Shown piece by piece: positions 1 through 64,000 of a stretch of DNA of 64,000 nt. Under the pieces are notes generated by a model. That model saw nothing but the letters and a program-made list of their open reading frames with translations, had not been told where the DNA came from and searched no databases. Made by a program: the position numbers and the translations under genes. Origin of the DNA: Caldilineaceae bacterium SB0661_bin_32 (GTDB lineage Bacteria > Chloroflexota > Anaerolineae > Caldilineales > Caldilineaceae); the NCBI GenBank assembly GCA_009841235.1, contig VXMH01000023.1, positions 1 through 64,000 of the forward strand, in the 5' to 3' direction. How positions within the stretch are numbered: the first letter of the stretch is position 1; each line of letters opens with the position of its first letter.

Positions 1-663
1 CGTACTGGTCGAGGGCGTGTCCCTTGCAGGGGCTGCCGTCTTTTCTGAGTGCTTTACAGAGCTTCCTGGACATAGGTATGATCCTCCCTGGATCGTGGAC
101 GCCACCGGTTGTGTGTCCGGATGGCTGGGAAAATGGTTGCTGACGCGCGGCCGGCGAGAAACCGGTGGCCGGGCGCGGCAGAATGGGGGACAGGGAACAA
201 GCATTTCGATTCGTTTGCTCGTAACGCGAAAAGGCCTGGACTTGTGATAGACGCAACTATCACGAGACCAGACCTCGTGCTGCTATCCAGCGGTGTGCGT
301 TTGGGGGCAGGCCGGTGGATGAGTATTGAATTCGTTTATAGTCTAGCACATATTTTCCGCCAGCGCAACCCCTTTGAAGAGGAGAGAGTGGAGAGGAGTG
401 AGGAGGGTATGGCCGGCAGAGGGCAGGCACAAGGCCTGCCCTCGTGTAGGCTCGAAGTTTGTTCCTTGAGAAGGCCCTTTGTGGACCCTCTGGCTAACTC
501 CGACAATTTCGGCAAACCCAATTAGATGCGATTGCCCTGAAGCGCACGTGGAAGAGCGCTTCCTCTCGTCCGTCGCTTCTTCTGGATTTGACCAGACTGC
601 AAGTGCGCCAGCGGCAATCCAACCGGGGCCGACACTCGAACTGCTTCTTGACTCCCTGGTGAA
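1..663. other. Left-end intergenic region with no credible gene
   Basis: I see no convincing gene here. The open frames on both strands are short, have no recognisable domain and no ribosome site. The stretch lies downstream of the beta-propeller gene that ends at 664. It contains one copy of a dispersed hairpin repeat (419-443), listed separately. A gene could enter from the left edge, but no frame running off the edge shows a family signature. Confidence 0.5.
419..443. repeat. Dispersed hairpin repeat, copy 1 (loop ACAAG)
   Basis: Arms GAGGGCAGGC and GCCTGCCCTC pair perfectly over 10 bp around the loop ACAAG. The same loop and stem occur at 61350-61370, and a variant stem occurs at 58430-58450. 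It sits in the intergenic region downstream of the minus-strand operon that ends at 664. This is a REP-like element by form, and no transposase is nearby. Confidence 0.75.
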
Positions 664-2061
664 TCAGAACTTTATTGCGTACAGGTCTGCCTTGTACAGG
701 TCAAATCTGAGGCGGACCGTCTGGCCCCGCAGATGGCTCAAGTCGGCGCTGCCGTTCCAGGTGAGAGGAGCGTCAGTGCAGTTCCCGACAACCGGCTGGC
801 AGTCTTCCAGGGTGTAGCCTTCGATAGTGCGGATGAAGCGTGTGTCGCTGCCGACGTCACCGGGGCTGGAGGAGAGGATCTGGCAGCGTAGGAAGCCCGA
901 GTAAAGGGTATGCGCATTGACGCGAATCGAGTCCGAGTTCAGCTCGAAGGGAACTGTCCAGAAGCCGCCGCGTCCGCGGCTGGAGAGTGAGACAAACCCG
1001 TCCTCGCGTACGGAAGCGCGCACCAACCCCGACTCGCCCAGCGCGCCCGTTTTCCGTTCGAGCGGTTCGTTGTGCATCACACGGTTGACGCCGACATAGG
1101 TGGACCACTCTCCATTGCCCGTGGGAACTACCCCGGCGCAGGCATAGACCGTATTGTATGGTCCCTCTGCGGAGGGCACTGTCTCGATCCAGGGCGTTTG
1201 CCCTTGCGGTCTGTGCCAGAAGATTCCGTCGCGGCTGGTGGCAAGATGTACGTTCATGGTGTCGGGCGTGCGCTCGTACATGGAGAGCCGCATCAGGTGG
1301 GCGTCGGTGGCGCCGGGCCAGGGAGAATAGCCGCTGCAGTAAATATCCAGGTCGGGCGCATCGACAGGATTGTTCTCCAGGACCGGTTCGGATTCGGGAA
1401 AGTGCCGAAAGTTGTCGGATACCGTCCGGTTGACCCCGCGGCGGTTCGACTGCGCATCCATCTGGCGAGTGTAGAGTACGTACTTGCCTAGTTCCGCATC
1501 ATGGAGGGCGATGTTCTGGGTGTCTGCATGCTGGTACTCCATCAGAGGCTGGGGCAGGGGCGTCCAGTGGAGGCCGTCGGCGGAGACGGCGCCGAGAACT
1601 TTACGTTCGGTCTCGGTCCAGTGGCAGCTAACCATTTTGTAGCGTTCGGACTCTTCGGCCACAGGGTCGATGAATATACCGTGGCCATGTCGGTTGATGT
1701 CGATCAGGTTGTTGTCGGTTGAACCGTTCCACTCCTGGAGGCCCAGATTGGGTTTGTGCCAGGTGGCGCCGTCGTTCGACTCGGCGTAGCCGATTCCGCC
1801 GCCGTTTTCGTACCAGCAGCGGAGCGTGCCTCCATCCTCGAGGAACGTCGAATACGGTGATATGTAGCCCTGCTCCCAAGGGCGGTCGGCAGCGATCGCC
1901 AACCCATGGTCTACTTTGGGCTCGTGGACTTTGAGCGTGATCCCATGCGGGACGCTCCAGCCCTCGGTGATGGCGCCACCCCACTGGGTCCCATAGCCTG
2001 GTTCTACGCCCATCCAATCGACAAACACCCATTTTCCGCGGCCAATTCCCCAGTTTCTCAC
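664..2061 (-). CDS. GH32/GH43-like five-bladed beta-propeller glycosidase-like protein
   Basis: This 465-residue protein has the repeated blade pattern of the GH32/43/68 superfamily: SNDGATWHKP near residue 95, SADGLHWTPL near 165 and SRDGIFWHRP near 285. The last 110 residues form a beta-sandwich-like tail containing GYTLEDCQPVVG and a LRGQTVRLRFDL segment, a pairing familiar from environmental sialidase/glycosidase-like proteins. There is no signal peptide, so it should act in the cytoplasm, probably on an imported oligosaccharide or glycoside. The start is GTG at 2061, preceded by AAGGAG 7 nt upstream. It is the last gene of the operon made of SBP, two permeases and the LamG protein, 41 nt after the LamG stop. 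Substrate is unknown and catalytic acids cannot be assigned by eye. Confidence 0.7.
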   Translation of the reverse strand: MRNWGIGRGKWVFVDWMGVEPGYGTQWGGAITEGWSVPHGITLKVHEPKVDHGLAIAADRPWEQGYISPYSTFLEDGGTLRCWYENGGGIGYAESNDGATWHKPNLGLQEWNGSTDNNLIDINRHGHGIFIDPVAEESERYKMVSCHWTETERKVLGAVSADGLHWTPLPQPLMEYQHADTQNIALHDAELGKYVLYTRQMDAQSNRRGVNRTVSDNFRHFPESEPVLENNPVDAPDLDIYCSGYSPWPGATDAHLMRLSMYERTPDTMNVHLATSRDGIFWHRPQGQTPWIETVPSAEGPYNTVYACAGVVPTGNGEWSTYVGVNRVMHNEPLERKTGALGESGLVRASVREDGFVSLSSRGRGGFWTVPFELNSDSIRVNAHTLYSGFLRCQILSSSPGDVGSDTRFIRTIEGYTLEDCQPVVGNCTDAPLTWNGSADLSHLRGQTVRLRFDLYKADLYAIKF

Positions 2062-2102
2062 GATTTATCTCCTTTTTGGACCGAAATTGCTCATCGAATG
2101 GC

Positions 2103-4265
2103 TCAATACCTCTTGACAGACGAGATTCGAATCTCGCCGATCTGACCGAAGAAGTGGCCCTCGCCCAGAAAGTCGAATGCGCCGCCGTAGCGAGCATATC
2201 CCTTGAGGCGCGTGGAGACGCTGAACTGGGCGTCGTGCCGGCGGTTGTTGACCAGTCTGCGGCCGTCAGGGCTGCGCATCTGCCAGATGAGGAGGCCGTC
2301 CAGAAACAGCTGGTGAAGATCCTCGCCGGCCTCATACTGCCAGGCTACGTGGTGCCATTCAGTATCGTTGATGCCCGCATCGGCCGTGCCCGCAACAAGG
2401 CCGCCCGGACGCGTCCAGGGGTGCAGATCCATCAGCTCCTGTTCGGGCTCGGCTCCCAGAAAGTGGGCGCCGGGGGCCATGCTCCCATCGGGTGAATTGT
2501 GGGCGGAGAGATAAAGTTCCCAGACGCCGCGTTCGGTCTTGTCGTAGGTGCCGCAGATGTGGCCGAAGGTGAAGGGCTGGTGGTGCTCGTCGGCATTTAC
2601 GCCATATGCCTGCAGGGGCCCGCCCCGTCTGATCCAGGCTTCGACGGTCCAGGCCTGTTGGCAGGTTCGTAGGTCGAGTTTGTCATTGTGCTGGGGTCCG
2701 ACGAAGCCGTGCTCGCCGTGGCCGGTATCCTGGGGAAAGCGTCCAGCGCGGCCGGGCCAGGAGACGCGCCTGTCGCCGCCGATGTTGGTCCAGGTCAAGG
2801 TCAGTTCCTCGTCTCCCATCACGTCGGGGATGAGGCGGCCGTTCGGCCCCTGCCAGTCATAGAGGGCAACCGTGTGCTGGTCCGCTCCGATGACGAGGAG
2901 CGCCGCGGGCAGCACTTTGAGGGCGCTCTCGGCCTGCTGGCTCTGGCCGATGGCGTCGACTGCATTGACGAGGAAGCGACGGACGCAGGGGCTGGAAGGC
3001 GTGCCTGTCAGTTCACCCGTTTCCGGGTCGAGATGGAGTCCGTCGGGCAGGGAGCCATTTGCAATGGACCATTCGATCGGAGCGACCATGTGACTGGTTC
3101 GTATCATGGCGCGATATTCGTTTCCAGCGAAAGCCGGAGGCAGTGAACCGGTGGCGATCCGCCCGCGGTGAACGCTTAGGTGGAACAGGTGGCGGTCGGT
3201 ACTGCCGCTGGTGTCAGAGGCAGTCAGACCGAGGGGCTGGTGTTCTACGGCCAGAGTTGGCTTGCCGCTGACTGCCCCAGTTTTGCTGTCCAGCGTCAGC
3301 CCTGCGGGCAGCAGTTCTTCTGCCAGCTCCCAATGGACGGGGCCACTGGCTGCGTCGGTCGAGAATTGAACTGAGTAAGGGGCTTTGAAGGTAGCCGGGG
3401 GCAGTTCGCGGCGAACGATTGACAGCTGCTCCGCCACCGGGTAGCGCATGATGCTGGAGATTCGGATCTCGTCGATTTCGCCTTCGAAATTGCCGTAGGC
3501 CAGGTGCTTTGGCGGGTCATGCGAGTGGATGAAGCCGCCGACTACAAAAGGAACGCCGACGTTTTCGGCGTCGTTGACAACGCGTCCCTGCAGGTCGTCG
3601 GGAAGCGGCAGCTGGACGCGGCGGATGAGCAGGCCGTCCAGAAAGAAGAAGTGCGTCTGGTCTAGATAGCGAAACTGCCAGGCAACGTGGTGCCAGTTGT
3701 TGTCTCTGATCCTGGGTGGGTCGGCGCTTGTCCAACCGCCGGCTTTGGCGTTTTGGAGGAGGAGAGCGCTGGTGTCGTGATTGGGATCGCGACCGCGGGG
3801 GGAACCCATGAAGCGGGCGGCGGGGTAAAGCCCATCCTGCAGGGCGCCGGGGCGCGTAAAGCTGTGAAGGGAGAAGTTCCAGCCGCCGCGCATACCGATG
3901 GGGAGGCCCAGCCCTTCGTCTTCGGTCCCGCAAATGTTGACATAGGTGTGGCCTTCTTCGAGGCCGCCGGTTCCGGTGTAGCGCACCCAGGCTTCGACCG
4001 TCCACTCCGAGGTACAGGGCCGGAGGTGGAGTTTGTCGTTGTTGGCGGGGCCGACAAGAAGGTTGGCGTCGTCGGCGCGGCGACCGAAGCGGGCGCAGGC
4101 GCCGAAGCCCGGATGCGAGGCCCACTGCGCCTGGCGATAGGCGCGGAGGGTGAGTTGGGTGTCGCCGCAGGCGTCCAGGGTCTGGTTGCCTTTGCCTTCG
4201 TCGAAGTGGAACAGCACGACGGTATGGTCATCAGGTTCAAACGGGGCACATGGAGGGGAACTCAA
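2103..4265 (-). CDS. LamG-PIG-PIG-LamG domain protein
   Basis: The 720-residue product has two concanavalin A/LamG-type domains, at about residues 10-275 and 462-720. Each contains a W-T-V-E-A-W strand and a W-H-H-V-A-W strand, and each ends in the near-identical phrase (D/G)EIRISSxxRY. Between them lie two putative Ig (He_PIG) modules, about 285-365 and 370-455, each with the LPxGLxLDxxTGxxxGxP signature. LamG domains usually bind glycans. No signal peptide or anchor is visible, which is unusual for such an architecture. The start appears to be TTG at 4265; its AGGAG site (4274-4278) lies in the palindrome 4266-4278. It sits between a permease and a glycosidase-like gene, so a role in handling imported carbohydrate is likely but unproven. 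Confidence 0.75.
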   Translation of the reverse strand: MSSPPCAPFEPDDHTVVLFHFDEGKGNQTLDACGDTQLTLRAYRQAQWASHPGFGACARFGRRADDANLLVGPANNDKLHLRPCTSEWTVEAWVRYTGTGGLEEGHTYVNICGTEDEGLGLPIGMRGGWNFSLHSFTRPGALQDGLYPAARFMGSPRGRDPNHDTSALLLQNAKAGGWTSADPPRIRDNNWHHVAWQFRYLDQTHFFFLDGLLIRRVQLPLPDDLQGRVVNDAENVGVPFVVGGFIHSHDPPKHLAYGNFEGEIDEIRISSIMRYPVAEQLSIVRRELPPATFKAPYSVQFSTDAASGPVHWELAEELLPAGLTLDSKTGAVSGKPTLAVEHQPLGLTASDTSGSTDRHLFHLSVHRGRIATGSLPPAFAGNEYRAMIRTSHMVAPIEWSIANGSLPDGLHLDPETGELTGTPSSPCVRRFLVNAVDAIGQSQQAESALKVLPAALLVIGADQHTVALYDWQGPNGRLIPDVMGDEELTLTWTNIGGDRRVSWPGRAGRFPQDTGHGEHGFVGPQHNDKLDLRTCQQAWTVEAWIRRGGPLQAYGVNADEHHQPFTFGHICGTYDKTERGVWELYLSAHNSPDGSMAPGAHFLGAEPEQELMDLHPWTRPGGLVAGTADAGINDTEWHHVAWQYEAGEDLHQLFLDGLLIWQMRSPDGRRLVNNRRHDAQFSVSTRLKGYARYGGAFDFLGEGHFFGQIGEIRISSVKRY

Positions 4266-4278
4266 AGGAGATTCTCCT
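4266..4278 (-). promoter_or_regulatory. Ribosome site of the LamG gene inside a palindrome
   Basis: AGGAG on the minus strand (4278-4274) is separated by three bases from its exact complement CTCCT (4270-4266), which abuts the TTG start at 4265. Folding of the mRNA would hide the ribosome site. A 5-bp stem is short, so the effect may be small. Confidence 0.4.
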
Positions 4279-4367
4279 GGCAGTAAAGGAAGTCACACTC
4301 CGGCCTGGAATCGGCGAAACAGGGAACGCCTTCAACGTATTGGGACGCTGTGTCACCCTCTGATACG

Positions 4368-5309
4368 TCAATCGCTGCTCGTGTGGGGATCGAGGGCGTC
4401 GCGCAGTGCATCGCCGATGAAGTTGACGGACAGGGTGGTGACAGCGATCGCAATCGCGGAGGGAAGCCATAGCCACGGCATCGTCTGCAGGATGGGAAGC
4501 GACATGGCGTCCTGCAGCATGCTTCCCCAGCTGGACATAGGCGGCTGGACCCCCAGGCCCAGGAAGCTCAAAGCGGACTCGGTCATGATGGCCCCGGCCA
4601 GCCCCATGGTGGCCGCCACAACCACCGGAGCGATCGCATTGGGAAGGATGTGACGGAAGACGATCCGGCCATTGCTCACGCCGACACAGCGCGCGGCCAG
4701 CACGAATTCCCGCTCGCGCAGCGAAAGAAACTGGGCGCGCACATGGCGCATTATTCCGGTCCAGCCAAAAATCCCTATGATAACCATTACGTTGAAGATG
4801 TTGGGAGGCAGGATCACGGCGACGGTGACGATGAGCATGAAGGAGGGGAAGCACATCATGACATCGGTAAAGCGACTCAGAACCATGTCGACACGGCCGC
4901 CGAAATAGCCGGCGAGGCCACCCAGGACGACGCCGATGGTGATATAGATACTGACGGCGACGAGGCCGACCGCGAGCGAGACCCTGGTGCCATACGCCAA
5001 GCGCGTCCAGACATCTCGACCCAGCGGGTCGGTTCCCAGTACATGAGCCGGAGAGGGCGCCTGCCGCATCACGGTCAGGTCGATGCCGTTGGGATCGTAG
5101 AACGTTACAAGTGGCGCAAGTATGGCGACGAACGCAAAGAGGGACAGCGCCGCCAAGCCTAAGACAGCCAGACGGTGGCGGCGAAAGCGGCGCAGGAAGC
5201 GGTTCTCAGCCTTGGGCAAGGCTTGCCACGTGTCCGGCGAAATCTGCGATGAAACCGGCTGCCGCGCCTCGTGTGCGCCGTCTGCCGGCGTGGCTGTGGA
5301 ATCGACCAT
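4368..5309 (-). CDS. ABC transporter permease, DppC/OppC type (operon 2)
   Basis: Inner-membrane permease of an oligopeptide-type ABC importer. After a cytoplasmic N-terminus with the phrase RFRRHRLAVLGLAAL it has the DppC layout: an early membrane segment, a periplasmic loop with HVLGTDPLGRDVWTRL, then the membrane core with the EAA-type loop (AARCVGVSN, then RHILPNAIAP). It ends in GDALRDALDP. I chose the ATG at 5309, which has an AAGGCG-like site just upstream and starts 10 nt after the stop of the preceding permease. A longer start at 5354 would overlap that gene. The partner is the DppB-type permease upstream. No ATPase gene is in this operon. Confidence 0.9.
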   Translation of the reverse strand: MVDSTATPADGAHEARQPVSSQISPDTWQALPKAENRFLRRFRRHRLAVLGLAALSLFAFVAILAPLVTFYDPNGIDLTVMRQAPSPAHVLGTDPLGRDVWTRLAYGTRVSLAVGLVAVSIYITIGVVLGGLAGYFGGRVDMVLSRFTDVMMCFPSFMLIVTVAVILPPNIFNVMVIIGIFGWTGIMRHVRAQFLSLREREFVLAARCVGVSNGRIVFRHILPNAIAPVVVAATMGLAGAIMTESALSFLGLGVQPPMSSWGSMLQDAMSLPILQTMPWLWLPSAIAIAVTTLSVNFIGDALRDALDPHTSSD

Positions 5310-5319
5310 GCTACGCGCC

Positions 5320-6291
5320 TTACTCGTAGCGGATCCTGGGATCGGCCCAGGCATAGGTGATGTCGGCCAGGAGATTGGCGCACAGCACCATCGAAGAACC
5401 GATCAGGTTCATCGCCATAATCATGGGCTGGTTGCGCATGAAGACCGACTCCATGCCCAGCTTGCCCATGCCGGGCCAGACGAAGATTGTCTCGATTATG
5501 AATGAGCCGCCGATAATGCCCGGAAGGGAGAGGCCGACGATGGTGATGACCGGCAGCAGCGAGTTGCGAAAGGCGTGGCCCAGATAGACGGAGCGTTCAG
5601 GCAGGCCTTTTGCACGGGCGGTGCGGACGTAGTCGGCGCCGAGAGCCTCCAGCAGGCTGGCGCGCGCATAGCGCATATGGCCGGCCAGCCCCTCGAAGCC
5701 GAGAACAAGCGCCGGCAGCGCCAGATAGTGGAGACGGATGAGAAGATTGTCGGGACCGTCGAGCGGCGCCCTGCCGCCGGTTGGGAACAGGGGTAACTTG
5801 AGTGAGAACAGATAGAGGGCAATGATGGCGAATACAAAACCGGGCGTGGATATCCAGACAAAGGCCTGCAAGGTGAGAAGATGATCAAGAACGGAATACT
5901 GCTTGATGGCTGAAATGATGCCCAGGGAGGTACCGACGACGAGGGAAAAGAGAATCGTTACGATGGAGAGTTGCAATGTTGCAGGCAACACCTGGGCCAT
6001 CTCCTGGAGAGCCGGTTGTCCGGTGACAAAGGAATAGCCGAGGTTGCCGTGCAGCAGCAGTTCACGCAGCCAGATCGCATAGCGTACGACGACCGGTTTG
6101 TCCAGCCCGTATGACTCGCGCAGCCGCTGGAGCTGCGCCTCATCTACGCCCAGCTCCAGTCTGAGGCCGGGTGGAACGAGCGCATCGACGTAGTCGCCGG
6201 GCATGATCTCGCTAATTATGAATGTGAGGGTGATGATGCCCCACAAGACAGGGACGGCAATCAGCAGGCGGCGAATGATGTATCGGGTCAT
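5320..6291 (-). CDS. ABC transporter permease, DppB/OppB type (operon 2)
   Basis: The 323-residue product starts with the typical DppB N-terminus (TRYIIRRLLIAVPVLWGIITL). It has a large periplasmic loop containing GLDKPVVVRYAIWLRELL and the EAA-loop phrase RTARAKGLPERSV. It ends in ADPRIRYE, the usual DppB tail. It forms the membrane channel with the DppC-type product encoded 10 nt downstream. It is separated from the SBP gene by 91 nt that contain a strong hairpin (6333-6366), which could lower permease expression relative to the SBP. Substrate class cannot be read from the permease; family-5 systems import peptides, nickel or oligosaccharides. Confidence 0.92.
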   Translation of the reverse strand: MTRYIIRRLLIAVPVLWGIITLTFIISEIMPGDYVDALVPPGLRLELGVDEAQLQRLRESYGLDKPVVVRYAIWLRELLLHGNLGYSFVTGQPALQEMAQVLPATLQLSIVTILFSLVVGTSLGIISAIKQYSVLDHLLTLQAFVWISTPGFVFAIIALYLFSLKLPLFPTGGRAPLDGPDNLLIRLHYLALPALVLGFEGLAGHMRYARASLLEALGADYVRTARAKGLPERSVYLGHAFRNSLLPVITIVGLSLPGIIGGSFIIETIFVWPGMGKLGMESVFMRNQPMIMAMNLIGSSMVLCANLLADITYAWADPRIRYE

Positions 6292-6332
6292 GGTTGGATG
6301 TCAGGAGGACCTGAGGCGAGCGCCAAAGTGCA

Positions 6333-6366
6333 TCCCACTCTGCTTGCAGTGACAAGCAGAGTGGGA
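6333..6366 (-). terminator. Intercistronic hairpin between SBP and permease genes (operon 2)
   Basis: Arms 6333-6346 (TCCCACTCTGCTTG) and 6353-6366 pair perfectly over 14 bp with a 6-nt loop. The element starts 16 nt after the SBP stop codon at 6383 and lies before the permease start at 6291. No run of T follows on the minus strand, so it fits a leaky terminator or 3'-end stabiliser better than a full terminator. Confidence 0.75.
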
Positions 6367-6382
6367 CGACGGGGCAAGAGAT

Positions 6383-8104
6383 CTACTCTTCCATCTTGTA
6401 CCACAGATGGGCATTGAGTTTCGACCACTGGTAGTCGTGCATGCCCCCCAACGCGTATTCATCCATTCCGCCGACATTCTTGCCGATCGCATAACCCATG
6501 TGGTAGCGGTGGAGCGGAATGTATCCGATCACGTTTTCGGCGATGATCTGCTGGATCTCGTTGTAGAGGGCCTTGCGGGCCTCGGTACCGCCGGTCTCTT
6601 TGGCCTGGATGAACAGCGCATCTACTTGATCGCATACGGCATCGAGTGAGCCGTCAGTCGGCCAGACCACGTCTCTGCGGCCGGGAGGATTATCACAGCG
6701 GTAGGTGCGATAGTAGCCGTGCAGGTCGACGGGATTGCCCCAGCCGGCATGGGAGAAGGAGTGCTTGTTCTCGGCCACACGATCGTTCCAGGCTTCGTTT
6801 GGCACGTGAATGACTGTGACGTTGATCCCCACCTCACTGAGGTACTTCTGCATCAGCAGCATGAAGTTCTTGGCCTCGGTCCCACTGTGATAGTAGATCA
6901 GCTCGTGCTCTTGTTCGGGGTCCCAGACGCCGTCTGCGGCAGCTTCGGCCAGAAGGGCCATGGCTTTCTCGGGGTCGTAGGAATAGGTAGGCACTTCATC
7001 GTTGGTCCAGCCGTCGACGAAGGAGAAGGTGTGCCACGGTTCGCGCAGGCCGAAGTAGACCGCGTCGCCGATCTCCTGGCGGTTGATGGCGTGACTGATA
7101 GCCATGCGCACGCGCTTGTCCCAGAAGGCGGGCTGGGCGAGGTTGCCAACAAAGACGCTGATGTAGTTCAGACGCTGGGTCTGGACGTCGATGTTGGGCA
7201 ACTCTTGGGCCTGCTGATAGAAGTTGCCTTCGACCTTCATGAGATCCAACTCACCCTTTTGGAGGGCGATGAACTGCGTGTCGGGCGGGCCCATGTTCTG
7301 GAACAGGATGCCGTCGAGGCAGGGCGCGCCTTCCCAGTAGTCATCGTTGCGCGCCAGTCGGAAGTACTCATCTTTCTTTCCGTCCACAAATTTGAACGGG
7401 CCAGTGCCGATCTGGGTTTCGGTGGTGAACCAGAGTGGATTGCCGGCGTCCTTGAGGTCGGGCACGCGCCACTGGTTGTAGATGTGCTCGGGCAGGATGT
7501 TGATGCTGCCGATGAAGCGGGCGAAGTAGCTTACGTCCGGCTCTGCGAGGGTGAGGCGAATCGTGTGATCGTCGATGACTTCGATTCCCTCGATCGAATC
7601 GGTCTTGCCATCCAGGTAGTCTAGGGAACCCTTGAGCGCAATCCAGTTGCCGGGCTGGGCAGAGTTCACCCAGGGGCTGTCAAGGTCGTTGTGCCACGTC
7701 CAGGTGAAAGCCACGTCATCGGCGGTGAAGTCTTCACCGTCATGCCACTTGACGCCCTGACGCAGGTGGAAGGTGAATTCGGTGGCGTCGTCGCTGATTT
7801 CCCAGCTTTCGGCCAGGTCGGGATGGGGTACGTTATCGGTGCCGGTGCGGACCAGCTTGCCGAAGACGAGCTTCTGCTGCTCGTAGCCCCAGCCCCAAAT
7901 CGGTACCACTAAGGCCCTTGAACTGAAGTCAAGGGTGAGGGTGCCGCCGCGGGCGGGGCAGACGTCGTCGCCGGTGGTCTCTGCCGGCGCTTCAGCCACC
8001 GTTTCGGCGGGTTGGTCGGCGGCCGGGGCAGCCGGCGCCGGGGCACAGGCGACTACAATGAGAGCCAGGACGAGAAGAAGTGCTACGTTCCTTAGGGAAG
8101 ACAT
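6383..8104 (-). CDS. ABC transporter solute-binding lipoprotein, family 5 (operon 2)
   Basis: This 573-residue extracytoplasmic binding protein has a lipoprotein signal peptide (VALLLVLALIVVAC, lipobox V-V-A-C) and an Ala/Pro/Glu-rich linker before the mature domain at about residue 50. Family-5 hallmarks include WEISDDATEFTFHLRQGVKW near residue 105, GTGPFKFV near 235, and the late phrase MQKYLSEVGINVTV. It should bind the solute and deliver it to the permeases encoded downstream. The ATG has AAGGAGG about 6 nt upstream. A good promoter and a palindrome lie at 8189-8224. It is first in an operon that continues into LamG and glycosidase-like genes, so an oligosaccharide or glycoside ligand is my inference over peptides. 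Confidence 0.92.
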   Translation of the reverse strand: MSSLRNVALLLVLALIVVACAPAPAAPAADQPAETVAEAPAETTGDDVCPARGGTLTLDFSSRALVVPIWGWGYEQQKLVFGKLVRTGTDNVPHPDLAESWEISDDATEFTFHLRQGVKWHDGEDFTADDVAFTWTWHNDLDSPWVNSAQPGNWIALKGSLDYLDGKTDSIEGIEVIDDHTIRLTLAEPDVSYFARFIGSINILPEHIYNQWRVPDLKDAGNPLWFTTETQIGTGPFKFVDGKKDEYFRLARNDDYWEGAPCLDGILFQNMGPPDTQFIALQKGELDLMKVEGNFYQQAQELPNIDVQTQRLNYISVFVGNLAQPAFWDKRVRMAISHAINRQEIGDAVYFGLREPWHTFSFVDGWTNDEVPTYSYDPEKAMALLAEAAADGVWDPEQEHELIYYHSGTEAKNFMLLMQKYLSEVGINVTVIHVPNEAWNDRVAENKHSFSHAGWGNPVDLHGYYRTYRCDNPPGRRDVVWPTDGSLDAVCDQVDALFIQAKETGGTEARKALYNEIQQIIAENVIGYIPLHRYHMGYAIGKNVGGMDEYALGGMHDYQWSKLNAHLWYKMEE

Positions 8105-8188
8105 TCTCTACCTCCTTTTCATTGTACCTTTGATTGTCGTTGCTGAAACTCGTTTGGCTGCAAAGCGTACACCGTGGAGCGACATACA

Positions 8189-8203
8189 TGATATGGTATA
8201 TCA
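8189..8203. promoter_or_regulatory. Palindromic operator candidate overlapping the -10
   Basis: TGATAT-GGT-ATATCA is a perfect 6+6 palindrome around a 3-nt centre. It overlaps the -10 hexamer (8195-8200) of the promoter driving the SBP gene at 8104. A bound repressor would block RNA polymerase. The core ATGGTAT recurs twice in the tandem repeat at 46873-46894. GntR/FadR-type operators often carry a related GGTATACC core, but no regulator gene is present here to pair with it. Confidence 0.55.
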
Positions 8204-8224
8204 CTTATGAAGTTGGCTTGTCAA
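8195..8224 (-). promoter_or_regulatory. Sigma70-like promoter for the operon 2 SBP gene
   Basis: On the minus strand a perfect -35 TTGACA (8224-8219) is followed after 18 nt by TATACC (8200-8195). That is about 90 nt upstream of the ATG at 8104. The -35 lies within a short GCTTG-T-CAAGC palindrome (8216-8226). The hexamers are read from sequence and activity is not known. Confidence 0.6.
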
Positions 8225-8453
8225 GCAAGCTGAAACAACCTGGTGTGGGCGAGTTTCGGGCGATTGACGGCCGGGAGCTAGAGAAGAGTCTTGGGGTCTA
8301 TGGGCTTGTGAGCGCGGGGGACGGCCCGCTCTTCTCAGACCGGCACAGAAGGTGTCGGACGTGAAGAGGATCAAAAAAAGAGCAGTGTGGTTGCGCCAGC
8401 TTTGTAACTGCTGACGTGAGCTAACTCTTATGTTTTCCTGAGGCAATGCTCAC

Positions 8454-9326
8454 TCAGTCGAAAGTGCGGCCGGTATGACGGCGCCCGGCGATTGCGGCAG
8501 CTTCGTCGCCGGCGGGGAAGGTGATGCCCTCGTCTATTTTGGCTGCGACATTGCTGGCGTCGACGCCGTCAAGGAAGCCGATGTTGGCGGCTCTGCAGGC
8601 GGCGAAGACACGGTTGCGGGCCGCTTTGAGGTCGCCCTCTTCGGTGTTTTCGGGCGTGCGCACGGTGTCGTAGCCAAAGGTCATGCGCATGTCGGACGGG
8701 CCCCATTCGGCGAAGGCGATGCCCGGGACTGCGGTGCTGGCCTCGGCGTTGGCGAGGGCGCGGATGTTCTCGATCTTGATGCCGAGAATCAGTTCGCCGT
8801 CCGGGTTGAGCGGCCAGACGTCGGCCTTGCGCAGGTATTCCTGCGTCGAGACACCCCAGACGCGGGCGGCGTTGTCCTGGCCGCCGGAGCCGCGACGGCC
8901 CATGTCGAGGCCTTCGCCGACGCCGTGGGTGTGGAAGGGGAAGCGCACCCACTCGACGAACTCTTTGACGGCGCCGGGCGTTTCGACGTGGCAGAGCAGG
9001 ATGCCGTGAATGCCTGTCGCGAGGACCTGCTTGATCATCCAGGCGTTGTTGCGCACGACGTATTCGTCGACGCCGTCGAAGGGCAGGGTGACGAGCACTG
9101 GGGGCGTGCGGTGGCCGGTCCGGGTTGGGCCGCCGTCGACCAGGCCGCGCATGAAGGCGTTGAGGCCGGCGACGTCGAAGGGCTGGTGCTCGATGCCGAT
9201 GACGAGCCAGTCGGCGTGCGTCTGGGCAGACTTGACGCCGCCTTCATAGGTGAGGGTGCGGCCGCCGTCCCAGTAGACGGGCTGTCCGGCTTCCCGGAGT
9301 TCGATAATCTGGTTGATTCGTTTCAT
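8454..9326 (-). CDS. HpcH/HpaI aldolase-family protein
   Basis: This 290-residue protein belongs to the class II pyruvate/2-keto-3-deoxy acid aldolase family (HpcH/HpaI, citrate-lyase beta-like TIM barrel). Visible features are a VIGIEHQPFD strand near residue 42 (the family usually has D-x-E-H), the G-x-H-G-I-L-L-CHVET segment near 125, and GIKIEN near 195 carrying the metal-ligand Glu. FAEWGPSDM near 220 supplies the expected Gly-x-x-Asp metal site. It would cleave a 2-oxo acid to pyruvate and an aldehyde using a divalent metal. It is the last gene of operon 1, behind sugar oxidoreductases, which suits the final cleavage of a dehydrated sugar acid. Substrate is inferred only. Confidence 0.85.
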   Translation of the reverse strand: MKRINQIIELREAGQPVYWDGGRTLTYEGGVKSAQTHADWLVIGIEHQPFDVAGLNAFMRGLVDGGPTRTGHRTPPVLVTLPFDGVDEYVVRNNAWMIKQVLATGIHGILLCHVETPGAVKEFVEWVRFPFHTHGVGEGLDMGRRGSGGQDNAARVWGVSTQEYLRKADVWPLNPDGELILGIKIENIRALANAEASTAVPGIAFAEWGPSDMRMTFGYDTVRTPENTEEGDLKAARNRVFAACRAANIGFLDGVDASNVAAKIDEGITFPAGDEAAAIAGRRHTGRTFD

Positions 9327-9426
9327 TGTGAGTTTTCCGTTGTGTTGGGCAATGTCGGATTTCGTCTCAGTGAATCTTTTCTGGACTACACGAAAGACAG
9401 TTTTTGGGATGTGAAGATTGCTGGAT

Positions 9427-10506
9427 TCAGACCCAGTCGCGCAGCGGGTGTTCCCGGTCCGCCAGCGGGAGCGGCGTGCGGCCGCGGCGGTGGGCAGTGT
9501 AAACGCCCAGGATCATCTCCAAGGCCCAGCGCGCGTCGCGTCCGCTCGAGATCGGCTCGCGTCCTTCTTCGAAGGCGGCGATCAGGTCGCGCACCATGTA
9601 GGCATTGAGCGTATCAAAGCCGGGGTTATTCGGCTTCAACACGACCTTCCAGGCCGGTTCGACCATGGCCGGATTCCAGTTGGGGTGGGGGCAGTGCAGG
9701 AGGTAGCCGTCACGTTGGAGCAGGATTCCCTCCGTGCCGTGGATCTCCAGTCCGCCGGGCCGGGGGCCCGGGCGCACGGCGCGACGGTGCGAGTGGAAGT
9801 TAGCCATGATGCCGTTGTCGAAGGCGTAGGTGGCTTCGAGGTGGTTGCCCAGAATGGGGCCGATCTCTTCGTCACCCTGGCGGGCGTCGTCGGGCCCGGC
9901 GTCCCTGCCGTCCTGCAGGACGTAGGCCTGAACCCAGCGGGGATGGCCGAAGAGGAAGCAGAGCATGTCGAGCGAGTGCGTGCCCAGCACCATCAGGTCC
10001 TGGCCGCCGCCGCGATGGTCCTGTTTGCCGCCGCTGTATACTTCTCTGACTTCGCCCACGGCGCCGTCAGCCAGCATTTCCCTGGTCTTGTGGGCAATCT
10101 GGCCGACGCGGCCCTGGTGCGAGACGGCTATCTTCGCGCCGGCGCGTTCGCAGGCCGCGATCATGGCGTCGGCCTGCGTCAGGGTTGGCGCGAAAGGCTT
10201 CTCGCAGAAGATGCCGCGCACGCCGGATCCGGCCGCGGCGATGACCATGTCATGCTTCTGGTCCAGCCAGCGGGGCGCGACGCTGACGACGTCGAGCCGC
10301 TCCTGTTCCAGCATCTGGCGGTAGTCCTGATAGCAGTGTTTGGAGTCCACGTTGAGGCGCTCACCCGCGGCGGCCAGTCCTTCGGGGTCGGCGTCGGCGA
10401 CGGCGGCCAGGTCGATCTCTTCCATGCCCAGGTAGACGGTGTCGAGGTTGTGGCCGTAGTTGCCGCGTCCGGTATGGCCGATGACGCCGGCTCGGTATTT
10501 TGTCAT
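9427..10506 (-). CDS. Gfo/Idh/MocA family oxidoreductase (operon 1, third copy)
   Basis: NAD(P)-dependent sugar/cyclitol oxidoreductase of 359 residues. The N-terminal Rossmann fold opens with YRAGVIGHTGRGNYG (residues 4-18). The family EKP motif (GIFCEKPFAPTLTQAD) lies near residue 100. The C-terminal half is the usual alpha/beta substrate domain, with a GGLEIHGTEGIL strand. Its ATG overlaps the stop of the sialidase-like gene as ATGA (10503-10506), so the two are translationally coupled. The 100 nt to the aldolase gene contain no strong terminator. It probably oxidises or epimerises a sugar or sugar acid through a keto intermediate; the precise substrate cannot be read. Confidence 0.88.
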   Translation of the reverse strand: MTKYRAGVIGHTGRGNYGHNLDTVYLGMEEIDLAAVADADPEGLAAAGERLNVDSKHCYQDYRQMLEQERLDVVSVAPRWLDQKHDMVIAAAGSGVRGIFCEKPFAPTLTQADAMIAACERAGAKIAVSHQGRVGQIAHKTREMLADGAVGEVREVYSGGKQDHRGGGQDLMVLGTHSLDMLCFLFGHPRWVQAYVLQDGRDAGPDDARQGDEEIGPILGNHLEATYAFDNGIMANFHSHRRAVRPGPRPGGLEIHGTEGILLQRDGYLLHCPHPNWNPAMVEPAWKVVLKPNNPGFDTLNAYMVRDLIAAFEEGREPISSGRDARWALEMILGVYTAHRRGRTPLPLADREHPLRDWV

Positions 10507-12206
10507 GTCAACTCCTCTTCGCTGGCGATATAGGCTTTGATAATCGGTTGTGCGCTCGAAGTCCAGTTGGCGTCTCTGAATTCGTCGTTTGTGTAGTCTG
10601 CGATGATGACGGCGCCGTCTTCGCGCTGGTCCCAGTTGCTGTAGCCGGAGTCGGCGGTGGCGTCGAGGCGGACCATGCGGTCGCGCCGGAACTGGTCGGG
10701 ATAGCTGCCCGAGTCGGCGCGCCAGGCCCAGCTGACGCTGTGGCCGTCCGGGTTCTCGACCGAGGCGCTTACCGCGCGCCAGTGGGAGACGCCGCGCAGG
10801 TTGCTGCCGAAGCGGACGAGGCGGGCGCCGGAAATGCTTGCCGCAGCTTTCAGACAGGGGCGTCCGTCGACGTAGACGGCGATTTCGCCTTCAGTGCGCA
10901 CGATTTTGTACGTGTGCCATTGCGTCGTATCCAGCGGAAAGCGGTGAGCCGGCAGGGGGCGCGGCTTGCCGCCCTCTTGCGGAACGCCGGTGGTGCTGTG
11001 GAAGGCGGCTTCCTCCTGGCTGCTTTCGGTCAGGCAGATTTCGTGGGGCGTGATGCGGACGCGGCAGCCGGCGAAGAGGTCGCAGCCTTCGCTGGAACTA
11101 TCGGCAAGGCGGAGCTCGGCCTCCAGCGCCACGGTTGCGCGGCTGGTAAGCGCTGGATAGAGTGAGAAGAATACCTGATTCTCTGGCTCGCGGTCTGTCG
11201 TCAAGGTGAGACAGCCCTTGTCAAGCCGGCAGCGGGACTCGTCCCAGATGAAGGATGCCGGCTCGAAGCCCAGCTCCTCGGCGGGGTCCCAGACGAGGGC
11301 GTAGCTGGCGAAGGTTCCCCAGCGGTTGCGGTAGGTGACCAGCAGCTTGCCGGAGCGAAGTCGATGTACGGCGGTGCGCTGGCCGTAGAAGGGCGCGAGT
11401 TGGGGCTGTTGCCAGGTTCTGCCGTAGTCGTAGCTGTGGATCAGGCGGCTGGGCTGGCCGAAGGCGCCGTTGGCGAAGCCGACGCGGGTGACCGCCAGGA
11501 GATGGCCCGGTTCCAGTTCGACGACGCCAACTTCGGAATCGCTGTGGAAGGGGTCGTCGGAGATCGTTGAGGTGCGGTTCCAGGTTTTGCCGCGATCATC
11601 GGAGAAGACGGCGGTGTTTCGGTGGTAACGATTGTAACCGGGAGGAGGCGGGCATTCGAAGACGCCGGTTTCGACCGGCTCGGTACGGGTGTAGACGAGC
11701 GTTCCGTCCGAAAGGTCAACGACGTAACCCGGTTCGCCGCCGACGCCGTCGCATTGGACGGGCCGGCTCCAGGTGCGGCCGTCGTCTTCGCTCCACAGGA
11801 GATAGTTGGCCATCCCTCTCGGAGGTTGCTGCCAGAAGGCGAGGCGGGGCCAGTCGTCGCCTGAGGTACGATGGCCGAGGTCGCAGATGATGACGAGGCG
11901 TCCATCGCGCAGGCGGCTCAGCTGGGGGGCGACCCAGACGCTGTGGTGCTCCCAGACGTTGCGAGAGGAGATGGCGCGGTGACCGTGCCAGATGCGGCCG
12001 CCGTCGCTGGAGTAGGCGACCATGATGTGGGTGGAAACGGCAGAGTGGGAGTCGGAGAGACGGTAGACGGTGACCAGGCCAGAGGGCGTCGCGACGACAT
12101 TGGCGACAGAGTGGTACCAGCCGCGGGGGTTGGGGCAGACCAGGTCGGCCGGGTAGCTGTTCTGGTCGGCGATTACGAATTTTCTGTCGTCGGGGACCGC
12201 TCGCAT
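10503..12206 (-). CDS. BNR/Asp-box sialidase-like beta-propeller protein
   Basis: The 567-residue product has several Asp-box repeats (S-x-D-x-G-x-T-W type): YSSDGGRIWHG near residue 67, SEDDGRTWSRP near 142, FSDDRGKTWNRTS near 200 and YDYGRTWQQP near 250. This marks a six-bladed sialidase fold. The region after about 330 looks like a concanavalin-like beta sandwich, with HTYKIVRTEGEIAVYVDGRP. No signal peptide is seen, so it should be cytoplasmic, in line with hydrolysis after import. The catalytic Arg triad and nucleophile Tyr cannot be assigned with confidence, so sialidase activity is not claimed. It lies 5 nt after the Gfo/Idh/MocA gene at 12212 and overlaps the next one. Confidence 0.8.
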   Translation of the reverse strand: MRAVPDDRKFVIADQNSYPADLVCPNPRGWYHSVANVVATPSGLVTVYRLSDSHSAVSTHIMVAYSSDGGRIWHGHRAISSRNVWEHHSVWVAPQLSRLRDGRLVIICDLGHRTSGDDWPRLAFWQQPPRGMANYLLWSEDDGRTWSRPVQCDGVGGEPGYVVDLSDGTLVYTRTEPVETGVFECPPPPGYNRYHRNTAVFSDDRGKTWNRTSTISDDPFHSDSEVGVVELEPGHLLAVTRVGFANGAFGQPSRLIHSYDYGRTWQQPQLAPFYGQRTAVHRLRSGKLLVTYRNRWGTFASYALVWDPAEELGFEPASFIWDESRCRLDKGCLTLTTDREPENQVFFSLYPALTSRATVALEAELRLADSSSEGCDLFAGCRVRITPHEICLTESSQEEAAFHSTTGVPQEGGKPRPLPAHRFPLDTTQWHTYKIVRTEGEIAVYVDGRPCLKAAASISGARLVRFGSNLRGVSHWRAVSASVENPDGHSVSWAWRADSGSYPDQFRRDRMVRLDATADSGYSNWDQREDGAVIIADYTNDEFRDANWTSSAQPIIKAYIASEEELT

Positions 12207-12211
12207 CGACC

Positions 12212-13264
12212 TCAGTGCCCCGGGGGCAGCGGCAGGTCGACGCGCACGTTGCCGCGTGCGTGGGATTGGAGAAAGCCGACCAGTATCTCGACAGTCTTCC
12301 TGGCCTCTCTGGCCGGGCTGAGCAGGTCGCTGCCGTTCTCGATGGCGTCGATCAGATCGGCAACGCAGGCCGGGATCCTGGTGTACAGGTGGGCTTCGAA
12401 GGGAAGGAATTCGCTATTGTTTCTGTCGCGGCGGATGACGCGGCTGTTGTGGACGTCGAGCATGGCGGTTTCGCCGTAGACCTGGAAGGTAAAGCTGGCT
12501 GCGAACTGCGACTTGTTGGCGTTGACGAAGGCGCGCACGCCGTTGCGGAAATGGACGTAGCCAGAGACGGCAGGGTCGGTCGCCGGATCTCGGCCGCCGT
12601 CGCCGAGATACCTGTCATAGTGGTCGTAGCCGGGTTCCAGTTCGGCGAAGACCCACGCCGGCTCCGAATCGGCAAAGAAGCAGACGCCGTCGACAAGGTG
12701 AGTGCCGTTGCGGAACATCATTGCGCGCGGGCCCCCCAGGGTGGCGACGATGCGCTGTACCTCGCCTATGGAGCCGCTGCGGATCGCCTCTCTGGCGACA
12801 TCGTAGTGGGGTCCCCAGCGATTGGTGTGATCGACGGACAGGAGGGTTCCGTTCGCCTCGCAGGCTTCGATCATGCGCGTGCACTCGTCCACCGTTGTCG
12901 CGAACGGCTTTTCGCAGATGATTCCCTTGACGCCGGCGTTTGCGGCTTCCACCACGATGTCGGTGTGTCGGTGGTCTGAGGTGACGACGCTGACGATATC
13001 GAGATTCTCGCTTTCGATCATGGCGCGGTAGTCGGTGTAGGTTTCCAGCTCACCGAACGCCTGGCCCCAGGTGTCCGCCACCTTTTCGAACAGCTCGGTT
13101 TTGAGGTCGCAGACGGCGACGACGTCGGTCTGGGGAATGAGGTGGTAGGCGCCCAGATGCGAAGAGGGGCTGGGCGTATTCAAAATGCTGTCCGCATCGG
13201 GAGCCGGACGGTTGGCCGCGATTCCTGACAGGCCGACCACGCCTACTCGATATTGCTGCGACAT
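12212..13264 (-). CDS. Gfo/Idh/MocA family oxidoreductase (operon 1, second copy)
   Basis: The 350-residue product has a Rossmann fold (YRVGVVGLSGIAANRPAP at residues 5-22), VVAVCDLKTE near 48, and the EKP motif GIICEKPFATTVDECTRM near 115. A VDHTNRW segment follows near 142, and the C-terminal substrate domain contains FQVYGETAMLDVHNSR. It differs from its neighbours in a longer insert after the nucleotide loop. It follows the Ldh_2-type dehydrogenase by 13 nt and precedes the sialidase-like gene by 5 nt, showing tight operon packing. Expected role is redox conversion of a sugar or inositol-like intermediate; the substrate is unknown. Confidence 0.88.
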   Translation of the reverse strand: MSQQYRVGVVGLSGIAANRPAPDADSILNTPSPSSHLGAYHLIPQTDVVAVCDLKTELFEKVADTWGQAFGELETYTDYRAMIESENLDIVSVVTSDHRHTDIVVEAANAGVKGIICEKPFATTVDECTRMIEACEANGTLLSVDHTNRWGPHYDVAREAIRSGSIGEVQRIVATLGGPRAMMFRNGTHLVDGVCFFADSEPAWVFAELEPGYDHYDRYLGDGGRDPATDPAVSGYVHFRNGVRAFVNANKSQFAASFTFQVYGETAMLDVHNSRVIRRDRNNSEFLPFEAHLYTRIPACVADLIDAIENGSDLLSPAREARKTVEILVGFLQSHARGNVRVDLPLPPGH

Positions 13265-13277
13265 CTGCCTGTTCCTC

Positions 13278-14318
13278 CTATTCTGCTTGGGTTAAGGATA
13301 CGTTCAGTTTGTCGGCCCATGCTTCGATCTTGCCGAATGTCTCTGCGGGAACGTCGATCCCTTGGGCGAGACGCTGCTGGCGCGAGCGGTGCTCGAAGTC
13401 GCCCGGAACCAGCACTTCGTCGAATCCTGGGGCTGGGGGCGTCGCCTTCATGGCATCCAGGACCGCGCGGACGTTGCTTTGGTAGTCGTCAAGAGGCGTG
13501 AAGGCGTTTACGTCGTAGACCTGCATGAAGAGCCCGGCCATTGAGGTCAGTTCTGCGTTGAATGCGCCGGCAAGCCCGCCCATGAGGCTGAAGAAGAGTG
13601 AGAGCGCGTACCCTTTGTGGCCTCCAAATGGCAGCATGTAGCCGCCTTTTCTGAAGTCCTCGGGATTTGTTGAGGGATTGCCCTGGCTGTCGACCATTAC
13701 GCCTTCAGGAACGTCAAGCCCCTTGCTGAGTGCGACCAGGATCTTTCCCCCGGCGACGACGCTGGTGGCGAAGTCAATCACGAAGGGGGCGTCATCGCCG
13801 GTGGGGATGCCGACAGCGATGGGGTTGGTGCCGAGGGCGCCGCGGGCGCCGCCGAAGGGGACGACCTGCGAACCTGCTGCGGACGCGCCTCCCAGTGTTA
13901 TCATCGTGATGCAGCCGGCCCTTGCGGCCTGTTCGGCGTATTCGCCTACGCGGCCGATGTGGGTTGTATTCTCGAAGGTGACGCAGCAGACGGCGGACTT
14001 TCTCGCTCTTTCGATGGCCCACTCCATGGCCTGGCGGCTCATCGTGTGGCCGAAGCCCATTTTGCCGTCGACGTGCATCGTGTTGGCGCTCTCGCGGACG
14101 ATTTCAGGGTAGGCTTTGCTGTCGAGGTGGCCGTCTTCGATCCGGTCCAGGTACATGGGCACGAACTGGACGCCGTGTGAGTCGTGGCCGGCGAGGTTGG
14201 CGTTGACGAGGATCTCGGCGACGGTGGCGGCGATGTCATCGGGGGACCCGGTGGCGGCGAAGAGGTTGCGGCTGATCTTTTGCAGGTATTGTGCTGAGTG
14301 GCGAGTGGACTGTGTCAT
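13278..14318 (-). CDS. Ldh_2 (malate/L-lactate dehydrogenase-like) oxidoreductase
   Basis: This 346-residue enzyme belongs to the Ldh_2 family (YlbC, AllD, YiaK and related), an NAD(P)-dependent family unrelated to classical LDH. Diagnostic phrases are GHDSHGVQFVPMYLDRIEDG near residue 44, with the catalytic His, GMGHT-like MGFGHTMSRQAMEWAI near 90, NTTHIGRVGEYAEQAA near 118, GTNPIAVGIPTG near 165, and FGGHKGYALSLFFSLMGG near 230. Relatives reduce 2-oxo acids such as 2,3-diketo-L-gulonate or oxidise ureidoglycolate, lactate or malate. Placement among Gfo/Idh/MocA genes suggests a sugar-acid substrate. It lies 13 nt before the next gene and 77 nt after the previous one. Confidence 0.88.
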   Translation of the reverse strand: MTQSTRHSAQYLQKISRNLFAATGSPDDIAATVAEILVNANLAGHDSHGVQFVPMYLDRIEDGHLDSKAYPEIVRESANTMHVDGKMGFGHTMSRQAMEWAIERARKSAVCCVTFENTTHIGRVGEYAEQAARAGCITMITLGGASAAGSQVVPFGGARGALGTNPIAVGIPTGDDAPFVIDFATSVVAGGKILVALSKGLDVPEGVMVDSQGNPSTNPEDFRKGGYMLPFGGHKGYALSLFFSLMGGLAGAFNAELTSMAGLFMQVYDVNAFTPLDDYQSNVRAVLDAMKATPPAPGFDEVLVPGDFEHRSRQQRLAQGIDVPAETFGKIEAWADKLNVSLTQAE

Positions 14319-14395
14319 CGGGCTCCTCTAGTTTTGAAGCTGAATTACTGCGGTCTACAAGTGAAACGCTGTCGAACTTTTCGGTGAAAAGATGG

Positions 14396-15580
14396 CTATG
14401 CTTGGGTGCCCTGGGCATGGTCGCCATCACGAGCCAAAGGCATTTTGACTACCTGCCCTTGGGCGGCGGACTTATACCCTGCCAGCAGGATTTCGGTCAG
14501 GGAGGCGGCCTGGCGTGCGTTCATCCCGCTCTCGCGTTCTTCGACAATGCAGTCGATGAAGTAGCTGGCATCGCTGCGGCCTTCCAGGGCATTCGAAAGC
14601 GGGGCCAAGGTTCGCTTGGGTTGGCCTCTGACCTCTTCCTGGGTTGTGCGCCAGAAGCCCATTGGGTCGCGGGGATGGATCTCAGGCGGGGTCCAGGGCG
14701 GGTCGGCGTTGTAGATTTCCAGCGTCGGACGATTGGCGCTCAGGAAGAGCGATCCTTTGGCGCCGATGAGGTGGATCTGGTTAGAGCCGCCGGCGGGGTG
14801 GCTGGCCCAGCCAATGCGGCCGCCGGTTATGGTGGCGGTCAGGCCGCCTTCCAGGGTCAATGAGAGGAAACCGAAGTCTTCCATGTTGCGGCGCTGGTGC
14901 GCCTCGAAGAAGTAGTTGGCGGTACTGCCGAAGACGGTTTCGACGGCGCGCCCGGAGATCATGCAGACGAAACCCAGGGCATAGACGCCGATGGCGTAGA
15001 GCTCGGCCTTCGCGTCGACAAAGTTGGAGATGACAGGGGGGTAGACCGCCCTTCGCGGCGCGCCCAGAACCGCCGTTCCATTTGGCCCCTTTGCAAACAG
15101 ATTGTCGACGTGAATGGCGGTCAGCTCGCCCAGTTCGCCGGACTCGACGACCTGGAGCGCCTGGTTCACCCAGGGCTGGTGGTTGGAGCTGAACATCTGG
15201 CTGCGGACGCCGGCGCGTTCGACGGCGGCGACGGCGTCGTCGGCATGCGACAGGTAGGGCGTCATCGGCTTGTCGACATAGATGTGCTTGCCGGCGTCGG
15301 CGCAGCGGGCGGCGATGCGGCCGCGACGCTCCGGGTCGGCGCAGATGGAGACGACATGCACGTCTTCGCGGGCCAGGGCTTCGTCGAGGTCGGGCCAGTA
15401 GGGAATGTCCAGGTCCTCGGCGAACTGCTTGTTCAGCTGGGCGCGCTCTGGGGGTACGTCTTTTTCGTCGCTGAGCCCGACCAGGGTACAGCGGGGGTCG
15501 TCTCGCAGGTTCAGAGCATAGTTTTCCTGGTGCGTCAGCCTGCCGGAGATCAGCAGGACGCCGAACTGTTGGCTGCTCAT
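14396..15580 (-). CDS. Gfo/Idh/MocA family oxidoreductase (operon 1, first copy)
   Basis: The 394-residue product is the longest of the operon's three copies. The Rossmann start is divergent (FGVLLISGRLTHQENYALN, lacking a standard GxGxxG), while the EKP-equivalent is DKPMTPYLSHADDAV near residue 108. The C-terminal domain contains ISGRAVETVFGSTANYF and GGLTATITGGRIGW. Similar long, divergent members act as dehydrogenase-like proteins in inositol or sugar pathways. Its ATG overlaps the stop of the 164-residue gene upstream as ATGA (15577-15580), so both are likely translated together and may form a functional pair. Confidence 0.82.
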   Translation of the reverse strand: MSSQQFGVLLISGRLTHQENYALNLRDDPRCTLVGLSDEKDVPPERAQLNKQFAEDLDIPYWPDLDEALAREDVHVVSICADPERRGRIAARCADAGKHIYVDKPMTPYLSHADDAVAAVERAGVRSQMFSSNHQPWVNQALQVVESGELGELTAIHVDNLFAKGPNGTAVLGAPRRAVYPPVISNFVDAKAELYAIGVYALGFVCMISGRAVETVFGSTANYFFEAHQRRNMEDFGFLSLTLEGGLTATITGGRIGWASHPAGGSNQIHLIGAKGSLFLSANRPTLEIYNADPPWTPPEIHPRDPMGFWRTTQEEVRGQPKRTLAPLSNALEGRSDASYFIDCIVEERESGMNARQAASLTEILLAGYKSAAQGQVVKMPLARDGDHAQGTQA

Positions 15581-16071
15581 GGCTGGTCTCCTGAGGGTGA
15601 CAGCGACACGGGCTGTTTGGAGAAGAGTGACTTATCGATAACGGCCACCATTTGCGAAGTTGACGAAACCGCAGCGTGTTGCCGTTTTTCGTCCGCGCCA
15701 CCGGCCAGACTCCCCGCACGCGCAGTTACTTGGGAACCGGTTTGATAGATAGCGCCGCGCGCCCCAAGGATGACCAGGTTCATTGAGGGATGATCGTGGG
15801 CCAGGGAAATGGCCAGAAGGGCCGACTGGCCGTTCGCGTATTCCAGCGCGAGCGAGAGATGGCCTGCGTCGGATGAGCCGGTGGCGTAGATCCGGCGCGG
15901 CCGGGCCGACAGCCAGGATTCGGCATAAGCGCTCATCTCCGCCAGCAGCGGTTTAAGTTCGGGCGTGCTCAGCGCCGCGGCCGCTGTCCAGCGGACGAAG
16001 AGGGGCGCACCGACAGCATCGCCGGCGAGCGTTTCGCTCACGGTCTGGTTCAACACAGTCCAATCGTACAT
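15577..16071 (-). CDS. Small protein resembling a detached Gfo/Idh/MocA C-terminal domain
   Basis: This 164-residue product has no Rossmann motif. Residues 60-115 (SARPRRIYATGSSDAGHLS, then YANGQSALLAISLAHDHP and LVILGARGAIYQTGS) read like the beta-sheet substrate domain of Gfo/Idh/MocA enzymes, where a neutral phrase of the type F-x-N-G-x-x-A is followed by a GxxG-x-I strand. The gene overlaps the 394-residue Gfo/Idh/MocA gene by 4 nt, so translation is probably coupled. It may be a split-off accessory domain or a second subunit. Function is unassigned; the relation to the family is my reading of the pattern and not a proven homology. Confidence 0.6.
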   Translation of the reverse strand: MYDWTVLNQTVSETLAGDAVGAPLFVRWTAAAALSTPELKPLLAEMSAYAESWLSARPRRIYATGSSDAGHLSLALEYANGQSALLAISLAHDHPSMNLVILGARGAIYQTGSQVTARAGSLAGGADEKRQHAAVSSTSQMVAVIDKSLFSKQPVSLSPSGDQP

Positions 16072-16150
16072 GAGATACTCCAGATATTCTTACTCAACGC
16101 GCAACGATGGACTAAGGATGTCTTGACTGGAATGCCTGTAAATGGGGTGC

Positions 16151-17134
16151 CTATGATTCGGCCTGGCGCGGGTTGAGAGCGTCATTCAGGCCGTCGCCCA
16201 GGAAGTTGATCCCGACGGAAACGATGGCGATGGTGAAGCCGGGCATAGCGACGAGCCAAGGGCGGTAGCGCCAACTGTCCTGGTTTTCGAAGATCATATT
16301 GCCCCAACTAGCCTGTGGCGGCTGCACGCCGACACCGAGGTAGCTCAATCCGGATTCGGCGACAATCGCGCCGCCGAATCCGAAGGTAACCATTACGATG
16401 AGTGGGCCGAGCGCGTTAGGAATCAGATGACGAAGCAGGACAATGAACTGGCTGACGCCGACCGCGCGGGCGGCTTCTACAAACTCTTTTTCGCGCAGTG
16501 AGAGGATCTGACCTCGAATCATGCGCGCGTAGCCGGGCCATTGAATGAGGGCAAGCGCGCCGAACACAACGACAAGATCGACATAGGTGGGCGTGGAGAA
16601 GAACTCCATCCCGGTTTGCGCATACATCATATCCACAAAGTCGGCGACAGGCTTGCGAAAGGTGGCGGCGATCAGTGAGGCAAAGAGGAGTTGAGGGATG
16701 GACATGGTAACGTCGATAGCGCGGCTGATCAGCCAGTCAGCCCAACTGCCTATGTAGGCAGCGATTCCGCCGAGAATCATGCCCAGAAGGAGGCTGAACA
16801 CGGTGGAGATAATGGCAACGATGCCGGCAGTGCGCGCCCCCCACAAGAGACGGCTCAGCATGTCTCGCCCGATTGCGTCCGTACCTAACAGATAGTCGCG
16901 GCTCGGTCCTTCGGCGACCCTTTCAAGGTCCTGGAGCATATAAGGGTAAGGGGCCATAAAAGGGCCGAAGATGGCGGTAACAAAAAGGAGAACAAAAATT
17001 ACAAGGCCGATAATGGACAGTCGGTTGCGCACCAAGCGCCGGAAGGCATCGCTCCAAAGGCCCCTTGTTTTGAGAGTATTCGTCTCTTGGCTCAGATCCC
17101 GCGCTAATTCAGCGGTAGATTCGTTTTGGGCCAT
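16151..17134 (-). CDS. ABC transporter permease, DppC/OppC type (operon 1)
   Basis: Inner-membrane permease with the DppC layout: a cytoplasmic N-terminus, the phrase RRLVRNRLSIIGLVIFVLLF, a periplasmic loop with YLLGTDAIGRDMLSRLLWG, then EAA-loop EAARAVGVSQFIV and RHLIPNALGPLIV, ending GDGLNDALNP. A long insertion (about 20 residues, with DFVDMMYAQTGMEFFSTPTY) before the EAA loop is typical of one DppC subgroup. I chose the ATG at 17134, with AGGA 7 nt upstream, over an upstream ATG at 17170 that has no visible ribosome site. Partner is the DppB-type permease 96 nt upstream. Confidence 0.9.
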   Translation of the reverse strand: MAQNESTAELARDLSQETNTLKTRGLWSDAFRRLVRNRLSIIGLVIFVLLFVTAIFGPFMAPYPYMLQDLERVAEGPSRDYLLGTDAIGRDMLSRLLWGARTAGIVAIISTVFSLLLGMILGGIAAYIGSWADWLISRAIDVTMSIPQLLFASLIAATFRKPVADFVDMMYAQTGMEFFSTPTYVDLVVVFGALALIQWPGYARMIRGQILSLREKEFVEAARAVGVSQFIVLLRHLIPNALGPLIVMVTFGFGGAIVAESGLSYLGVGVQPPQASWGNMIFENQDSWRYRPWLVAMPGFTIAIVSVGINFLGDGLNDALNPRQAES

Positions 17135-17230
17135 TCTCCAGTCCTGTTGAGCAATTTGACTGCGGTGCATCTCGGGAGAGGCGCAGGGAAGGCAATGATG
17201 TTTGCTGTCATTGACATGAGCGAGGCGGTC

Positions 17231-18178
17231 CTAATCGTAGGCGACCCGCGGGTCGAGCAAGGGATAGACCAGGTCCACGATAAGGTTCAGAAGCATGGTC
17301 ATACCGGCCGTGAAGAGGGCAACGCCGTAAATCATGTCGAAGTCCCGGCTTGTAAGCCCTTGTTGGAAGAGGCGACCCAACCCGGGAAAATTGAAAGCCA
17401 CTTCGAGAAAGACAGATTGCCACATAAAGTCGTCTACCATGAGGCCTAAACTGGTAACAACCGGAATGAGTGCGTTACGGGCTACGTGGCGCGCCATGAC
17501 GAGGAATTCAGTGAGACCCTTGGCGCGCGCGGTGCGGACGTAGTCGTTCTGTAAGACTTCCAGAATACCCCCGCGAGTCTGGCGAATGACGTTTGCCAGG
17601 GTGCGGAGGGAGATTATGGCTGCGCCCAAAACAAAGGAGGCATGCCAAACTCCTTTCCAACCGCGCGGCACGTTCATCAGATCCAGCCACAGCACGAATG
17701 TCATAAGGGTGACAGGCACGAGAACGTAGGTAGGGATCGACCAGACGAAGAGGCTGCCGCCGACGATGGCGTAGTCCAAGCGCGTGTTATGAAAGCGGGC
17801 GGCAATGATTCCCAGAGGGATGCCGATGAACACCATGATTAGCATGGCGCCCAGAGCGAGGGCGCCGGACACCGGCAACGCCTTCTTGATACGCGGCCAT
17901 ATTGGTGCGGAGTCGATATAGGAATAACCGAATTTTCCCTGCAGGAGATTGCCGAGGTAGGCGCCGAACTGCACGAAGAACGGTTTGTCGAGGCCGAGAC
18001 TGCGGCGCTCTTCCGCCAACTGCTCTTCGCTCATGAATACGCCCTGTTGCGCCCACTGGGCGCGCTTGATGTCGACCGGATCGATGGGGCCGAGATAACC
18101 CAGCAGAAAGACGATCATCAACGTCAAGAAGAGCGTTGGGATGATGATCAGCACGCGCATCGAGATGTAGCGGGTCAC
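17231..18178 (-). CDS. ABC transporter permease, DppB/OppB type (operon 1)
   Basis: The 315-residue product begins with the DppB signature (TRYISMRVLIIIPTLFLTL) and carries GLDKPFFVQFGAYLGNLLQGKFGYSY, the EAA-loop phrase RTARAKGLTEFLV, and the terminal LLDPRVAYD. It should form the translocation pore with the adjacent DppC product. It lies 249 nt after the SBP gene; that gap contains a perfect 13-bp hairpin at 18344-18384. As in operon 2 there is no linked ATPase, so ATPases encoded elsewhere, perhaps the DppD/F pair at 39.5-41.6 kb, may serve it. Confidence 0.92.
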   Translation of the reverse strand: MTRYISMRVLIIIPTLFLTLMIVFLLGYLGPIDPVDIKRAQWAQQGVFMSEEQLAEERRSLGLDKPFFVQFGAYLGNLLQGKFGYSYIDSAPIWPRIKKALPVSGALALGAMLIMVFIGIPLGIIAARFHNTRLDYAIVGGSLFVWSIPTYVLVPVTLMTFVLWLDLMNVPRGWKGVWHASFVLGAAIISLRTLANVIRQTRGGILEVLQNDYVRTARAKGLTEFLVMARHVARNALIPVVTSLGLMVDDFMWQSVFLEVAFNFPGLGRLFQQGLTSRDFDMIYGVALFTAGMTMLLNLIVDLVYPLLDPRVAYD

Positions 18179-18343
18179 GTCTCAGTCCTTGGCAGCTCAG
18201 AAAGGCCTAGCGGTTGGTCGACAGAACCAGAGTAGATTTTGGGGGGGCCTTGAGGTCGGTAGGCCCAACTATCTGAAATAAAGGGCCGCGGCACGCTCGA
18301 CTATCGAAGAAGCCGGCGCGCCGCTCCCCGTTCAACTTTAGCG

Positions 18344-18384
18344 ACCGGGCAGGAAGCGGTCATGCGAGCCTCTTCCTGCCCGGT
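18344..18384 (-). terminator. Intercistronic hairpin between SBP and permease genes (operon 1)
   Basis: Arms 18344-18356 (ACCGGGCAGGAAG) and 18372-18384 are perfectly complementary over 13 bp, with a 15-nt loop. The hairpin starts about 43 nt past the SBP stop (18428) and ends about 165 nt before the permease start. It is not followed by a T run on the minus strand. It parallels the hairpin at 6333-6366 in operon 2. Confidence 0.75.
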
Positions 18385-18427
18385 GTTCATGCTATTGAGA
18401 GACGTTGGCGACGACGAGGAGGCAGTC

Positions 18428-20173
18428 TTACCGCTCCTTGAGGTAAGTTTCCGTCATCGTGTGCCAGAAGCTGATGCGGCTCTGACCGTAGCCGCCGACC
18501 CAGGGCTGAACCTGATACCAGCCGCGGATGTAGCCGGTCGGGATCACGAGGGCGGCGTCGGTGAACTTCTCCAGCATGGCCAGCGAACGATCACAGTAGT
18601 CCGCGCTGCCGGGATCCATTGAGAGAAGTGCATCGATCTCCTCGTCCCAGCCCTCTTCGGTGTACTTCGTCCAGGACTGGTGGGCGCCGCCGCGGGTGTG
18701 GGCGACCGCTTCCAGCAGGTAGCCCGGGCGCGGGAGGAAGGAGCCGCCGCTCGTTACCTGCATGGCAACCAGCCCTTCGCCGTCGACGAACTCGGACTCG
18801 GCATTCTTGATCTCGACATTCTCGATGCCCAGGTTCACCCGCCACATCTCCTGAACGATCTGGGCGGCGCGGATGCGCGGCGGATCGCTGCCGCCGGTCA
18901 GGATGCGAATTTTCGGCACGGTCTCCCCGGTCGGTCCGTACTTGGACTCGGCCAGGAACTCCTTGGCCCTTTCCGGATTGAAGGGATAGGGCTGGAAGTT
19001 GGCGTCAAAGCACTGGTAAGCCGACGACATCGGGCTGCCGGCGTTGCTGGGGGCCTGCTCGCCTTCCCAGGCAATCTCAGCTACCTTCTCCCACTCTATC
19101 GCCGACATAAGCGCGCGGCGCAGATTAACGTCGTCCACCGGCTCCTGTTCGGTGAGGAAATACATGGCCCAGAAGGCGGAAACCGGAATTTCACGGAAGG
19201 CTTCAGGCTGGTTCTGGCGGAGCAGGACAGACGAAGGACCTGCGAGCTGGAGAGCCAGGTCAATCTCGTCGTTTTCGAACATCAGGAGAATGGTCTGGAA
19301 ATCGCGGATGGTGGTGGCTTCGATGCCGTCGAGATAGGTCGGCTCGCCCCACCAGTTCGGATTGCGCACGAAGCGGTAGATTGCATCCGGCTCCGGCGAC
19401 AGGTGCACGGGCTTGAAGGGGCCGCTGACGATCAGGTCTGCGGCATTCTCGCCCTGGAAGAAGCGCTCGGCCATCGCGCCGCGCCATTCGCGGGCGTCGG
19501 CGAACTCATCGGCGCGCTCGAGAAGGTCGGCATACTGGTCAAAGCGGGCGGGCGCGGCCTCGCGGAAGCCCCACAGCTGCGGCAGCGAGCCTTCGGAGCG
19601 CCATAGCTCGACCTTGAGCGTTTTGTCGTCCAGAGCGGTAAGACCGGCAATCGTCTCGGTCGTGCCATCGGCAAACTCGTCAATGCCCTTGACAGCGCCC
19701 ATCACGAAGTTGCGCGGCCATGAGTTGCGGTCGGAGTGGAAGATGTAGTTCCACCAGTCGATCGCGTCCTGGGCGGTAATTGATTTGCCGTCGGACCATA
19801 CCGCCTCTTCCTGAATGTGGAAGATGTACTCGGTGAGGTCTTCGTTCACTTCCCAGTCGGTGGTGAAGAGTCCTGGCATTACGTTGCCGTCGATGTCCAC
19901 CAGGAAGGGGGGCATGAACATGTGACCGAAGTTACAGGGGCTGCCGTAGTCGATCCCGGGGAAGGGACCGGAACCGCAGCCGCCTTCGTGCACGACGTTG
20001 AGGATCTGGTCTTCGGCCGCGTCGTCGGGCAGCATGACTTCCGGCATCATGTCGCCGCTGTCCGCCATGTCGCCGCCGTCACCCGCCGGGGCTGCCGGCG
20101 CGACACAGGCGGTCAGGGAGATGCCAAGGACCAGGACGAGGCCTATCAGAAACTGCCATCGAAATCTCGACAT
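18428..20173 (-). CDS. ABC transporter solute-binding lipoprotein, family 5 (operon 1)
   Basis: Extracytoplasmic binding protein of 581 residues. I chose the ATG at 20173 because it gives a clean lipoprotein signal (MSRFRWQFLIGLVLVLGISL then T-A-C) and has AAGGAG 9 nt upstream; a longer frame has no plausible site. Mature-protein family-5 features include EYIFHIQEEAVWSDGKSITAQD near residue 125 (the variable F-x-L-R-x-G-V-K-W-S-D-G element), AADLIVSGPFKPV near 270 and NPERAKEFLAESKYGP near 430. It heads operon 1. The downstream sugar-acid-type enzymes suggest an oligosaccharide, polyol or sugar-acid derivative as ligand, which is inference. Confidence 0.92.
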   Translation of the reverse strand: MSRFRWQFLIGLVLVLGISLTACVAPAAPAGDGGDMADSGDMMPEVMLPDDAAEDQILNVVHEGGCGSGPFPGIDYGSPCNFGHMFMPPFLVDIDGNVMPGLFTTDWEVNEDLTEYIFHIQEEAVWSDGKSITAQDAIDWWNYIFHSDRNSWPRNFVMGAVKGIDEFADGTTETIAGLTALDDKTLKVELWRSEGSLPQLWGFREAAPARFDQYADLLERADEFADAREWRGAMAERFFQGENAADLIVSGPFKPVHLSPEPDAIYRFVRNPNWWGEPTYLDGIEATTIRDFQTILLMFENDEIDLALQLAGPSSVLLRQNQPEAFREIPVSAFWAMYFLTEQEPVDDVNLRRALMSAIEWEKVAEIAWEGEQAPSNAGSPMSSAYQCFDANFQPYPFNPERAKEFLAESKYGPTGETVPKIRILTGGSDPPRIRAAQIVQEMWRVNLGIENVEIKNAESEFVDGEGLVAMQVTSGGSFLPRPGYLLEAVAHTRGGAHQSWTKYTEEGWDEEIDALLSMDPGSADYCDRSLAMLEKFTDAALVIPTGYIRGWYQVQPWVGGYGQSRISFWHTMTETYLKER

Positions 20174-20253
20174 GCTTTTCACTCCTTGCTTGATGGGTGC
20201 GCCCGAGAGGGGCGCGCAGTGAAATCCTGCCTGGATCTGATGAAGTGGCGGCG

Positions 20254-20301
20254 TCAATGCGATGCCGCCGCAACAAGAACAATACCGTCTTTTCTTTCCA
20301 A
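20254..20301 (-). other. Possible 15-codon leader frame ahead of the operon 1 SBP gene
   Basis: A minus-strand TTG at 20299-20301 follows a perfect AGGAGGTGA tract (20302-20310) after only 3 nt and runs 15 codons to TGA at 20254-20256. The spacing is short. It is reported for completeness. A leader peptide would be unusual for a transporter operon and there is no attenuator downstream that I can see. Confidence 0.15.
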
Positions 20302-20323
20302 TCACCTCCTTTCACAAGAAGAC

Positions 20324-20337
20324 TTTCGCTTGCGAAA
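20324..20337. promoter_or_regulatory. 14-bp palindrome, LacI-like operator candidate
   Basis: TTTCGCTTGCGAAA is an exact palindrome 151-164 nt upstream of the SBP start at 20173. Central CG-flanked palindromes of this length are common for LacI-family operators, but no regulator gene is present to support the assignment. Confidence 0.35.
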
Positions 20338-20831
20338 ATCAGGCCGGAAACATCGGGTCTACGGGACCGGCACTGGACGAAGACAGGCGCTGCAAGACCT
20401 GGACATGCCGCCATAGCTGAAGGAAGGCCGGCAGTTCGACACTCGGGCTGGACACTGTCTGGCCAAGATACGAATGCCGTTCCTTTCGTCACGCATGGCA
20501 GCGTCTTCAGAATGGATTCAACTGATGGAAAGATTCGAGTCTACGTGTGGTCAGCAAGTTGGGAATTGGTCTTCTATAGGCGAGAAGCAAAACGCCGGGA
20601 ATAGCATGGCAGGCAAACGAAGCGGCTCCGCATTTGAAGTCAAAAAGGGAGTCACCGCTGGATTGCGAACTTGAATCCTTTCGCCGCTCGAGGCGCATGA
20701 TACTCTAACAGTTCTTGCTTGTCAATGAGCTAAAATCGGATCAGGGAATGTCAGGTTATATGTGGCATAATTGTTTCCACGAGAGCAAAATCCGAATACT
20801 CAGAAGCGACCGTTTTCCAAGGGAGGCCGGC

Positions 20832-21563
20832 ATGCGTTCAGAAACATTCCGTCATTATTGGGAAAAGGGCTGGGCGGTCGAGGAGGGGGTCTTCAGCCGG
20901 GAGGAGGCCGACCGGATCGCCGAAATTGCCCTGGAATTGAGCCAGCAGGAGCTGAGCAGCGACGGCGACGGCTATGTTGTGGACAAGTCGGACGAAGGTG
21001 AAATTGCGCCGCGCAAGATCGACACGCCTTTTCTGAAGAAGGGAGAATTTCAGAGGTTTGTTTTGGACCAGCGTCTGACCAAACTGCTGGCTGAACTGCT
21101 GGGGGCACCACCCTTGTTGTCGGGCGACCAGATCTTCATGAAGCCGCCTCATTTCGGCTCGGCCAAACCGTACCACCAGGACAATTTCTATTTCCAGTGC
21201 GACCCCGGCGACCATGTGATCACCGCCTGGATTGCGCTTGACGACGTCGGCAAGGAGAATGGCTGTCTGCGCTATATCGACGGTTCGCACAAGGGGCCGA
21301 TCCTGCCGCACGAAGCGGTGCCCGGCGAGCCGTACAACCTGGTGCCCCCTCCGGACCTGATCGATCTGCAAAAGGAGTCGCTGGCCCTCGTGAAGAAGGG
21401 AGGCGTCGTCTTCCACCACAGCCAGGCGCTGCATACGTCCCATCGAAACGGGTCGGACAGCTGGCGGCGCGGCTATGCCACGCACTGGGTTACAGCCGAC
21501 GTTACGTCCAGCAACGGCACTCTCGACAAGGCCTACTTCCGTCGCGAAGACTATCCAGCCTGA
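20832..21563 (+). CDS. Phytanoyl-CoA dioxygenase (PhyH) family protein
   Basis: A 243-residue Fe(II)/2-oxoglutarate-dependent oxygenase of the PhyH family. The metal triad fits H-x-D in KPYHQDNFYFQ near residue 117 and the distal His in HHSQALHTSHRNGS near 203, with the 2-oxoglutarate Arg supplied by RRGYATHW near 216. GCLRYIDGSHKGP near 150 is the usual PhyH strand. It would hydroxylate a small substrate, with decarboxylation of 2-oxoglutarate. I chose the ATG at 20832 because AGGGAGG lies 6 nt upstream; the frame is open 39 codons further. It is first on the plus strand ahead of the NMT1-type transporter, so it may act on the imported ligand. Confidence 0.88.
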   Translation: MRSETFRHYWEKGWAVEEGVFSREEADRIAEIALELSQQELSSDGDGYVVDKSDEGEIAPRKIDTPFLKKGEFQRFVLDQRLTKLLAELLGAPPLLSGDQIFMKPPHFGSAKPYHQDNFYFQCDPGDHVITAWIALDDVGKENGCLRYIDGSHKGPILPHEAVPGEPYNLVPPPDLIDLQKESLALVKKGGVVFHHSQALHTSHRNGSDSWRRGYATHWVTADVTSSNGTLDKAYFRREDYPA

Positions 21564-21666
21564 CCTGGAAAGCCAGGGGAGCGCCGGCTACTGCTACAGC
21601 CTGAGTTCAATCTGCCGCATGACGCATTAACTGCCCGAGTTGACCCACTCAAAGGAGACTGCATCA

Positions 21667-22842
21667 ATGAACCGCACGACTGTATCTCTACTTATATTTG
21701 CCACCCTGGCACTCATTCTGGGCGCTTGTGTGGCGCCGGCCCCCGCCGCCCAAGAGGAACCGATGGAGTCCGAGGCCGCCCCGATGGCGGAAGAAGAAGC
21801 CGGGGAGATGGCCGAGAGCGACAGCGAGGCCGAGTTCGAGCGCATTCTGGCCTGCGTTCAGGAAAATTTCCCGGCTGAGAGCTACTTCACCAACGAGCTG
21901 CTGCCGGCAGCCGGTGCGGCCTGGGAGCCGATGGAGTGCGACAGCGTCGACAGCATCAAGGTCGGGATGCCCTGGGTCCTGAACGACGAGGAGGCGCCCT
22001 GGTACAACGCGATCGAGCTGGGCTACTTTGCGGACGTCTGCCTGGAGGTTGAGCTGGTGGCAGGGGGGCCGGGCGTGGACCATCTGCAGACGCTGGCGGG
22101 CGGCGCGGTGGATATCGCCGTGGTGGCGGGAGGCAGCCGGGTGCCCTCGATCGTTTCGAGCCCCACGCCGGCAGACGTAGTTGCCGTCGGCACATTCCTC
22201 AAGCACAGTCCTTATATCTGGCTGGGCCTGGACCCGGACACGCCCCAGGACCAGCGCTCCGACAAGGTATTGACGCCGCAGGACTTCATCGGCACGAGAG
22301 TCGGTATCCAGGGCAATGACGACTACCTGTTCTCCTTCATGGCGAACAAGTATGGCATTCCCGCTGATGAGGTCGAGCTGATGGAGGCGGGATTCACGCC
22401 GGACCCGGTTCTAATGGGGGCGATGGACTACATCGGCGCCTGGATTGTGAACCAGCCGCGGCTCCTGGAGGAGAAGGGATTCATGAATTGGGTGGCTTTC
22501 CGGTTCAGCGATTGGGGCTGGGACGGATACGGCGACGTGACGGTCGTGCGTCGGGAAACATTTGAGGAGAATCCCGACCTGGTGCGCCGTTTCCTGGCCG
22601 CCCAGACGCAGGGTCTGAACTATCTGCTTGACAACCCCGATGAATCCGCCGAGATCGCAGTGGTGTACGGCGTTGACGCGCAGCTCACCAAGGAACAGGC
22701 CCTGCGCCGCTTCGAACTACAGGAAGCGCTTGTGCTCGGCAGCGATGATCTGCCGGTGTCCCACATGTCGGCTGAACGCTGGAATATGCAGGTGGCCTCG
22801 ATGATCCAGTACGACCAGCTTCAGTTGGAGGCCTGCGAATAG
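21667..22842 (+). CDS. NMT1/SsuA-like ABC solute-binding lipoprotein, copy 1
   Basis: The 391-residue product has a lipoprotein signal (SLLIFATLALILGAC, lipobox L-G-A-C) and an acidic linker. The mature protein has the THI5/NMT1-SsuA fold signature: VKVGMPW-like IKVGMPWVLNDEEAPWYNAI near residue 98, then ELGYFADVCLEVELVAGG, LQTLAGGAVDIAVV and LTPQDFIGTRVGIQGNDD. Relatives bind thiamine pyrimidines, riboflavin, nitrate or aliphatic sulfonates. The ATG at 21667 has AAGGAG 9 nt upstream; an in-frame ATG 27 nt earlier would disturb the signal. The next SBP is a close paralog. The ligand is unknown, but the downstream phosphorylase-like genes suggest a base or nucleoside analogue. Confidence 0.88.
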   Translation: MNRTTVSLLIFATLALILGACVAPAPAAQEEPMESEAAPMAEEEAGEMAESDSEAEFERILACVQENFPAESYFTNELLPAAGAAWEPMECDSVDSIKVGMPWVLNDEEAPWYNAIELGYFADVCLEVELVAGGPGVDHLQTLAGGAVDIAVVAGGSRVPSIVSSPTPADVVAVGTFLKHSPYIWLGLDPDTPQDQRSDKVLTPQDFIGTRVGIQGNDDYLFSFMANKYGIPADEVELMEAGFTPDPVLMGAMDYIGAWIVNQPRLLEEKGFMNWVAFRFSDWGWDGYGDVTVVRRETFEENPDLVRRFLAAQTQGLNYLLDNPDESAEIAVVYGVDAQLTKEQALRRFELQEALVLGSDDLPVSHMSAERWNMQVASMIQYDQLQLEACE

Positions 22843-23111
22843 TCCGTGCGAAGGGCTACAATGCTGCTCCGACGGGTGCTTTCCGCAGGCCCCCAGGGTA
22901 GCGCATGCCAGCCGACAGATTTCGCATATGAGGGTTAACATTCGAGAGGGAAGCTGAGGGCAGGGGCCGTGCTCTTGTCCTTGGCTCTTCTCGATTTCTC
23001 AGGTACTACTCTGAGGGACGCTTTCCAAGCGAACCGCCGCTTCAATCCACTATCCAGCTAAATTCCTTTCCAGGTCCTCCGACCGAAAAGCTGTTCAAGA
23101 GGAAACAAAGA

Positions 23112-24260
23112 ATGCGCAAAACCTCTCTCTTTTTCTTATTGTATATGCTGCCTTTACTGATTCTGAGCGCTTGCACTATTCCGGTCGTTATCCCCGAAAA
23201 CGAGGGAGGAGCCGGCGCGGTCGCGGGGGGTCCAGCCGACGGTGACGCCGAGTTCCAGCGGCTGCTGGCCTGTGTCGAGGAAAGCTTTCCGGCTGAAAAT
23301 TACATTACGAATGAACTCCTGCCCGACCTCAATGCCGCCTGGGAAACGATGGACTGCGAAAGCATGGAGCAGGTGAAGGTTGGGATGCCCTGGATTCTGA
23401 ATGACGGCGGCGCGCCCTGGTACAACGCGGTGGAACTGGGTTTTTTCAGCGACGTTTGTCTGGAGGCCGAACTGGTGCGCGGGGGGTCTGGTATCGGCCA
23501 TTTGCAGACTCTGATTGACGGCGGCGTTGACTTCGCCGTCAGTGCCGGGGGCAGTTTGATACCCGGCCTGCTCACGGGTCACGACGGGGCAGACATTGTT
23601 GCCGTCGGCGCCCTGATCAAACACAGCCCCTACATCTGGCTGGGGTTGGACCACGACACGCCGCGGGATCAGCGCTCCCAAAATGAACTGACGCCGCAGG
23701 ACTTCATCGGCAAGACGATCGGACTGCACGAGGGCGAAGGCCACTTCTTTGAACTCATCTCGGCAAAGCACGGAATCTCGCCAGACCAGGTTGAGCTTGT
23801 CGTGACCGGCTATTCGCCGGAGCCTGTTATTGAAGGCGAGATGGACTACACTGGGGCCTGGCTGATAAATGAACCCCGACTATTGGAAGCGCAGGGATAC
23901 AAGAACTGGGTGGCGTTCCGGTTCAGCGAATGGGGCTGGGACGACTATTCGGAAGTCCTGGTCGTGCGGCGGTCGACCCTGGAAGAAAATCCCGACCTGG
24001 TGCGGCGCTATCTTGCGGCTGTCTTTCAGGGGCTCAAGCAGGTTCTGGAGAATCCTGAGCGCTCCGCCGAGATCGCGGTCAGGTATGCGGTAGATGTGGA
24101 GTTGACCGAGGATCAGGCTCTACGCCGATACCAGCTACAGGAGGCTCTTGTTGTCGGGGCTGACGAGCTGCCCCTTGGCCACATGTCGGCCGGGCGTTGG
24201 AACAGGCAGGTGGCCTCGTTGATCCAGTATGACCAGATGGAACTGCCAATGTGCCAGTAG
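23112..24260 (+). CDS. NMT1/SsuA-like ABC solute-binding lipoprotein, copy 2
   Basis: The 382-residue paralog of the preceding SBP keeps its landmarks in the same order: a lipobox (LILSAC), VKVGMPWILNDGGAPWYNAV, LQTLIDGGVDFAVS, IKHSPYIWLGLDHDTPRDQR and EENPDLVRRYLAAVFQGL. Most mature positions match copy 1, while the binding-cleft stretch after LTPQDFIG differs (KTIGLHEGEGHFFEL against TRVGIQGNDDYLFSF). Both carry conserved Cys (LACVxE and xDCES/ECDS). It is followed after 25 nt by the ATPase gene. Tandem SBPs sharing one permease and ATPase would widen ligand range. Identity was judged by eye. Confidence 0.88.
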   Translation: MRKTSLFFLLYMLPLLILSACTIPVVIPENEGGAGAVAGGPADGDAEFQRLLACVEESFPAENYITNELLPDLNAAWETMDCESMEQVKVGMPWILNDGGAPWYNAVELGFFSDVCLEAELVRGGSGIGHLQTLIDGGVDFAVSAGGSLIPGLLTGHDGADIVAVGALIKHSPYIWLGLDHDTPRDQRSQNELTPQDFIGKTIGLHEGEGHFFELISAKHGISPDQVELVVTGYSPEPVIEGEMDYTGAWLINEPRLLEAQGYKNWVAFRFSEWGWDDYSEVLVVRRSTLEENPDLVRRYLAAVFQGLKQVLENPERSAEIAVRYAVDVELTEDQALRRYQLQEALVVGADELPLGHMSAGRWNRQVASLIQYDQMELPMCQ

Positions 24261-24285
24261 GCGCACATAAAGGAAGCACACCGCA

Positions 24286-25038
24286 TTGACTATCGAGTTT
24301 TCGCGAGTCAACAAGAGCTTTGGCGACATTGAGGCTTTACGCGAGGTCAGCCTTACCGTTCAGGACGGTGAGTTTGTCTCCCTGATTGGCCCGTCGGGCT
24401 GCGGCAAGACGACGATGCTGCGGATCGCGGCCGGACTGGAGGAACCAAACGGAGGCGAGGTGCGGGTCAACGGCGACACGCCCAGGAATGCCTGCCGCCA
24501 GCACCAGATAGGGGTTGCCTTTCAACGCCCGGCTCTGCTGGCATCCCGTTCCGCGTTGAGCAATGTGCGCATGACATTGGAGATTACAGGGCGGAACGGC
24601 GCACTGTCACCGGATGATCTGCTGACCGATTTTGGCCTGGGCGAGTTTCACCATCACTATCCGCACCAGTTGTCGGGGGGGATGAAGCAGCGGGTCAACA
24701 TTGCCGCCGCGCTTGTCCACGATCCGGCCATATTGCTGCTGGATGAACCGTTCGGCGCGCTGGACGAACTGACGCGCGAATCGATGGGCGAGTGGCTGGG
24801 CGGCGTACTGAACCGTTCAGCCAAGACCGTGATCTTTGTCACGCACAGCGTGGAGGAAGCGACTATTCTTTCGGACAGGGTAGTCGTTCTGTCGGCCCGG
24901 CCCGGACGCATTGCAGAAGTCATCGAAATCGGGTTGCCGCGACCGCGGTCCAGGGCTTTCCGCACTGACGAGAATTTCCTGCGCGAGGTGGCACGGGTAC
25001 GTTCTTCGCTTTACCGTGCCGTCGAATTAAGCAACTGA
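24286..25038 (+). CDS. ABC transporter ATP-binding protein, SsuB/TauB type
   Basis: The 250-residue nucleotide-binding subunit has all the motifs: Walker A GPSGCGKTT near residue 36, Q-loop in IGVAFQRPAL, signature LSGGMKQR near 127, Walker B ILLLDEPFGALDE near 147 and the switch His in FVTHSVEEA near 185. It matches the SsuB/TauB/ThiY-partner class. The start is TTG at 24286 with AGGA upstream; no ATG fits. It should power the permease encoded at 25350 with either of the two preceding binding proteins. A 311-nt gap with repeats separates it from the permease. Confidence 0.92.
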   Translation: MTIEFSRVNKSFGDIEALREVSLTVQDGEFVSLIGPSGCGKTTMLRIAAGLEEPNGGEVRVNGDTPRNACRQHQIGVAFQRPALLASRSALSNVRMTLEITGRNGALSPDDLLTDFGLGEFHHHYPHQLSGGMKQRVNIAAALVHDPAILLLDEPFGALDELTRESMGEWLGGVLNRSAKTVIFVTHSVEEATILSDRVVVLSARPGRIAEVIEIGLPRPRSRAFRTDENFLREVARVRSSLYRAVELSN

Positions 25039-25074
25039 CGCACCTGTGAGGAAGTCCTGAAAGGTACTTTGATT

Positions 25075-25109
25075 GGTTCCGTTGACATTTTGAGGAGGTC
25101 GTCCAAATG
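25075..25109 (+). repeat. Imperfect direct repeat, copy 1
   Basis: The element begins GGTTCCGTTGACATTTTGAG and continues with GAGGTCGTCC. About 29 of 34 positions match the copy at 28112-28146. Both copies follow the stop codon of a plus-strand gene and precede another gene. Confidence 0.6.
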
Positions 25110-25130
25110 GAAATAAATCTAGCCGCGAAG

Positions 25131-25215
25131 TCATGCGAAGGGCCACGGTGAAAACCCTTTTTGTCCACGAAGGGCCACAAAGGGCCGCGAAGAACACCAA
25201 AGGCCACGGGGAAGT
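25131..25215. repeat. Degenerate CCACGAAG-type repeat tract
   Basis: Units resembling GGCCACGAAG or GGCCACAAAG recur several times (GAAGGGCCACGG, CCACGAAGGGCCACAAAG, GGCCGCGAAGAAC, AGGCCACGGGG). Similar CACGAAG tracts are scattered in many environmental genomes. No function is visible. Confidence 0.5.
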
Positions 25216-25349
25216 CCCTTGCGTGAATGCGCGGGTCAGTCGCACTTTGCTCCCGCAAATCGCTGTTCAGCCAAACGTCAACGAGCCCTAGTATAAGAAT
25301 CGATCCCAGCATAGGTTACTGTTGGCGCTAATAAGAGCCGGTAAAACTC

Positions 25350-26099
25350 ATGAGCGATCGTCTTGCCTACCTCATAATGATTGTCTCAGTACCCATCCTG
25401 TGGGTCCTGGCGATACAGATCACGGGCTTTCCGTCCTTCCTGCTACCGCCGCCAGATATGGTGGCGGACGTGTTGTGGACCGAACGGGAGCTGCTCGCTT
25501 CTCACACGTGGACGACGATCGTCGAGGCGTTGACCGGCTACGCGGTGGCCAATGCGATCGCGATTGCCCTGTCCATCTCGTTCCTCTATCTGCCATGGAT
25601 GGAGTCCCTGGCCCTACCGTGGACTGTCATCATCAAGAACGTCCCCTTTGTGACGATTGCCAGCATCTTGATCATCATTCTGGGTGATACGCCGCTGCCG
25701 AAGATAATAATCGTGGTTCTGATTACGTTTTTCCCGATTCTGGCGAACGTGACAAAAGGGCTGAAATCGGCCGACCCGGTGCTCCTGGACAGGATGCAGA
25801 CTTTGGACTCCAGCCAGTGGGAGGTATTCACGAAGGTGCGCTGGCCGAGCGCGCTCCCCTACTATATTGCCGCTCATGAGATCGCATTCACCGGCAGCAT
25901 CATAGGCGCCGTCGTAGCCGAATGGCTGTTTGCCCGCAAGGGACTCGGCTATCTGATCGTTCAGTCGATGTCGCAGTACCGGGCGGATCGGGTGTGGGCC
26001 GTTACGATGGTGGCCAGTGCGCTCGCGGTCGGCGCCTATCTGCTGGTCAAGATGATCGAGAAGTATCTGTTCCGCTGGCAGGTCGAGGACCTGAGCTGA
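25350..26099 (+). CDS. ABC transporter permease, SsuC/TauC type
   Basis: The 249-residue inner-membrane permease has about six hydrophobic segments and the binding-protein-dependent transport core, with the EAA-loop region DSSQWEVFTKVRWPSALPYYIA near residue 150 and the late AEWLFARKGLGYLI phrase near 190, both characteristic of SsuC/TauC/ThiX-type proteins. It partners the ATPase at 24286 and the two NMT1-type SBPs. The ATG is 311 nt after the ATPase stop, but gene order and family leave little doubt that it is the cognate permease. The substrate is not determinable from this subunit. Confidence 0.9.
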   Translation: MSDRLAYLIMIVSVPILWVLAIQITGFPSFLLPPPDMVADVLWTERELLASHTWTTIVEALTGYAVANAIAIALSISFLYLPWMESLALPWTVIIKNVPFVTIASILIIILGDTPLPKIIIVVLITFFPILANVTKGLKSADPVLLDRMQTLDSSQWEVFTKVRWPSALPYYIAAHEIAFTGSIIGAVVAEWLFARKGLGYLIVQSMSQYRADRVWAVTMVASALAVGAYLLVKMIEKYLFRWQVEDLS

Positions 26100-26136
26100 C
26101 TGCCGGCAGCTCTTTTTCCGCACACTGGAAAGCAAC

Positions 26137-27123
26137 ATGTACCCGACAATAGATCCTGCCGTAAAGTACGACGGGCCTGGCGCCGATTTCGCCTCGTTCA
26201 CCGGAAGTCCCCTCTGGGGATTCGGGATCGACGGCGTGCTCGAACGGGCTGTAGAACAGGGATGGACCGTTTCGAGCAGGGAACGGCTGAACACGCCTTA
26301 CGGGCTTTCCCCGCTGGTCGTCCACCTGGTCGCGCCAAACGGGCGCGACGTGATCTGGATTCCCTCCTACGGCGAGGTCCTGGGAGAGGATTCGCTCTAC
26401 CATCTCAATTTCGAAAAATGTTTCTGGGTGATCTGGCAGGCAGGGGTGAAGGTGATGATGGTGGGCGGCACGTCCGGGATTGCCGACTGGCGCCAGGGCG
26501 ACATCGCCGTCCGTCCCGGCGACGTCGTGCTGCCGTGGAGTTTCTACACGCGGCCGGTGCATCGCGGACTGCCAGGCACGCAGTTTGAGAGCATGTGGTC
26601 CAAGTGCCGCTTCCTGCTGGGCGATCCCTTTTGCCCTGAGCTGCAGACGCTAATGGCGTCGAAACTGGCGCCCTATGCTCGAAGCGGCCAGATCAGAAAG
26701 GTGCGAACGCCCGACGACACCCGCGTCGCGATGATCGTGCCGGAATCGATAACTTTCGAGACCGATTTCGACATTCTGCACTGGATGGCCGTCACCAAGA
26801 GCGCTTCCGAATTCCAGCCGGACCGGCCACCCATCGTTACCCTGCACGGCGACTGCCTCAACCCGCTTCTCTCCCGTTACCTTGGCATCCATGTTCTCTA
26901 CTACCACATGGTAAGCAACTACGCTCACGGGTTGGAGCCGGAGCACGACATTCACAGTACCATCAACCACCTGTACACCGAGGTATTTCCTGAAATCGCA
27001 CTGTCCCTGGAACTGGAGCTGCTGGCTTCGATGCCGGTTCCGGACGGCAGCGGCTGCCAATGCACAACCAGCCTGGGCGTTGCGCCGCCGGTTTTCAGTC
27101 AATCCCTTACCCAACCGGTATGA
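26137..27123 (+). CDS. Nucleoside/MTA phosphorylase-like protein, divergent copy
   Basis: This 328-residue protein resembles the PNP/MTAP fold but is divergent. Supporting phrases are QAGVKVMMVGGTSGI near residue 102, DIAVRPGDVVLPWSFYTR near 124, and LGDPFCPELQTLM near 165, which matches the DPFCP element of MTAP and of the next gene. The second half has SITFETDFDILHWM near 208 in place of the usual G-x-R-F-E-T segment and LHGDCLNPLLSRYLGIHVLYYHMVSNYAHG near 240. Key residues may therefore differ, and it may bind without phosphorolysis or use another ligand. It sits 37 nt after the permease. Confidence 0.6.
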   Translation: MYPTIDPAVKYDGPGADFASFTGSPLWGFGIDGVLERAVEQGWTVSSRERLNTPYGLSPLVVHLVAPNGRDVIWIPSYGEVLGEDSLYHLNFEKCFWVIWQAGVKVMMVGGTSGIADWRQGDIAVRPGDVVLPWSFYTRPVHRGLPGTQFESMWSKCRFLLGDPFCPELQTLMASKLAPYARSGQIRKVRTPDDTRVAMIVPESITFETDFDILHWMAVTKSASEFQPDRPPIVTLHGDCLNPLLSRYLGIHVLYYHMVSNYAHGLEPEHDIHSTINHLYTEVFPEIALSLELELLASMPVPDGSGCQCTTSLGVAPPVFSQSLTQPV

Positions 27124-27212
27124 CGTCCTTGGCTCCGTCACAGTTAAGATGAGCCCGGTAAAAAAGAGCCGCGTTCGCAAAAAACAACCAGGAAAAGAAC
27201 AGGAAGGATACA

Positions 27213-28112
27213 GTGACGACGATTCCATCAGCCAGCTATGCTTTGATAGGCGGCTCCGGCACCTGGGGGGCTCGATTTCCCGAGGACCTGGAGATGCCCA
27301 ATGTTGAACTGACCGGCTACTTTGAGTCGTTCGACACGCCGTTTGGCCGGACTGCGCCGTTCAAGCTGCTGCGCATCGGCGGTCAGAACATCTTGCGCAC
27401 AGCCATGCACGGCATGTGGGACCACGCAGGGGGACAGGGTTCGAGGCCGCGAACGCCGTGGCTGGCGGCGAAACAGGTGGGCTGGGTGCTGGAACAGGCC
27501 GGGGTCCAGTGGGCCATGGTCGAGGCATCGGTGGGCGGCATTCAGAGACCGGACAGGCCGGGCGAGCCGCTGCCGCCCTGGAGCATCACGATCAACACTG
27601 ACTACATGATGTTTTTCCGTCCTGAAGACGACCAGCCCTTCTTCGGCGGGCGCAAGCGGTCGGCGCGGTTCAAGGACCCTTTCTGTCCTATCATGAGTGA
27701 ACACCTCTACCAGGCTGCGAAGGAGGAGCCGAAGTTTGCAGGCGTTTACAAGGACAGCGTCTACGTCTGTACGGCCTGGGGGCGCTTTGAAACTGCCAAG
27801 GAGATCCAGGTCTACGCTGAGATGGGGGCGCACGTTGTGGGTCATACGCTGGCGCATGAACTGCCGGTCTTCCGCAAGGCGGGCGTACGCCTTGCCTCGG
27901 TGGGGATCATCTCCAACCATGCTGAGGGTAGAGACGAGTGGGTTGGTGACAATGCGGATGCGATGGCCGATTTCTACTTCAGCTGTCCTCACTATTTGGG
28001 GCCGGTTATGGCCAACGCCATGCAGGCGCTGATCGAGAGCGGCGTGACGCCGCCCGAGGATCCGGACATATACCTCTACGGACTGGGACAGTTCCCGGTT
28101 GAAGGCGCTTAG
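27213..28112 (+). CDS. MTA/purine nucleoside phosphorylase-family protein
   Basis: The 299-residue product follows the MTAP/PNP pattern: ALIGGSGTWG at residues 8-17, the early R-T-A-x-HGMWDH where MTAP has RHGR-x-H-x-x-P, VEASVGGI near 107, KDPFCPIMSEHLYQAA near 152, and WGRFETAKEIQVYAEMGAHVVGHT near 190. Such enzymes split a nucleoside with phosphate to base and sugar 1-phosphate. The start is GTG at 27213, with AAGGA 5 nt upstream. Together with the preceding paralog and the NMT1-type importer it suggests uptake and cleavage of a nucleoside-like compound. An altered His-phosphate region leaves the exact chemistry open. Confidence 0.72.
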   Translation: MTTIPSASYALIGGSGTWGARFPEDLEMPNVELTGYFESFDTPFGRTAPFKLLRIGGQNILRTAMHGMWDHAGGQGSRPRTPWLAAKQVGWVLEQAGVQWAMVEASVGGIQRPDRPGEPLPPWSITINTDYMMFFRPEDDQPFFGGRKRSARFKDPFCPIMSEHLYQAAKEEPKFAGVYKDSVYVCTAWGRFETAKEIQVYAEMGAHVVGHTLAHELPVFRKAGVRLASVGIISNHAEGRDEWVGDNADAMADFYFSCPHYLGPVMANAMQALIESGVTPPEDPDIYLYGLGQFPVEGA

Positions 28113-28146
28113 GTTCCGTTGACGTTTTGGGGAGGTCGTTCAGAAT
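28112..28146 (+). repeat. Imperfect direct repeat, copy 2
   Basis: The element begins GGTTCCGTTGACGTTTTGGG and continues with GAGGTCGTTC. It starts within the final bases of the preceding stop codon and is about 85 percent identical to 25075-25109 over 34 nt. Confidence 0.6.
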
Positions 28147-28235
28147 CGCAGCGGTAGAGTTGTACACTTGATCAACTGTACCTGGAATCCAAGTCTCCCA
28201 CTACTTTCGAACTTCGCCGGGTTATCCAAGGTCGC

Positions 28236-29594
28236 ATGAACTATCAGCCGAATATTCTCCTGTTTGTCACCGACGATCATGGGCAGTGGGCGAGCGGGGC
28301 TTACGGCAACCAGGAGGTGATCACACCGAACCTGGACCGGCTGGCGGCTTCGGGTGTCGTGATGGAGAATGCCTTTACGCCGACACCGGTCTGTTCGCCG
28401 GCGCGCGCATCGCTGCTGACAGGACTGACGCCCTCGCAGCACGGTATCCACGATTACATTGCTATGGCGTTTGACCGGGGGCCGCGGCTGGCAGGGGAAA
28501 GGACTCTGCCGCAGCTGCTGCAGGAGGCTGGTTACCGGACGGGGCTTGCAGGCAAGTGGCATGCCGGCAATGAGGACGCGCCCGCGCCCGGTTTCAGCTC
28601 CTGGTTCAGTGTGGGAAGCGCCTACCCACTTCTCCACGAAGGGACGCGTGATTTCTGCAACAAGGGCCGGATGGAGACATTCAGCGGCTATACCGACGAC
28701 ATTATCGCCGACGAGGCTGTCAAGTTTGTAACGGCGGAAGATGAGCGCCCGTTCTTCCTGCTTGTCGGACTGACTGCAACACATGGCCCCTGGAGCGGGC
28801 ACCCGAAGAGGTTGACCGAACTGTATCGCGGCGCCACTTTTGTGGACATTCCGCAGAACGAATCCTATGCGTTTGGAGAACAGGCGCTGGAGTCTTTGCG
28901 CGTGGACCGCGGCCGCGAGCGCGAAGCGCAGGTCCAGTATTATGCCGCGGTCAGCCATGTAGACGAAATAGTCGGGCGACTATTGAAGGCAGTTGACGAA
29001 ACCGGCAAGCAGAACAACACGCTGGTGGTATACACGTCGGATCATGGGCTGAACTGCGGGCATCACGGCATATGGGGCAAGGGAAACGGGACGCGGCCGC
29101 TGAACATGGTGGAGGAGTCGATTCGCGTGCCCTTGATTCTGAGCCGGCCGGGCGTTTTGCCGGCAGGCGTGCGGCGCGAGGAACCGGTTGATCACCTGGA
29201 CCTGTTCCAGACGCTGGCGGAAGCGGGGAAGGCGAAGTTACCCTCCGGCGCCGACTACGCCGGCAGAAGCATGCGGCCTCTTTTGCTCGAGCCGGAAGAG
29301 GGCGGGTACTGGCGAGACGTTCAGTTTGGCGAGTACGGAACGGTGCGCATGGCGCGAACGCGCCGGTACAAGCTCGTTCGCAGGCACCCGAGCGGACCCC
29401 ACGAACTCTTCGACCTGGAGACCGATCCGCGCGAGAGCCGCAGCCTCTTCGACAGCGCCTCGCACCGGGCCGTTTCATCTGAGCTACTGCGTCTGATGGA
29501 AAGGCACTTTCGCCGTTACGCAAGGGCAGACAGGAATGGTACCCTGGGCGCGGCGTTACCCCAGCACAACATGACCGAAGCCTGGCGGGTCTAG
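28236..29594 (+). CDS. Sulfatase (formylglycine-dependent type I)
   Basis: The 452-residue enzyme has the sulfatase N-terminus NILLFVTDDHGQWASGAYGN, with the DD metal ligands near residue 13, and the C-x-P-x-R modification motif as CSPARAS with Cys53 for formylglycine formation. A second metal and substrate region is TSDHGLNCGHHGIWGKGNG near 268. The C-terminal strands contain YKLVRRHPSGPHELFDLETDPRE, a common sulfatase end. No signal peptide is seen, so it may act in the cytoplasm after transport. It requires a formylglycine-generating enzyme encoded elsewhere. Its TAG stop is embedded in the stop of the convergent MFS gene. Target sulfate ester is unknown. Confidence 0.9.
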   Translation: MNYQPNILLFVTDDHGQWASGAYGNQEVITPNLDRLAASGVVMENAFTPTPVCSPARASLLTGLTPSQHGIHDYIAMAFDRGPRLAGERTLPQLLQEAGYRTGLAGKWHAGNEDAPAPGFSSWFSVGSAYPLLHEGTRDFCNKGRMETFSGYTDDIIADEAVKFVTAEDERPFFLLVGLTATHGPWSGHPKRLTELYRGATFVDIPQNESYAFGEQALESLRVDRGREREAQVQYYAAVSHVDEIVGRLLKAVDETGKQNNTLVVYTSDHGLNCGHHGIWGKGNGTRPLNMVEESIRVPLILSRPGVLPAGVRREEPVDHLDLFQTLAEAGKAKLPSGADYAGRSMRPLLLEPEEGGYWRDVQFGEYGTVRMARTRRYKLVRRHPSGPHELFDLETDPRESRSLFDSASHRAVSSELLRLMERHFRRYARADRNGTLGAALPQHNMTEAWRV

Positions 29595-31018
29595 GCCGGC
29601 TTTTCAGGCCTGGACTTCAGCGACCAGAGCAGGGTTGCCCCGATCACAACAGCTACGATAAAGAATTGTAGTCGGTAGGCCTGACTGATGGCGAGAGGGG
29701 AGGCGTCGATCACGTCGACGGGCATGCCGGCAGAGCGGGCTACGTTGCTGGCAAAAACAGCACCGAGCAGAGCGATTCCGGTTGTCTGACCAACCATTCG
29801 AGTCAGTCCAATCAAGCCGGAGGCGACGCCAAGCCGGGCCGGAGGCGCCGCGGCCATGATGACTGTGCTGTTGGGGCTCATGAAGAGGCCGATGCCGATG
29901 CCCATGGGCAATATGCGCAGGAGGAAGCCAAGCTGGCTGTTGTTCAGGTGGACAGTGCTGGCGACGAGGAAACCAGCCAGGAGAACTGCCAGTCCGATCA
30001 GGGTTACGCGATGGGCGCCGAGGCGGTCGGCGAGATAGCCGGCGGCAGGGGCTATCAGCGCGATTTCGATAGATACGATTGCCATCACGAAGCCGACCTG
30101 CAGGATGGTGAGGCCAAGCGCAAGTTGCATAAAGAAAGGCAGCAGGAAAGTGACGCCGGAGGTTGCGATGCCGGCGAGTCCGGCAAGCGCGATGTGGAGA
30201 CTGAACGGCCGACTGCGAAAGAGCTCAAAGTCCAGCACGGGATGGGCGACCCGGCGTTCGGCGAAGAGAAAGGACGCAAGCCCGACTGCGCTGACAGCGA
30301 AGAGAAGAAGGACGTATATGTGGGCAAAGCCGATGAGCTGGCCGTAGGAGAGACCGAGCGAAAGCGTACACATGGTCACGCCGATCAGCGCCGCGCCGAG
30401 GAAGTCAAAGCGTTGGGCCGTGCCGGACGGCGCAAGGGCGGGGATGTAGCGGGCGGCCAACAGCGCGGCCAAGAGAGCGAAAGGGACCAGAATGAAAAAG
30501 GCGATGCGCCAGCCATAGGCGCCAATCAGAAAGCCGCCAAGAATCGGGCCCACGAAGTGTCCGAAGGAGTTGGCGCCGGCAGCGATGCCCAGCACACGCC
30601 CCTTTTCGGTATCGGGAAAGATTTCGGCGACGATGGCCATTGAGAGGACGGTGACGACGGCGGCGCCGGCGGACTGAAGAACGCGGAAACCGATAAGGAA
30701 GTAGACGTTGGGGGAAAGGGCGCACAGCAGAGAGGCCAGACCAAAAGAGAGATGCCCGAAAATGAAGATGCGTCTCTTGCCGAACATGTCGGCCAGCCGG
30801 CCGACGCTCAGCATGACAACTGACAGAGTAATCTGGAAGCTGAGCAGCACCCACTGAATGGTGGTAAAGTTGGCGCCCAGTTCCTGGGACAGGGTTGGCA
30901 GAGCAGCCTGAATAGTGCTCTGGTTAAGGGCCTGGACGAGGATCCCGGCGATTACTGCAAGCAGGGCCACCCACTTGCGGGTACGGGCGGCTTCTACAGT
31001 CGGGACATTTCTGTTCAT
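29591..31018 (-). CDS. MFS transporter, DHA2/EmrB-like (14 segments)
   Basis: The 475-residue membrane carrier has the major facilitator layout. Motif A-like GRLADMFGKRRIF occurs near residue 78 and the motif C-like GANSFGHFVGPILGGFLIGAYGW near 150. About 14 hydrophobic segments are present, as in DHA2 drug/H+ antiporters. DHA2 proteins usually expel drugs or metabolites by proton exchange. It is the last gene of the minus-strand region 3 run and ends convergently with the sulfatase gene, the stop codons overlapping by 3 nt (29591-29594). The gap to the M20 gene upstream is 97 nt. The cargo is unknown. Confidence 0.88.
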   Translation of the reverse strand: MNRNVPTVEAARTRKWVALLAVIAGILVQALNQSTIQAALPTLSQELGANFTTIQWVLLSFQITLSVVMLSVGRLADMFGKRRIFIFGHLSFGLASLLCALSPNVYFLIGFRVLQSAGAAVVTVLSMAIVAEIFPDTEKGRVLGIAAGANSFGHFVGPILGGFLIGAYGWRIAFFILVPFALLAALLAARYIPALAPSGTAQRFDFLGAALIGVTMCTLSLGLSYGQLIGFAHIYVLLLFAVSAVGLASFLFAERRVAHPVLDFELFRSRPFSLHIALAGLAGIATSGVTFLLPFFMQLALGLTILQVGFVMAIVSIEIALIAPAAGYLADRLGAHRVTLIGLAVLLAGFLVASTVHLNNSQLGFLLRILPMGIGIGLFMSPNSTVIMAAAPPARLGVASGLIGLTRMVGQTTGIALLGAVFASNVARSAGMPVDVIDASPLAISQAYRLQFFIVAVVIGATLLWSLKSRPEKPA

Positions 31019-31115
31019 GTAGGGCCCAGACCCGGCAGGAAGAAGGCATGCCGGCGTTACCTGCTGTCAGGCAAAGCGGAAATGTCCGTCCACATCAAGA
31101 CGCGACAGGCAGGAG

Positions 31116-32468
31116 CTACAGGTTGCCGATCGCCTGGATCAGGTGGCCGGTGTAGAGAATTGACCGCATGTAATCTTCGACGAAAATGTTTTCGTTGGGC
31201 GCGTGGAGATTTGAATTGGGGTTCCCGACGCCGCCGCCCGAGATGCCGGGGATTCCGAAGGTCCCGCACAGCTGGTACATCGGTCCGCCGCCGGCTGAAG
31301 AGGGATATACGACCGGCTCGGCGCCGAAGATGTCGCGGGCCACGGAGATGCTGGCCTGGACCCAGGGATGGTCGACCTGCGACCGGTAGGGCCAGAGCTG
31401 CGCCAGGAGCTCGACGTTGACGTCGGTGAATCCGCGGCGGTCGAGGTGCTCTCTGACAAGGCGGAGCACCAGTTCGGGGTTCAGGTCGGGGACAAGACGG
31501 AAATCGACCTTGGCCGAGGCCTGGTTGGGAAGGACGGTCTTGAGACCGGGGCCGGTGTAGCCGGTCAGGAAGCCGCAGATGGTACAGGTCGGGTCGAACA
31601 GGAGCTGCTTGACAATGTCCGGACCGGTTGCTCCCTTCAGAAACGAACTGATGCCGAAGTCCTGCTTGTTCTGCTCCTCATCGAAGGGGATCCCCCGGAT
31701 GTATTCCAACTCGTCTGCGGTGGGCTTTACAACGTGGTCCATGAGGCCGTCAACGGTGATGTTCTCGTTCTCGTCTTTGAGGCTGGCGAGTGCCCAGATG
31801 AGCCGCCATGCCGGATTGCCGACGATGGGGGCATTCATGGAGTGGAGATCGCTGCTTGCGCCGCTGACGGAAAGGCCGAGGTAGGCGATTCCTTTCATGC
31901 CGAGAGAGATGACCGGCCTGCCGGCGCCGTCCCGCCTTCCCCCTTCCCACAGGCAGGCGTCGGCGCCATCCAGGAGATCGCGATTTTCCTCGACGAAGCG
32001 GCCCAGGTTGGGGCTGCCGATCTCCTCCTCTCCCTCGACGATCCACTTGATGCGGAAGGGCAGATCGCCGATCTCCTGCTGGTAGGCCTCGATGGCCTGG
32101 ACGCGCGCCATCCAGGGGCCCTTGTTGTCGGAGACGCCGCGGGCCCAGACGCGGCCGTCGCGGATCTCGGCGTCGAAGGGGCCGGAATCCCACAGGTCCA
32201 GGGGTTCAGGCGGCTGGACGTCGTAGTGGTTGTAGATCATTAACGTCTTGTCGCCGGACCCCATTTCACCGTAGACGACGGGCGCCCCACCGTCTACGGA
32301 GATAACTCTGGACTCGAATCCAACGTTGCGCAGCCGGTCGCTGACCCATTCGGCGGTCTCATCTATGCCTATATCCTGCGCGATTATGCTTGGTTTGCGG
32401 CAGAACTCCTGGAGTTCAGCGAGAAAGCGCTCCTGATTGTCCTGGACGTTGGCTTCAAAGCGGTCCAT
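31116..32468 (-). CDS. M20-family metallopeptidase (dipeptidase/deacylase)
   Basis: The 450-residue two-domain zinc hydrolase shows H-x-D in YNHYDVQPPEPLDLW near residue 83, the bridging Asp in GVSDNKGPWMARVQ near 114, the general base EE in VEGEEEIGSPNLG near 148, and a late His in the lid/active region. The dimerisation domain spans about 200-340. M20 relatives hydrolyse dipeptides, N-acyl amino acids or carbamoyl groups. I chose the ATG at 32468, with AGGAGA 6 nt upstream, rather than one 63 nt earlier. It follows the racemase and transport genes, fitting a role in releasing amino acids from an imported amide or peptide. Confidence 0.9.
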   Translation of the reverse strand: MDRFEANVQDNQERFLAELQEFCRKPSIIAQDIGIDETAEWVSDRLRNVGFESRVISVDGGAPVVYGEMGSGDKTLMIYNHYDVQPPEPLDLWDSGPFDAEIRDGRVWARGVSDNKGPWMARVQAIEAYQQEIGDLPFRIKWIVEGEEEIGSPNLGRFVEENRDLLDGADACLWEGGRRDGAGRPVISLGMKGIAYLGLSVSGASSDLHSMNAPIVGNPAWRLIWALASLKDENENITVDGLMDHVVKPTADELEYIRGIPFDEEQNKQDFGISSFLKGATGPDIVKQLLFDPTCTICGFLTGYTGPGLKTVLPNQASAKVDFRLVPDLNPELVLRLVREHLDRRGFTDVNVELLAQLWPYRSQVDHPWVQASISVARDIFGAEPVVYPSSAGGGPMYQLCGTFGIPGISGGGVGNPNSNLHAPNENIFVEDYMRSILYTGHLIQAIGNL

Positions 32469-32625
32469 GGGGATCTCCTGTGGTTCGATTGCAGGGGTTG
32501 CCAGGGGCAGATTGTTGCGCTGCCCCTGCAATTGTCTCTATGGATATTTTCCTTATCCGAAAGATGGTCTTCAGTTCTTGCGAAAGCGGTCCGTTTTTTT
32601 TCGACAACCGACTATTGAACGGTTG

Positions 32626-33420
32626 TCAATTCAACGAGGGGACGGCTTCGGCCGCAACAGGGAAACGGGCGTGTCGGGCAAACGAGAGCTGAAGCTGATA
32701 CTCGTTGTAGTACCTGCGTGTGGCTGCGACCATTTCGATATACTTGAGCGCGGTGATCATCGGATCGAGCACAGTAACAGGTACGGCGCGGGCGACAGGT
32801 TCAAGAAGCCCTGACCAGAGTGTGCAGGCGAAAAAGACGGCAGAAGCGCCATCCTCTTCGAGCGCGAGTCTGGCCTGATCGACGCCGTCTTCACGTGCCG
32901 CCCGGTCCATTTCCGCCACAACGATGCGGCGCAGCTCCGACTCATCCTCCTCAAACAGCCGCATGGCCATATCGGCATCGGGATGGGCGAAATGTGCCTC
33001 CCGCACGCCGGCCAGCCAGGGGGCCATATTGTATCTGTGGACCAGGTGGTTCCAGGAGCTGCCGTTCTTTCTCCCGGCGATAATTGTCACCCGGCCCAGT
33101 GCGGGCGCGGTGTGTGCCAGAGCTTCGAAGGGGCCAGAGACGGGGATATTGACGAGTCTCTTGGCATCTTCAACGCCCGGGTCGGCACAGCAGCCAATCG
33201 AAATGCCGTCGAACCCTTCTTTTTCGCCTTCAGTGACAGCATGGAGGAGCTGATTGGTGAAGTAGGCTGCAGGGGGAAGGTAGGGGGTCTTGGGAACATC
33301 CTTCAGACTCCTGACAACCAGCTCGGTGTCCGGGCAGGCGGCGGGCTGCAGGATGTTATAGGTGTACTCGTCGTACATGTCCGTCCCGAGCGGATTGATG
33401 TACAGGATTCGGGTTGTCAT
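32626..33420 (-). CDS. Asp/Glu/hydantoin racemase-family protein
   Basis: The 264-residue protein starts with RILYINPLGTDMYDEYTYNI, and has GISIGCCADPGVEDAKRLVNIPVSG near residue 75, followed by VFFACTLWSG near 195. The two Cys, in CCADPG and ACTLW, match the catalytic pair of the Asp/Glu/hydantoin racemase family, closest in wording to hydantoin racemase (CxDPG). Reactions in the family include racemisation of hydantoins, Asp or Glu, and cis-trans isomerisation of maleate. Next to NicX-like genes and an amidase-like M20 gene it could handle a ring-opened amide or acid. I cannot choose between these activities. Confidence 0.85.
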   Translation of the reverse strand: MTTRILYINPLGTDMYDEYTYNILQPAACPDTELVVRSLKDVPKTPYLPPAAYFTNQLLHAVTEGEKEGFDGISIGCCADPGVEDAKRLVNIPVSGPFEALAHTAPALGRVTIIAGRKNGSSWNHLVHRYNMAPWLAGVREAHFAHPDADMAMRLFEEDESELRRIVVAEMDRAAREDGVDQARLALEEDGASAVFFACTLWSGLLEPVARAVPVTVLDPMITALKYIEMVAATRRYYNEYQLQLSFARHARFPVAAEAVPSLN

Positions 33421-33514
33421 GAGACTGCTCCTTGCTGAAATTGGGTCTGCACATTCGGCGGAACCGCCGCGTTAACCGGTCAGACTGAAGTTTAGTTCAT
33501 ATCGTCGTATTCAA

Positions 33515-34777
33515 TCAAGTGGAAGGGGGCGGAAAGAGCTTGCGGAGCCTGCTTCCATAGCGTTGCCTGAACTCCGGAAGCAAGAACGAACCCAAGCCCG
33601 TCAGCGCGGCCAGAGCGGCAAGGGCATACATGCTGGCGTTCAGTCCGAAGACATCGCCCAGCATGCCGATAGGCGTTACGAAGAGGGCGCCGATGCCCCA
33701 TACCATGCCCATCATTACGCCTGAGGCCATCGCCATCCGGTCCGGGGCGAGTTCCTGGGCCAATACGGTGGCGACAGGCTGGCTTGCGAACAAGGACATA
33801 CCGGCCACGATCAACATCAGGAGGCTCAGGAGGCCGTCCGTTCGGACAAAGGCAAAGATTGTCAAGGCGGAAATCAGAAGAGATATTGCGATGACCCACG
33901 AGCCGGAGTAACGGTCGGAGAGATGGCCGCCCAGCAGTCCCCCCAGAGCGCCAAACAGCGAGAGCGCCGAAAGGCCAAGTCCTCCGATGAGAAGGGTCAC
34001 GGCTCGACTGTCAACGAGAAAGATGGGCAGAAAGGTCCTGAAGCCGCCCCAGATCGCGGCCCGGAAAGTCATCAACACCGCCAGCAGGAGCAGCGGTCCG
34101 ACGAAGGTCTGGGCTGCGGAAGCCAGCCGACTGCCGTTTTCGTCCTTCGATACGGACGCGGGTGACTCTTTGGGAACGTCCACGCCGATGAAGTAGTAGA
34201 TGGCAGCGGCGGCTATCAGCCCGAACGGTATCATCAGGTAGGTGGAATCCAGACCGAACAGAGTGACGACGCCGACGCTCAGGAGGGGGCCGACGGCAAT
34301 GCCGATGTTGCCGGCGAAGGCGAAGATGGACATGGCGGTGCCGTGCCGCCCGCCCGACGTTGCGCGGACCATCATCGCCGCATGCGGATGGAAGATGGCG
34401 TTGCTGAATCGTCCAAAGACGACGCAGACCATGAGCAGGGTGTAGGTCGGCGCGAGGCCGATGAAGCTCATGCCAAGCGCCGCGCCGATCAGTCCCAAAA
34501 CCATGAACCAGGCGCGGGGGAAGCGGTCCACCAGCCAGCCGATGAAGGGCTGTACGGGCATGAGCATGAAACTGGTGAGGGAGGTGAAGAATCCCACATC
34601 GGTGAGGGACAGCGACATTCTGTCGATCAGCAGGGGCCAGAGGGGAATGAGCGTGGCGTAGTACATATCCCCCACAAGGTGGCCGAAGGAGAGAACGCCG
34701 AGTTTGAATTTATCAAGTTTGACCGCCGGCGCGGCTGACGCCGGCGGCAGCGCACCTACATTGACGTCTGAACTCAA
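33515..34777 (-). CDS. MFS transporter, Fsr (fosmidomycin resistance)-like
   Basis: The 420-residue membrane carrier has about 12 segments. The N-terminal phrase KLGVLSFGHLVGDMYYATL and QPFIGWLVDRFPRAWFM near residue 78 match the Fsr subgroup, as does the GRFSNAIFHPHAAMMV segment near 125. The start is likely TTG at 34777 (no nearby ATG; weak GGGGA site). Fsr-like proteins act as efflux or uptake carriers. It lies among the hydrolase/racemase genes, so it may export a waste product or move a substrate. Confidence in family is good, but cargo is unknown. Confidence 0.85.
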   Translation of the reverse strand: MSSDVNVGALPPASAAPAVKLDKFKLGVLSFGHLVGDMYYATLIPLWPLLIDRMSLSLTDVGFFTSLTSFMLMPVQPFIGWLVDRFPRAWFMVLGLIGAALGMSFIGLAPTYTLLMVCVVFGRFSNAIFHPHAAMMVRATSGGRHGTAMSIFAFAGNIGIAVGPLLSVGVVTLFGLDSTYLMIPFGLIAAAAIYYFIGVDVPKESPASVSKDENGSRLASAAQTFVGPLLLLAVLMTFRAAIWGGFRTFLPIFLVDSRAVTLLIGGLGLSALSLFGALGGLLGGHLSDRYSGSWVIAISLLISALTIFAFVRTDGLLSLLMLIVAGMSLFASQPVATVLAQELAPDRMAMASGVMMGMVWGIGALFVTPIGMLGDVFGLNASMYALAALAALTGLGSFLLPEFRQRYGSRLRKLFPPPST

Positions 34778-34860
34778 TTTTCGCTATCCCCAATTGCGCA
34801 GGTCGGCCCTAAGATAGCAGCCAACAGACCAGATTCCGGCACAGTTCTATCCAGGCAGCG

Positions 34861-35862
34861 TCAACGTTCTCGGAAGGTGAAAGCGATCTGTGTGCCTTCG
34901 GGCACGACCTGCGTGTAACCGACTCCGCCGGTGAAGGACCAGCAGTAGCCGTCGTAGGGCATTTTGACTTCCTCGATGAGATCGCCCCAGACGTCCATCA
35001 TGTCTACGGCTGTGTCGCCCTCGCGCAGGAAGGTGCCTGGCGGGTGTTTGATCCACATCAGGCCGCCTTTGTGCGAGGTGAGGCGGTCGGCCATGTAGAA
35101 GTCGCCCTGCATTGGCGTCGTCGCCTGGGGAACGATGTCGCCCTCAAGCATGCCGATGGCCTTCATGGTGTTGGTGATCCCGATCTGGCCAGAGTTCGTG
35201 TTGTCCTCCCAGAGGAAGAAGTCGGCGATCAGCTCGGGCGTCATGGAAGGGATGCCATGGGCCAGCGAACTGCCGACGACTCCGGTTGCGGAGCGGCCGG
35301 GCGAATCGATGACTGTGAAACCCCAGGCCTCTGCCATCTTTTCCATCTCGGCCAGTACCTTTTCGTCGGGACAGGCGTCGCGGCGAATCAGGGTGAAGGG
35401 GATGGCATCGGGCGGATTGGAGTGAACGTCGATGGAGTGGGTGGCTACTTTGAGGGCTTCGCCGATCACGCCGGCCAAGCGCAGGGTGACTGTACCGCCG
35501 GAATCGGCCGGCCACATGGGAGCGGAGGACATGTTGATGCCGTCGCCCGTGGGCGCGATAACGGGAGAGAAGTAGGAGCCGACCTGGAAGGCGAAGGGGT
35601 TGCCGACGGTGATGGCAACGAGCCGTCCTTTCAGCTGTTGGGGGTCGGTCGCCCGCACTGTTTTGAGGAGGGCGCCGGTGCCGTTGATTTCGGTGCCGTG
35701 AATGGAGGCGGTAACGACCAGCGTGGGGCCGTCTTCGACGCCGTTGACGATGACAACCGGCACACCAACTTTGTTGCCGTCGGCGAGTGTGACGTGGCCG
35801 AGGTGGCCCTTCACGACTTCACCCGGCGCGGCGCTCAGGCCGGCGAGTTCAAAGTTTGCCAT
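34861..35862 (-). CDS. Succinylglutamate desuccinylase/aspartoacylase-family hydrolase
   Basis: The 333-residue zinc hydrolase belongs to the AstE/ASPA/M14-like family. It has ASIHGTEINGTGALL near residue 57, the H-x-x-E pair HGTE that binds zinc, and the second His in HSIDVHSNPPDA near 150. SFTGGVGYTQVVPEGTQIA lies near the end. Members cleave N-acyl amino acids or related amides. I chose the ATG at 35862, with AAGGAG 9 nt upstream, over one 66 nt earlier. It sits between the MATE-like gene and the Fsr-like gene. It fits deacylation of an imported acyl amino acid-like compound. Confidence 0.85.
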   Translation of the reverse strand: MANFELAGLSAAPGEVVKGHLGHVTLADGNKVGVPVVIVNGVEDGPTLVVTASIHGTEINGTGALLKTVRATDPQQLKGRLVAITVGNPFAFQVGSYFSPVIAPTGDGINMSSAPMWPADSGGTVTLRLAGVIGEALKVATHSIDVHSNPPDAIPFTLIRRDACPDEKVLAEMEKMAEAWGFTVIDSPGRSATGVVGSSLAHGIPSMTPELIADFFLWEDNTNSGQIGITNTMKAIGMLEGDIVPQATTPMQGDFYMADRLTSHKGGLMWIKHPPGTFLREGDTAVDMMDVWGDLIEEVKMPYDGYCWSFTGGVGYTQVVPEGTQIAFTFRER

Positions 35863-35980
35863 TTCAGAAGCTCCTTTGTGTTCATTCGCGAGTGGAGAAT
35901 CGTTGAAAGTAACCGGTTCGGCCCGCATGCCTGTATTGCCGGGCGTATATGCGTGCGACGAGCCGTGCCGATTCGGGTCG

Positions 35981-37324
35981 CTAGTGTGCTCTGGTTGGCT
36001 GCAGGTCGGACAAGGTGTCAGGCGGCCGGCTGGCCGCGTTCAAGACGACGACCTCCACAGCATAAGCGAGAATAACCGAGGCGGTCCCGACAACGACCCC
36101 GGAAGCGAGACCGACCGACACGCCGATAGTCAGCGCCAGGAGCATACTGACCAGGTTGACAGCCATACCAAACTGAATACTGCGCGTGTTGTGCCGCTTG
36201 ATGAGCCGGCCCCGATACAGGTTTTGCCATGCCATCAGGAAGGTAATCGGTACCATGAACTGGGCGCCGAGCACGGCCAGCGGCCTAATTTCCGCCGGCA
36301 CGCCCAAGAGAACGGTAAAGTAGAAGCGGTCCAAAGGCGTGAAAACGAGTACTGCCATCACGAGGCTCAAAATTGCTCCCGAGATCACGACGAAGCGCCG
36401 CAAGGCCTTATAAGAGCCCTCGTCCTTGAGGAGAGCGATTACGACCTCGTGAGAGGCGCGCATGGGGCTGGAGAAGAACATTCCCAGGCCAAAGGCGACA
36501 GGAAAGGCGGCAAGAGATGCGGCGGGCATGGCAGAGCGGGCTATGCCGGCGACGACAAGGGGACGGGAGATGACGCGCATGACGTCGGTTGCTGCCAGGG
36601 GCAGGTAAAAGCGCCACATACCGGCGTATGTCATGTCGGGCTGACTTTGATCGGGAGTTTCTGCTCTTCCAAAGATGTGGGTACGCACGATTGGCCGGGC
36701 CCACCAGGCGATTACGATGGCCTCGATGATCACGCTCAGGACCATTGCCAAGCCGCCGAGCGCGGCGCCGGGCAGGCCGCCCAACCAGACGCCGGCGGCC
36801 ATGGTAGCGGTCAATGTGGCGAGCCGGAACAGCGTTCCCCAGGTGATATGGCGGGTGTAGCCATGTCTGATCAGGACGCCCTGCAGGAAGCGGCGCAGAC
36901 CGATGGCGGCGGGCCAGAGGAGGAGAAGCTGCATGGCGGGACGGGCGGCAGCCGCCACATCCTCGGTCAGGCCAAGGAGCGTGCGGGTCATAACGTGGTA
37001 GGCCGGTGTAAAGAAAAGCAGGGCGCTGGCTACGGTCATCAGGATCGACAGATGCAGCATGAAGCGCCAGACCAGCTGGTACATGGCGCGGTTGGAAACA
37101 AGGGCCACCCCGGTGCCCAACATGTAGATGATGGGGCTTTCCATAAGGATGGCGATCGGTTGTGCCACTCCGAAAGCGGCCAGTTCCAGCTCCGGCTGCG
37201 GCAGACGGGTGATTCCGGCACTTACAACTGGGTCTGCGATGCTCATCATCAGCCAGCTGAGCGCCAGCGGATACCAGAAGTCGAAGATATACCGCTGGCT
37301 CAGTTTTGTGGGAACCACGGGCAC
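35981..37324 (-). CDS. MATE-like multidrug/oligosaccharide flippase-superfamily protein
   Basis: The 447-residue protein has about 12 hydrophobic segments and no soluble domain. The spacing, the first segment FDFWYPLALSWLMMS, the paired long loops and AMPAASLAAFPVAFGLGMFFSSP near residue 260 fit the MOP superfamily (MATE exporters, Ank-like). The start is GTG at 37324; no ATG fits. Export of a toxin or intermediate is the expected role. It follows the transporter operon after a 236-nt gap that holds strong inverted repeats, so it may belong to a separate transcript. Assignment is by layout more than by signature. Confidence 0.6.
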   Translation of the reverse strand: MPVVPTKLSQRYIFDFWYPLALSWLMMSIADPVVSAGITRLPQPELELAAFGVAQPIAILMESPIIYMLGTGVALVSNRAMYQLVWRFMLHLSILMTVASALLFFTPAYHVMTRTLLGLTEDVAAAARPAMQLLLLWPAAIGLRRFLQGVLIRHGYTRHITWGTLFRLATLTATMAAGVWLGGLPGAALGGLAMVLSVIIEAIVIAWWARPIVRTHIFGRAETPDQSQPDMTYAGMWRFYLPLAATDVMRVISRPLVVAGIARSAMPAASLAAFPVAFGLGMFFSSPMRASHEVVIALLKDEGSYKALRRFVVISGAILSLVMAVLVFTPLDRFYFTVLLGVPAEIRPLAVLGAQFMVPITFLMAWQNLYRGRLIKRHNTRSIQFGMAVNLVSMLLALTIGVSVGLASGVVVGTASVILAYAVEVVVLNAASRPPDTLSDLQPTRAH

Positions 37325-37363
37325 GGCGGCCTTGTGACGTTCATCACGTTGAACTCTGAACAG

Positions 37364-37434
37364 GACAGTGCCGGGGACGTCGGCAACTTCGTCGCAGGAC
37401 GGCGAGTCTTGTACAAAAGGTCCCCGGCACTGTC
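37364..37434. repeat. 15-bp perfect inverted repeat (REP-like)
   Basis: GACAGTGCCGGGGAC (37364-37378) and its exact complement (37420-37434) flank 41 nt. An additional 10-bp inverted repeat, CCTGCATCCT (37452-37461) with its complement at 37508-37517, lies closer to the SBP stop at 37561. The pair falls in the gap between SBP and MATE-like genes and may act as an mRNA-end structure or REP element. Confidence 0.7.
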
Positions 37435-37560
37435 GATATATTCGTTTCGTCCTGCATCCTCAGTTCATGGCGGTCGTTCGAGACCACAACTTATCTGTCT
37501 TCCCGACAGGATGCAGGTCAAACCAGGCGGCGCACGACGGCTGCCTGCCTGGTCCGAAGG

Positions 37561-39291
37561 CTACTGGGAACTGTCGCGATAGAGGTGCCAGTAGCGCGTG
37601 CGGGTATCGGGGAAGGCGACATAGCCGGCGATATCAGAGCCAATGGCCAGAGTGAAGTAACGGGCGCCAATCCAGATCCAGGAAGCATTGTCGATGTGCA
37701 GGCGCTGCGCTTCACTGTACAGTTCGAAACGCGCATCTTCATCTACAGTCGTGCCGGCTTCCCTGATCAGCTCGTCAGCCTCTTCCAGGCAGACGCCGCT
37801 GTAGCGATTGCCGTAGGAGGCGCAACCCAACAGGATGTCCATGAAGTAACCGGGCTCGGCCGTCCAGGGGAAGAGAGTGTCGAGAGCCGAGGTGTGCGTT
37901 CCCTGATTCTTGCCTTCCTGATAGGCCGCGCGCGGCATGGGATTGATATTGACGGTGATGCCAGCTTCTGACAGGGCGCTCTGAATGATCTTGGCCATGC
38001 TCGCCTGTTCGGGCGTACCAAGGTCGATATTCAGGTCGAATTCCAGGCCGTCGGCATAGCCGGCCTCGGCCAGAAGTTCCTTGGCCTTGGCAATGGCCTC
38101 TTCTTTGGGAAGATCGTAGGGCCAGTAGCTGTGGTCATAGCCGTGCACCATGGAGGGAACCGGTCCGAAACTTCGCTCAGCGCTGCCATACCAGACGTTA
38201 TCGATGATGTCGTCATAGGGAATCAGGTAGGACACGGCCTGACGCACACGCTTGTCGTTGAAGGGTTCCGTGTTGTGGTTGATCGGCATAACGATCATGT
38301 CGCCGATACGCACCTGCTTTGTGCTGACATTGGCATCGCTGCGAAGATCGTTAATCTCCTTGGCCGACAGGTCCTGGGCCATGTCCACTTCGCCGGCCTT
38401 CAGCAAGAGCACGCGGTCGGCCGATTCGGGCACGACGGTAAAGATAATGCGGTTAAAGAACGGCTCCTTACCTTGCCAGTTGGGGTTGGTGCGGAACTCC
38501 ATCGACTCGTTGGGGATGCGTTCGTGGATGTAGTAGGGGCCGCTGCTCGGCATGTTGGTCTTGGCGAACTCCTGGCCCCACTTGTCGCCGTCGGCTGCGC
38601 CGGCATCCATGTAGGCCTGGCTGTCGATGAGGTAGCCGAACTGGCAGCAACTCATGAAGGGCCGCAGAATGGGCGTCCAGTCTGATGCGTTGAAGCGGAA
38701 GGTGTAGTCGTCGATCACCTCAAAGCCTTTGAGCGGCTCCTCTTTTGTAGCCAGACGCACCAGGCGGTCGAGGGAAGGCGGGACGCGCATGTTGCCGCGC
38801 CGGTCCTTATAGTAGAGGTAGTCATTGGCGGTGATCTCGTTGCCGGAAGGATAGTGTTTCATGCCCTGCGGCAGTTTGAAGGTCCATTGTGTGCCATCCA
38901 TCGAGATCACCATCGAATCGGCCAGCATCGGCTCGAAATTGAGGGCGTCGCCGACCATGCTACCGTCCTCAAGCTCGATGATGGCCGGTTGCGCCCAGCT
39001 GCCGAGGACATTGACCTGCGTCTCGGTCATGCGCGGGAAGGCGCCGGAGGCGTCCCAGTCGAGCGTAGAGAGATCCTGGCTGACGGCGACGATGAGCGTT
39101 CGATCTTCTTCGGAAGCGGAAGCGAGGGCGGCCTCGCGGCCTGTCATCCCGGATGTATCCGCGACGGCCTCGCCGGTGTCGGCCGGGGCTTCGGGGCCAA
39201 CAGCGGGGGCACAGGCAGCCAGCAGCGCCACGACAAGAAGGCTGACAACAGTCACCATCAAGACACGGTGCGACATCGTTTTGCTCAGCAT
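37561..39291 (-). CDS. ABC transporter solute-binding lipoprotein, family 5 (operon 3)
   Basis: The 576-residue binding protein begins at the ATG at 39291, which has AAGGAG 9 nt upstream and gives a proper signal (VTVVSLLVVALLAAC, lipobox L-A-A-C). A longer frame upstream has no signal and no site. Family-5 phrases include QWTFKLPQGMKHYPSGNEI near residue 120 (the equivalent of FxLRxGVKWxDG) and FDLNIDLGTPEQASMAKIIQ near 430. It is the last gene of the transporter operon headed by the NicX-like genes, unlike operons 1 and 2 where the SBP comes first. Ligand should be something the NicX-like enzymes process. Confidence 0.92.
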   Translation of the reverse strand: MLSKTMSHRVLMVTVVSLLVVALLAACAPAVGPEAPADTGEAVADTSGMTGREAALASASEEDRTLIVAVSQDLSTLDWDASGAFPRMTETQVNVLGSWAQPAIIELEDGSMVGDALNFEPMLADSMVISMDGTQWTFKLPQGMKHYPSGNEITANDYLYYKDRRGNMRVPPSLDRLVRLATKEEPLKGFEVIDDYTFRFNASDWTPILRPFMSCCQFGYLIDSQAYMDAGAADGDKWGQEFAKTNMPSSGPYYIHERIPNESMEFRTNPNWQGKEPFFNRIIFTVVPESADRVLLLKAGEVDMAQDLSAKEINDLRSDANVSTKQVRIGDMIVMPINHNTEPFNDKRVRQAVSYLIPYDDIIDNVWYGSAERSFGPVPSMVHGYDHSYWPYDLPKEEAIAKAKELLAEAGYADGLEFDLNIDLGTPEQASMAKIIQSALSEAGITVNINPMPRAAYQEGKNQGTHTSALDTLFPWTAEPGYFMDILLGCASYGNRYSGVCLEEADELIREAGTTVDEDARFELYSEAQRLHIDNASWIWIGARYFTLAIGSDIAGYVAFPDTRTRYWHLYRDSSQ

Positions 39292-39469
39292 GTCTGCAAA
39301 CTCCTTTCGGCAAGAGTGCTTCAGGAAGCGCCAGCTCGCTATCCACTTTGTCTGTCGGATTGTTTGGTAAAGTCCTGACAGCTGGATCAGGACGCTGTTA
39401 TCGGGCGGCGGTCGGTCTTTTCCGCCAGGTGAAACAGGATGGCTTTCCCGGCCATACACGATCATGCGC

Positions 39470-40501
39470 CTAGGCAAGCTGTGACAGGGCGGCGGGGGTG
39501 TTGCCTCCGCCAAGACGGACATTCTCATCGACGAGGATACAGGCGGCTTTGTGCGACTCGCCGACCTGCAGAAGCGGAGGCCCCGGTTCCAGGCAGGCGT
39601 CTCGCCGGTATGGGCAGCGGGAATAGAGCCGGCAGCCGGGGGGCAGGTCGATTGGGCTGGGCACCTCCCCAGGCAGTTTGAGCCGCTCCTTGCCGCGCTG
39701 CGCCGGGTCGGGAATCGGAACTGCCGATAGCAGGGCCTGGGTGTAGGGATGGGCTGGTGAGCCAAATATGTCCTCTGTACTCCCAATTTCGACGATGCGT
39801 CCCAGGTACATGACGGCGACCTGGTTGCAGGTATGTTTGATGACACTAAGGTCGTGGGAGATGAAGAGATAGGTCAGGCCCATCTCTTCCTGCAACTGTG
39901 TGAGCAGGCGCAGAATCTGGCCGCGAACAGATACATCGAGCGCGGAGGTCGGTTCGTCGAGAACGATGAAGTCGGGATGGGTGGCTATGGCGCGGGCGAC
40001 GCCGATCCGCTGCTGCTGGCCCCCGCTGAACTGGTGTGGATAGCGGGTGAGGTGGTCGGGCTGCAGGCCGACCTGGGAAAGCAGCTGGCGGACGCGCTGG
40101 TCCTTCTCGTGCGCGTTCAGATTGGTATGCAGATCGAGCGGCTCGCGCAGGATGGCGCCGATGGTCATGCGGGGCGTCAGCGATCCGCCGGGGTCCTGAA
40201 AGACCATCTGCATGCGGCCGCGCATCTGAGCGACCTGCTCGGATTTGAGGTCGGTGAGATTGTGTTCTCCCATTCGGATTTCGCCGGAGGTCGGTTCGAT
40301 CAAGCGCAGGAGGCAGCGTCCGGCGGTCGTCTTGCCGCAGCCGCTTTCGCCTACCAATCCCATGGTGGCGCCTTTGGGGATGTCGAACGAAATATCGTCA
40401 ACGGCGCGCAGGCGGACATGGGAAAACATGCCGATGCGAATCGGAAAATCTTTGCGCAGGTTTCGGATCTGTACGAAGGCTTCGCCGTTTGCTTTCGTCA
40501 T
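39470..40501 (-). CDS. ABC transporter ATP-binding protein, DppF/OppF type
   Basis: The 343-residue ATPase carries Walker [10 protein letters not shown] near residue 56, [15 protein letters not shown] near 160, Walker [15 protein letters not shown] near 185 and the switch His in [11 protein letters not shown] near 218. The C-terminal oligopeptide-type extension has [19 protein letters not shown] near 305, the cysteine-rich element that can bind an Fe-S cluster in some members. It pairs with the DppD gene upstream, leaving 64 nt between them. It may also serve the ATPase-less operons 1 and 2. Confidence 0.92.
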
Positions 40502-40565
40502 AACGGGTCTTTGGGTCAGGGACTTCTATTCAAGCGAGCTACGGCATCAAACCAGTGATGCCGGA

Positions 40566-41594
40566 TCAAGCCGTCTCCAACGTCCAAGCTTCTTCGAGCA
40601 TTTCGCGTTCAATTCGTCCTGAAACGATGTGGCAGCGCGTTGTATGGTCTCGCCCGGCTTCGACCATCTGCGGCTCTTCCTGCTGACAGAGCTCTTCGGC
40701 AAAGGGGCAGCGCGGATGGAATGTGCATCCACTGGGCAGATGAACGGCATCCGGCACGGTGCCCGGAATCGTGGAAATCGGCTTATCGATGTCGACGCGC
40801 AGGGTGGAAGCGATAAGCCCCTGGGTGTAGGGATGGCGCGGATTCGAGAAAATCTCAGCTACGGGTCCCTGTTCGACGACGCGCCCGGCGTACATGACGA
40901 TCACACGTTCGCACAGTTCGGCGACGACGCCGAGGTCGTGGGTGATGAACAGGCAGGCGGATCCGGCCGATTTCACGCGCAGGCGGATGAGATCGAGGAC
41001 CTGGGCCTGCACGGTCACGTCCAGGCCGGTGGTCGGTTCGTCTGCGATCAGGAGGAGCGGGTTGGCGCTGAGCGCCATGGCAACCATGACACGTTGGCAC
41101 ATGCCGCCGGAAAGCTCATGGGGGTAGGCGCTGGCGCGGCGGTCGGGGTCAGCGATTTCGACGGCCCTCATCATTTCAACCGCCTGGTTTTCGGCAACGC
41201 TGCGGGAGCAGCCTTCGCGCAGCTGGATGACGCGGCTGATCTGGTCGCCGACAGTGAAGAGGGGGTTCAGGGCGGCGCGCGGTTCCTGGAAGATCATGGA
41301 GATTTTGCGGCCGCGTACGGTCTGCATTTCTGCTTCGCTGCAGGACATCAGGTCCTGCCCATCCAGCCAGACTTCGCCTTCGACGATTCTGCCGGGCGCC
41401 TTTACGAGGCGGATGATGGACTGTGCGGTCACGGATTTTCCGGAGCCGCTCTCGCCGACCAGCCCGGTTATTTCGCCGCGATTGAGCTTATAGGACACGC
41501 TGTTGACCGCCTTGACCACGCCTTCATAGGTGTAGAAGTAGGTGTGCAGCCCTCTGACTTCGAGAAGGGTGTCCGAATTCCGAACTTCAATCAT
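40566..41594 (-). CDS. ABC transporter ATP-binding protein, DppD/OppD type
   Basis: The 342-residue ATPase carries Walker [11 protein letters not shown] near residue 47, [16 protein letters not shown] near 160, Walker [15 protein letters not shown] near 183 and the switch His in [11 protein letters not shown] near 215. The oligo_HPY C-terminal element is [19 protein letters not shown] near 295. It forms the heterodimeric engine with DppF. It starts 3 nt after the DppC stop, so the genes are tightly coupled. Confidence 0.93.
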
Positions 41595-41597
41595 CGC

Positions 41598-42491
41598 TTA
41601 CATTTCCATGCGCTTGGGATCGAAGATGTCCCTCAGTCCTTCAGATAACAGGTTGAAGCCGAGAACGGCGAGCATGGCGGTCAGACCCGGGAAGAAGGAG
41701 ATCCACCACTCGCCGCTGACGATACCGCCGACGCCGTCATTGATCATCGAGCCCCACTCAGGCGTCGGAATGGGCACGCCCAGGCCGATGAAACTGAGGC
41801 TGGCGGCGACCAGGATTGCCCAGCCGGCATTGAGGGGGGCCTGGGCAAGAACGGGGTCGAGACAGTTGGGAATGAGATGTCGAAATATGAGCCGGTGGGA
41901 TGGGTTGCCGACCGACCGCGCGGCCTCGGCATAGAAGCTTTCCTTCTTGCTCTTCATTTCGGCGCGGACGACGCGGAGGTAGGAGGGGAAGTTGATGAAC
42001 GCGATGACGGCGATGACGAGCCAGATGCTTCTGCCCAGCGCGGCGACGACTGCCATGGCCAGTATGAGGGGCGGAAAGGCCTGGAAAGCGTCGAGGATGC
42101 GCATCAGGATATCATCGAAACGGCCGCTGAAGTAGCCGGTCAGCCCGCCGAGAGGGACGCCTATCGCGATGGCCATGAGCACTGAGGCGATGGCGATGAA
42201 GAAGTCGACGCGCGTTGCATAGATGACGCGGGAGTAGATATCCCATCCCACCTCGTCCGTACCGAAGAAGTGCCTGGCGCTGGGCGGCTCGAACTGTTCG
42301 TCCAGGTTGGTGATGACCGGGTCGTGTGTCGCCAGAAGCGGCGCGAATATGGCGATCAGGACGAAGAAGAGGATTATGGCGATGCCCACCATCGTCGACC
42401 AGTTGCGGCGCAGCTGGTAGAGGAATCGCTGCAGGCCCGGAGGCAGTTCCGTATCCAACCCCAGTTGCAAGGGTGTTCCCTGTGCACTCAT
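41598..42491 (-). CDS. ABC transporter permease, DppC/OppC type (operon 3)
   Basis: The 297-residue permease has the DppC layout with PPSARHFFGTDEVGWDIYSRV near residue 70 and the EAA-loop phrase AEAARSVGNPSHRLIFRHL near 190, ending LSEGLRDIFDPKRMEM. The first segment is preceded by RRNWSTMVGIAIILFFVLIA. It lies 3 nt before the DppD gene and 94 nt after DppB. It completes a full B-C-D-F-SBP importer in this operon. Confidence 0.92.
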   Translation of the reverse strand: MSAQGTPLQLGLDTELPPGLQRFLYQLRRNWSTMVGIAIILFFVLIAIFAPLLATHDPVITNLDEQFEPPSARHFFGTDEVGWDIYSRVIYATRVDFFIAIASVLMAIAIGVPLGGLTGYFSGRFDDILMRILDAFQAFPPLILAMAVVAALGRSIWLVIAVIAFINFPSYLRVVRAEMKSKKESFYAEAARSVGNPSHRLIFRHLIPNCLDPVLAQAPLNAGWAILVAASLSFIGLGVPIPTPEWGSMINDGVGGIVSGEWWISFFPGLTAMLAVLGFNLLSEGLRDIFDPKRMEM

Positions 42492-42585
42492 TTCTCAATC
42501 CCCGGTGTACCTATTCAAACTCGCAAACGCGAACAACTGCGGACTTTCGGAAAGCAGCCAGCAATCTGCAGGGACGGCAGAGAGG

Positions 42586-43599
42586 CTACGCGGTAATTCT
42601 TGGATCGATGACAAAGTAGAGAATATCGACGATCAGGAACACAAGGACGTAAAGTACCGCGGCGAGCAGGACAAAGCCCTGCACGGCGTTGTAGTCCTTG
42701 ACGACGATCGATTCGAGCGCATAGCGTCCTATTCCCGGCCAGGAGAAGATTCTCTCGAGCACAACACTGCCGCCCAGCAGGTTACCATAGACGAGTGCGA
42801 CGAATGTCAAGGGAGCGAGGAGCGCATTGCGCAGTGCGTCACGAAAATAGATCTGGCGATCGGGCACGCCGTTGGCGCGGGCTGCCTGGATATACTCCGA
42901 CCCAAGGACTTCCAGCATCGACGAGCGCATCAGGCGGGTGATGGGCGCGAGCGTAACCAGGGCCTGTGTTATGACAGGCAGGGCAAGGTGTTCTGCGCTC
43001 GAGGTAAATGCCTTCCAGTTGCCCGTGACCAGACTATCCACCAGGTAGAGGCCGGTGATTCGATCCGGCGGCGAAACGAGCAGACCGATGCGACCGCTTG
43101 GCGGCGGGAAGATGCGCAACAGGAAGAACAGGACGTAGATCAGCAGGAGCCCCAGCCAGAAGGAAGGCACGGAGACGCCCAGAAGGGTGATGCCGCGGCT
43201 GATGTTGTCGATCCAGCTGTTTCTATAGACCGCCGACAGGACCCCGAGTGGAACGCCGAGCGCGAGGGCAAGCAGCAGGGCAGCGGTCGTCATTTCGAAG
43301 GTGGCGGGAAACCTCCGAATCAGGTCCTGGGCGACGGATTCCGAAGTAAACCAGGAGTCACCCAGATCCCCGCGCAACACGTTTCCCAGCCAGATGAAGT
43401 ACTGTTCGTGCAAGGGTTTGTCAAGCCCCAGGCGTTTGGTGATCGCCTCGATCTCTTCCGGCGTTGTGTCGATCCCGACAAACAGGTAGACCGGATTGCC
43501 GGGAAGGACATGGGAGATGGTGAAGATGATGATAGAGACCCCTAAGAGAACAGGGATCAGTTGGAGCAGACGCTTGCCGACGTATTGCAGCAGTCGCAT
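42586..43599 (-). CDS. ABC transporter permease, DppB/OppB type (operon 3)
   Basis: The 337-residue permease begins MRLLQYVGKRLLQLIPVLLGV, contains GLDKPLHEQYFIWLGNVLRGDLG near residue 60 and the EAA-loop phrase QAARANGVPDRQIYF near 225, and ends DILYFVIDPRI. Its ATG overlaps the TAA stop of the NicX-like gene by one base (TAATG at 43599). Translation coupling to a catabolic enzyme is direct evidence that this importer feeds the NicX-like proteins. Confidence 0.93.
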   Translation of the reverse strand: MRLLQYVGKRLLQLIPVLLGVSIIIFTISHVLPGNPVYLFVGIDTTPEEIEAITKRLGLDKPLHEQYFIWLGNVLRGDLGDSWFTSESVAQDLIRRFPATFEMTTAALLLALALGVPLGVLSAVYRNSWIDNISRGITLLGVSVPSFWLGLLLIYVLFFLLRIFPPPSGRIGLLVSPPDRITGLYLVDSLVTGNWKAFTSSAEHLALPVITQALVTLAPITRLMRSSMLEVLGSEYIQAARANGVPDRQIYFRDALRNALLAPLTFVALVYGNLLGGSVVLERIFSWPGIGRYALESIVVKDYNAVQGFVLLAAVLYVLVFLIVDILYFVIDPRITA

Positions 43600-44603
43600 T
43601 ACTTGAGGTTCTCCGGAACTATCACACCGTTTTCCACGACAACCTGGCCGTCAATGTAGATTTCGTGGTCGAGGCAGCAGAAGTCCCAGTGCGACTCGAC
43701 GTCGTTATCGCCGCCGACCGGCCAGAAGATGTTGCGGCCAAAGGCGATGAGGAAGTTGGCGTAATAGGCCTCGGAGTCCATGCCGATGACATTCCAGTCG
43801 GCGCGGTGTTCGGTGCCCCAGCCTACGTGGGCGAGCTCGTAGGAGCGGGGATCGTTCCACTGGGCGAACCACTCTTCGACGAGTCGGGCCTCCGTGCCTC
43901 CTTCAAACTTTACGATGCGGCCTTCGCGAACGGTGAGCTTTACCGGTTCTGTGGAGTGCCGGCGGAACTTGAGGAAGACTGTTCCGGGGTCCACCACGAT
44001 TGTGCCGTCGCCCTGGCCGGGGGCGGCGAAGAAGGTTACCAGTCCCTGAGGCCAGTGATCCCACTTGCCCGGTTCATCTGCCAGGCTGTAGAGGGTGTAG
44101 GCCTCGCGGCCCTCCTTGTTGACTACAAAATCGGTACCGTTCCTGGATGTGATGCGCATCTCCTTTGCGGCCGACAGTACGGGAACGCCGGCGCGGCCGC
44201 GATTGCGTACGTCGGCGTTTGGGGAGAGTCTGCGCAGAACGTCGATCGGTTCGACCACCATCAGCGCGCGCGTTCCTGACTGACGCGCTTCGTCGTGGGC
44301 GCGCGAATAGAGCCACTGCACTTGTGACATGCCGATCACCAGGTCGGCGGCTTTCCAGGCATCGCGAATGTAGGCTGACGAGATTTCGGGCAGAGTAGAC
44401 GGGACGGTCATCTGGATGACTTCGGCGCCGATCTCCTGCCCGGCCGCCATGAAGGCTGCAGGGTACGTCGGGTTGAAGCGGGTGTCGGTGAAGAGCAGCA
44501 GCGTCTCATCGGAGGTGAGTTTGCACCCTTCCAGCACTTCGCGGAACAGTCCGACGATCTCTGTAGCAGCATGGTAGGATACGGCGAAATCCTGCATACG
44601 CAT
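43599..44603 (-). CDS. NicX/M29-like protein, copy A
   Basis: The 334-residue protein matches the 2,5-dihydroxypyridine 5,6-dioxygenase (NicX)/aminopeptidase T-like family. The N-terminal half has LLFTDTRFNPTYPAAFMAAG near residue 36 and an ALMVVEPIDVLRRLSP stretch near 115. The C-terminal half has AHVGWGTEHRADWN (His259, His266) and ESHWDFCCLDHEIYIDG (His305, Asp307), where NicX keeps its iron ligands (His, then H-x-D). NicX opens a dihydroxypyridine ring with O2, and M29 relatives are metal aminopeptidases. Ring chemistry is possible but not shown. It is the third of three tandem paralogs and overlaps the DppB gene by one base. Confidence 0.72.
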   Translation of the reverse strand: MRMQDFAVSYHAATEIVGLFREVLEGCKLTSDETLLLFTDTRFNPTYPAAFMAAGQEIGAEVIQMTVPSTLPEISSAYIRDAWKAADLVIGMSQVQWLYSRAHDEARQSGTRALMVVEPIDVLRRLSPNADVRNRGRAGVPVLSAAKEMRITSRNGTDFVVNKEGREAYTLYSLADEPGKWDHWPQGLVTFFAAPGQGDGTIVVDPGTVFLKFRRHSTEPVKLTVREGRIVKFEGGTEARLVEEWFAQWNDPRSYELAHVGWGTEHRADWNVIGMDSEAYYANFLIAFGRNIFWPVGGDNDVESHWDFCCLDHEIYIDGQVVVENGVIVPENLK

Positions 44604-44674
44604 GGATTGACTCCTCTCTGGCTATTTTCTTGGCAAACGGGCCGCGCATGGCGGCAGGAATCCGGCAAACTCTT

Positions 44675-45763
44675 CTACTTCAGTCCGTCGGCAACGATCT
44701 TGCCCGCTTTCACTATGAGCTCGTCATCGAGATAGAGGTCATGCCGCAGGAGGCAGCCGCCGGCATGCGAAGGCATCGGCCAGGCGATCGATGGGCGGTT
44801 CTGGCCATGGAGGCCATTGTAGGGGGCGAGCGTGGAGAAGATGTTCATGCCAAGGTGCAGCATGATACAGCCGTAATAGCTCTCCCACTCGGCGGTGTTC
44901 CAGCCGGGACCGCCCCAGGCGGCGCTCTGATGGGTGCCCCAGCCGATATGTGCGATTCGATAGAATTCGGGGCGTTTCAGTCCGGCCAGGTAGTCCTCGA
45001 AGCGGCGGGCGACCCAGCCACCTTCGATGCGGACGATTTTGCCGTTCTCGAAGTGGGTAACGACCTGTTCCGGGAGGAGCGCGCTGTAGGAGCCGAGCAG
45101 TTCGCCGAGCGAATCTTCGGCGTCCCAGACCACCTTGCCGTTGGCGGAATCTTCGACGGGCGCGGTGGCGACCAGGCCGAAGCCGAAGTTGTCCCAGCGG
45201 CCGGGTTCGTCGACGATACCGACCTGGCAGTGGCCGATACGCCCTTCGACGCTGAGCGTCAGATCGGTGCCGGCCTCGGAGGTGATGCGCAGGGATTTGG
45301 CCTCCTGCATGCGGACGGCGCCGGCGCGCGTGCGGTCGATCATGGGCTGGGTCGGGAACAGCTTGCGCAGGTGCGTTTCGGAGCCGCCGACGGAGCAGTC
45401 CCACCAGCGGGTGCCGCTCATGATGATCTCTTCGAAGACGGGCGTGTACATGCCGATGTCGGCTACGGCGCCTTTGGCCGTGGTCGGACGAACGACGACG
45501 TCGGCCGACTTGAGGATGTCGGCGACAAAGGAGCCGTCCTGCACGGGGTTGGCAAAGCTGGTCCCCTGGGTGCGCCCTGACATGATGACGCGAACCCAAT
45601 CGGCGCCAAGGATGTCGAGGGCATCGCCATAGGCGCGCATGGCGCGTTCATCGTAGACGTGTGAACTCAAGAGGGCGGCGCGTGTGCCGTCTCCAATCTT
45701 GCTCAGCGCCAACGCCTCAGCGAGCAGTTGGGCAAAGCTATTGGTTTTTTCTGAAGTCGTCAT
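44675..45763 (-). CDS. NicX/M29-like protein, copy B (altered metal motif)
   Basis: The 362-residue paralog is longer than copies A and C. It retains AHIGWGTHQSAAW (His272, His278), but its late motif reads PSHAGGCLLRHDLYLDD, so His333 is followed by Gly335 where A and C have Asp. The missing Asp may weaken or alter the metal site. N-terminal parts (RAALLSSHVYDERAMRAYGDALD) also differ from the other two. It lies 71 nt before copy A and 60 nt after copy C. Retention in the operon suggests a non-redundant role, such as a subunit of a mixed oligomer. Confidence 0.7.
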   Translation of the reverse strand: MTTSEKTNSFAQLLAEALALSKIGDGTRAALLSSHVYDERAMRAYGDALDILGADWVRVIMSGRTQGTSFANPVQDGSFVADILKSADVVVRPTTAKGAVADIGMYTPVFEEIIMSGTRWWDCSVGGSETHLRKLFPTQPMIDRTRAGAVRMQEAKSLRITSEAGTDLTLSVEGRIGHCQVGIVDEPGRWDNFGFGLVATAPVEDSANGKVVWDAEDSLGELLGSYSALLPEQVVTHFENGKIVRIEGGWVARRFEDYLAGLKRPEFYRIAHIGWGTHQSAAWGGPGWNTAEWESYYGCIMLHLGMNIFSTLAPYNGLHGQNRPSIAWPMPSHAGGCLLRHDLYLDDELIVKAGKIVADGLK

Positions 45764-45823
45764 GCTCTGGCTCCTCCGTTCGAGCGCTGGCCGTACTACA
45801 GGTGGTGTGAAATCTGTTGAGCT

Positions 45824-46828
45824 CTACCGCAGGTACTCGGGTACGATCTCTTCGTCTTCATTGACGATCAGCTCGCCGTCCAGGTAAAGGTTTTTGTGGC
45901 GACAGCAGAGGTCGATGTGAGCCCTTGTGTAGTTCGTGCCGCCGAGACCGGAGTGTTCGTGAGCGGCGTTGAAGATGTTACGGCCCGGAGAGACCATGAC
46001 TGTGCCGTACAGGCTTTCGGAATCCATGCCGACGACGTTCCAGAGGGCACGGTGCTCGGTACCCCAACCGGCATGGGCGAAGCGGAAGGCATCCGGGTCG
46101 TCGAAGGAGCTGAGGTAGTCGCGCAGGAGCTGCGCGTCGAGGCCGCCTTCGATGCTGGTGATGAGGCCTTTCTCCAGAGTCATGCGGATCTCTGAGACGG
46201 TATGCCTGCGCTGCTGCAGGATCACGTCTCCGGCGCGCACGATGTAGGTGCCCTGGGCTGTGTCTTCGAGAGGACCTGTCGCCACGAGCCCGGCCGGCCA
46301 GTGGTCCCAGCGGCCGGGCTGGTCGGCGAGCCCCACCTGTGCGTGTCCCTTGCGCCCGTCTTTGCGGAGGGTGAAGTCGGAGCCGGCGGAGTCGGTGACG
46401 CGGATCTCACTGGCTTCAGCCATACGCTTGGCGCCGGCGTAAGTACGCCGGATTACGTCCTCGTTGGGGAACATTCGCTTCAGGTTTGCAACCGGTTCGT
46501 GCACCATGAGGGTACGGGTGCCGGAGGCGAGCGCTTCGTTGTGGGCGTCGGTATAGAGCCAGGGAATTGAGGTCATTGCGACGACCATGTCGGCGGATTT
46601 CCAGGCGTCAAGAACAAGCTGGGCCGAGATTTCGGCGTCGGAGGGGGCGGTGATTGTAAATACTTCCGCGCCCAGGGAAGTGGCCGCGGCCATCATTGCA
46701 CCGGGGTATTCCGGGAATGCAAACTGCGCGTCGGTGAAGGCAAGAACTACTTCGCCTTTCTTTACGTTACACAGGCGAAGATGCTCGGTAAACAGGCCAA
46801 CGAGATCGGTGCCCTTCATTCCAGTCAC
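45824..46828 (-). CDS. NicX/M29-like protein, copy C
   Basis: The 334-residue first gene of operon 3 shares the family landmarks VLAFTDAQFAFPEYPGAMMAAA near residue 29, TRTLMVHEPVANLKRMFP near 110, AHAGWGTEHRALWN (His252, His259) and AHIDLCCRHKNLYLDGELI (His304, Asp306). It therefore has the full H...H-x-D set. The start is GTG at 46828, with AAGGA 6 nt upstream; an in-frame ATG three codons later has a poor spacing. Being first in line it may define the operon's main chemistry. The leader upstream carries palindromes and tandem repeats (46843-46937). Confidence 0.72.
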   Translation of the reverse strand: MTGMKGTDLVGLFTEHLRLCNVKKGEVVLAFTDAQFAFPEYPGAMMAAATSLGAEVFTITAPSDAEISAQLVLDAWKSADMVVAMTSIPWLYTDAHNEALASGTRTLMVHEPVANLKRMFPNEDVIRRTYAGAKRMAEASEIRVTDSAGSDFTLRKDGRKGHAQVGLADQPGRWDHWPAGLVATGPLEDTAQGTYIVRAGDVILQQRRHTVSEIRMTLEKGLITSIEGGLDAQLLRDYLSSFDDPDAFRFAHAGWGTEHRALWNVVGMDSESLYGTVMVSPGRNIFNAAHEHSGLGGTNYTRAHIDLCCRHKNLYLDGELIVNEDEEIVPEYLR

Positions 46829-46842
46829 CTCAGTTCCTTTCG

Positions 46843-46860
46843 GGGCGTCATTTGACGCCC
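46843..46860. promoter_or_regulatory. Leader hairpin 15 nt before the NicX-like start
   Basis: GGGCGTCA and TGACGCCC pair perfectly over 8 bp around TT. In the transcript it would fold just upstream of the ribosome site of the gene at 46828, so it could regulate translation or be a DNA operator. Confidence 0.5.
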
Positions 46861-46872
46861 TGGTACGACTCG

Positions 46873-46894
46873 GATGGTATGAAGATGGTATGAA
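46873..46894. promoter_or_regulatory. Two tandem 11-bp direct repeats
   Basis: GATGGTATGAA occurs twice in immediate succession (46873-46883, 46884-46894). The 11-bp period equals one DNA turn, so bound proteins would sit on one face. The ATGGTAT core also occurs in the palindrome at 8189-8203. Confidence 0.6.
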
Positions 46895-46937
46895 TTACAG
46901 TGGTCGCTTTTGCAGCTATACGACCTGCAAACTGTAA
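46895..46937. promoter_or_regulatory. Nested inverted repeats upstream of the NicX-like operon
   Basis: TTACAGT (46895-46901) pairs with ACTGTAA (46931-46937), and inside it TTTGCAG (46909-46915) pairs with CTGCAAA (46925-46931) around CTATACGAC. The elements share the base at 46931. They adjoin the tandem repeats, which suggests a compact control region. Confidence 0.5.
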
Positions 46938-47399
46938 CGGGTGGTTCAGTATGTAGAATCAGCTTACACTGAAAGATGATGGCCAGCCATGATGGTCAGC
47001 CGCAAGCTGTTTGCTGCCAGTTCGTGTACAGGGCGCCGGTTGGGAAGTGTCGACTCTTCGGGCTTTACCAGGTGGTCATAACCGGGCGGTTGCTCAGTCT
47101 GCGCGCTGCTGTCCTGGAGTGACATTGCCTGAGTCGGGAGGTATATCACGGATATTTGGAACAATTTTAGCCAAATCGCTCCTTCTGTCAAATGCAGTTC
47201 TGCAGCTCTCCGGACGCCCAACCGGAGATTCCCTGTAACCTTTGCCCGCAACTCCCTTGGGACCTGGCTTGTGATCACAATGTTGCGGCGGCAGAGGGCC
47301 GAGCCAGAACTTTCTCCCCGCTATGCAAGCACGCGTGTAAAGGGATACAGGTCGAATTGGCCTGGTTGCTGCAACGTTTTGCGGTACGCCGCTCGTTGA

Positions 47400-48434
47400 C
47401 TAACCCACCAGTGTCTGTCTCAATGCTTCGATCAGCCCCGGCTGAAGTTCGCTGGCCAGGGTTTCCTCGCGGCGGTTGAGCCCGCTCATGTAGGCCTTCA
47501 GCAGAATGTGAAAGTCGAGCAGGGCAGCGTCGAGGTTGAGAGGATGAAGCCGGCGGTCGTCTTCGAGCCAGTCGAAGGCGGCTTCGGTCATGGCGGCCTG
47601 GCCGAGGATGTCCTCGTCGGGGTAGTTGTGGCTGCCGCGTTCGCGCTTGCCGCTGATTGAGGTCTCCCAGCCCCACATGCTCCAGTGGACGTAGCCGTCT
47701 GTGCCGTAGACGGTCACCTGTTTGTGCACGTTTACGCGTTCATCACCGGCCAGGACGTAGGGGCCGTTTGTGCCGCAGCGCAGCAATGTGCTCGCCGCGT
47801 CGCCGTAGCGAACTGCCGCCAGGGTTGCGTCGGGCGCGTAGTGCTGCTTGCGGCCTACTGCAAGGCCGTCTCCGCCAGAGATTTGGGCAAAGATGCCGGT
47901 CGGTTCTCCCTGGGGATGGAAGGCGGCGACCGACTGCAGCACGTGGGTGCCCTGGTAGGCCATGTTCATGCGGGCGCTGGCGTCGATCAGGCGGACGGTG
48001 CCTATGGTTCCGTCTGCGACCAGGGCTTGCAGCTGGCTGCGACGCGGGTGGAAATGGAGTTGATGGTTGATTGCGACTTTCACTTTGGCAGTGTCCGCAA
48101 ATTTGCGGATCGCCAGATAGTCTTCGGCCTGAATGGCGAGGGGCTTTTCGATGATCAGCGCGCCGACGCCGGCGGCTTCGGCGGCCTGCATGACTTCGAG
48201 GCGGACGTCGGGCGGCGTGTTGACGTGGACGAGGTCCGGTTTTTCGCGTTCGAACATCTCGCGGTAGTCGATGTAGCGGGCGTCGACGTTCCAGCGCTGG
48301 CCGAAGGCGTCGAGGTTGTCGCGGTTACGGGTGGCGATGCAGGCCAGTGTGCCGCGGGGGATATGGGCGTAGGCGTCGGCGTGGCCGTTGGCGCGGCCGC
48401 CGCTTACGCCGATGATGCCGCATTTGTAGGTCAA
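47400..48434 (-). CDS. Gfo/Idh/MocA family oxidoreductase (region 4)
   Basis: The 344-residue product has YKCGIIGVSGGRANGHADAY at residues 3-22, VNTPPDVRLEVMQAAEAAG near 75, EKPLAIQAEDYLAI near 100, and KVAINHQLHFHPRRSQLQAL near 122, with the late domain containing KQVTVYGTDGYVHWSMWGW. The conserved Lys (EKP) and the His region suggest an active dehydrogenase. It lies 42 nt after recQ on the same strand. Substrate unknown; it is not adjacent to the other copies and precedes the control region of operon 3. Confidence 0.88.
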   Translation of the reverse strand: MTYKCGIIGVSGGRANGHADAYAHIPRGTLACIATRNRDNLDAFGQRWNVDARYIDYREMFEREKPDLVHVNTPPDVRLEVMQAAEAAGVGALIIEKPLAIQAEDYLAIRKFADTAKVKVAINHQLHFHPRRSQLQALVADGTIGTVRLIDASARMNMAYQGTHVLQSVAAFHPQGEPTGIFAQISGGDGLAVGRKQHYAPDATLAAVRYGDAASTLLRCGTNGPYVLAGDERVNVHKQVTVYGTDGYVHWSMWGWETSISGKRERGSHNYPDEDILGQAAMTEAAFDWLEDDRRLHPLNLDAALLDFHILLKAYMSGLNRREETLASELQPGLIEALRQTLVG

Positions 48435-48476
48435 GTTTTCGTACCCCCTAATTGAAAAGGAATCATCTTCATTCCT

Positions 48477-50642
48477 TCAGGACGTTTGCTCCAAGTCTTT
48501 ATTTTGGCCCAGGTAGAGCCACACGATTCTGATCTCCTCGTAGGAGTATTCGTCTCCCAGGACCTCTTTTGCAGGGGAAAGAAGTTCCCCGCCTGTTTTG
48601 ACCAATGCATCCTTGATCTTTTCGAACCGTTCCTGGGGAGGCAGCAGTGGGCCGAGGTCCAACTTTTCGCCGGCCCGGACCAGTCGGTCCAAGTGACCGG
48701 CGATCGTACTCGTCGCGAGGCCGCGCTCTCGCGCAATCTCCTCGATGGACAAGCCTTGTTGTAGCAGTTGCTTGGTCTGGTCGTAGGTAGAGCCAGCTTG
48801 CACCTCTCGGATTTTCTTCTTTGTTTGCCGGACAGGAACGTCCCGTTCCTCCAGCTTGTGGATGCGAGCATGAGAGACAATGGCGGACAAAAAAGCATCG
48901 CCCAATTGTTCCAGTTTCATAGAGCCAACACCGGATATTCGGGATAGGCTTTCGAGGCTTTTGGGCACGTAGTACGCCATCTGCTGCAGCGTGATATCGC
49001 CGAAAATCATGTAAGGCGGGACGTTTCTTTCTTCAGCCAATTGGCTTCTCAGGTCGCGCAGCGCGTCGAAAAGCGCCTGGTCATAGTCCAACACCGCGCG
49101 GCTGGCGCTTGACGCCTTTTCTTCCTCGCGTTTGAGCCTGGTCAGGACCAAAGATTCCCGGCTCGTGAGGAATCTCATTCCCGCCCTGGATACACCGAAT
49201 GTAGGGAACTCCTGACTGCTCTTGTACAGAAGTCCTTCGGCGACAAGGAGGCCGGCAATCTCCTTGAGTTCGTTGACGGAGTACTCTTTTGCAATGCCGT
49301 ACACGCTAAGTTTCTTGTGGTCCCATTGCCTGATCGTTTTTGTGTTCGCGCCGCGCAGCACGCTGATGACATGGTTGATTCCGAAACGCCCTTCGGTACG
49401 GTACACCGCCGAAAGAATCTTCTGGGCGATGATGGTGGCGTCAAACTCTTCTCTGGGCACCAGACAGAAGTCGCAGCCGCCGCAGTTTTCGTTGTCCCAT
49501 GCCTCACCGAAGTAGTGGAGGATGTATTTGCGCCGGCAGGACTGGAGCTGACAGAATTCGACCACTTGCCCAAGCTTCTGGCGGGCGTTGCGGCGCTCGG
49601 CCTCGTCTTCGACTTGTTCGATGAAAAACTCCTGCTTTGCCGCATCGCCATAGTTGTACAGTAGAACGCAGTCGCTGGGCAGACCGTCGCGTCCGGCGCG
49701 GCCGGTCTCCTGGTAGTAACCTTCGAGAGACTTGGGCAGGTCGTAGTGGACCAGCAGGCGGATATTGGGCTTGTCGATGCCCATGCCGAAAGCGATGGTG
49801 GCTACGATGATTGAAACGCGGTCACGGATGAAGTTTTCCTGGGTTTGCCGGCGCACTTCGTTTTCGAGACCGGCATGGTAGGGCTGGGCGTCAAATCCGT
49901 TTTCTCGAAGGCGCGCAGCCAGTCCTTCCGTGTCCTTGCGGGAGGTACAGTAGATGAGTGATGACTCGCCCTTATGCTTCTGAAGGCGTTCGACGAGGAC
50001 CTCAAAGCTGTCCCTGTTTTTGGGTAGGACGCTGTAGTTGAGGTTGGCGCGGTTGAAGCTGGCGACGAACTGACGCGGTTGGCTCAGGTGAAGCTGGTCA
50101 AGGATGTCGCGTCGTACGCGCTCGGTGGCGGTGGCCGTCAGCGCCAGGAAGGGTACGCCCGGCAAAGTATTGCGTAGTTCGCCGAGGCGGCGGTAGTCGG
50201 GACGAAAGTCGTGGCCCCACACGGAGATGCAGTGGGCCTCGTCTACGGCCACCAGGCTTACCTTGAGCCTGGAAAGAAAGTTCTGGAAAGCCGGTAATGC
50301 AAGCCGTTCCGGGGCGACATACAGGATTTTGAGGACCCCATGCAGCGCCTGCTCCTGGACGCGCAGAAGCTCGGAAAATGGGAGCGAGCTATTGATAAAC
50401 CCGGCGGGGATGCCGTTGGATTTGAGGGCATCAACCTGGTCCTTCATCAGTGCAATCAGAGGGGAGACTACCAGGGTCAGGCCGTCGAGGCGCAGGGCGG
50501 GCAGCTGGTAACAGAGGGATTTGCCACCTCCTGTCGGCATGAGGACCAGCGAATTCTCTCCGTTCAGTACGCTGGCGATGATCTCTTCCTGCAGCGGCAG
50601 GAACTCGTCATAGCCGAAGTATTGCTTTAGCAGATCCAACAT
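48477..50642 (-). CDS. recQ: ATP-dependent DNA helicase RecQ
   Basis: The 721-residue product has the full RecQ layout. Helicase domain 1 has Walker A (MPTGGGKSLCYQ, Lys41) and DEAH in VAVDEAHCISVWGHDFRPDY near residue 138. Helicase domain 2 carries GMGIDKPNIRLLVHYDLPKSLE near 290 and TGRAGRDGLPSDCVLLY near 320. The zinc-binding Cys set of the RQC region lies about 375-405 (CQLQSCRRKYILHYFGE, CGGCDFC). An HRDC domain follows near 520-600, then a helix-turn-helix tail with STIAGHLDRLVRAG. It unwinds DNA during repair. It is the only clear information-processing gene in the window. Confidence 0.95.
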   Translation of the reverse strand: MLDLLKQYFGYDEFLPLQEEIIASVLNGENSLVLMPTGGGKSLCYQLPALRLDGLTLVVSPLIALMKDQVDALKSNGIPAGFINSSLPFSELLRVQEQALHGVLKILYVAPERLALPAFQNFLSRLKVSLVAVDEAHCISVWGHDFRPDYRRLGELRNTLPGVPFLALTATATERVRRDILDQLHLSQPRQFVASFNRANLNYSVLPKNRDSFEVLVERLQKHKGESSLIYCTSRKDTEGLAARLRENGFDAQPYHAGLENEVRRQTQENFIRDRVSIIVATIAFGMGIDKPNIRLLVHYDLPKSLEGYYQETGRAGRDGLPSDCVLLYNYGDAAKQEFFIEQVEDEAERRNARQKLGQVVEFCQLQSCRRKYILHYFGEAWDNENCGGCDFCLVPREEFDATIIAQKILSAVYRTEGRFGINHVISVLRGANTKTIRQWDHKKLSVYGIAKEYSVNELKEIAGLLVAEGLLYKSSQEFPTFGVSRAGMRFLTSRESLVLTRLKREEEKASSASRAVLDYDQALFDALRDLRSQLAEERNVPPYMIFGDITLQQMAYYVPKSLESLSRISGVGSMKLEQLGDAFLSAIVSHARIHKLEERDVPVRQTKKKIREVQAGSTYDQTKQLLQQGLSIEEIARERGLATSTIAGHLDRLVRAGEKLDLGPLLPPQERFEKIKDALVKTGGELLSPAKEVLGDEYSYEEIRIVWLYLGQNKDLEQTS

Positions 50643-50790
50643 GGGAGAATTTTCTTTCTTGTGACAGGTGCGGACGAAGGGGGCCCGCAGTGTTGGCGGC
50701 TCGATTTCGATGGTACAGGACGACGGCCAAGCGACACGGCACGCCTACTATTGAATGCGAATCTTTTGACTGGGCCAGGGGCCCCTTCGC

Positions 50791-51816
50791 CTATTGCCAC
50801 GGCTTGAGCAGCACTTTGGCGCACTGGGCGCTGGCCTGCAACTCCCAGGCGTCGGCGACGCGGTCCAGGGGGAAGCGATGGGTGATGAGCTTGTCGAGTT
50901 TTTCTGGATTGGCGGCGATGACGCGCAAGATCTGCGGTGTATCGGCCATGTTGTAATGCCACGAGCCGTGCAGGCTGAGACCTTTGCGCAGCATGTCGGT
51001 GCTGACGTGGATGGGCGTCGCGTCGGCGCCGCTTTCGCCGACGAAACTGACCGTGCCTTTGCGGCGGGTGGCGTCGATGCAGAAGCGGTGGGCGGCGACA
51101 ACGCCGGAGCAGTCTATGCTGTGGTCGACGCCGCGTCCGTCGCGGGTGAGAGCCAGAACCCTCTCCAGGGCGTCGGGTTCGGTCGGGTCGATGACCTCGG
51201 TTGCGCCCAATTCCAGGGCTTTGGCGGCGCGGTAGCTATTGGTGTCGACGCCGATGACAGTTGCTCCGCGATGGGTGCCGTTGATGATGCCGCCGAGGCC
51301 CACGGGACCCAGGCCGGTGATCATCAGCGTGTCGTCGGGACCGAGTTTGGCTCGCTGCACGGCGCCGAAGGTGGGGCCCAGGCCGCAACAGGCCATTGAC
51401 GCGTGATCGTAAGAGATGCCGTCGGGAATCGGGACCAGCATCCAGTCCTGTTTGAGCATGTACTGGGCCATGGTTGCGCGGCCTTCGCCGTCGTCCGGCT
51501 GAGGGGGAGGGGCTTCCGAGTCCAGGCAGTGAATGTACTCGCCTTCGAGACAGAGTTCGCACTGGCCGCAAGGGGTCTGCGGCATAACGACGACCCGATC
51601 CCCCACTTTGACACGGCAGGGCTGTGCCACTTCGACGACTTCGCCTGCTGCCTCGTGGCCCAGATAGGGGGCCTCCCTGCCGGTGACGTATACCTTGAAC
51701 TCGGTACACATGGGGGCTGTATGGATTTTGACGACGACCCAGTTTTCGCCGGCTGTCGGGTTCGGCGCATCAACAACGCCGCCCTGCTTTGGTCCGAATA
51801 CAGCTGCTGTCTTCAT
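50791..51816 (-). CDS. Zinc-dependent alcohol dehydrogenase-family protein (copy 1)
   Basis: The 341-residue medium-chain dehydrogenase has HTAPMCTEFKVY near residue 37 (catalytic Cys), APYLGHEAAGEVVEV near 53, the structural-zinc set CGQCELCLEGEYIHC near 88-102, and the NAD Rossmann phrase MITGLGPVGLGGIING near 170 with the acidic strand end VIGVDTN, which suggests NAD over NADP. Members oxidise polyols, sorbitol or threonine. It lies 91 nt after the enolase-superfamily gene on the same strand, so the pair may oxidise and dehydrate one sugar-acid pathway. Confidence 0.88.
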   Translation of the reverse strand: MKTAAVFGPKQGGVVDAPNPTAGENWVVVKIHTAPMCTEFKVYVTGREAPYLGHEAAGEVVEVAQPCRVKVGDRVVVMPQTPCGQCELCLEGEYIHCLDSEAPPPQPDDGEGRATMAQYMLKQDWMLVPIPDGISYDHASMACCGLGPTFGAVQRAKLGPDDTLMITGLGPVGLGGIINGTHRGATVIGVDTNSYRAAKALELGATEVIDPTEPDALERVLALTRDGRGVDHSIDCSGVVAAHRFCIDATRRKGTVSFVGESGADATPIHVSTDMLRKGLSLHGSWHYNMADTPQILRVIAANPEKLDKLITHRFPLDRVADAWELQASAQCAKVLLKPWQ

Positions 51817-51907
51817 TGTACCTATCCCCTCCTCATTGCCTGCAATTCCGGCTGCAAGCTGTTTTTCAAGTCCCTCATTTTCCCCAAGACAAAAGGCCGC
51901 CCGCAGA

Positions 51908-53047
51908 CTACCAGTTGGTGAAGGAACCGTCGAGGCGGCGAACCTGCGGGGTCTCGCGCCATTGTGATGGCTGTCGGGCGGCGGCCTCTCGGTCGAACTC
52001 GATGCCGAGCCCCGGCAGTTCGGTCGGCATCAGATAGCCATCTGCCCAGTGGTGCTGCACGGGGACAATGTCTGGCAGGATTTCGGCAGGTTTGCGGGGC
52101 TGCTCCTGCACCCCAAAGTTGGGCGTCGCCATGTTCATCTGCAAGCAGGCCGCGGACGAAACCGGGCCCAGGGGGTTGTGTACGACCAATTTGATGTAGT
52201 GGGTCTCGCACCAGCCGGCGATCTTGCGGGTCTCGGTGAAGCCGCCGGCGATGCACATGTCGACGCGGGCGTAGTCGATCCACTCTTCCTCGATCAGCTG
52301 GCGGAACTCCCACTTCGAGGAGAACTGTTCGCCGGCGGCGATGGGCACATGGGTACGCGGCCGCAAGGTCTTGAATGAGTCGGGATTCTCGCAGCGGAGA
52401 GGATCTTCGATGAAGAAGGGCGCATACTGCTCGACTTCGCGGCACAGCCAGACCACATCGGGAAGATCGAGACGAGTGTGAACATCGAAGCAGATGTCGA
52501 TCTCATCGCCGACCGCGTCGCGCACGGCCTCGAACTGGCGCAGGGCGGCGCGCACGGCTTGGCGGGGCTCGAGGATGTCGCCGTCCTGTGGGAGACCCCA
52601 GCGGACGAACTTCCAGCCCTGCTCTTTTGTTTCCAGGCAACTCTCGACCAGCGGTTCCACTTCGAGGGCGTGGACGTGATTATGGGGGTAGCAGACTACC
52701 TTGTCACGCACGCGGCCGCCAAGAAGCTCGTAGACGGGCACGCCGAGCGCCTTGCCCTTGATGTCCCACAGAGCGATGTCGATGGCAGAGATGGCCGAGC
52801 TCAGAACGCGCTGGGCAGGGAAGAAGCCGCCGCGGAACAGCCACTGCCAGATGTGTTCTATGCGGAAGGGGTCCTGGCCCACGAGAATCTCTTTGAAGTG
52901 CTCAACAGCGCCGATCACTGCCTTCTCGCGGCTGGTCAATCCGGACTCGCCCACGCCGAAGATTCCTTCGTCGGTGTCAACGACGACGAAGAGAAAGTTG
53001 CGATGGCCGGCCCAGACTGGATAGGCGGTAACGTCGGTAATCTTCAT
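51908..53047 (-). CDS. Enolase-superfamily sugar-acid dehydratase (mandelate racemase/MLE type)
   Basis: The 379-residue enzyme has KITDVTAYPVWAGHRNFLFV at its start, DVHTRLDLPDVVWL near residue 190 (D-x-H), PFFIEDPLRCENPDSF near 220, IAAGEQFSSKWEF near 248, and LVVHNPLGPVSSAACLQM near 300. The E-D-P, G-E-Q and H-N-P-x-G spacing matches the mannonate/D-galactonate dehydratase subgroup. It would remove water from an aldonate through Mg2+ and an enolate. Its start codon is 91 nt upstream of the Zn-dehydrogenase. Specific aldonate is unknown. Confidence 0.88.
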   Translation of the reverse strand: MKITDVTAYPVWAGHRNFLFVVVDTDEGIFGVGESGLTSREKAVIGAVEHFKEILVGQDPFRIEHIWQWLFRGGFFPAQRVLSSAISAIDIALWDIKGKALGVPVYELLGGRVRDKVVCYPHNHVHALEVEPLVESCLETKEQGWKFVRWGLPQDGDILEPRQAVRAALRQFEAVRDAVGDEIDICFDVHTRLDLPDVVWLCREVEQYAPFFIEDPLRCENPDSFKTLRPRTHVPIAAGEQFSSKWEFRQLIEEEWIDYARVDMCIAGGFTETRKIAGWCETHYIKLVVHNPLGPVSSAACLQMNMATPNFGVQEQPRKPAEILPDIVPVQHHWADGYLMPTELPGLGIEFDREAAARQPSQWRETPQVRRLDGSFTNW

Positions 53048-53267
53048 CTAGCGCTCCTTGGAGATGGCTTTGAACTGTGTTTTCCAGCGAAGCCTACACC
53101 TGTCAGGCGATCTTCGCAAGCCGTTCGACCTCGCACAGGCCGGTAAGTCGATTTGCGATGATGGTCGTTCCGGTCCGGGTCTCAGTGGCATGGAGTAATT
53201 GCAGATCGGGGCAGGATTCCGTATGATGTGGCAAGCTGCGAAACAAGGAAAGATGTGGAGGATAGCG

Positions 53268-54317
53268 ATGCAAGCGCTCGTCTGGACTGCGCCGGAAACG
53301 ATGGAGATGCAGGAGCAGCCCGATCCAACGCCGGTCGCGGATGAGGTGGTGATTCGCGTGGCCTACGCGGGGATCTGCGGCTCGGAGCTGAGTGGATTCC
53401 TGGGCCACAACGCCCTGCGAACGCCGCCGCTGGTGATGGGACATGAGTTTGCGGGCGAGATCGTAGAGGTGGGGCGCGACGTAACCGGTTTCGATGCCGG
53501 CGACGCGGTCACGGTCAACCCGCTCACTTACTGCGGGCAGTGCCGCACCTGCCGAATGGGATTGACACAGCTCTGCCCTGAACGGGTGCTCGTCGGGGCG
53601 CATAGACCTGGGGCGTTCGCCGAATATGTCAGCATTCCGGCCTTTGTGACGCACAAGCTGCCTGAAGGGATGTCCTTGCGCAGCGGCGCCCTGACGGAGC
53701 CGGTTGGGGTCGGAGTGCGCATCGGCAGGCTGGCGGGCGACGTTGCCGGGGCGTCGGCGCTTATTATTGGGGCCGGGCCGATTGGCTTGCTGGCCTTGCA
53801 GGCACTCCAGCTGGCCGGCGCGGACCGCATCTTTATTGCCGATCTCGATCCGGAGCGGCTGGCGATGGGCGGCGAGCTTGGCGGGATCACGATTTCGCCG
53901 CCGGGTGCAGGTACAGGCGGGGGCGATGGGGGCGCCGACGTCGTTGAGACTGTTAAAGAGGCCACGGGCGGGGAAGGCGCGGCTGTCAGTGTAGACGCGG
54001 TGGGGACAGGTGGAACGCGCAGCCAGTGCGTGGCTGCCACCCGCAATGCCGGAATCCTGATTCTTTCCGGCTTGCATGAGGAGACCAGCCCCATGCCGGC
54101 GGCGGCGATCATTCGGCAGGAGCTCACGGTTCGCGGCAGTTTTGCCTACGGGGCCGCCGACTTTGCCGACGGGCTGGAGCAGCTTCACGCTGGCCATTAC
54201 CGGCTTGATCCCTGGATTGTGGAGGCGCCTCTCGCCACTGGAGGAGACTGGTTCCACCGTCTGATTAAGAGCCCCGGCAATGTCTCTAAGGTATTATTGG
54301 TTCCAGACCGACGTTGA
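53268..54317 (+). CDS. Zinc-dependent alcohol dehydrogenase-family protein (copy 2)
   Basis: The 349-residue medium-chain dehydrogenase has GICGSELSGFLGHNALR near residue 37 (catalytic Cys) and PLVMGHEFAGEIVEVGRDVTGF near 55. The structural zinc set is CGQCRTCRMGLTQLC near 86-100. The NAD phrase is ALIIGAGPIGLLALQAL near 165, with IFIADLD after it. I chose the ATG at 53268 because GGAGG lies 7 nt upstream, although the frame is open further up. It is related to sorbitol/threonine dehydrogenases. It is divergent from the enolase-superfamily gene and followed by the toxin-antitoxin-like pair after 21 nt. Confidence 0.88.
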   Translation: MQALVWTAPETMEMQEQPDPTPVADEVVIRVAYAGICGSELSGFLGHNALRTPPLVMGHEFAGEIVEVGRDVTGFDAGDAVTVNPLTYCGQCRTCRMGLTQLCPERVLVGAHRPGAFAEYVSIPAFVTHKLPEGMSLRSGALTEPVGVGVRIGRLAGDVAGASALIIGAGPIGLLALQALQLAGADRIFIADLDPERLAMGGELGGITISPPGAGTGGGDGGADVVETVKEATGGEGAAVSVDAVGTGGTRSQCVAATRNAGILILSGLHEETSPMPAAAIIRQELTVRGSFAYGAADFADGLEQLHAGHYRLDPWIVEAPLATGGDWFHRLIKSPGNVSKVLLVPDRR

Positions 54318-54338
54318 ATTCGACGAGGAGCTGTCACG

Positions 54339-54668
54339 ATGGCAGAGCCGAAGACCAAGGTATCCGATGAAAGCGCTGAGATCATCGTAAATGACCAGGG
54401 CGTCCCAGTAATCGCTGGGGCCGATTTTAAGGTCCGGCAGATCGCGATGGACTATGTCGAGATGGGCGATGATGTGGCTGGGATCCAGCGGCAGCATCCA
54501 TTTCTTTCCAGGGCCCAGATACGGCTGGCGATTTCCTACTATCTTGACAACAAAAAGTCTTTCGATGCAGAAATAGAAGATAGCGCACGGCAATATGAAA
54601 GGCTACACCGTGAATCGTCCGGCTCACCGATCCGCCAGAAGCTCCGTGAGCGGCGAGCAAAACGTTGA
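54339..54668 (+). CDS. DUF433-type antitoxin-like protein
   Basis: The 109-residue product has IIVNDQGVPVIAGADFKVRQIAMDYVEMG (DUF433 start, with the usual G-x-P-x-x-x-G-x-x-x-x-V spacing) and the HTH-like stretch LSRAQIRLAISYYLDNKKSFDAEI. DUF433 proteins commonly precede DUF5615 PIN-like toxins as antitoxins. The stop TGA overlaps the TTG start of the next gene by 3 nt. The basic C-terminus (RQKLRERRAKR) could bind nucleic acid. Function as an antitoxin is family-based inference. Confidence 0.72.
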   Translation: MAEPKTKVSDESAEIIVNDQGVPVIAGADFKVRQIAMDYVEMGDDVAGIQRQHPFLSRAQIRLAISYYLDNKKSFDAEIEDSARQYERLHRESSGSPIRQKLRERRAKR

Positions 54669-55012
54669 GCCTGACTCTATACATGGATCATCACGTAAAG
54701 GGCGCCATAACTGGTGGCCTTCGCATTCGAGGTATTGATGTTCTGACTGCGAGCGAAGACGGTGCGTCGCGACTTGACGACGAAATGCTGCTGCGACGCG
54801 CAACCGAACTGGGTCGAGTTCTCTTCAGTCAGGATGCGGACCTGCTCAGACTGGCTGCCAGTTTTCAAAGACAGGGGATCGAGTTTTCTGGCCTCCTCTA
54901 TGTGCATCAGTTGCGTTTGAATGTCGGCCAGGTAGTAGAGGACCTCGAAGTCGCCGCAAAGACGCTGGACCCTGAAGAGATCGCGAATCGTATTGAATTC
55001 TTGCCGTTGTAG
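54665..55012 (+). CDS. DUF5615 PIN-like toxin protein
   Basis: The 115-residue product has LYMDHHVKGAITGGLRIRGIDVLTASEDGASRLDDEMLLRRA, with the early Asp of PIN-like DUF5615 proteins, then VLFSQDADLLRLA, which contributes a second acidic site. The start is TTG at 54665, overlapping the DUF433 stop as TTGA. DUF5615 proteins are predicted RNases. Together the pair looks like a type II toxin-antitoxin module. No test of activity is possible from sequence. Confidence 0.75.
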   Translation: MSLTLYMDHHVKGAITGGLRIRGIDVLTASEDGASRLDDEMLLRRATELGRVLFSQDADLLRLAASFQRQGIEFSGLLYVHQLRLNVGQVVEDLEVAAKTLDPEEIANRIEFLPL

Positions 55013-55096
55013 GTAGTCAGTTGCCACCGGCAAGAGACTTCTCCTCAGTCCAAGCTGCCTCAATTCCACTCTTCACTCTCACCCAGGAGAATTCCT

Positions 55097-56941
55097 ATGT
55101 CGATACCCCGCCCGGAGTACCCGCGGCCGCAGTTTGTGCGCAAGGACTGGCTCTGCCTGAACGGCAGCTGGCAGTTTGAAATCGACCAGGGAGACAGCGG
55201 CCTGGAAAGAGGGCTGCTGGCGCGTGATCTCGCGGACCAGATTACCGTTCCCTTCTGCCCGGAATCGAAGCTGTCGGGGGTGGAGAACCACGACTTTCTG
55301 GAGGCGGTCTGGTACAGGAGGGAGGTGGCGATCCCCGGCGAATGGGCGGGGCGGCGTGTGCTGCTCCATTTTCAGGCGGTCGACTATGACGCGACGGTGT
55401 GGGTTAACGGGGAGGAGGTTGGTCGCCACCGGGGAGGCTTCAGCCCATTTACGTGCGATCTGAGCGACGCGGCCCAGCCGGGAGAGCGCGTTGTCGTCGT
55501 GGTGCGGGCGCGTGACAACCATCGCGATTCCCAGCCGCGGGGGAAGCAGGCACAGACGTATGGGCCCAGGGGAGCGATCTATGTGCGCACGACCGGCATC
55601 TGGCAGAGTGTGTGGATGGAACCCGTGCCGGAGATTCAGTTGGGTCGTCCGCGGCTCACGCCGGATGTGGCAAACAGCGCAGTTCGTCTTGAGCAGCCCC
55701 TCGTCTTTCGGCGGGCGGCGGCGGAGCAGTTTGAGGCTGCAAAGCTGGAAGGGCTCCGGTTGCAGGCTCAGCTCCTGGACAGCGAGGGCGTAGTAGCAGA
55801 GGCGGAGTGCTTAGCCGGGCTGGACCTTTGCCCCCAGCTGGAGCTGAGAATTCCGGCTGAGAGGCGCCGGCTGTGGTCGATCGAGGACCCGCATCTTTAT
55901 GATGTCGCCCTGCAACTGGTGGATGGGGATGGCGAGGTGGTTGACGAGGCGCGCAGTTACGCCGGCCTGCGCGGGGTGGCAATCGAAGGGAAGGCGATTA
56001 CGTTGAACGGCCAGCCTGTCTTCCAGCGGCTGGTACTGGACCAGGGTTACTATCCCGACGGGATCATGACTGCGCCCAGCGACGAGGCCCTGCGGCGGGA
56101 CATTGAGCTGAGCAAGGAGGCCGGTTTCAACGGCGCCCGGCTGCACCAGAAGGTCTTCGAGGAGCGATTCCTCTATCATGCGGACCGTCTCGGCTATCTG
56201 ATTTGGGGCGAGTTCGGGGATTGGGGATGCAGAAATTACGGCCCGTTGGAGGAACATCAACAGCCGACGCCTTCGTACATCACCGAGTGGCTGGAGGTAT
56301 TGGAGCGGGACTACTCCCATCCCTCGATCGTCGGTTGGTGCCCGCTTAACGAGACCTGGCAGCCGCTGCACGATCGCATTACAACGCTGGATGCGGTGAC
56401 GCGGGGGCTGTATCTGGCTACGAAAGCGATGGACAGGACGCGGCCGGTTCTGGACACGTCGGGCTACTCACATCGAGTGCCGGAGGCTGACGTGTACGAT
56501 AGCCATGATTATACGCAAGACCCGGAACCATTTGCCGGGCATCATGCGCACGTGGGCGCAGGGAACCCGTATTACAATGGTCGGGATGGGCAGACCTGGT
56601 CAGTTCCGTACAGGGGGCAACCGTTTTTCGTGAGCGAGTTTGGCGGCATCTGGTGGAACCCTGGGGTGGCGGAGGGAGAGGATTCCTGGGGCTACGGGGA
56701 GCGGCCGCAATCGATCGAGGCGTTCTACGAGCGCTTCACGCGTTTGTGCGCGATTCTGTTGGACAATCCCGCCCACTTCGGCTATTGCTACACCCAATTG
56801 ACCGATATTCTTCAGGAGCAGAACGGGATCTACGGTTTTGACCGCTCGCGGAAATTCGACATGGCAAGGATTCGGGCGGCGCAGGAAAGACCGGCGGCAA
56901 TTGAGTCGGATGACGGCCAACCTGCCGGCCCGCAGCAGTAG
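55097..56941 (+). CDS. Glycoside hydrolase family 2 protein
   Basis: The 614-residue enzyme has the GH2 domain order: sugar-binding jelly roll (about 15-180; LNGSWQFEID and AVDYDATVWVNGEEVGRHRGGFSPF), an Ig-like middle (about 190-300), and a TIM barrel. The acid/base is Glu419 in GWCPLNETW (the N-E pair) and the nucleophile Glu514 in FFVSEFGGIWW. Family activities are beta-galactosidase, beta-glucuronidase, mannosidase and related. Length is below a typical LacZ (about 1000), nearer beta-glucuronidase. No signal peptide, so it acts inside the cell. AGGAGA sits 8 nt before the ATG. It may use products of the neighbouring sugar-acid enzymes. Confidence 0.92.
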   Translation: MSIPRPEYPRPQFVRKDWLCLNGSWQFEIDQGDSGLERGLLARDLADQITVPFCPESKLSGVENHDFLEAVWYRREVAIPGEWAGRRVLLHFQAVDYDATVWVNGEEVGRHRGGFSPFTCDLSDAAQPGERVVVVVRARDNHRDSQPRGKQAQTYGPRGAIYVRTTGIWQSVWMEPVPEIQLGRPRLTPDVANSAVRLEQPLVFRRAAAEQFEAAKLEGLRLQAQLLDSEGVVAEAECLAGLDLCPQLELRIPAERRRLWSIEDPHLYDVALQLVDGDGEVVDEARSYAGLRGVAIEGKAITLNGQPVFQRLVLDQGYYPDGIMTAPSDEALRRDIELSKEAGFNGARLHQKVFEERFLYHADRLGYLIWGEFGDWGCRNYGPLEEHQQPTPSYITEWLEVLERDYSHPSIVGWCPLNETWQPLHDRITTLDAVTRGLYLATKAMDRTRPVLDTSGYSHRVPEADVYDSHDYTQDPEPFAGHHAHVGAGNPYYNGRDGQTWSVPYRGQPFFVSEFGGIWWNPGVAEGEDSWGYGERPQSIEAFYERFTRLCAILLDNPAHFGYCYTQLTDILQEQNGIYGFDRSRKFDMARIRAAQERPAAIESDDGQPAGPQQ

Positions 56942-57051
56942 AAGACTGACTTTCAGCCAGTATCGACCTCCCCTACCCTCACATCATCTGCCAGACTCGC
57001 AATGCGCCTGCCTGTTCGGTGACCGGAAGCAGGCCGGGCTGCGAGTCCGGA

Positions 57052-58311
57052 TCAACCCCGACCGGAAATCGCGGTGACGATGTTGTCTCCTTCGGTGGGA
57101 CGTTCCGGCTGTTCGGCCTGCCCGGCCTTGGCGGCCAGGACCGGGTAGGCGTCCAGCGGGGGCAGACCGGCCACCGGCGGCAGTTCGGGAACGCGTTGCA
57201 TCGCCCTTTCGATGGCGGGATCCAGCCTTTCCAGTTTTCGCTTCTGGCGCCCTTCGTGACGCTCTTTGAAGGCTGGCATAACCTGTTCGGAAAAGAGTTC
57301 GAGAGACTCGCAGATGTGATCGTGGCGGTTGTTGCCGGCCTGTTGGACGAACACGACCTGGTCCACACCGGCGTCCTCCAGCGCCTCGAGGTTCCGGGCC
57401 ACCTGGGCCGGGCTGCCGATCCCGGCGGACGGTTCGTATTTCTCCGGCATGTTGCGCTGAAAGTCCTGCCACAGGTCGAAGTCGCCGGGTACATGACTGC
57501 CCGTGATGTAGAAGTGGCTGAGAGCGTAGCCGAAGAACTGGAAGTTGCGCGCGCCGCGGCGCTCGGCCTCGCTGCTGTCTTCGTGGATCATGAAGCCGGC
57601 CACGATGGCGAGGTTGGGGTTGACCGCGCGGCCGATGGGGTTGCACTCACGCTCGAACGTCTCGTAGTACTCCTCCACCCAGTGGGAGGCGCTGTCCGGG
57701 TCGATGAAGGCGAAGGTCAGGGCTCCCATGCCGTAGCGGGCGGCGATCTTGATCGTTTCACGGTTGGAGCAGGCCAGCCAGAGGGGCGGGTGCGGCTTCT
57801 GCAGCGGCTTGGGTACGACATTGCGGGGCGGCATGGTAAAGCTCTGGCCCTGGAAACCTGGGTATGGCTCCATCACCATCATTTTGGCGGCCTCGCGGAC
57901 CGACTCTTCCCACATCAGATGCTTTTGTTCCGGGTCGATGTTGAACCCTTCGAGTTCGCTGCGGCTGCTGGAGGAGCCGGTCCCCCATTCGACGCGGCCG
58001 TCGCTGATCAGATCGAGGGTGGCGAGGCGCTCGGCCACCCGGGCCGGGTGGTTGAAGCTGCTCGGCATGAGGATGATTCCGTGGCCGAGGCGGATCTGCC
58101 TTGTGCGCTGGCTGCACGCGGCCAGAAAGACTTCAGGGGCGGAGGAGTGGGAGTACTCCTCCAGAAAGTGATGCTCCACCTCCCAGGCGTAATCGATTCC
58201 GAGCCGATCAGCCAGTTCGACCTGATCCAATGCCTCCTTGAGAAGACGGTGTTCGCTATCCTCGGCCCAGGGACGGGGAAGCTGGTGTTCATAAAAGATG
58301 CCGAATTGCAA
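57052..58311 (-). CDS. LLM-class (luciferase-like) flavin-dependent oxidoreductase
   Basis: The 419-residue protein starts QFGIFYEHQLPRPWAEDSEH, has YAWEVEHHFLEEYSHSSAPEVFL near residue 40 (the typical E-H-H of bacterial luciferase-like monooxygenases), RIRLGHGIILMPSSFNHPARVAE near 78 and GRVEWGTGSSSSRSELEGF near 105. It would use FMNH2 or F420 to oxidise a small organic compound. The C-terminal 30 residues are Pro/Glu-rich and seem unstructured. It ends 110 nt from the convergent GH2 gene. Substrate unknown. Confidence 0.88.
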   Translation of the reverse strand: MQFGIFYEHQLPRPWAEDSEHRLLKEALDQVELADRLGIDYAWEVEHHFLEEYSHSSAPEVFLAACSQRTRQIRLGHGIILMPSSFNHPARVAERLATLDLISDGRVEWGTGSSSSRSELEGFNIDPEQKHLMWEESVREAAKMMVMEPYPGFQGQSFTMPPRNVVPKPLQKPHPPLWLACSNRETIKIAARYGMGALTFAFIDPDSASHWVEEYYETFERECNPIGRAVNPNLAIVAGFMIHEDSSEAERRGARNFQFFGYALSHFYITGSHVPGDFDLWQDFQRNMPEKYEPSAGIGSPAQVARNLEALEDAGVDQVVFVQQAGNNRHDHICESLELFSEQVMPAFKERHEGRQKRKLERLDPAIERAMQRVPELPPVAGLPPLDAYPVLAAKAGQAEQPERPTEGDNIVTAISGRG

Positions 58312-58490
58312 GGGTTGGTCCTTTGAAAGCTGATAGGCGTCGTTGACGCTTGTCTAACCTGGGACTTGCCGCTTCTCAGTCGGGTCAGATCACGAAGGCC
58401 TTCGAGGCCCCGCGATGGTGGAAACACCAGGGCACCCACAAGGGGTGCCCCTACGTTGGGATGCCTGGATGGATGAGATTTCGAAGAACC
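58312..58490. other. Intergenic gap between LLM and lactonase genes
   Basis: This 179-nt gap carries the second hairpin-repeat variant (58430-58450). No other feature is evident; the start region of the LLM gene shows a weak promoter at best. Confidence 0.4.
58430..58450. repeat. Dispersed hairpin repeat, variant copy (loop ACAAG)
   Basis: Arms GGGCACCC and GGGTGCCC pair perfectly over 8 bp around the same ACAAG loop, and are followed by CTACG as in the copy at 61350. Relative to the other copies the inner stem bases differ on both sides while pairing is kept, which is a compensatory change. Confidence 0.75.
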
Positions 58491-59549
58491 TCAAGGACCA
58501 AAAAGCAGGCAGACGGCCATGGGCGCCCAGACCATGTCGCCTGCCGGGGTAAGCTGGCCGTTATCGGCATCGCGGCTGAAAACGCAGATGTCGTCTGAAT
58601 CCTGGTTGGCGGCAAGCACCCAAGCGCCGGTTGGGTCGATTGTGAAGTTGCGGGGCGTCTGCCCCCGGGTCGAGGCATGGCCGGCGGCGGTAAGGCGGCC
58701 GCTGTCCTGGTCAACCGAAAAAATCGCAAGCGTGTTGTGGTGCCGGTTCGAGCCGTAAACGAAGCGGCCGTCGGCCGACACGTGAATGTCGGCAGTGCTG
58801 AGTCCGCTCTTGTCGTCGACGTCGTCCGGCAGGGTTGAAATCGTCTGGATGGGGTCGAGCGCGCCGGTCTCGGCATTGAAGGCGCAGACTGTTACCGTCA
58901 GGTCCAACTCGTTGATGATGTAGGCGTTGCGACCGTTGGGATGGAAGTCAAAGTGGCGGGGGCCGGCTCCGCCCTGCACGGCGACGTGGTCGGGATCGTT
59001 GGCCACCAGTCGTCCGTTCACGAGACGATAGATCATCACCTTGTCGCATCCGAGGTCGGCGACGTAGACGCGGCTGCCGTCGGGGCTCATGGTGGCGGAA
59101 TGGGCGTGGGCCGCTTCCTGGCGTTCCTGGTTGGGGCCGCTGCCGTGATGCTGGATATTCTGCACGGGATCGCCGATGCTACCGTCGGCTTTCAGGGGGT
59201 AGACGGCGACATTGCCGCTGTAGTAGTTGGCCACCACGAGCGTGCGGCCGCCGGGTTCGACGACCAGGTGGCAGGGTGCAGTGCCGTGGGTCGGCTGCCG
59301 GTTGAGAAAGGTCAGACCTCCGGATGCGGGGTCAATTGCATAGCTGTTTACGTGCCCCGCCTCATTGTCTTCGCCCACGGCATAGAGAATGTGGCCTTGG
59401 GGATGAAATGTCAGAAAGGACGGATGCTCTTGTTCAGCAGCGAGAGCTTCATGCCGAAGAGCGCCGGTCTGTGTATCGAAGCGATAGATGTAGATGCCTT
59501 CGCTGTCTCTGTGGGTGTAGGAACCTACATAGAGGATACGTTCCGTCAT
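58491..59549 (-). CDS. Lactonase-family beta-propeller protein (6-phosphogluconolactonase-like)
   Basis: The 352-residue product matches the seven-bladed propeller of the 6-phosphogluconolactonase/carboxy-muconate cyclase family. Blade phrases are ILYVGSYTHRDSEGIYIYRFD at residues 4-24, HPSFLTFHPQGHILYAVGED near 42, RTLVVANYYSGNVAVYPL near 105, HAHSATMSPDGSRVYVADLGCDKVMIYRL near 147 and GGAGPRHFDFHPNGRNAYIINEL near 190. It would hydrolyse a sugar lactone, consistent with the sugar-acid enzymes around it. No signal peptide is seen. Whether it is active on lactones is not visible. Confidence 0.85.
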   Translation of the reverse strand: MTERILYVGSYTHRDSEGIYIYRFDTQTGALRHEALAAEQEHPSFLTFHPQGHILYAVGEDNEAGHVNSYAIDPASGGLTFLNRQPTHGTAPCHLVVEPGGRTLVVANYYSGNVAVYPLKADGSIGDPVQNIQHHGSGPNQERQEAAHAHSATMSPDGSRVYVADLGCDKVMIYRLVNGRLVANDPDHVAVQGGAGPRHFDFHPNGRNAYIINELDLTVTVCAFNAETGALDPIQTISTLPDDVDDKSGLSTADIHVSADGRFVYGSNRHHNTLAIFSVDQDSGRLTAAGHASTRGQTPRNFTIDPTGAWVLAANQDSDDICVFSRDADNGQLTPAGDMVWAPMAVCLLFGP

Positions 59550-59678
59550 TGTGTGTCTCCTGGTGGGGTCGAATCCATAAAGTAGAAGGTGAAGCTATCC
59601 TGCAGCCCGTCCTTGCGCAGGAAGTATAAAGCGCAGGCAGCTCGCGGAGGACGGCCTGCGCTGGTTTGACCGCCGCAA

Positions 59679-60716
59679 TCAGACGGGTGCGGGGGTAGGC
59701 GCGGGTAGTTCGGGCACGTGCTGGTAGGCCGGGTCGGCTTTCTGCCTGCGCATGATGGCGATGATCTCAATCCAGGCCGGCAGCAGGCCGCGTTTGCATT
59801 CGGGCATGTCCGACTTGATGGCCTGGTGGAGTTTGGGCAGATTGTAGCAGGGCACACCGGCGTACATGTGATGTTCGGTGTGATAGTTCATGTGCCAGTA
59901 GAGAAAACTGGTGAAGGGATTGAGATAGACGGTGCGGCAGCAGAGGCGGAAGTCGGGCACGTTATCCTGGAGTCCTGCGTGCTGCAGGTTGTTGCAGAGG
60001 TAGCGCAGCCAGCCGCCGTAGAAAGGAGCAAACGTCGTCAGGACAGGCAGGAGCCACCAGCCGGTTGCGAGGGCCGCGGCCAGAATCAGCCCGTGTCCTA
60101 CCAGTAGCAGGCGCGCCCAGGCAAAGAGCCGGCGCCGCTCCTGGACGGCTTCCGGCGGGAAAATGGAGTGCTCCCATTCGCCTTCCAGGCGGCCGAGGCT
60201 GAGGCGAACGGTCGCCTTGAGGGTGTCATAGAAATTCCAGGGACTGACAATGGCGTTTTTGAGGAAGCCAGCCAGAGTCAGTTCCATGGGAAGCTCTACT
60301 TCAAGATCGTCGGGCGGATGCAGCGTGTATTTGTGGTGTTCGACGTGGCTGGTGGAAAACATCAGATGGTTGCGCCAGACGAGGAAGCTGAGCACGTACA
60401 GACAAACGACGTTCAGCGTTTTCGTCTTGAAGACCGTATAGTGACAGAGTTCATGGGTGCCGTTGTAAAGAAAGACGTAGAAAGTTCCATGGAGCAGGAG
60501 GATGAGAAGGAGCAAGGGCAGGGGCAGATTGCCGGCCGCATACCACGCGGCGAGACCTGTCACAATTATCAGGCCCAGGTGCCCGGCGACCTGGAGCGCT
60601 CCTTGCCAGTCGTCGCGTTGATTGAGCGCGTTGAGTTCAGCGCGCGCAACGGGAACTCGATACCAGTTGATTTTGACGGGTTTCCGATCCTTCCGTTTTG
60701 TATCCGCGGCAGGCAT
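59679..60716 (-). CDS. Fatty acid desaturase-family membrane protein
   Basis: The 345-residue membrane protein carries three His boxes: HELCH (residues 88-92), HVEHH (124-128) and HTEHH near 285, with hydrophobic segments between. This is the integral-membrane diiron desaturase/hydroxylase pattern; the late HTEHH box is the usual H-x-x-H-H. Members desaturate acyl chains or hydroxylate alkyl groups with O2 and an electron donor. It is the second gene of a pair with the cupin gene, which lies 32 nt upstream. The pairing is unusual and suggests a shared substrate or regulation. Alternative roles include carotenoid or sphingolipid modification. Confidence 0.88.
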   Translation of the reverse strand: MPAADTKRKDRKPVKINWYRVPVARAELNALNQRDDWQGALQVAGHLGLIIVTGLAAWYAAGNLPLPLLLLILLLHGTFYVFLYNGTHELCHYTVFKTKTLNVVCLYVLSFLVWRNHLMFSTSHVEHHKYTLHPPDDLEVELPMELTLAGFLKNAIVSPWNFYDTLKATVRLSLGRLEGEWEHSIFPPEAVQERRRLFAWARLLLVGHGLILAAALATGWWLLPVLTTFAPFYGGWLRYLCNNLQHAGLQDNVPDFRLCCRTVYLNPFTSFLYWHMNYHTEHHMYAGVPCYNLPKLHQAIKSDMPECKRGLLPAWIEIIAIMRRQKADPAYQHVPELPAPTPAPV

Positions 60717-60748
60717 TTTGTACCTCCTTCAACGGCTGAGAACGGCTT

Positions 60749-61114
60749 TCACTCATCGGCTACAATCGTCTGCCGGTCCGGCGTGGAAAACATGATCGTC
60801 ATGATGGCAACATCGTCGCCGTCATTGCTGGCGTTGTGGACGACGTTGGCCGGAATCACGATCGTGTCGCCTGGCCCCATTGGGAAGAGTTCGTCCTCGA
60901 GGGAGTGAACGATGTGCCCGCTGAGGACATGCAGGATCTCTTCACAGTTGGGGTGGGAATGGCGGAAGTTTTCGTGTCCGGGTTTGAGGACCGCGCGCCC
61001 AAATGTCATGGTGGCGCTGTTGCCCATTTTGCCGTTGGCATACCAGACCAGCTCCCCCCAGTCGAACTCCTGGACGGTTGCGTCAGAGGCGGGTAAGACG
61101 GTTTGTTCGTTCAT
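60749..61114 (-). CDS. Cupin-domain protein
   Basis: The 121-residue single-domain cupin has the first motif in HENFRHSHPNCEEILHVLSGHIVHSLEDELF near residue 45 (H-x-H-x-x-x-x-E) and the second in MGPGDTIVIPANVVHNASNDGDD near 85, with the late His. It binds a metal at this site and may be an oxygenase, an isomerase or a binding protein. It lies 32 nt before the desaturase start. Its own upstream region is the repeat-rich gap at 61115-61494. Function cannot be specified. Confidence 0.85.
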   Translation of the reverse strand: MNEQTVLPASDATVQEFDWGELVWYANGKMGNSATMTFGRAVLKPGHENFRHSHPNCEEILHVLSGHIVHSLEDELFPMGPGDTIVIPANVVHNASNDGDDVAIMTIMFSTPDRQTIVADE

Positions 61115-61349
61115 TTTTATGTCTCGCTTTGTCGATGGTCGTTTCAGTCAGGGGGCGGTGATGATCGGGAGTCGATAGCGTTTGTGTGCGCTGCTTTGCG
61201 CCATCTTACCATAGACGGTGTCAAGTGTCATGGAAGGGGTAGCCAGGGTGTGCATCCTGGTCCTGGGGTTATCCTGAGGAGCCGGCTGCGGACCCCCGGT
61301 GCAACGCCCCGGATGCAGGATGAAATTGTTTGTCGGCTTGGGGGGGCGA

Positions 61350-61370
61350 GGGCAGGCACAAGGCCTGCCC
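61350..61370. repeat. Dispersed hairpin repeat, copy 2 (loop ACAAG)
   Basis: Arms GGGCAGGC (61350-61357) and GCCTGCCC (61363-61370) pair over 8 bp around ACAAG, then CTACAGG follows. Same sequence as 421-441. Confidence 0.8.
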
Positions 61371-61422
61371 CTACAGGACCTTTGAGGGGAAGGCGCAGGC
61401 GGCGCGGGGCATTTGGGACTCT

Positions 61423-61462
61423 GGGGGGAAATCCCCCCGGTACAAGGGAGGGCCGAAGGCCC
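61423..61462. repeat. Two adjacent G/C hairpins in the repeat cluster
   Basis: GGGGGG pairs with CCCCCC around AAAT (61423-61438), followed by GGGCC with GGCCC around GAA (61450-61462). They follow the copy at 61350 and may be remnants of related elements. Confidence 0.55.
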
Positions 61463-61494
61463 GACCGCCCGGATGGACATTCGAACCAATGGAA

Positions 61495-62280
61495 TTACGG
61501 ATTGAGCCGCTGCACAAGCTCGTCGTGGATAGTGCCGCCGGTGGCTATGACGCCACTACCGTAGAGGGGATCGCCGCCCTGCCAGTCGGTAATACGTCCA
61601 CCGGCGCCTTCGATGATCGGGACCAGCGCGGCCCTGTCCCAGAAGTTCATCACCGGGTCGGTCATGACGTCGGCGCCGCCGACTGCGACTAGGTAGTAGC
61701 CGTGACAGTCGCCCCAGGTGCGGTACTGTGCCGCCTGCTGGGCGACCTCTTCAAAGGCTGGACCATTGTGAAAGTTTGCAACGTTGTAGTGATCGGTCGT
61801 CAGAAAAACTGCATCCTCGATACGGGCACAGTCCCGCACGCGTACGGTCTTTCCGTTCAGCCAGGCTGTCTGGCCGTCGCCTATCAAAAGGTCCATGAGG
61901 ACCGGCTGGTGGATTGCTCCCAGAAGGGCTTTTTGTTCGTGCACGAGGGCGATCAGAGTGCCAAAGAGGTAGCCGTGGCTGATAAAGTTTTTGGTGCCGT
62001 CGATCGGGTCGAGCACCCACTGGAAAGGGGCGTCCGGCTGATGATGGCCGTACTCCTCTCCGAGGATGCCGTGGGAGGGGTACTGCTGACAGATTAGCTC
62101 GCGCATACGCTCTTCGGCCTGGCGGTCGGCGATGGTTACTGGCGTTTCGTCGGTCTTGCTGTCGACAGTGTAGCCGCTGCGAAAATAGCGGCGGATGATG
62201 GCCCCGCTTTCGTCGGCCAGGACACGAGTAAACTCTTTCAGTGCGGTCTGTTCTGAAGGGGACAGGATGGATTTGGGCAT
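61495..62280 (-). CDS. Inositol-monophosphatase-family phosphatase (HisN-like)
   Basis: The 261-residue Mg-dependent phosphatase has GILGEEYGHH near residue 72 (Glu75, Glu76) and the diagnostic metal motif DPIDGTKNF (Asp91, Asp94) near 91-99. The late motif is WDRAALVPIIEGAGGRITDWQGG near 210. Length and the WDRAAL-type motif fit inositol monophosphatase or histidinol phosphatase (HisN). It would dephosphorylate inositol phosphate or histidinol phosphate. Its own promoter region is not obvious, and the divergent SDR gene begins 163 nt away. The choice between the two activities is not possible by eye. Confidence 0.85.
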   Translation of the reverse strand: MPKSILSPSEQTALKEFTRVLADESGAIIRRYFRSGYTVDSKTDETPVTIADRQAEERMRELICQQYPSHGILGEEYGHHQPDAPFQWVLDPIDGTKNFISHGYLFGTLIALVHEQKALLGAIHQPVLMDLLIGDGQTAWLNGKTVRVRDCARIEDAVFLTTDHYNVANFHNGPAFEEVAQQAAQYRTWGDCHGYYLVAVGGADVMTDPVMNFWDRAALVPIIEGAGGRITDWQGGDPLYGSGVIATGGTIHDELVQRLNP

Positions 62281-62443
62281 GGTGGATCACCTGCAGTTGG
62301 AGTATAGTGGCTGTTGGAAGGCGGCAGTCCAGGGGGAATGGGCTGCGCGCCGACAGGATTTCAGGGTATGATAGCTTCTTTCCGACGGATGGCGAAAAGC
62401 TGCATGCGGAGTCATCCGGCCACCCTATAATCGGAGGGGAAGG

Positions 62444-63220
62444 ATGTCGATTCTCGACAAATTCAATCTCACGGACCGGGTCGCGCTTGTCACCGGGGGC
62501 AACCGGGGGCTGGGGTACCAGATGGCCTTGGCGCTGGCGGAGGCGGGCGCGGCGGTGGCGCTCACGAGTAGAGATCAGGAGCGGGCGGACGAGGCAGCGA
62601 GAGAGATCGAGCAGTCGCCCGCGACCGGAGCTGAAGTGCGCGGCTACGCCTGCGAAGTCAGTGATCACGAACAGACCGCACAGGTGGTGGAGAAGGTGAT
62701 TGCGGACTTTGGAGGTCTGCACATCGTGATAAACAACGCGGGCATCAACATCCGGGGGCCGATCGAAGAGTTGGCGCCGGAAGAGTTCCAACGGGTGATC
62801 GATACCAACCTGAAGGGTGTTTGGAACGTGTGCCGGGCGGCGGCCCGTCATCTGAAGGCGCAGAGATACGGCCGGGTAATCAACGTTGGATCGACCCTGT
62901 CGGTCATCGCCCTGCCGGAGCGCACGCCGTACGCCTCCAGCAAGGGCGCGGTCTGGCAGATGACCAAGGTGCTGGCGCTTGAGTGGGCGCCCTATGGCAT
63001 TACGGTCAATGCGATGTTGCCAGGACCTTTTTCCACGGAGATGAACGTGGCCCTGGAGCAGGACCCGGAGAAGTACCGGGAATTTATCGCCAGGATCCCG
63101 CTGGGACGGTGGGGCGACCTGGACGAAATCGGCGGACTAGCCGTCTTTCTGGCCAGCGACGCGTCCAGCTACGTCACCGGGGCCGGGATGACGGTTGACG
63201 GTGGATGGACCGCGCATTAG
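62444..63220 (+). CDS. SDR-family oxidoreductase (gluconate 5-/glucose dehydrogenase-like)
   Basis: The 258-residue short-chain dehydrogenase has VALVTGGNRGLGYQMALALAEAGAAVALTSR near residue 13 (T-G-x-x-x-G-x-G), N-N-A-G at INNAGINIRG near 95, INVGSTLSVIALPERTPYASSKGA near 146 with catalytic Ser, Tyr (about 162) and Lys, and PGPFSTEMN near 190. The Arg after the nucleotide strand (SRDQE) suggests NADP preference. Relatives oxidise gluconate or glucose or reduce keto acids. A GGAGGGGAAGG stretch sits before the ATG. It is followed by an enolase-superfamily gene, giving a possible oxidoreductase-dehydratase pair. Confidence 0.9.
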   Translation: MSILDKFNLTDRVALVTGGNRGLGYQMALALAEAGAAVALTSRDQERADEAAREIEQSPATGAEVRGYACEVSDHEQTAQVVEKVIADFGGLHIVINNAGINIRGPIEELAPEEFQRVIDTNLKGVWNVCRAAARHLKAQRYGRVINVGSTLSVIALPERTPYASSKGAVWQMTKVLALEWAPYGITVNAMLPGPFSTEMNVALEQDPEKYREFIARIPLGRWGDLDEIGGLAVFLASDASSYVTGAGMTVDGGWTAH

Positions 63221-63337
63221 ACTTTAGCAGGCTAGGCAGAGGCCGCGAGTTGCAGTGACGCAGGTTGGGAATTGCTAAAGGTCAGCGTTCACTCCGGCCT
63301 ACAACTCCAGTCAAGAAATCGGAAGGATGTGCGAGCC

Positions 63338-64000
63338 GTGAAGATCGTCGCCATATCCACTCTCATCGTACACGTCAACCACAGGGGCGACTGGCTGCAT
63401 ATCGTGGTGGAGACCGACGCTGGGATCGCCGGCGTAGGCGAGGCGAGCCACAACAGCAACGACGCGCTGTGTGCCGCGGCGGTTGAGCAGTTCAGCCAGA
63501 TTCTCGAGGGTGAAGACCCGCGAAAGATCGCGCGCATCCGCCAGATGTTGCGGCGTAAAGACGGGGGACGCGCATACAACACGGCGCTGAGCGGACTGGA
63601 GCAGGCGTTGTGGGACGTCCTGGCGCAGTCGCTGGGTGTGCCGTTGCACGTACTTTTTGGCGGGGCGGTCCGCGACCGGCTGCGGCTGTACGCCAACATC
63701 AACCGACACGTCAGGGACCGTTCGCCGGAGGGCTTCGCGCGGGCGGCGCGGCAGGCGGCGGACGAAGGCTTTACGGCCATAAAGATGGCGCCTTTTGACG
63801 AGCTGCGCCACCCCTACCGCTACCGCACCGGGCCGCGGGCGGACTGGCGCGCCGGCGTCGAGCGGGTACGGGCGGTGCGCAAGGCGATCGGCGACGAAGT
63901 CGAACTGGCGGTTGACTGCCACAGCAGGATGGAGGTTTCCGAGGCGGTTGTCGTGGGGCAGGAGCTGGCCGAGTTGAACCTGTTCTGGTATGAGGAGCCG
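63338..64000 (+). CDS. Enolase-superfamily dehydratase/racemase, 5' part
   Basis: The gene runs off the window; the visible 221 codons read in-frame from GTG at 63338, with GGAAGGA 9 nt upstream (another in-frame GTG is 9 nt earlier). Phrases include KIVAISTLIVHVNHRGDWLHIVVETDAGIAGVGEASH, with the N-terminal capping domain, and LSGLEQALWDVLAQSLGVPLHVLFGG near residue 88. The barrel starts near 145 with TAIKMAPF (Lys in the K-x-x/K-M-P position) and AVDCHSRM near 193 (D-x-H), followed by WYEEP. It resembles the DgoD/mandelate racemase groups. It follows the SDR gene after 117 nt. Confidence 0.85.
   Translation, partial: MKIVAISTLIVHVNHRGDWLHIVVETDAGIAGVGEASHNSNDALCAAAVEQFSQILEGEDPRKIARIRQMLRRKDGGRAYNTALSGLEQALWDVLAQSLGVPLHVLFGGAVRDRLRLYANINRHVRDRSPEGFARAARQAADEGFTAIKMAPFDELRHPYRYRTGPRADWRAGVERVRAVRKAIGDEVELAVDCHSRMEVSEAVVVGQELAELNLFWYEEP

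Follow-up and report, generated by a model that had tools for sequence, protein, structure and literature searches.

A putative nucleoside import-and-cleavage module: an NMT1-type importer beside two PNP/MTAP-fold genes in a sponge-type Chloroflexota genus

Annotation routinely takes substrate-binding proteins (SBPs) of the NMT1/THI5 type for binders of thiamin or sulfonates. An importer of this kind followed by two genes resembling nucleoside phosphorylases is described here. We examined a 64,000-nucleotide stretch (hereinafter the window) from Caldilineaceae bacterium SB0661_bin_32. The genes listed in an earlier note on this DNA are all present in one row on the + strand and in the order claimed there:

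20715..21563, + strand: PhyH-type Fe(II)/2-oxoglutarate dioxygenase (PF05721, 114 bits, 1.4e-32)
21640..22842, + strand: SBP1, NMT1/THI5-type lipoprotein (PF09084 NMT1, 105 bits, 6.2e-30)
23112..24260, + strand: SBP2, NMT1/THI5-type lipoprotein, tandem paralogue of SBP1 (PF09084, 103 bits, 2.5e-29)
24286..25038, + strand: ABC ATPase (PF00005, 3.7e-30)
25350..26099, + strand: ABC permease (PF00528, 3.5e-24)
26137..27123, + strand: PNP1, highly diverged PNP/MTAP-fold protein (fold, alignment and weak NCBIfam matches)
27213..28112, + strand: PNP2, MTAP-like enzyme (PF01048, 38.5 bits, 1.1e-9)
28236..29594, + strand: sulfatase with a CSPAR motif (PF00884, 186 bits, 1.4e-54)

The range given earlier for the set, 24286-28112, covers the ATPase through PNP2 but leaves both SBPs upstream.

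Conservation of the row and kinship of its binding proteins

The full set is present with its order kept in 15 of the 16 congeners examined; the exception, G003, has just a partial PNP1 match (31%), and a lone frameshifted PNP1 copy in G035 was excluded from the cassette count. PhyH adjoins the cassette in all 15 cassette-bearing congeners, 14 of which have the second SBP. All cassette genes are under purifying selection (dN/dS 0.02-0.20), including PNP1 (0.07-0.12) and PNP2 (0.05-0.11). The conservation check proposed in the earlier note is thus borne out, and the retained order and the selection together argue that the row is not a chance arrangement.

Both SBPs exceed the PF09084 cut-off of 20.5 bits used for NMT1 membership. 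The proposed SsuA type is not supported, as scores against the SsuA family (TIGR01728) reach 39.5 and 29 bits with a cut-off of 163.5, and a fold search with the predicted SBP1 model is led by ThiY (3ix1), a thiamin-bound SBP (4nmy) and Thi5. A phmmer search with SBP2 returned 4nmy (1.1e-15) and 3ix1 (5.2e-8), and the Trp, Asn and Tyr residues aligned to those of ThiY are retained in 15 of 15 SBPs aligned. Judged by model and alignment, the SBPs appear to resemble ThiY and Thi5 more closely than SsuA.

Two diverged PNP/MTAP-fold proteins

PNP2 passes PF01048 (PNP_UDP_1; cut-off 25.1 bits). For PNP1, Pfam gives no match up to E 0.1, so that the PF01048 cut-off is not reached, and neither protein reaches the MTAP cut-off of 274.85 (TIGR01694; PNP2 67.3, PNP1 21.9). 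The AlphaFold models are poor (pLDDT 57 for PNP1, and 59) and were therefore used for fold class alone; a Foldseek search with the PNP1 model retrieved PNP, MTAP and uridine-phosphorylase structures (best E 6.8e-9). Together with weak NCBIfam matches (MTAP, 9e-5) and the alignment with relatives, this result suggests that PNP1 belongs to the family. A profile comparison (A1-A2) gave a probability of 22%, so the kinship of PNP1 and PNP2 rests on the corresponding pair in G140, a genome of a distant Chloroflexota lineage (G140_a and G140_b, 31% identity), and on the alignment.

In canonical MTAP, the Arg of an Arg-His pair holds the phosphate. PNP2 retains the P-loop Ser, the His, the Thr, two Glu and an Asn at the base position, and carries Met-His in place of the pair. 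The PNP1 site is further changed, with Ser-Tyr at the pair (SYG for RHG) and C for T/S. PNP2 and its relatives (hereinafter clade II) split from canonical MTAP with support of 100/100. The phosphate-site Arg is replaced in PNP1 and in all 26 other tabulated clade-II rows, some of which (not PNP2, G140_a or the rhizobial proteins, nor PNP1 itself) have an Arg one residue upstream. This replacement could mean hydrolysis or other chemistry. The earlier designation of both proteins as phosphorylases is only half likely, PNP2 being a putative phosphorylase, because most of the site for phosphate is gone from PNP1; from its sequence, PNP1 may be a degenerate partner of PNP2.

Outside the genus, PNP2 and G140_b are reciprocal best matches (34-37%; 41 proteins compared) and group together at 97/96 and 98/95 in two trees; the placement of PNP1 is weak (80/97, branch length 3.3). 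The trees omit duplicates and near-duplicates (L127-L130, L133, L141, L148-L153) and the fragment own_L003, and the tree that gives the 100/100 split also omits the long-branched own_L001. PNP2 shares its fold and layout, with P-loop Ser/Thr, His, Thr and Glu, with MTAP and S-methyl-5'-thioinosine phosphorylase (TIGR01694, 3ozb, 1v4n), but it scores far under the cut-offs (67 of 275), lacks the Arg, has a longer N-terminal part and lies in a separate clade. Since canonical PNP, MTAP-type and MtnA genes are found elsewhere in the same genome, the PNP1/PNP2 pair is not the housekeeping set. Clade-II enzymes are now annotated as MTA phosphorylase, and the annotation would need changing given the missing phosphate Arg and their occurrence in nicotinate clusters.

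Related cassettes and a candidate function

The core of the row recurs in two distant genomes. G140 has SBP, ATPase, permease, PNPa and PNPb in the same order, with NMT1 and PF01048 confirmed. The related G096 cassette combines an NMT1 SBP, ATPase and permease with a single clade-II PNP, a sulfatase-like gene, a nucleoside-deaminase-like amidohydrolase (295 and 225 bits to 5'-deoxyadenosine and MTA/SAH deaminase models, below their cut-offs) and an MtnA-like isomerase of sugar-1-phosphates (259 of 271 bits), which looks dedicated because a second, canonical MtnA lies elsewhere in G096. Deaminase and isomerase genes are absent from the window's cassette. These two were the only importer cassettes found outside the genus in a search centred within Chloroflexota, and no importer of the NMT1 type emerged from the f37/f72 genes of clade II or from the weak match to PNP1 in G003. 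In G124, two PNPs adjoin a Dpp-type importer and an amidohydrolase similar to that of G096, and G079 has a clade-II PNP with a class II aldolase. The MtnA-like gene in G096 and the aldolase in G079 recall the reported MtnP-MtnA-class II aldolase route of 5'-deoxyadenosine/MTA salvage (PMC6302742), except that such genomes have canonical MtnP-type and MtnA genes elsewhere.

Rhizobial and Sagittula plasmids encode a '5'-methylthioadenosine phosphorylase' that is clade II like PNP2, in several cases within nicotinate clusters. The gene follows an ABC-importer operon in six of the seven annotated loci read that carry a clade-II gene, with no importer adjoining the Phyllobacterium gene; unlike the window, these loci have a PotD-type SBP, two permeases, a single enzyme and a LacI regulator. 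These nearest plasmid relatives point to nicotinate and not to purines, which speaks against a purine nucleoside module.

The recurrence of the core in G140 and the deaminase-like and MtnA-like genes of G096 favour import of a nucleoside followed by phosphorolysis, and the proposed tie between an NMT1-type importer and PNP/MTAP-like genes as a putative nucleoside unit gains from both genomes. With moderate confidence, we regard the cassette as a module that imports and cleaves a nucleoside. The lipoprotein SBPs would catch a flat, sugar-bearing heterocycle, most likely a purine nucleoside with or without a 5' modification, and the ATPase and permease would bring it into the cell. There PNP2, perhaps complexed with the diverged PNP1 and presumably co-transcribed with it and the importer, would split the N-glycosidic bond, phosphate being the likeliest co-substrate, to release the base and feed a sugar-1-phosphate into central metabolism. 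We favour a purine as the imported base; a pyridine is possible, given that nicotinate-degradation genes adjoin the closest relatives on plasmids. We give little credence to a bolder version, taken as a whole, in which the two PNP-fold proteins assemble into an obligate hetero-oligomer, a catalytically dead PNP1 completing or gating the PNP2 site that works in the absence of the phosphate Arg, and the substrate of the unit is an N-riboside not known as cargo of NMT1-type transporters, for instance nicotinate riboside.

At heart the proposal is one of ordinary salvage, but neither the pair of enzymes nor its tie to an NMT1-type importer seems to have been described: we recognised no description of such a cassette in the open-access literature, judged mostly by title and the start of the abstract. 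A described parallel comprises the xanthine-riboswitch ('NMT1 motif') operons for purine transport and oxidation, a motif confined to Proteobacteria, in which NMT1/THI5-like genes lie beside 2OG dioxygenases and purine deaminases, one case having two NMT1 genes with pcbC and tadA (PMC7373994). The window is similar in its NMT1/THI5-like gene pair near a 2OG dioxygenase, but it belongs to another phylum and has no such riboswitch, and the operons, as far as that account describes them, have no PNP pair. A recurrent operon with nucleoside-splitting enzymes would give many NMT1/THI5-like SBPs a testable ligand class and, in sponge symbionts, would reveal a path by which nucleosides from the host or the community are used.

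Alternative readings

The importer might instead take a pyridine glycoside, such as the riboside of nicotinate or of nicotinamide, from which the PNPs would release the pyridine. The nearest relatives on plasmids, which share 45-49% with the G096 enzyme and group at 100/100, lie in or near nicotinate-degradation clusters verified against solved structures (NicX 3.7e-97, NicC 1.5e-186), and, among the records listed (45 of 201), at least 9 of the 15 records H57-H71 have a NicX match no more than 27 kb from the PNP. The PNP-family enzyme XapA of E. coli is reported to make nicotinamide riboside (PMC3923242), and Thi5, near the SBPs in fold, binds the pyridine PLP according to structure titles. 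However, the rhizobial importer is, where tested, of the PotD and not the NMT1 type, NicX matches are lacking in G096, G124 and G079, and no nicC, nicD or nicF is found among the typed genes near the cassette. Three NicX-like genes in the window (43599-46828) were dropped as an internal link, as their distribution differs from that of the cassette: such genes are present in G003, which lacks it, and G009, G010, G012, G013 and G015 have it without a close copy. We consider a pyridine substrate unlikely on balance. Somewhat less credible still is a pair that has left glycosidic chemistry and binds or senses the imported compound, or runs another reaction. The missing clade-II Arg and the eroded PNP1 site would fit, but the residues kept in PNP2 argue against it, and the MtnA-like and deaminase-like genes beside the G096 enzyme fit a sugar-1-phosphate output.

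Salvage of thiamin or its pyrimidine (HMP) by an importer of the ThiY type, to which the PNP-like genes would lend some form of support, would suit the top fold and sequence matches of the SBPs and their ThiY-like Trp, Asn and Tyr. ThiY and the C. difficile thiamin SBP are their closest solved relatives, yet share just 20-21% identity in the fold alignment. Thi genes are absent from the typed cassette genes and from the G140 and G096 cassettes, and no Rfam match at gathering score, whether TPP, xanthine (NMT1-motif) or other riboswitch, occurs in the window, L074, L157, L032, L107 or L122, and the thiamin reading was dropped on these two grounds. To our knowledge, N-glycosidic enzymes have no place in HMP salvage, which also counts against it. 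Sponge Caldilineae are moreover reported to import thiamin via TbpA-ThiPQ (PMC6306507), and NMT1/THI5-like genes may be unrelated to thiamin (PMC7373994). We hold this reading to be very improbable.

Use of a sulfonate or a sulfated nucleoside, in which the sulfatase would take part, is the most improbable reading. The sulfatase does follow PNP2 in the window and in all 15 congeners, and a PF00884 gene lies within the G096 cassette. Type I sulfatases carry the formylglycine motif C-x-P/A-x-R, seen as CSPAR in the window and as CS[PA]AR in seven of eight relatives, the eighth being misread by the search pattern; the G096 protein has T in place of the C. The low SsuA-family scores argue against a sulfonate. 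The genome has 36 PF00884 matches, and 857-2195 bp separate PNP2 from the sulfatase in 12 of 15 congeners, so that the sulfated nucleoside suggested earlier was dropped and the sulfatase is a neighbour that probably lies outside the unit. A general enrichment of arylsulfatases in sponge Caldilineae has also been reported (PMC6306507). PhyH is one of 112 such matches across the genome, and neither the G140 nor the G096 cassette has it; it is a possible member of the importer/PNP unit, and the sulfated-nucleoside idea is without support. A long opposite-strand ORF occupies each of the eight PNP2-sulfatase gaps read, one of them typed as a Ricin_B-type lectin.

Gene row and its conservation in the genus

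The genes that the earlier note described are all present, and they lie in one row on the plus strand: a PhyH gene, tandem NMT1/THI5-type substrate-binding lipoproteins (SBPs), an ATPase, a permease, two MTAP/PNP-like genes and a sulfatase.

20715-21563 (+): PhyH, first gene of the row
21640-22842 (+): SBP1
23112-24260 (+): SBP2
24286-25038 (+): ABC ATPase
25350-26099 (+): permease
26137-27123 (+): PNP1, no Pfam match and weak matches to MTAP models
27213-28112 (+): PNP2, passes PF01048
28236-29594 (+): sulfatase, last gene of the row

Because the 5.2-Mb genome has 36 PF00884 (sulfatase) and 112 PhyH-family matches, a sulfatase or PhyH neighbor is weak evidence of membership, unlike two NMT1 SBPs (six NMT1 matches genome-wide) adjoining two PNP-fold genes. 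A 21-base sequence occurs twice in the window, after the ATPase gene (25081-25101) and after PNP2 (28118-28138), with 0.02 occurrences expected by chance, and the ATPase-permease gap is longer than in most relatives.

A related-locus search found 16 loci with a PNP1 gene, 15 of them titled Caldilineaceae; we read the genus as sponge-associated from isolate names. PNP1 matches occur in 18 of 61 genomes (60 relatives plus the window's own): besides the window, these are 15 congeners in which the copy is full-length, G003, where the match is partial (31%), and G035, which has fragments. The gene-cluster conservation that the earlier note proposed to check is borne out, with the order PhyH-SBP-ATPase-permease-PNP1-PNP2-sulfatase intact in all 15 congeners carrying full-length PNP1, 14 of which have two SBPs (G006 has one). 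Nei-Gojobori dN/dS between the window and 11 of the 15 congener loci is 0.02-0.20 across all eight genes, with 0.05-0.11 for PNP2 and 0.07-0.12 for PNP1, which is therefore not decaying. In most genomes synteny continues past both ends of the row, and within-genus order alone therefore cannot define the unit. A solitary, frameshift-split PNP1 copy lies in G035 (locus L040, 2254-3338) without importer or PNP2.

PNP1 falls into two allele types whose distribution does not follow that of the other genes in the row (window 26137-27123 against loci L025-L039). Its dS to L025 and L026 is 0.26-0.28, versus 0.45-0.77 for SBPs, ATPase, permease and PNP2, and 1.2-1.7 to L029, L035, L038 and L039, versus 0.44-0.81 for SBP1, ATPase, permease and PNP2, suggesting that PNP1 alone recombined.

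PNP2 and sulfatase matches are 857-2195 bp apart in 12 of the 15 congeners, and all eight of these gaps inspected contain a long opposite-strand ORF; the distance is 37-123 bp in G010, G012, G006 and the window. The ORF in L026 (7595-8278, minus strand), the one typed for domains, is a beta-trefoil gene with a Ricin_B-type lectin domain (PF00652); seven other congeners have a similarly placed gene, and the window lacks a counterpart.

Binding proteins and PNP-fold proteins

The SsuA-type label previously given to the importer is not supported, as both SBPs score well under the SsuA-family cut-off. The SBP1 model (pLDDT 59) matches ThiY (3ix1, 4e-15), a thiamin-bound protein (4nmy, 1e-14) and Thi5 with PLP (5e-11) ahead of SsuA (3ksx, 2.5e-9) and TauA. 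ThiY Trp, Asn and Tyr residues, which we take to be its ligand contacts, align with identical residues of SBP2 (phmmer), and W81, N84 and Y266 are invariant in all 15 aligned SBPs.

Although the AlphaFold model of PNP1 is poor (pLDDT 57), 49 of its 50 listed Foldseek matches have titles naming PNP, MTAP/MTIP or uridine phosphorylase (best E 6.8e-9), the remaining title naming no molecule. The Arg and His of the RHG motif bind phosphate in MTAP. PNP1 has S-Y at this Arg-His, and a Cys where other rows mostly have Thr or Ser. PNP2 retains the P-loop Ser, His, Thr and two Glu, has Met for the RHG Arg, and carries Asn where presumably adenine-type rows carry Asp. PNP1, both PNPs of G140 (a Chloroflexota genome outside the genus), rhizobial and several canonical rows have a C-x-C motif close to the C terminus that PNP2 has lost.

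PNP2 and its relatives (G140_a/b, G079_C45/C10, G124_y, G096, a rhizobial set and a group from the f37/f72 families), hereinafter clade II, separate from canonical MTAP at 100/100 in a tree built without PNP1. The RHG Arg is replaced by Met in G140_b, by Ser in G140_a, G079_C45, G096 and rhizobia, by Tyr in two others, and by Met, Leu or Pro in f37/f72; an Arg one place upstream in G140_b, G079_C10, G124_y and f37/f72 might compensate. Outside the genus, the best match of PNP2 among 41 compared proteins is G140_b, and vice versa; the two group at 97/96 (98/95 with PNP1 left out), a join of long branches according to the tree program's warning. PNP1, whose branch is very long, groups with G140_a, G079_C45, G096 and the rhizobial enzymes (80/97); its position is uncertain because its best BLAST matches, G079_C37 and G140_a, score nearly equally.

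Neighborhoods of clade II outside the genus

A PNP1-profile scan of the phylum pointed to G079 and G140. Profile A9, built from part of clade II, gave 21 matches of at least 189 bits in 19 of 400 Chloroflexota genomes (up to five candidates scored per genome; next match 162). G140 carries NMT1 SBP, ATPase, permease, PNPa and PNPb on a single strand; the PNPs are 31% identical and therefore old paralogues. G096 has PNP, NMT1 SBP, ATPase, permease, amidohydrolase, sulfatase-like and MtnA-like genes. The amidohydrolase fits 5'-deoxyadenosine deaminase, MTA/SAH deaminase and TRZ/ATZ models, all under cut-off; the isomerase reaches 259/271 bits against the model of the MTR-1-P isomerase subfamily, a canonical MtnA being encoded elsewhere in the genome; and the sulfatase-like protein has Thr in place of the window sulfatase's Cys. 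G124 combines two PNPs, Dpp-type permeases, an SBP and an amidohydrolase similar to that of G096, and the genes beside G079_C45 encode two aldolases, one of class II and one of DhnA type, as well as an alcohol dehydrogenase. Plasmids of Rhizobium, Mesorhizobium, Agrobacterium and Sagittula carry LacI, SBP (PotD-like in Mesorhizobium), ATPase, permeases and PNP, one locus with a broken-looking second permease; the Phyllobacterium PNP lacks an importer.

Each part of the window's row belongs to a known type. New, as far as we have seen, are their combination, the Arg-less clade and the uneven PNP pair; searches of an open-access library yielded no description of the cassette.

Candidate ligands

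In the most economical account, the importer would take up an N-riboside, which would then be cleaved to base and sugar-1-phosphate. The presence of an MtnA-like gene in G096 is an argument that a clade-II member produces sugar-1-phosphate, and the missing RHG Arg places phosphate use in doubt. We favor purine nucleosides, perhaps 5'-modified, as ligand because of the deaminase-like and MtnA-like genes in G096 and because Proteobacteria have NMT1/THI5-like genes alongside dioxygenases and genes for purine oxidation (PMC7373994).

The main rival ligands are pyridine ribosides, since several rhizobial and Sagittula plasmid members of clade II lie in or near nicotinate clusters. Among the matches listed (45 of 201), NicX lies within 27 kb of the PNP in at least nine of 15 records (H57-H71): Mesorhizobium AR02, AR07 and NZP2037, Phyllobacterium, Pararhizobium A13, two Agrobacterium, Sagittula P11 and R. 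sullae. In Mesorhizobium AR02, NicX matches a solved 2,5-dihydroxypyridine dioxygenase (3.7e-97) and NicC a solved 6-hydroxynicotinate 3-monooxygenase (1.5e-186); the other nic genes are assigned according to the pathway. The window itself has a tandem NicX-like triplet (43599-46828), each gene without a Pfam match, adjoining ABC transporter genes.

43599-44603 (-): NicX-like 1, 2,5-dihydroxypyridine dioxygenase-like (1.4e-46)
44675-45763 (-): NicX-like 2
45824-46828 (-): NicX-like 3

However, triplet and cassette do not co-occur across this genus: G003 has the triplet without the cassette, and a close copy of the triplet is absent from cassette carriers G009, G010, G012, G013 and G015.

In family f72 (L160-L170), the clade-II gene adjoins a gene resembling, by eye, a UbiE/MenG methyltransferase; a futalosine-type role would be a candidate.
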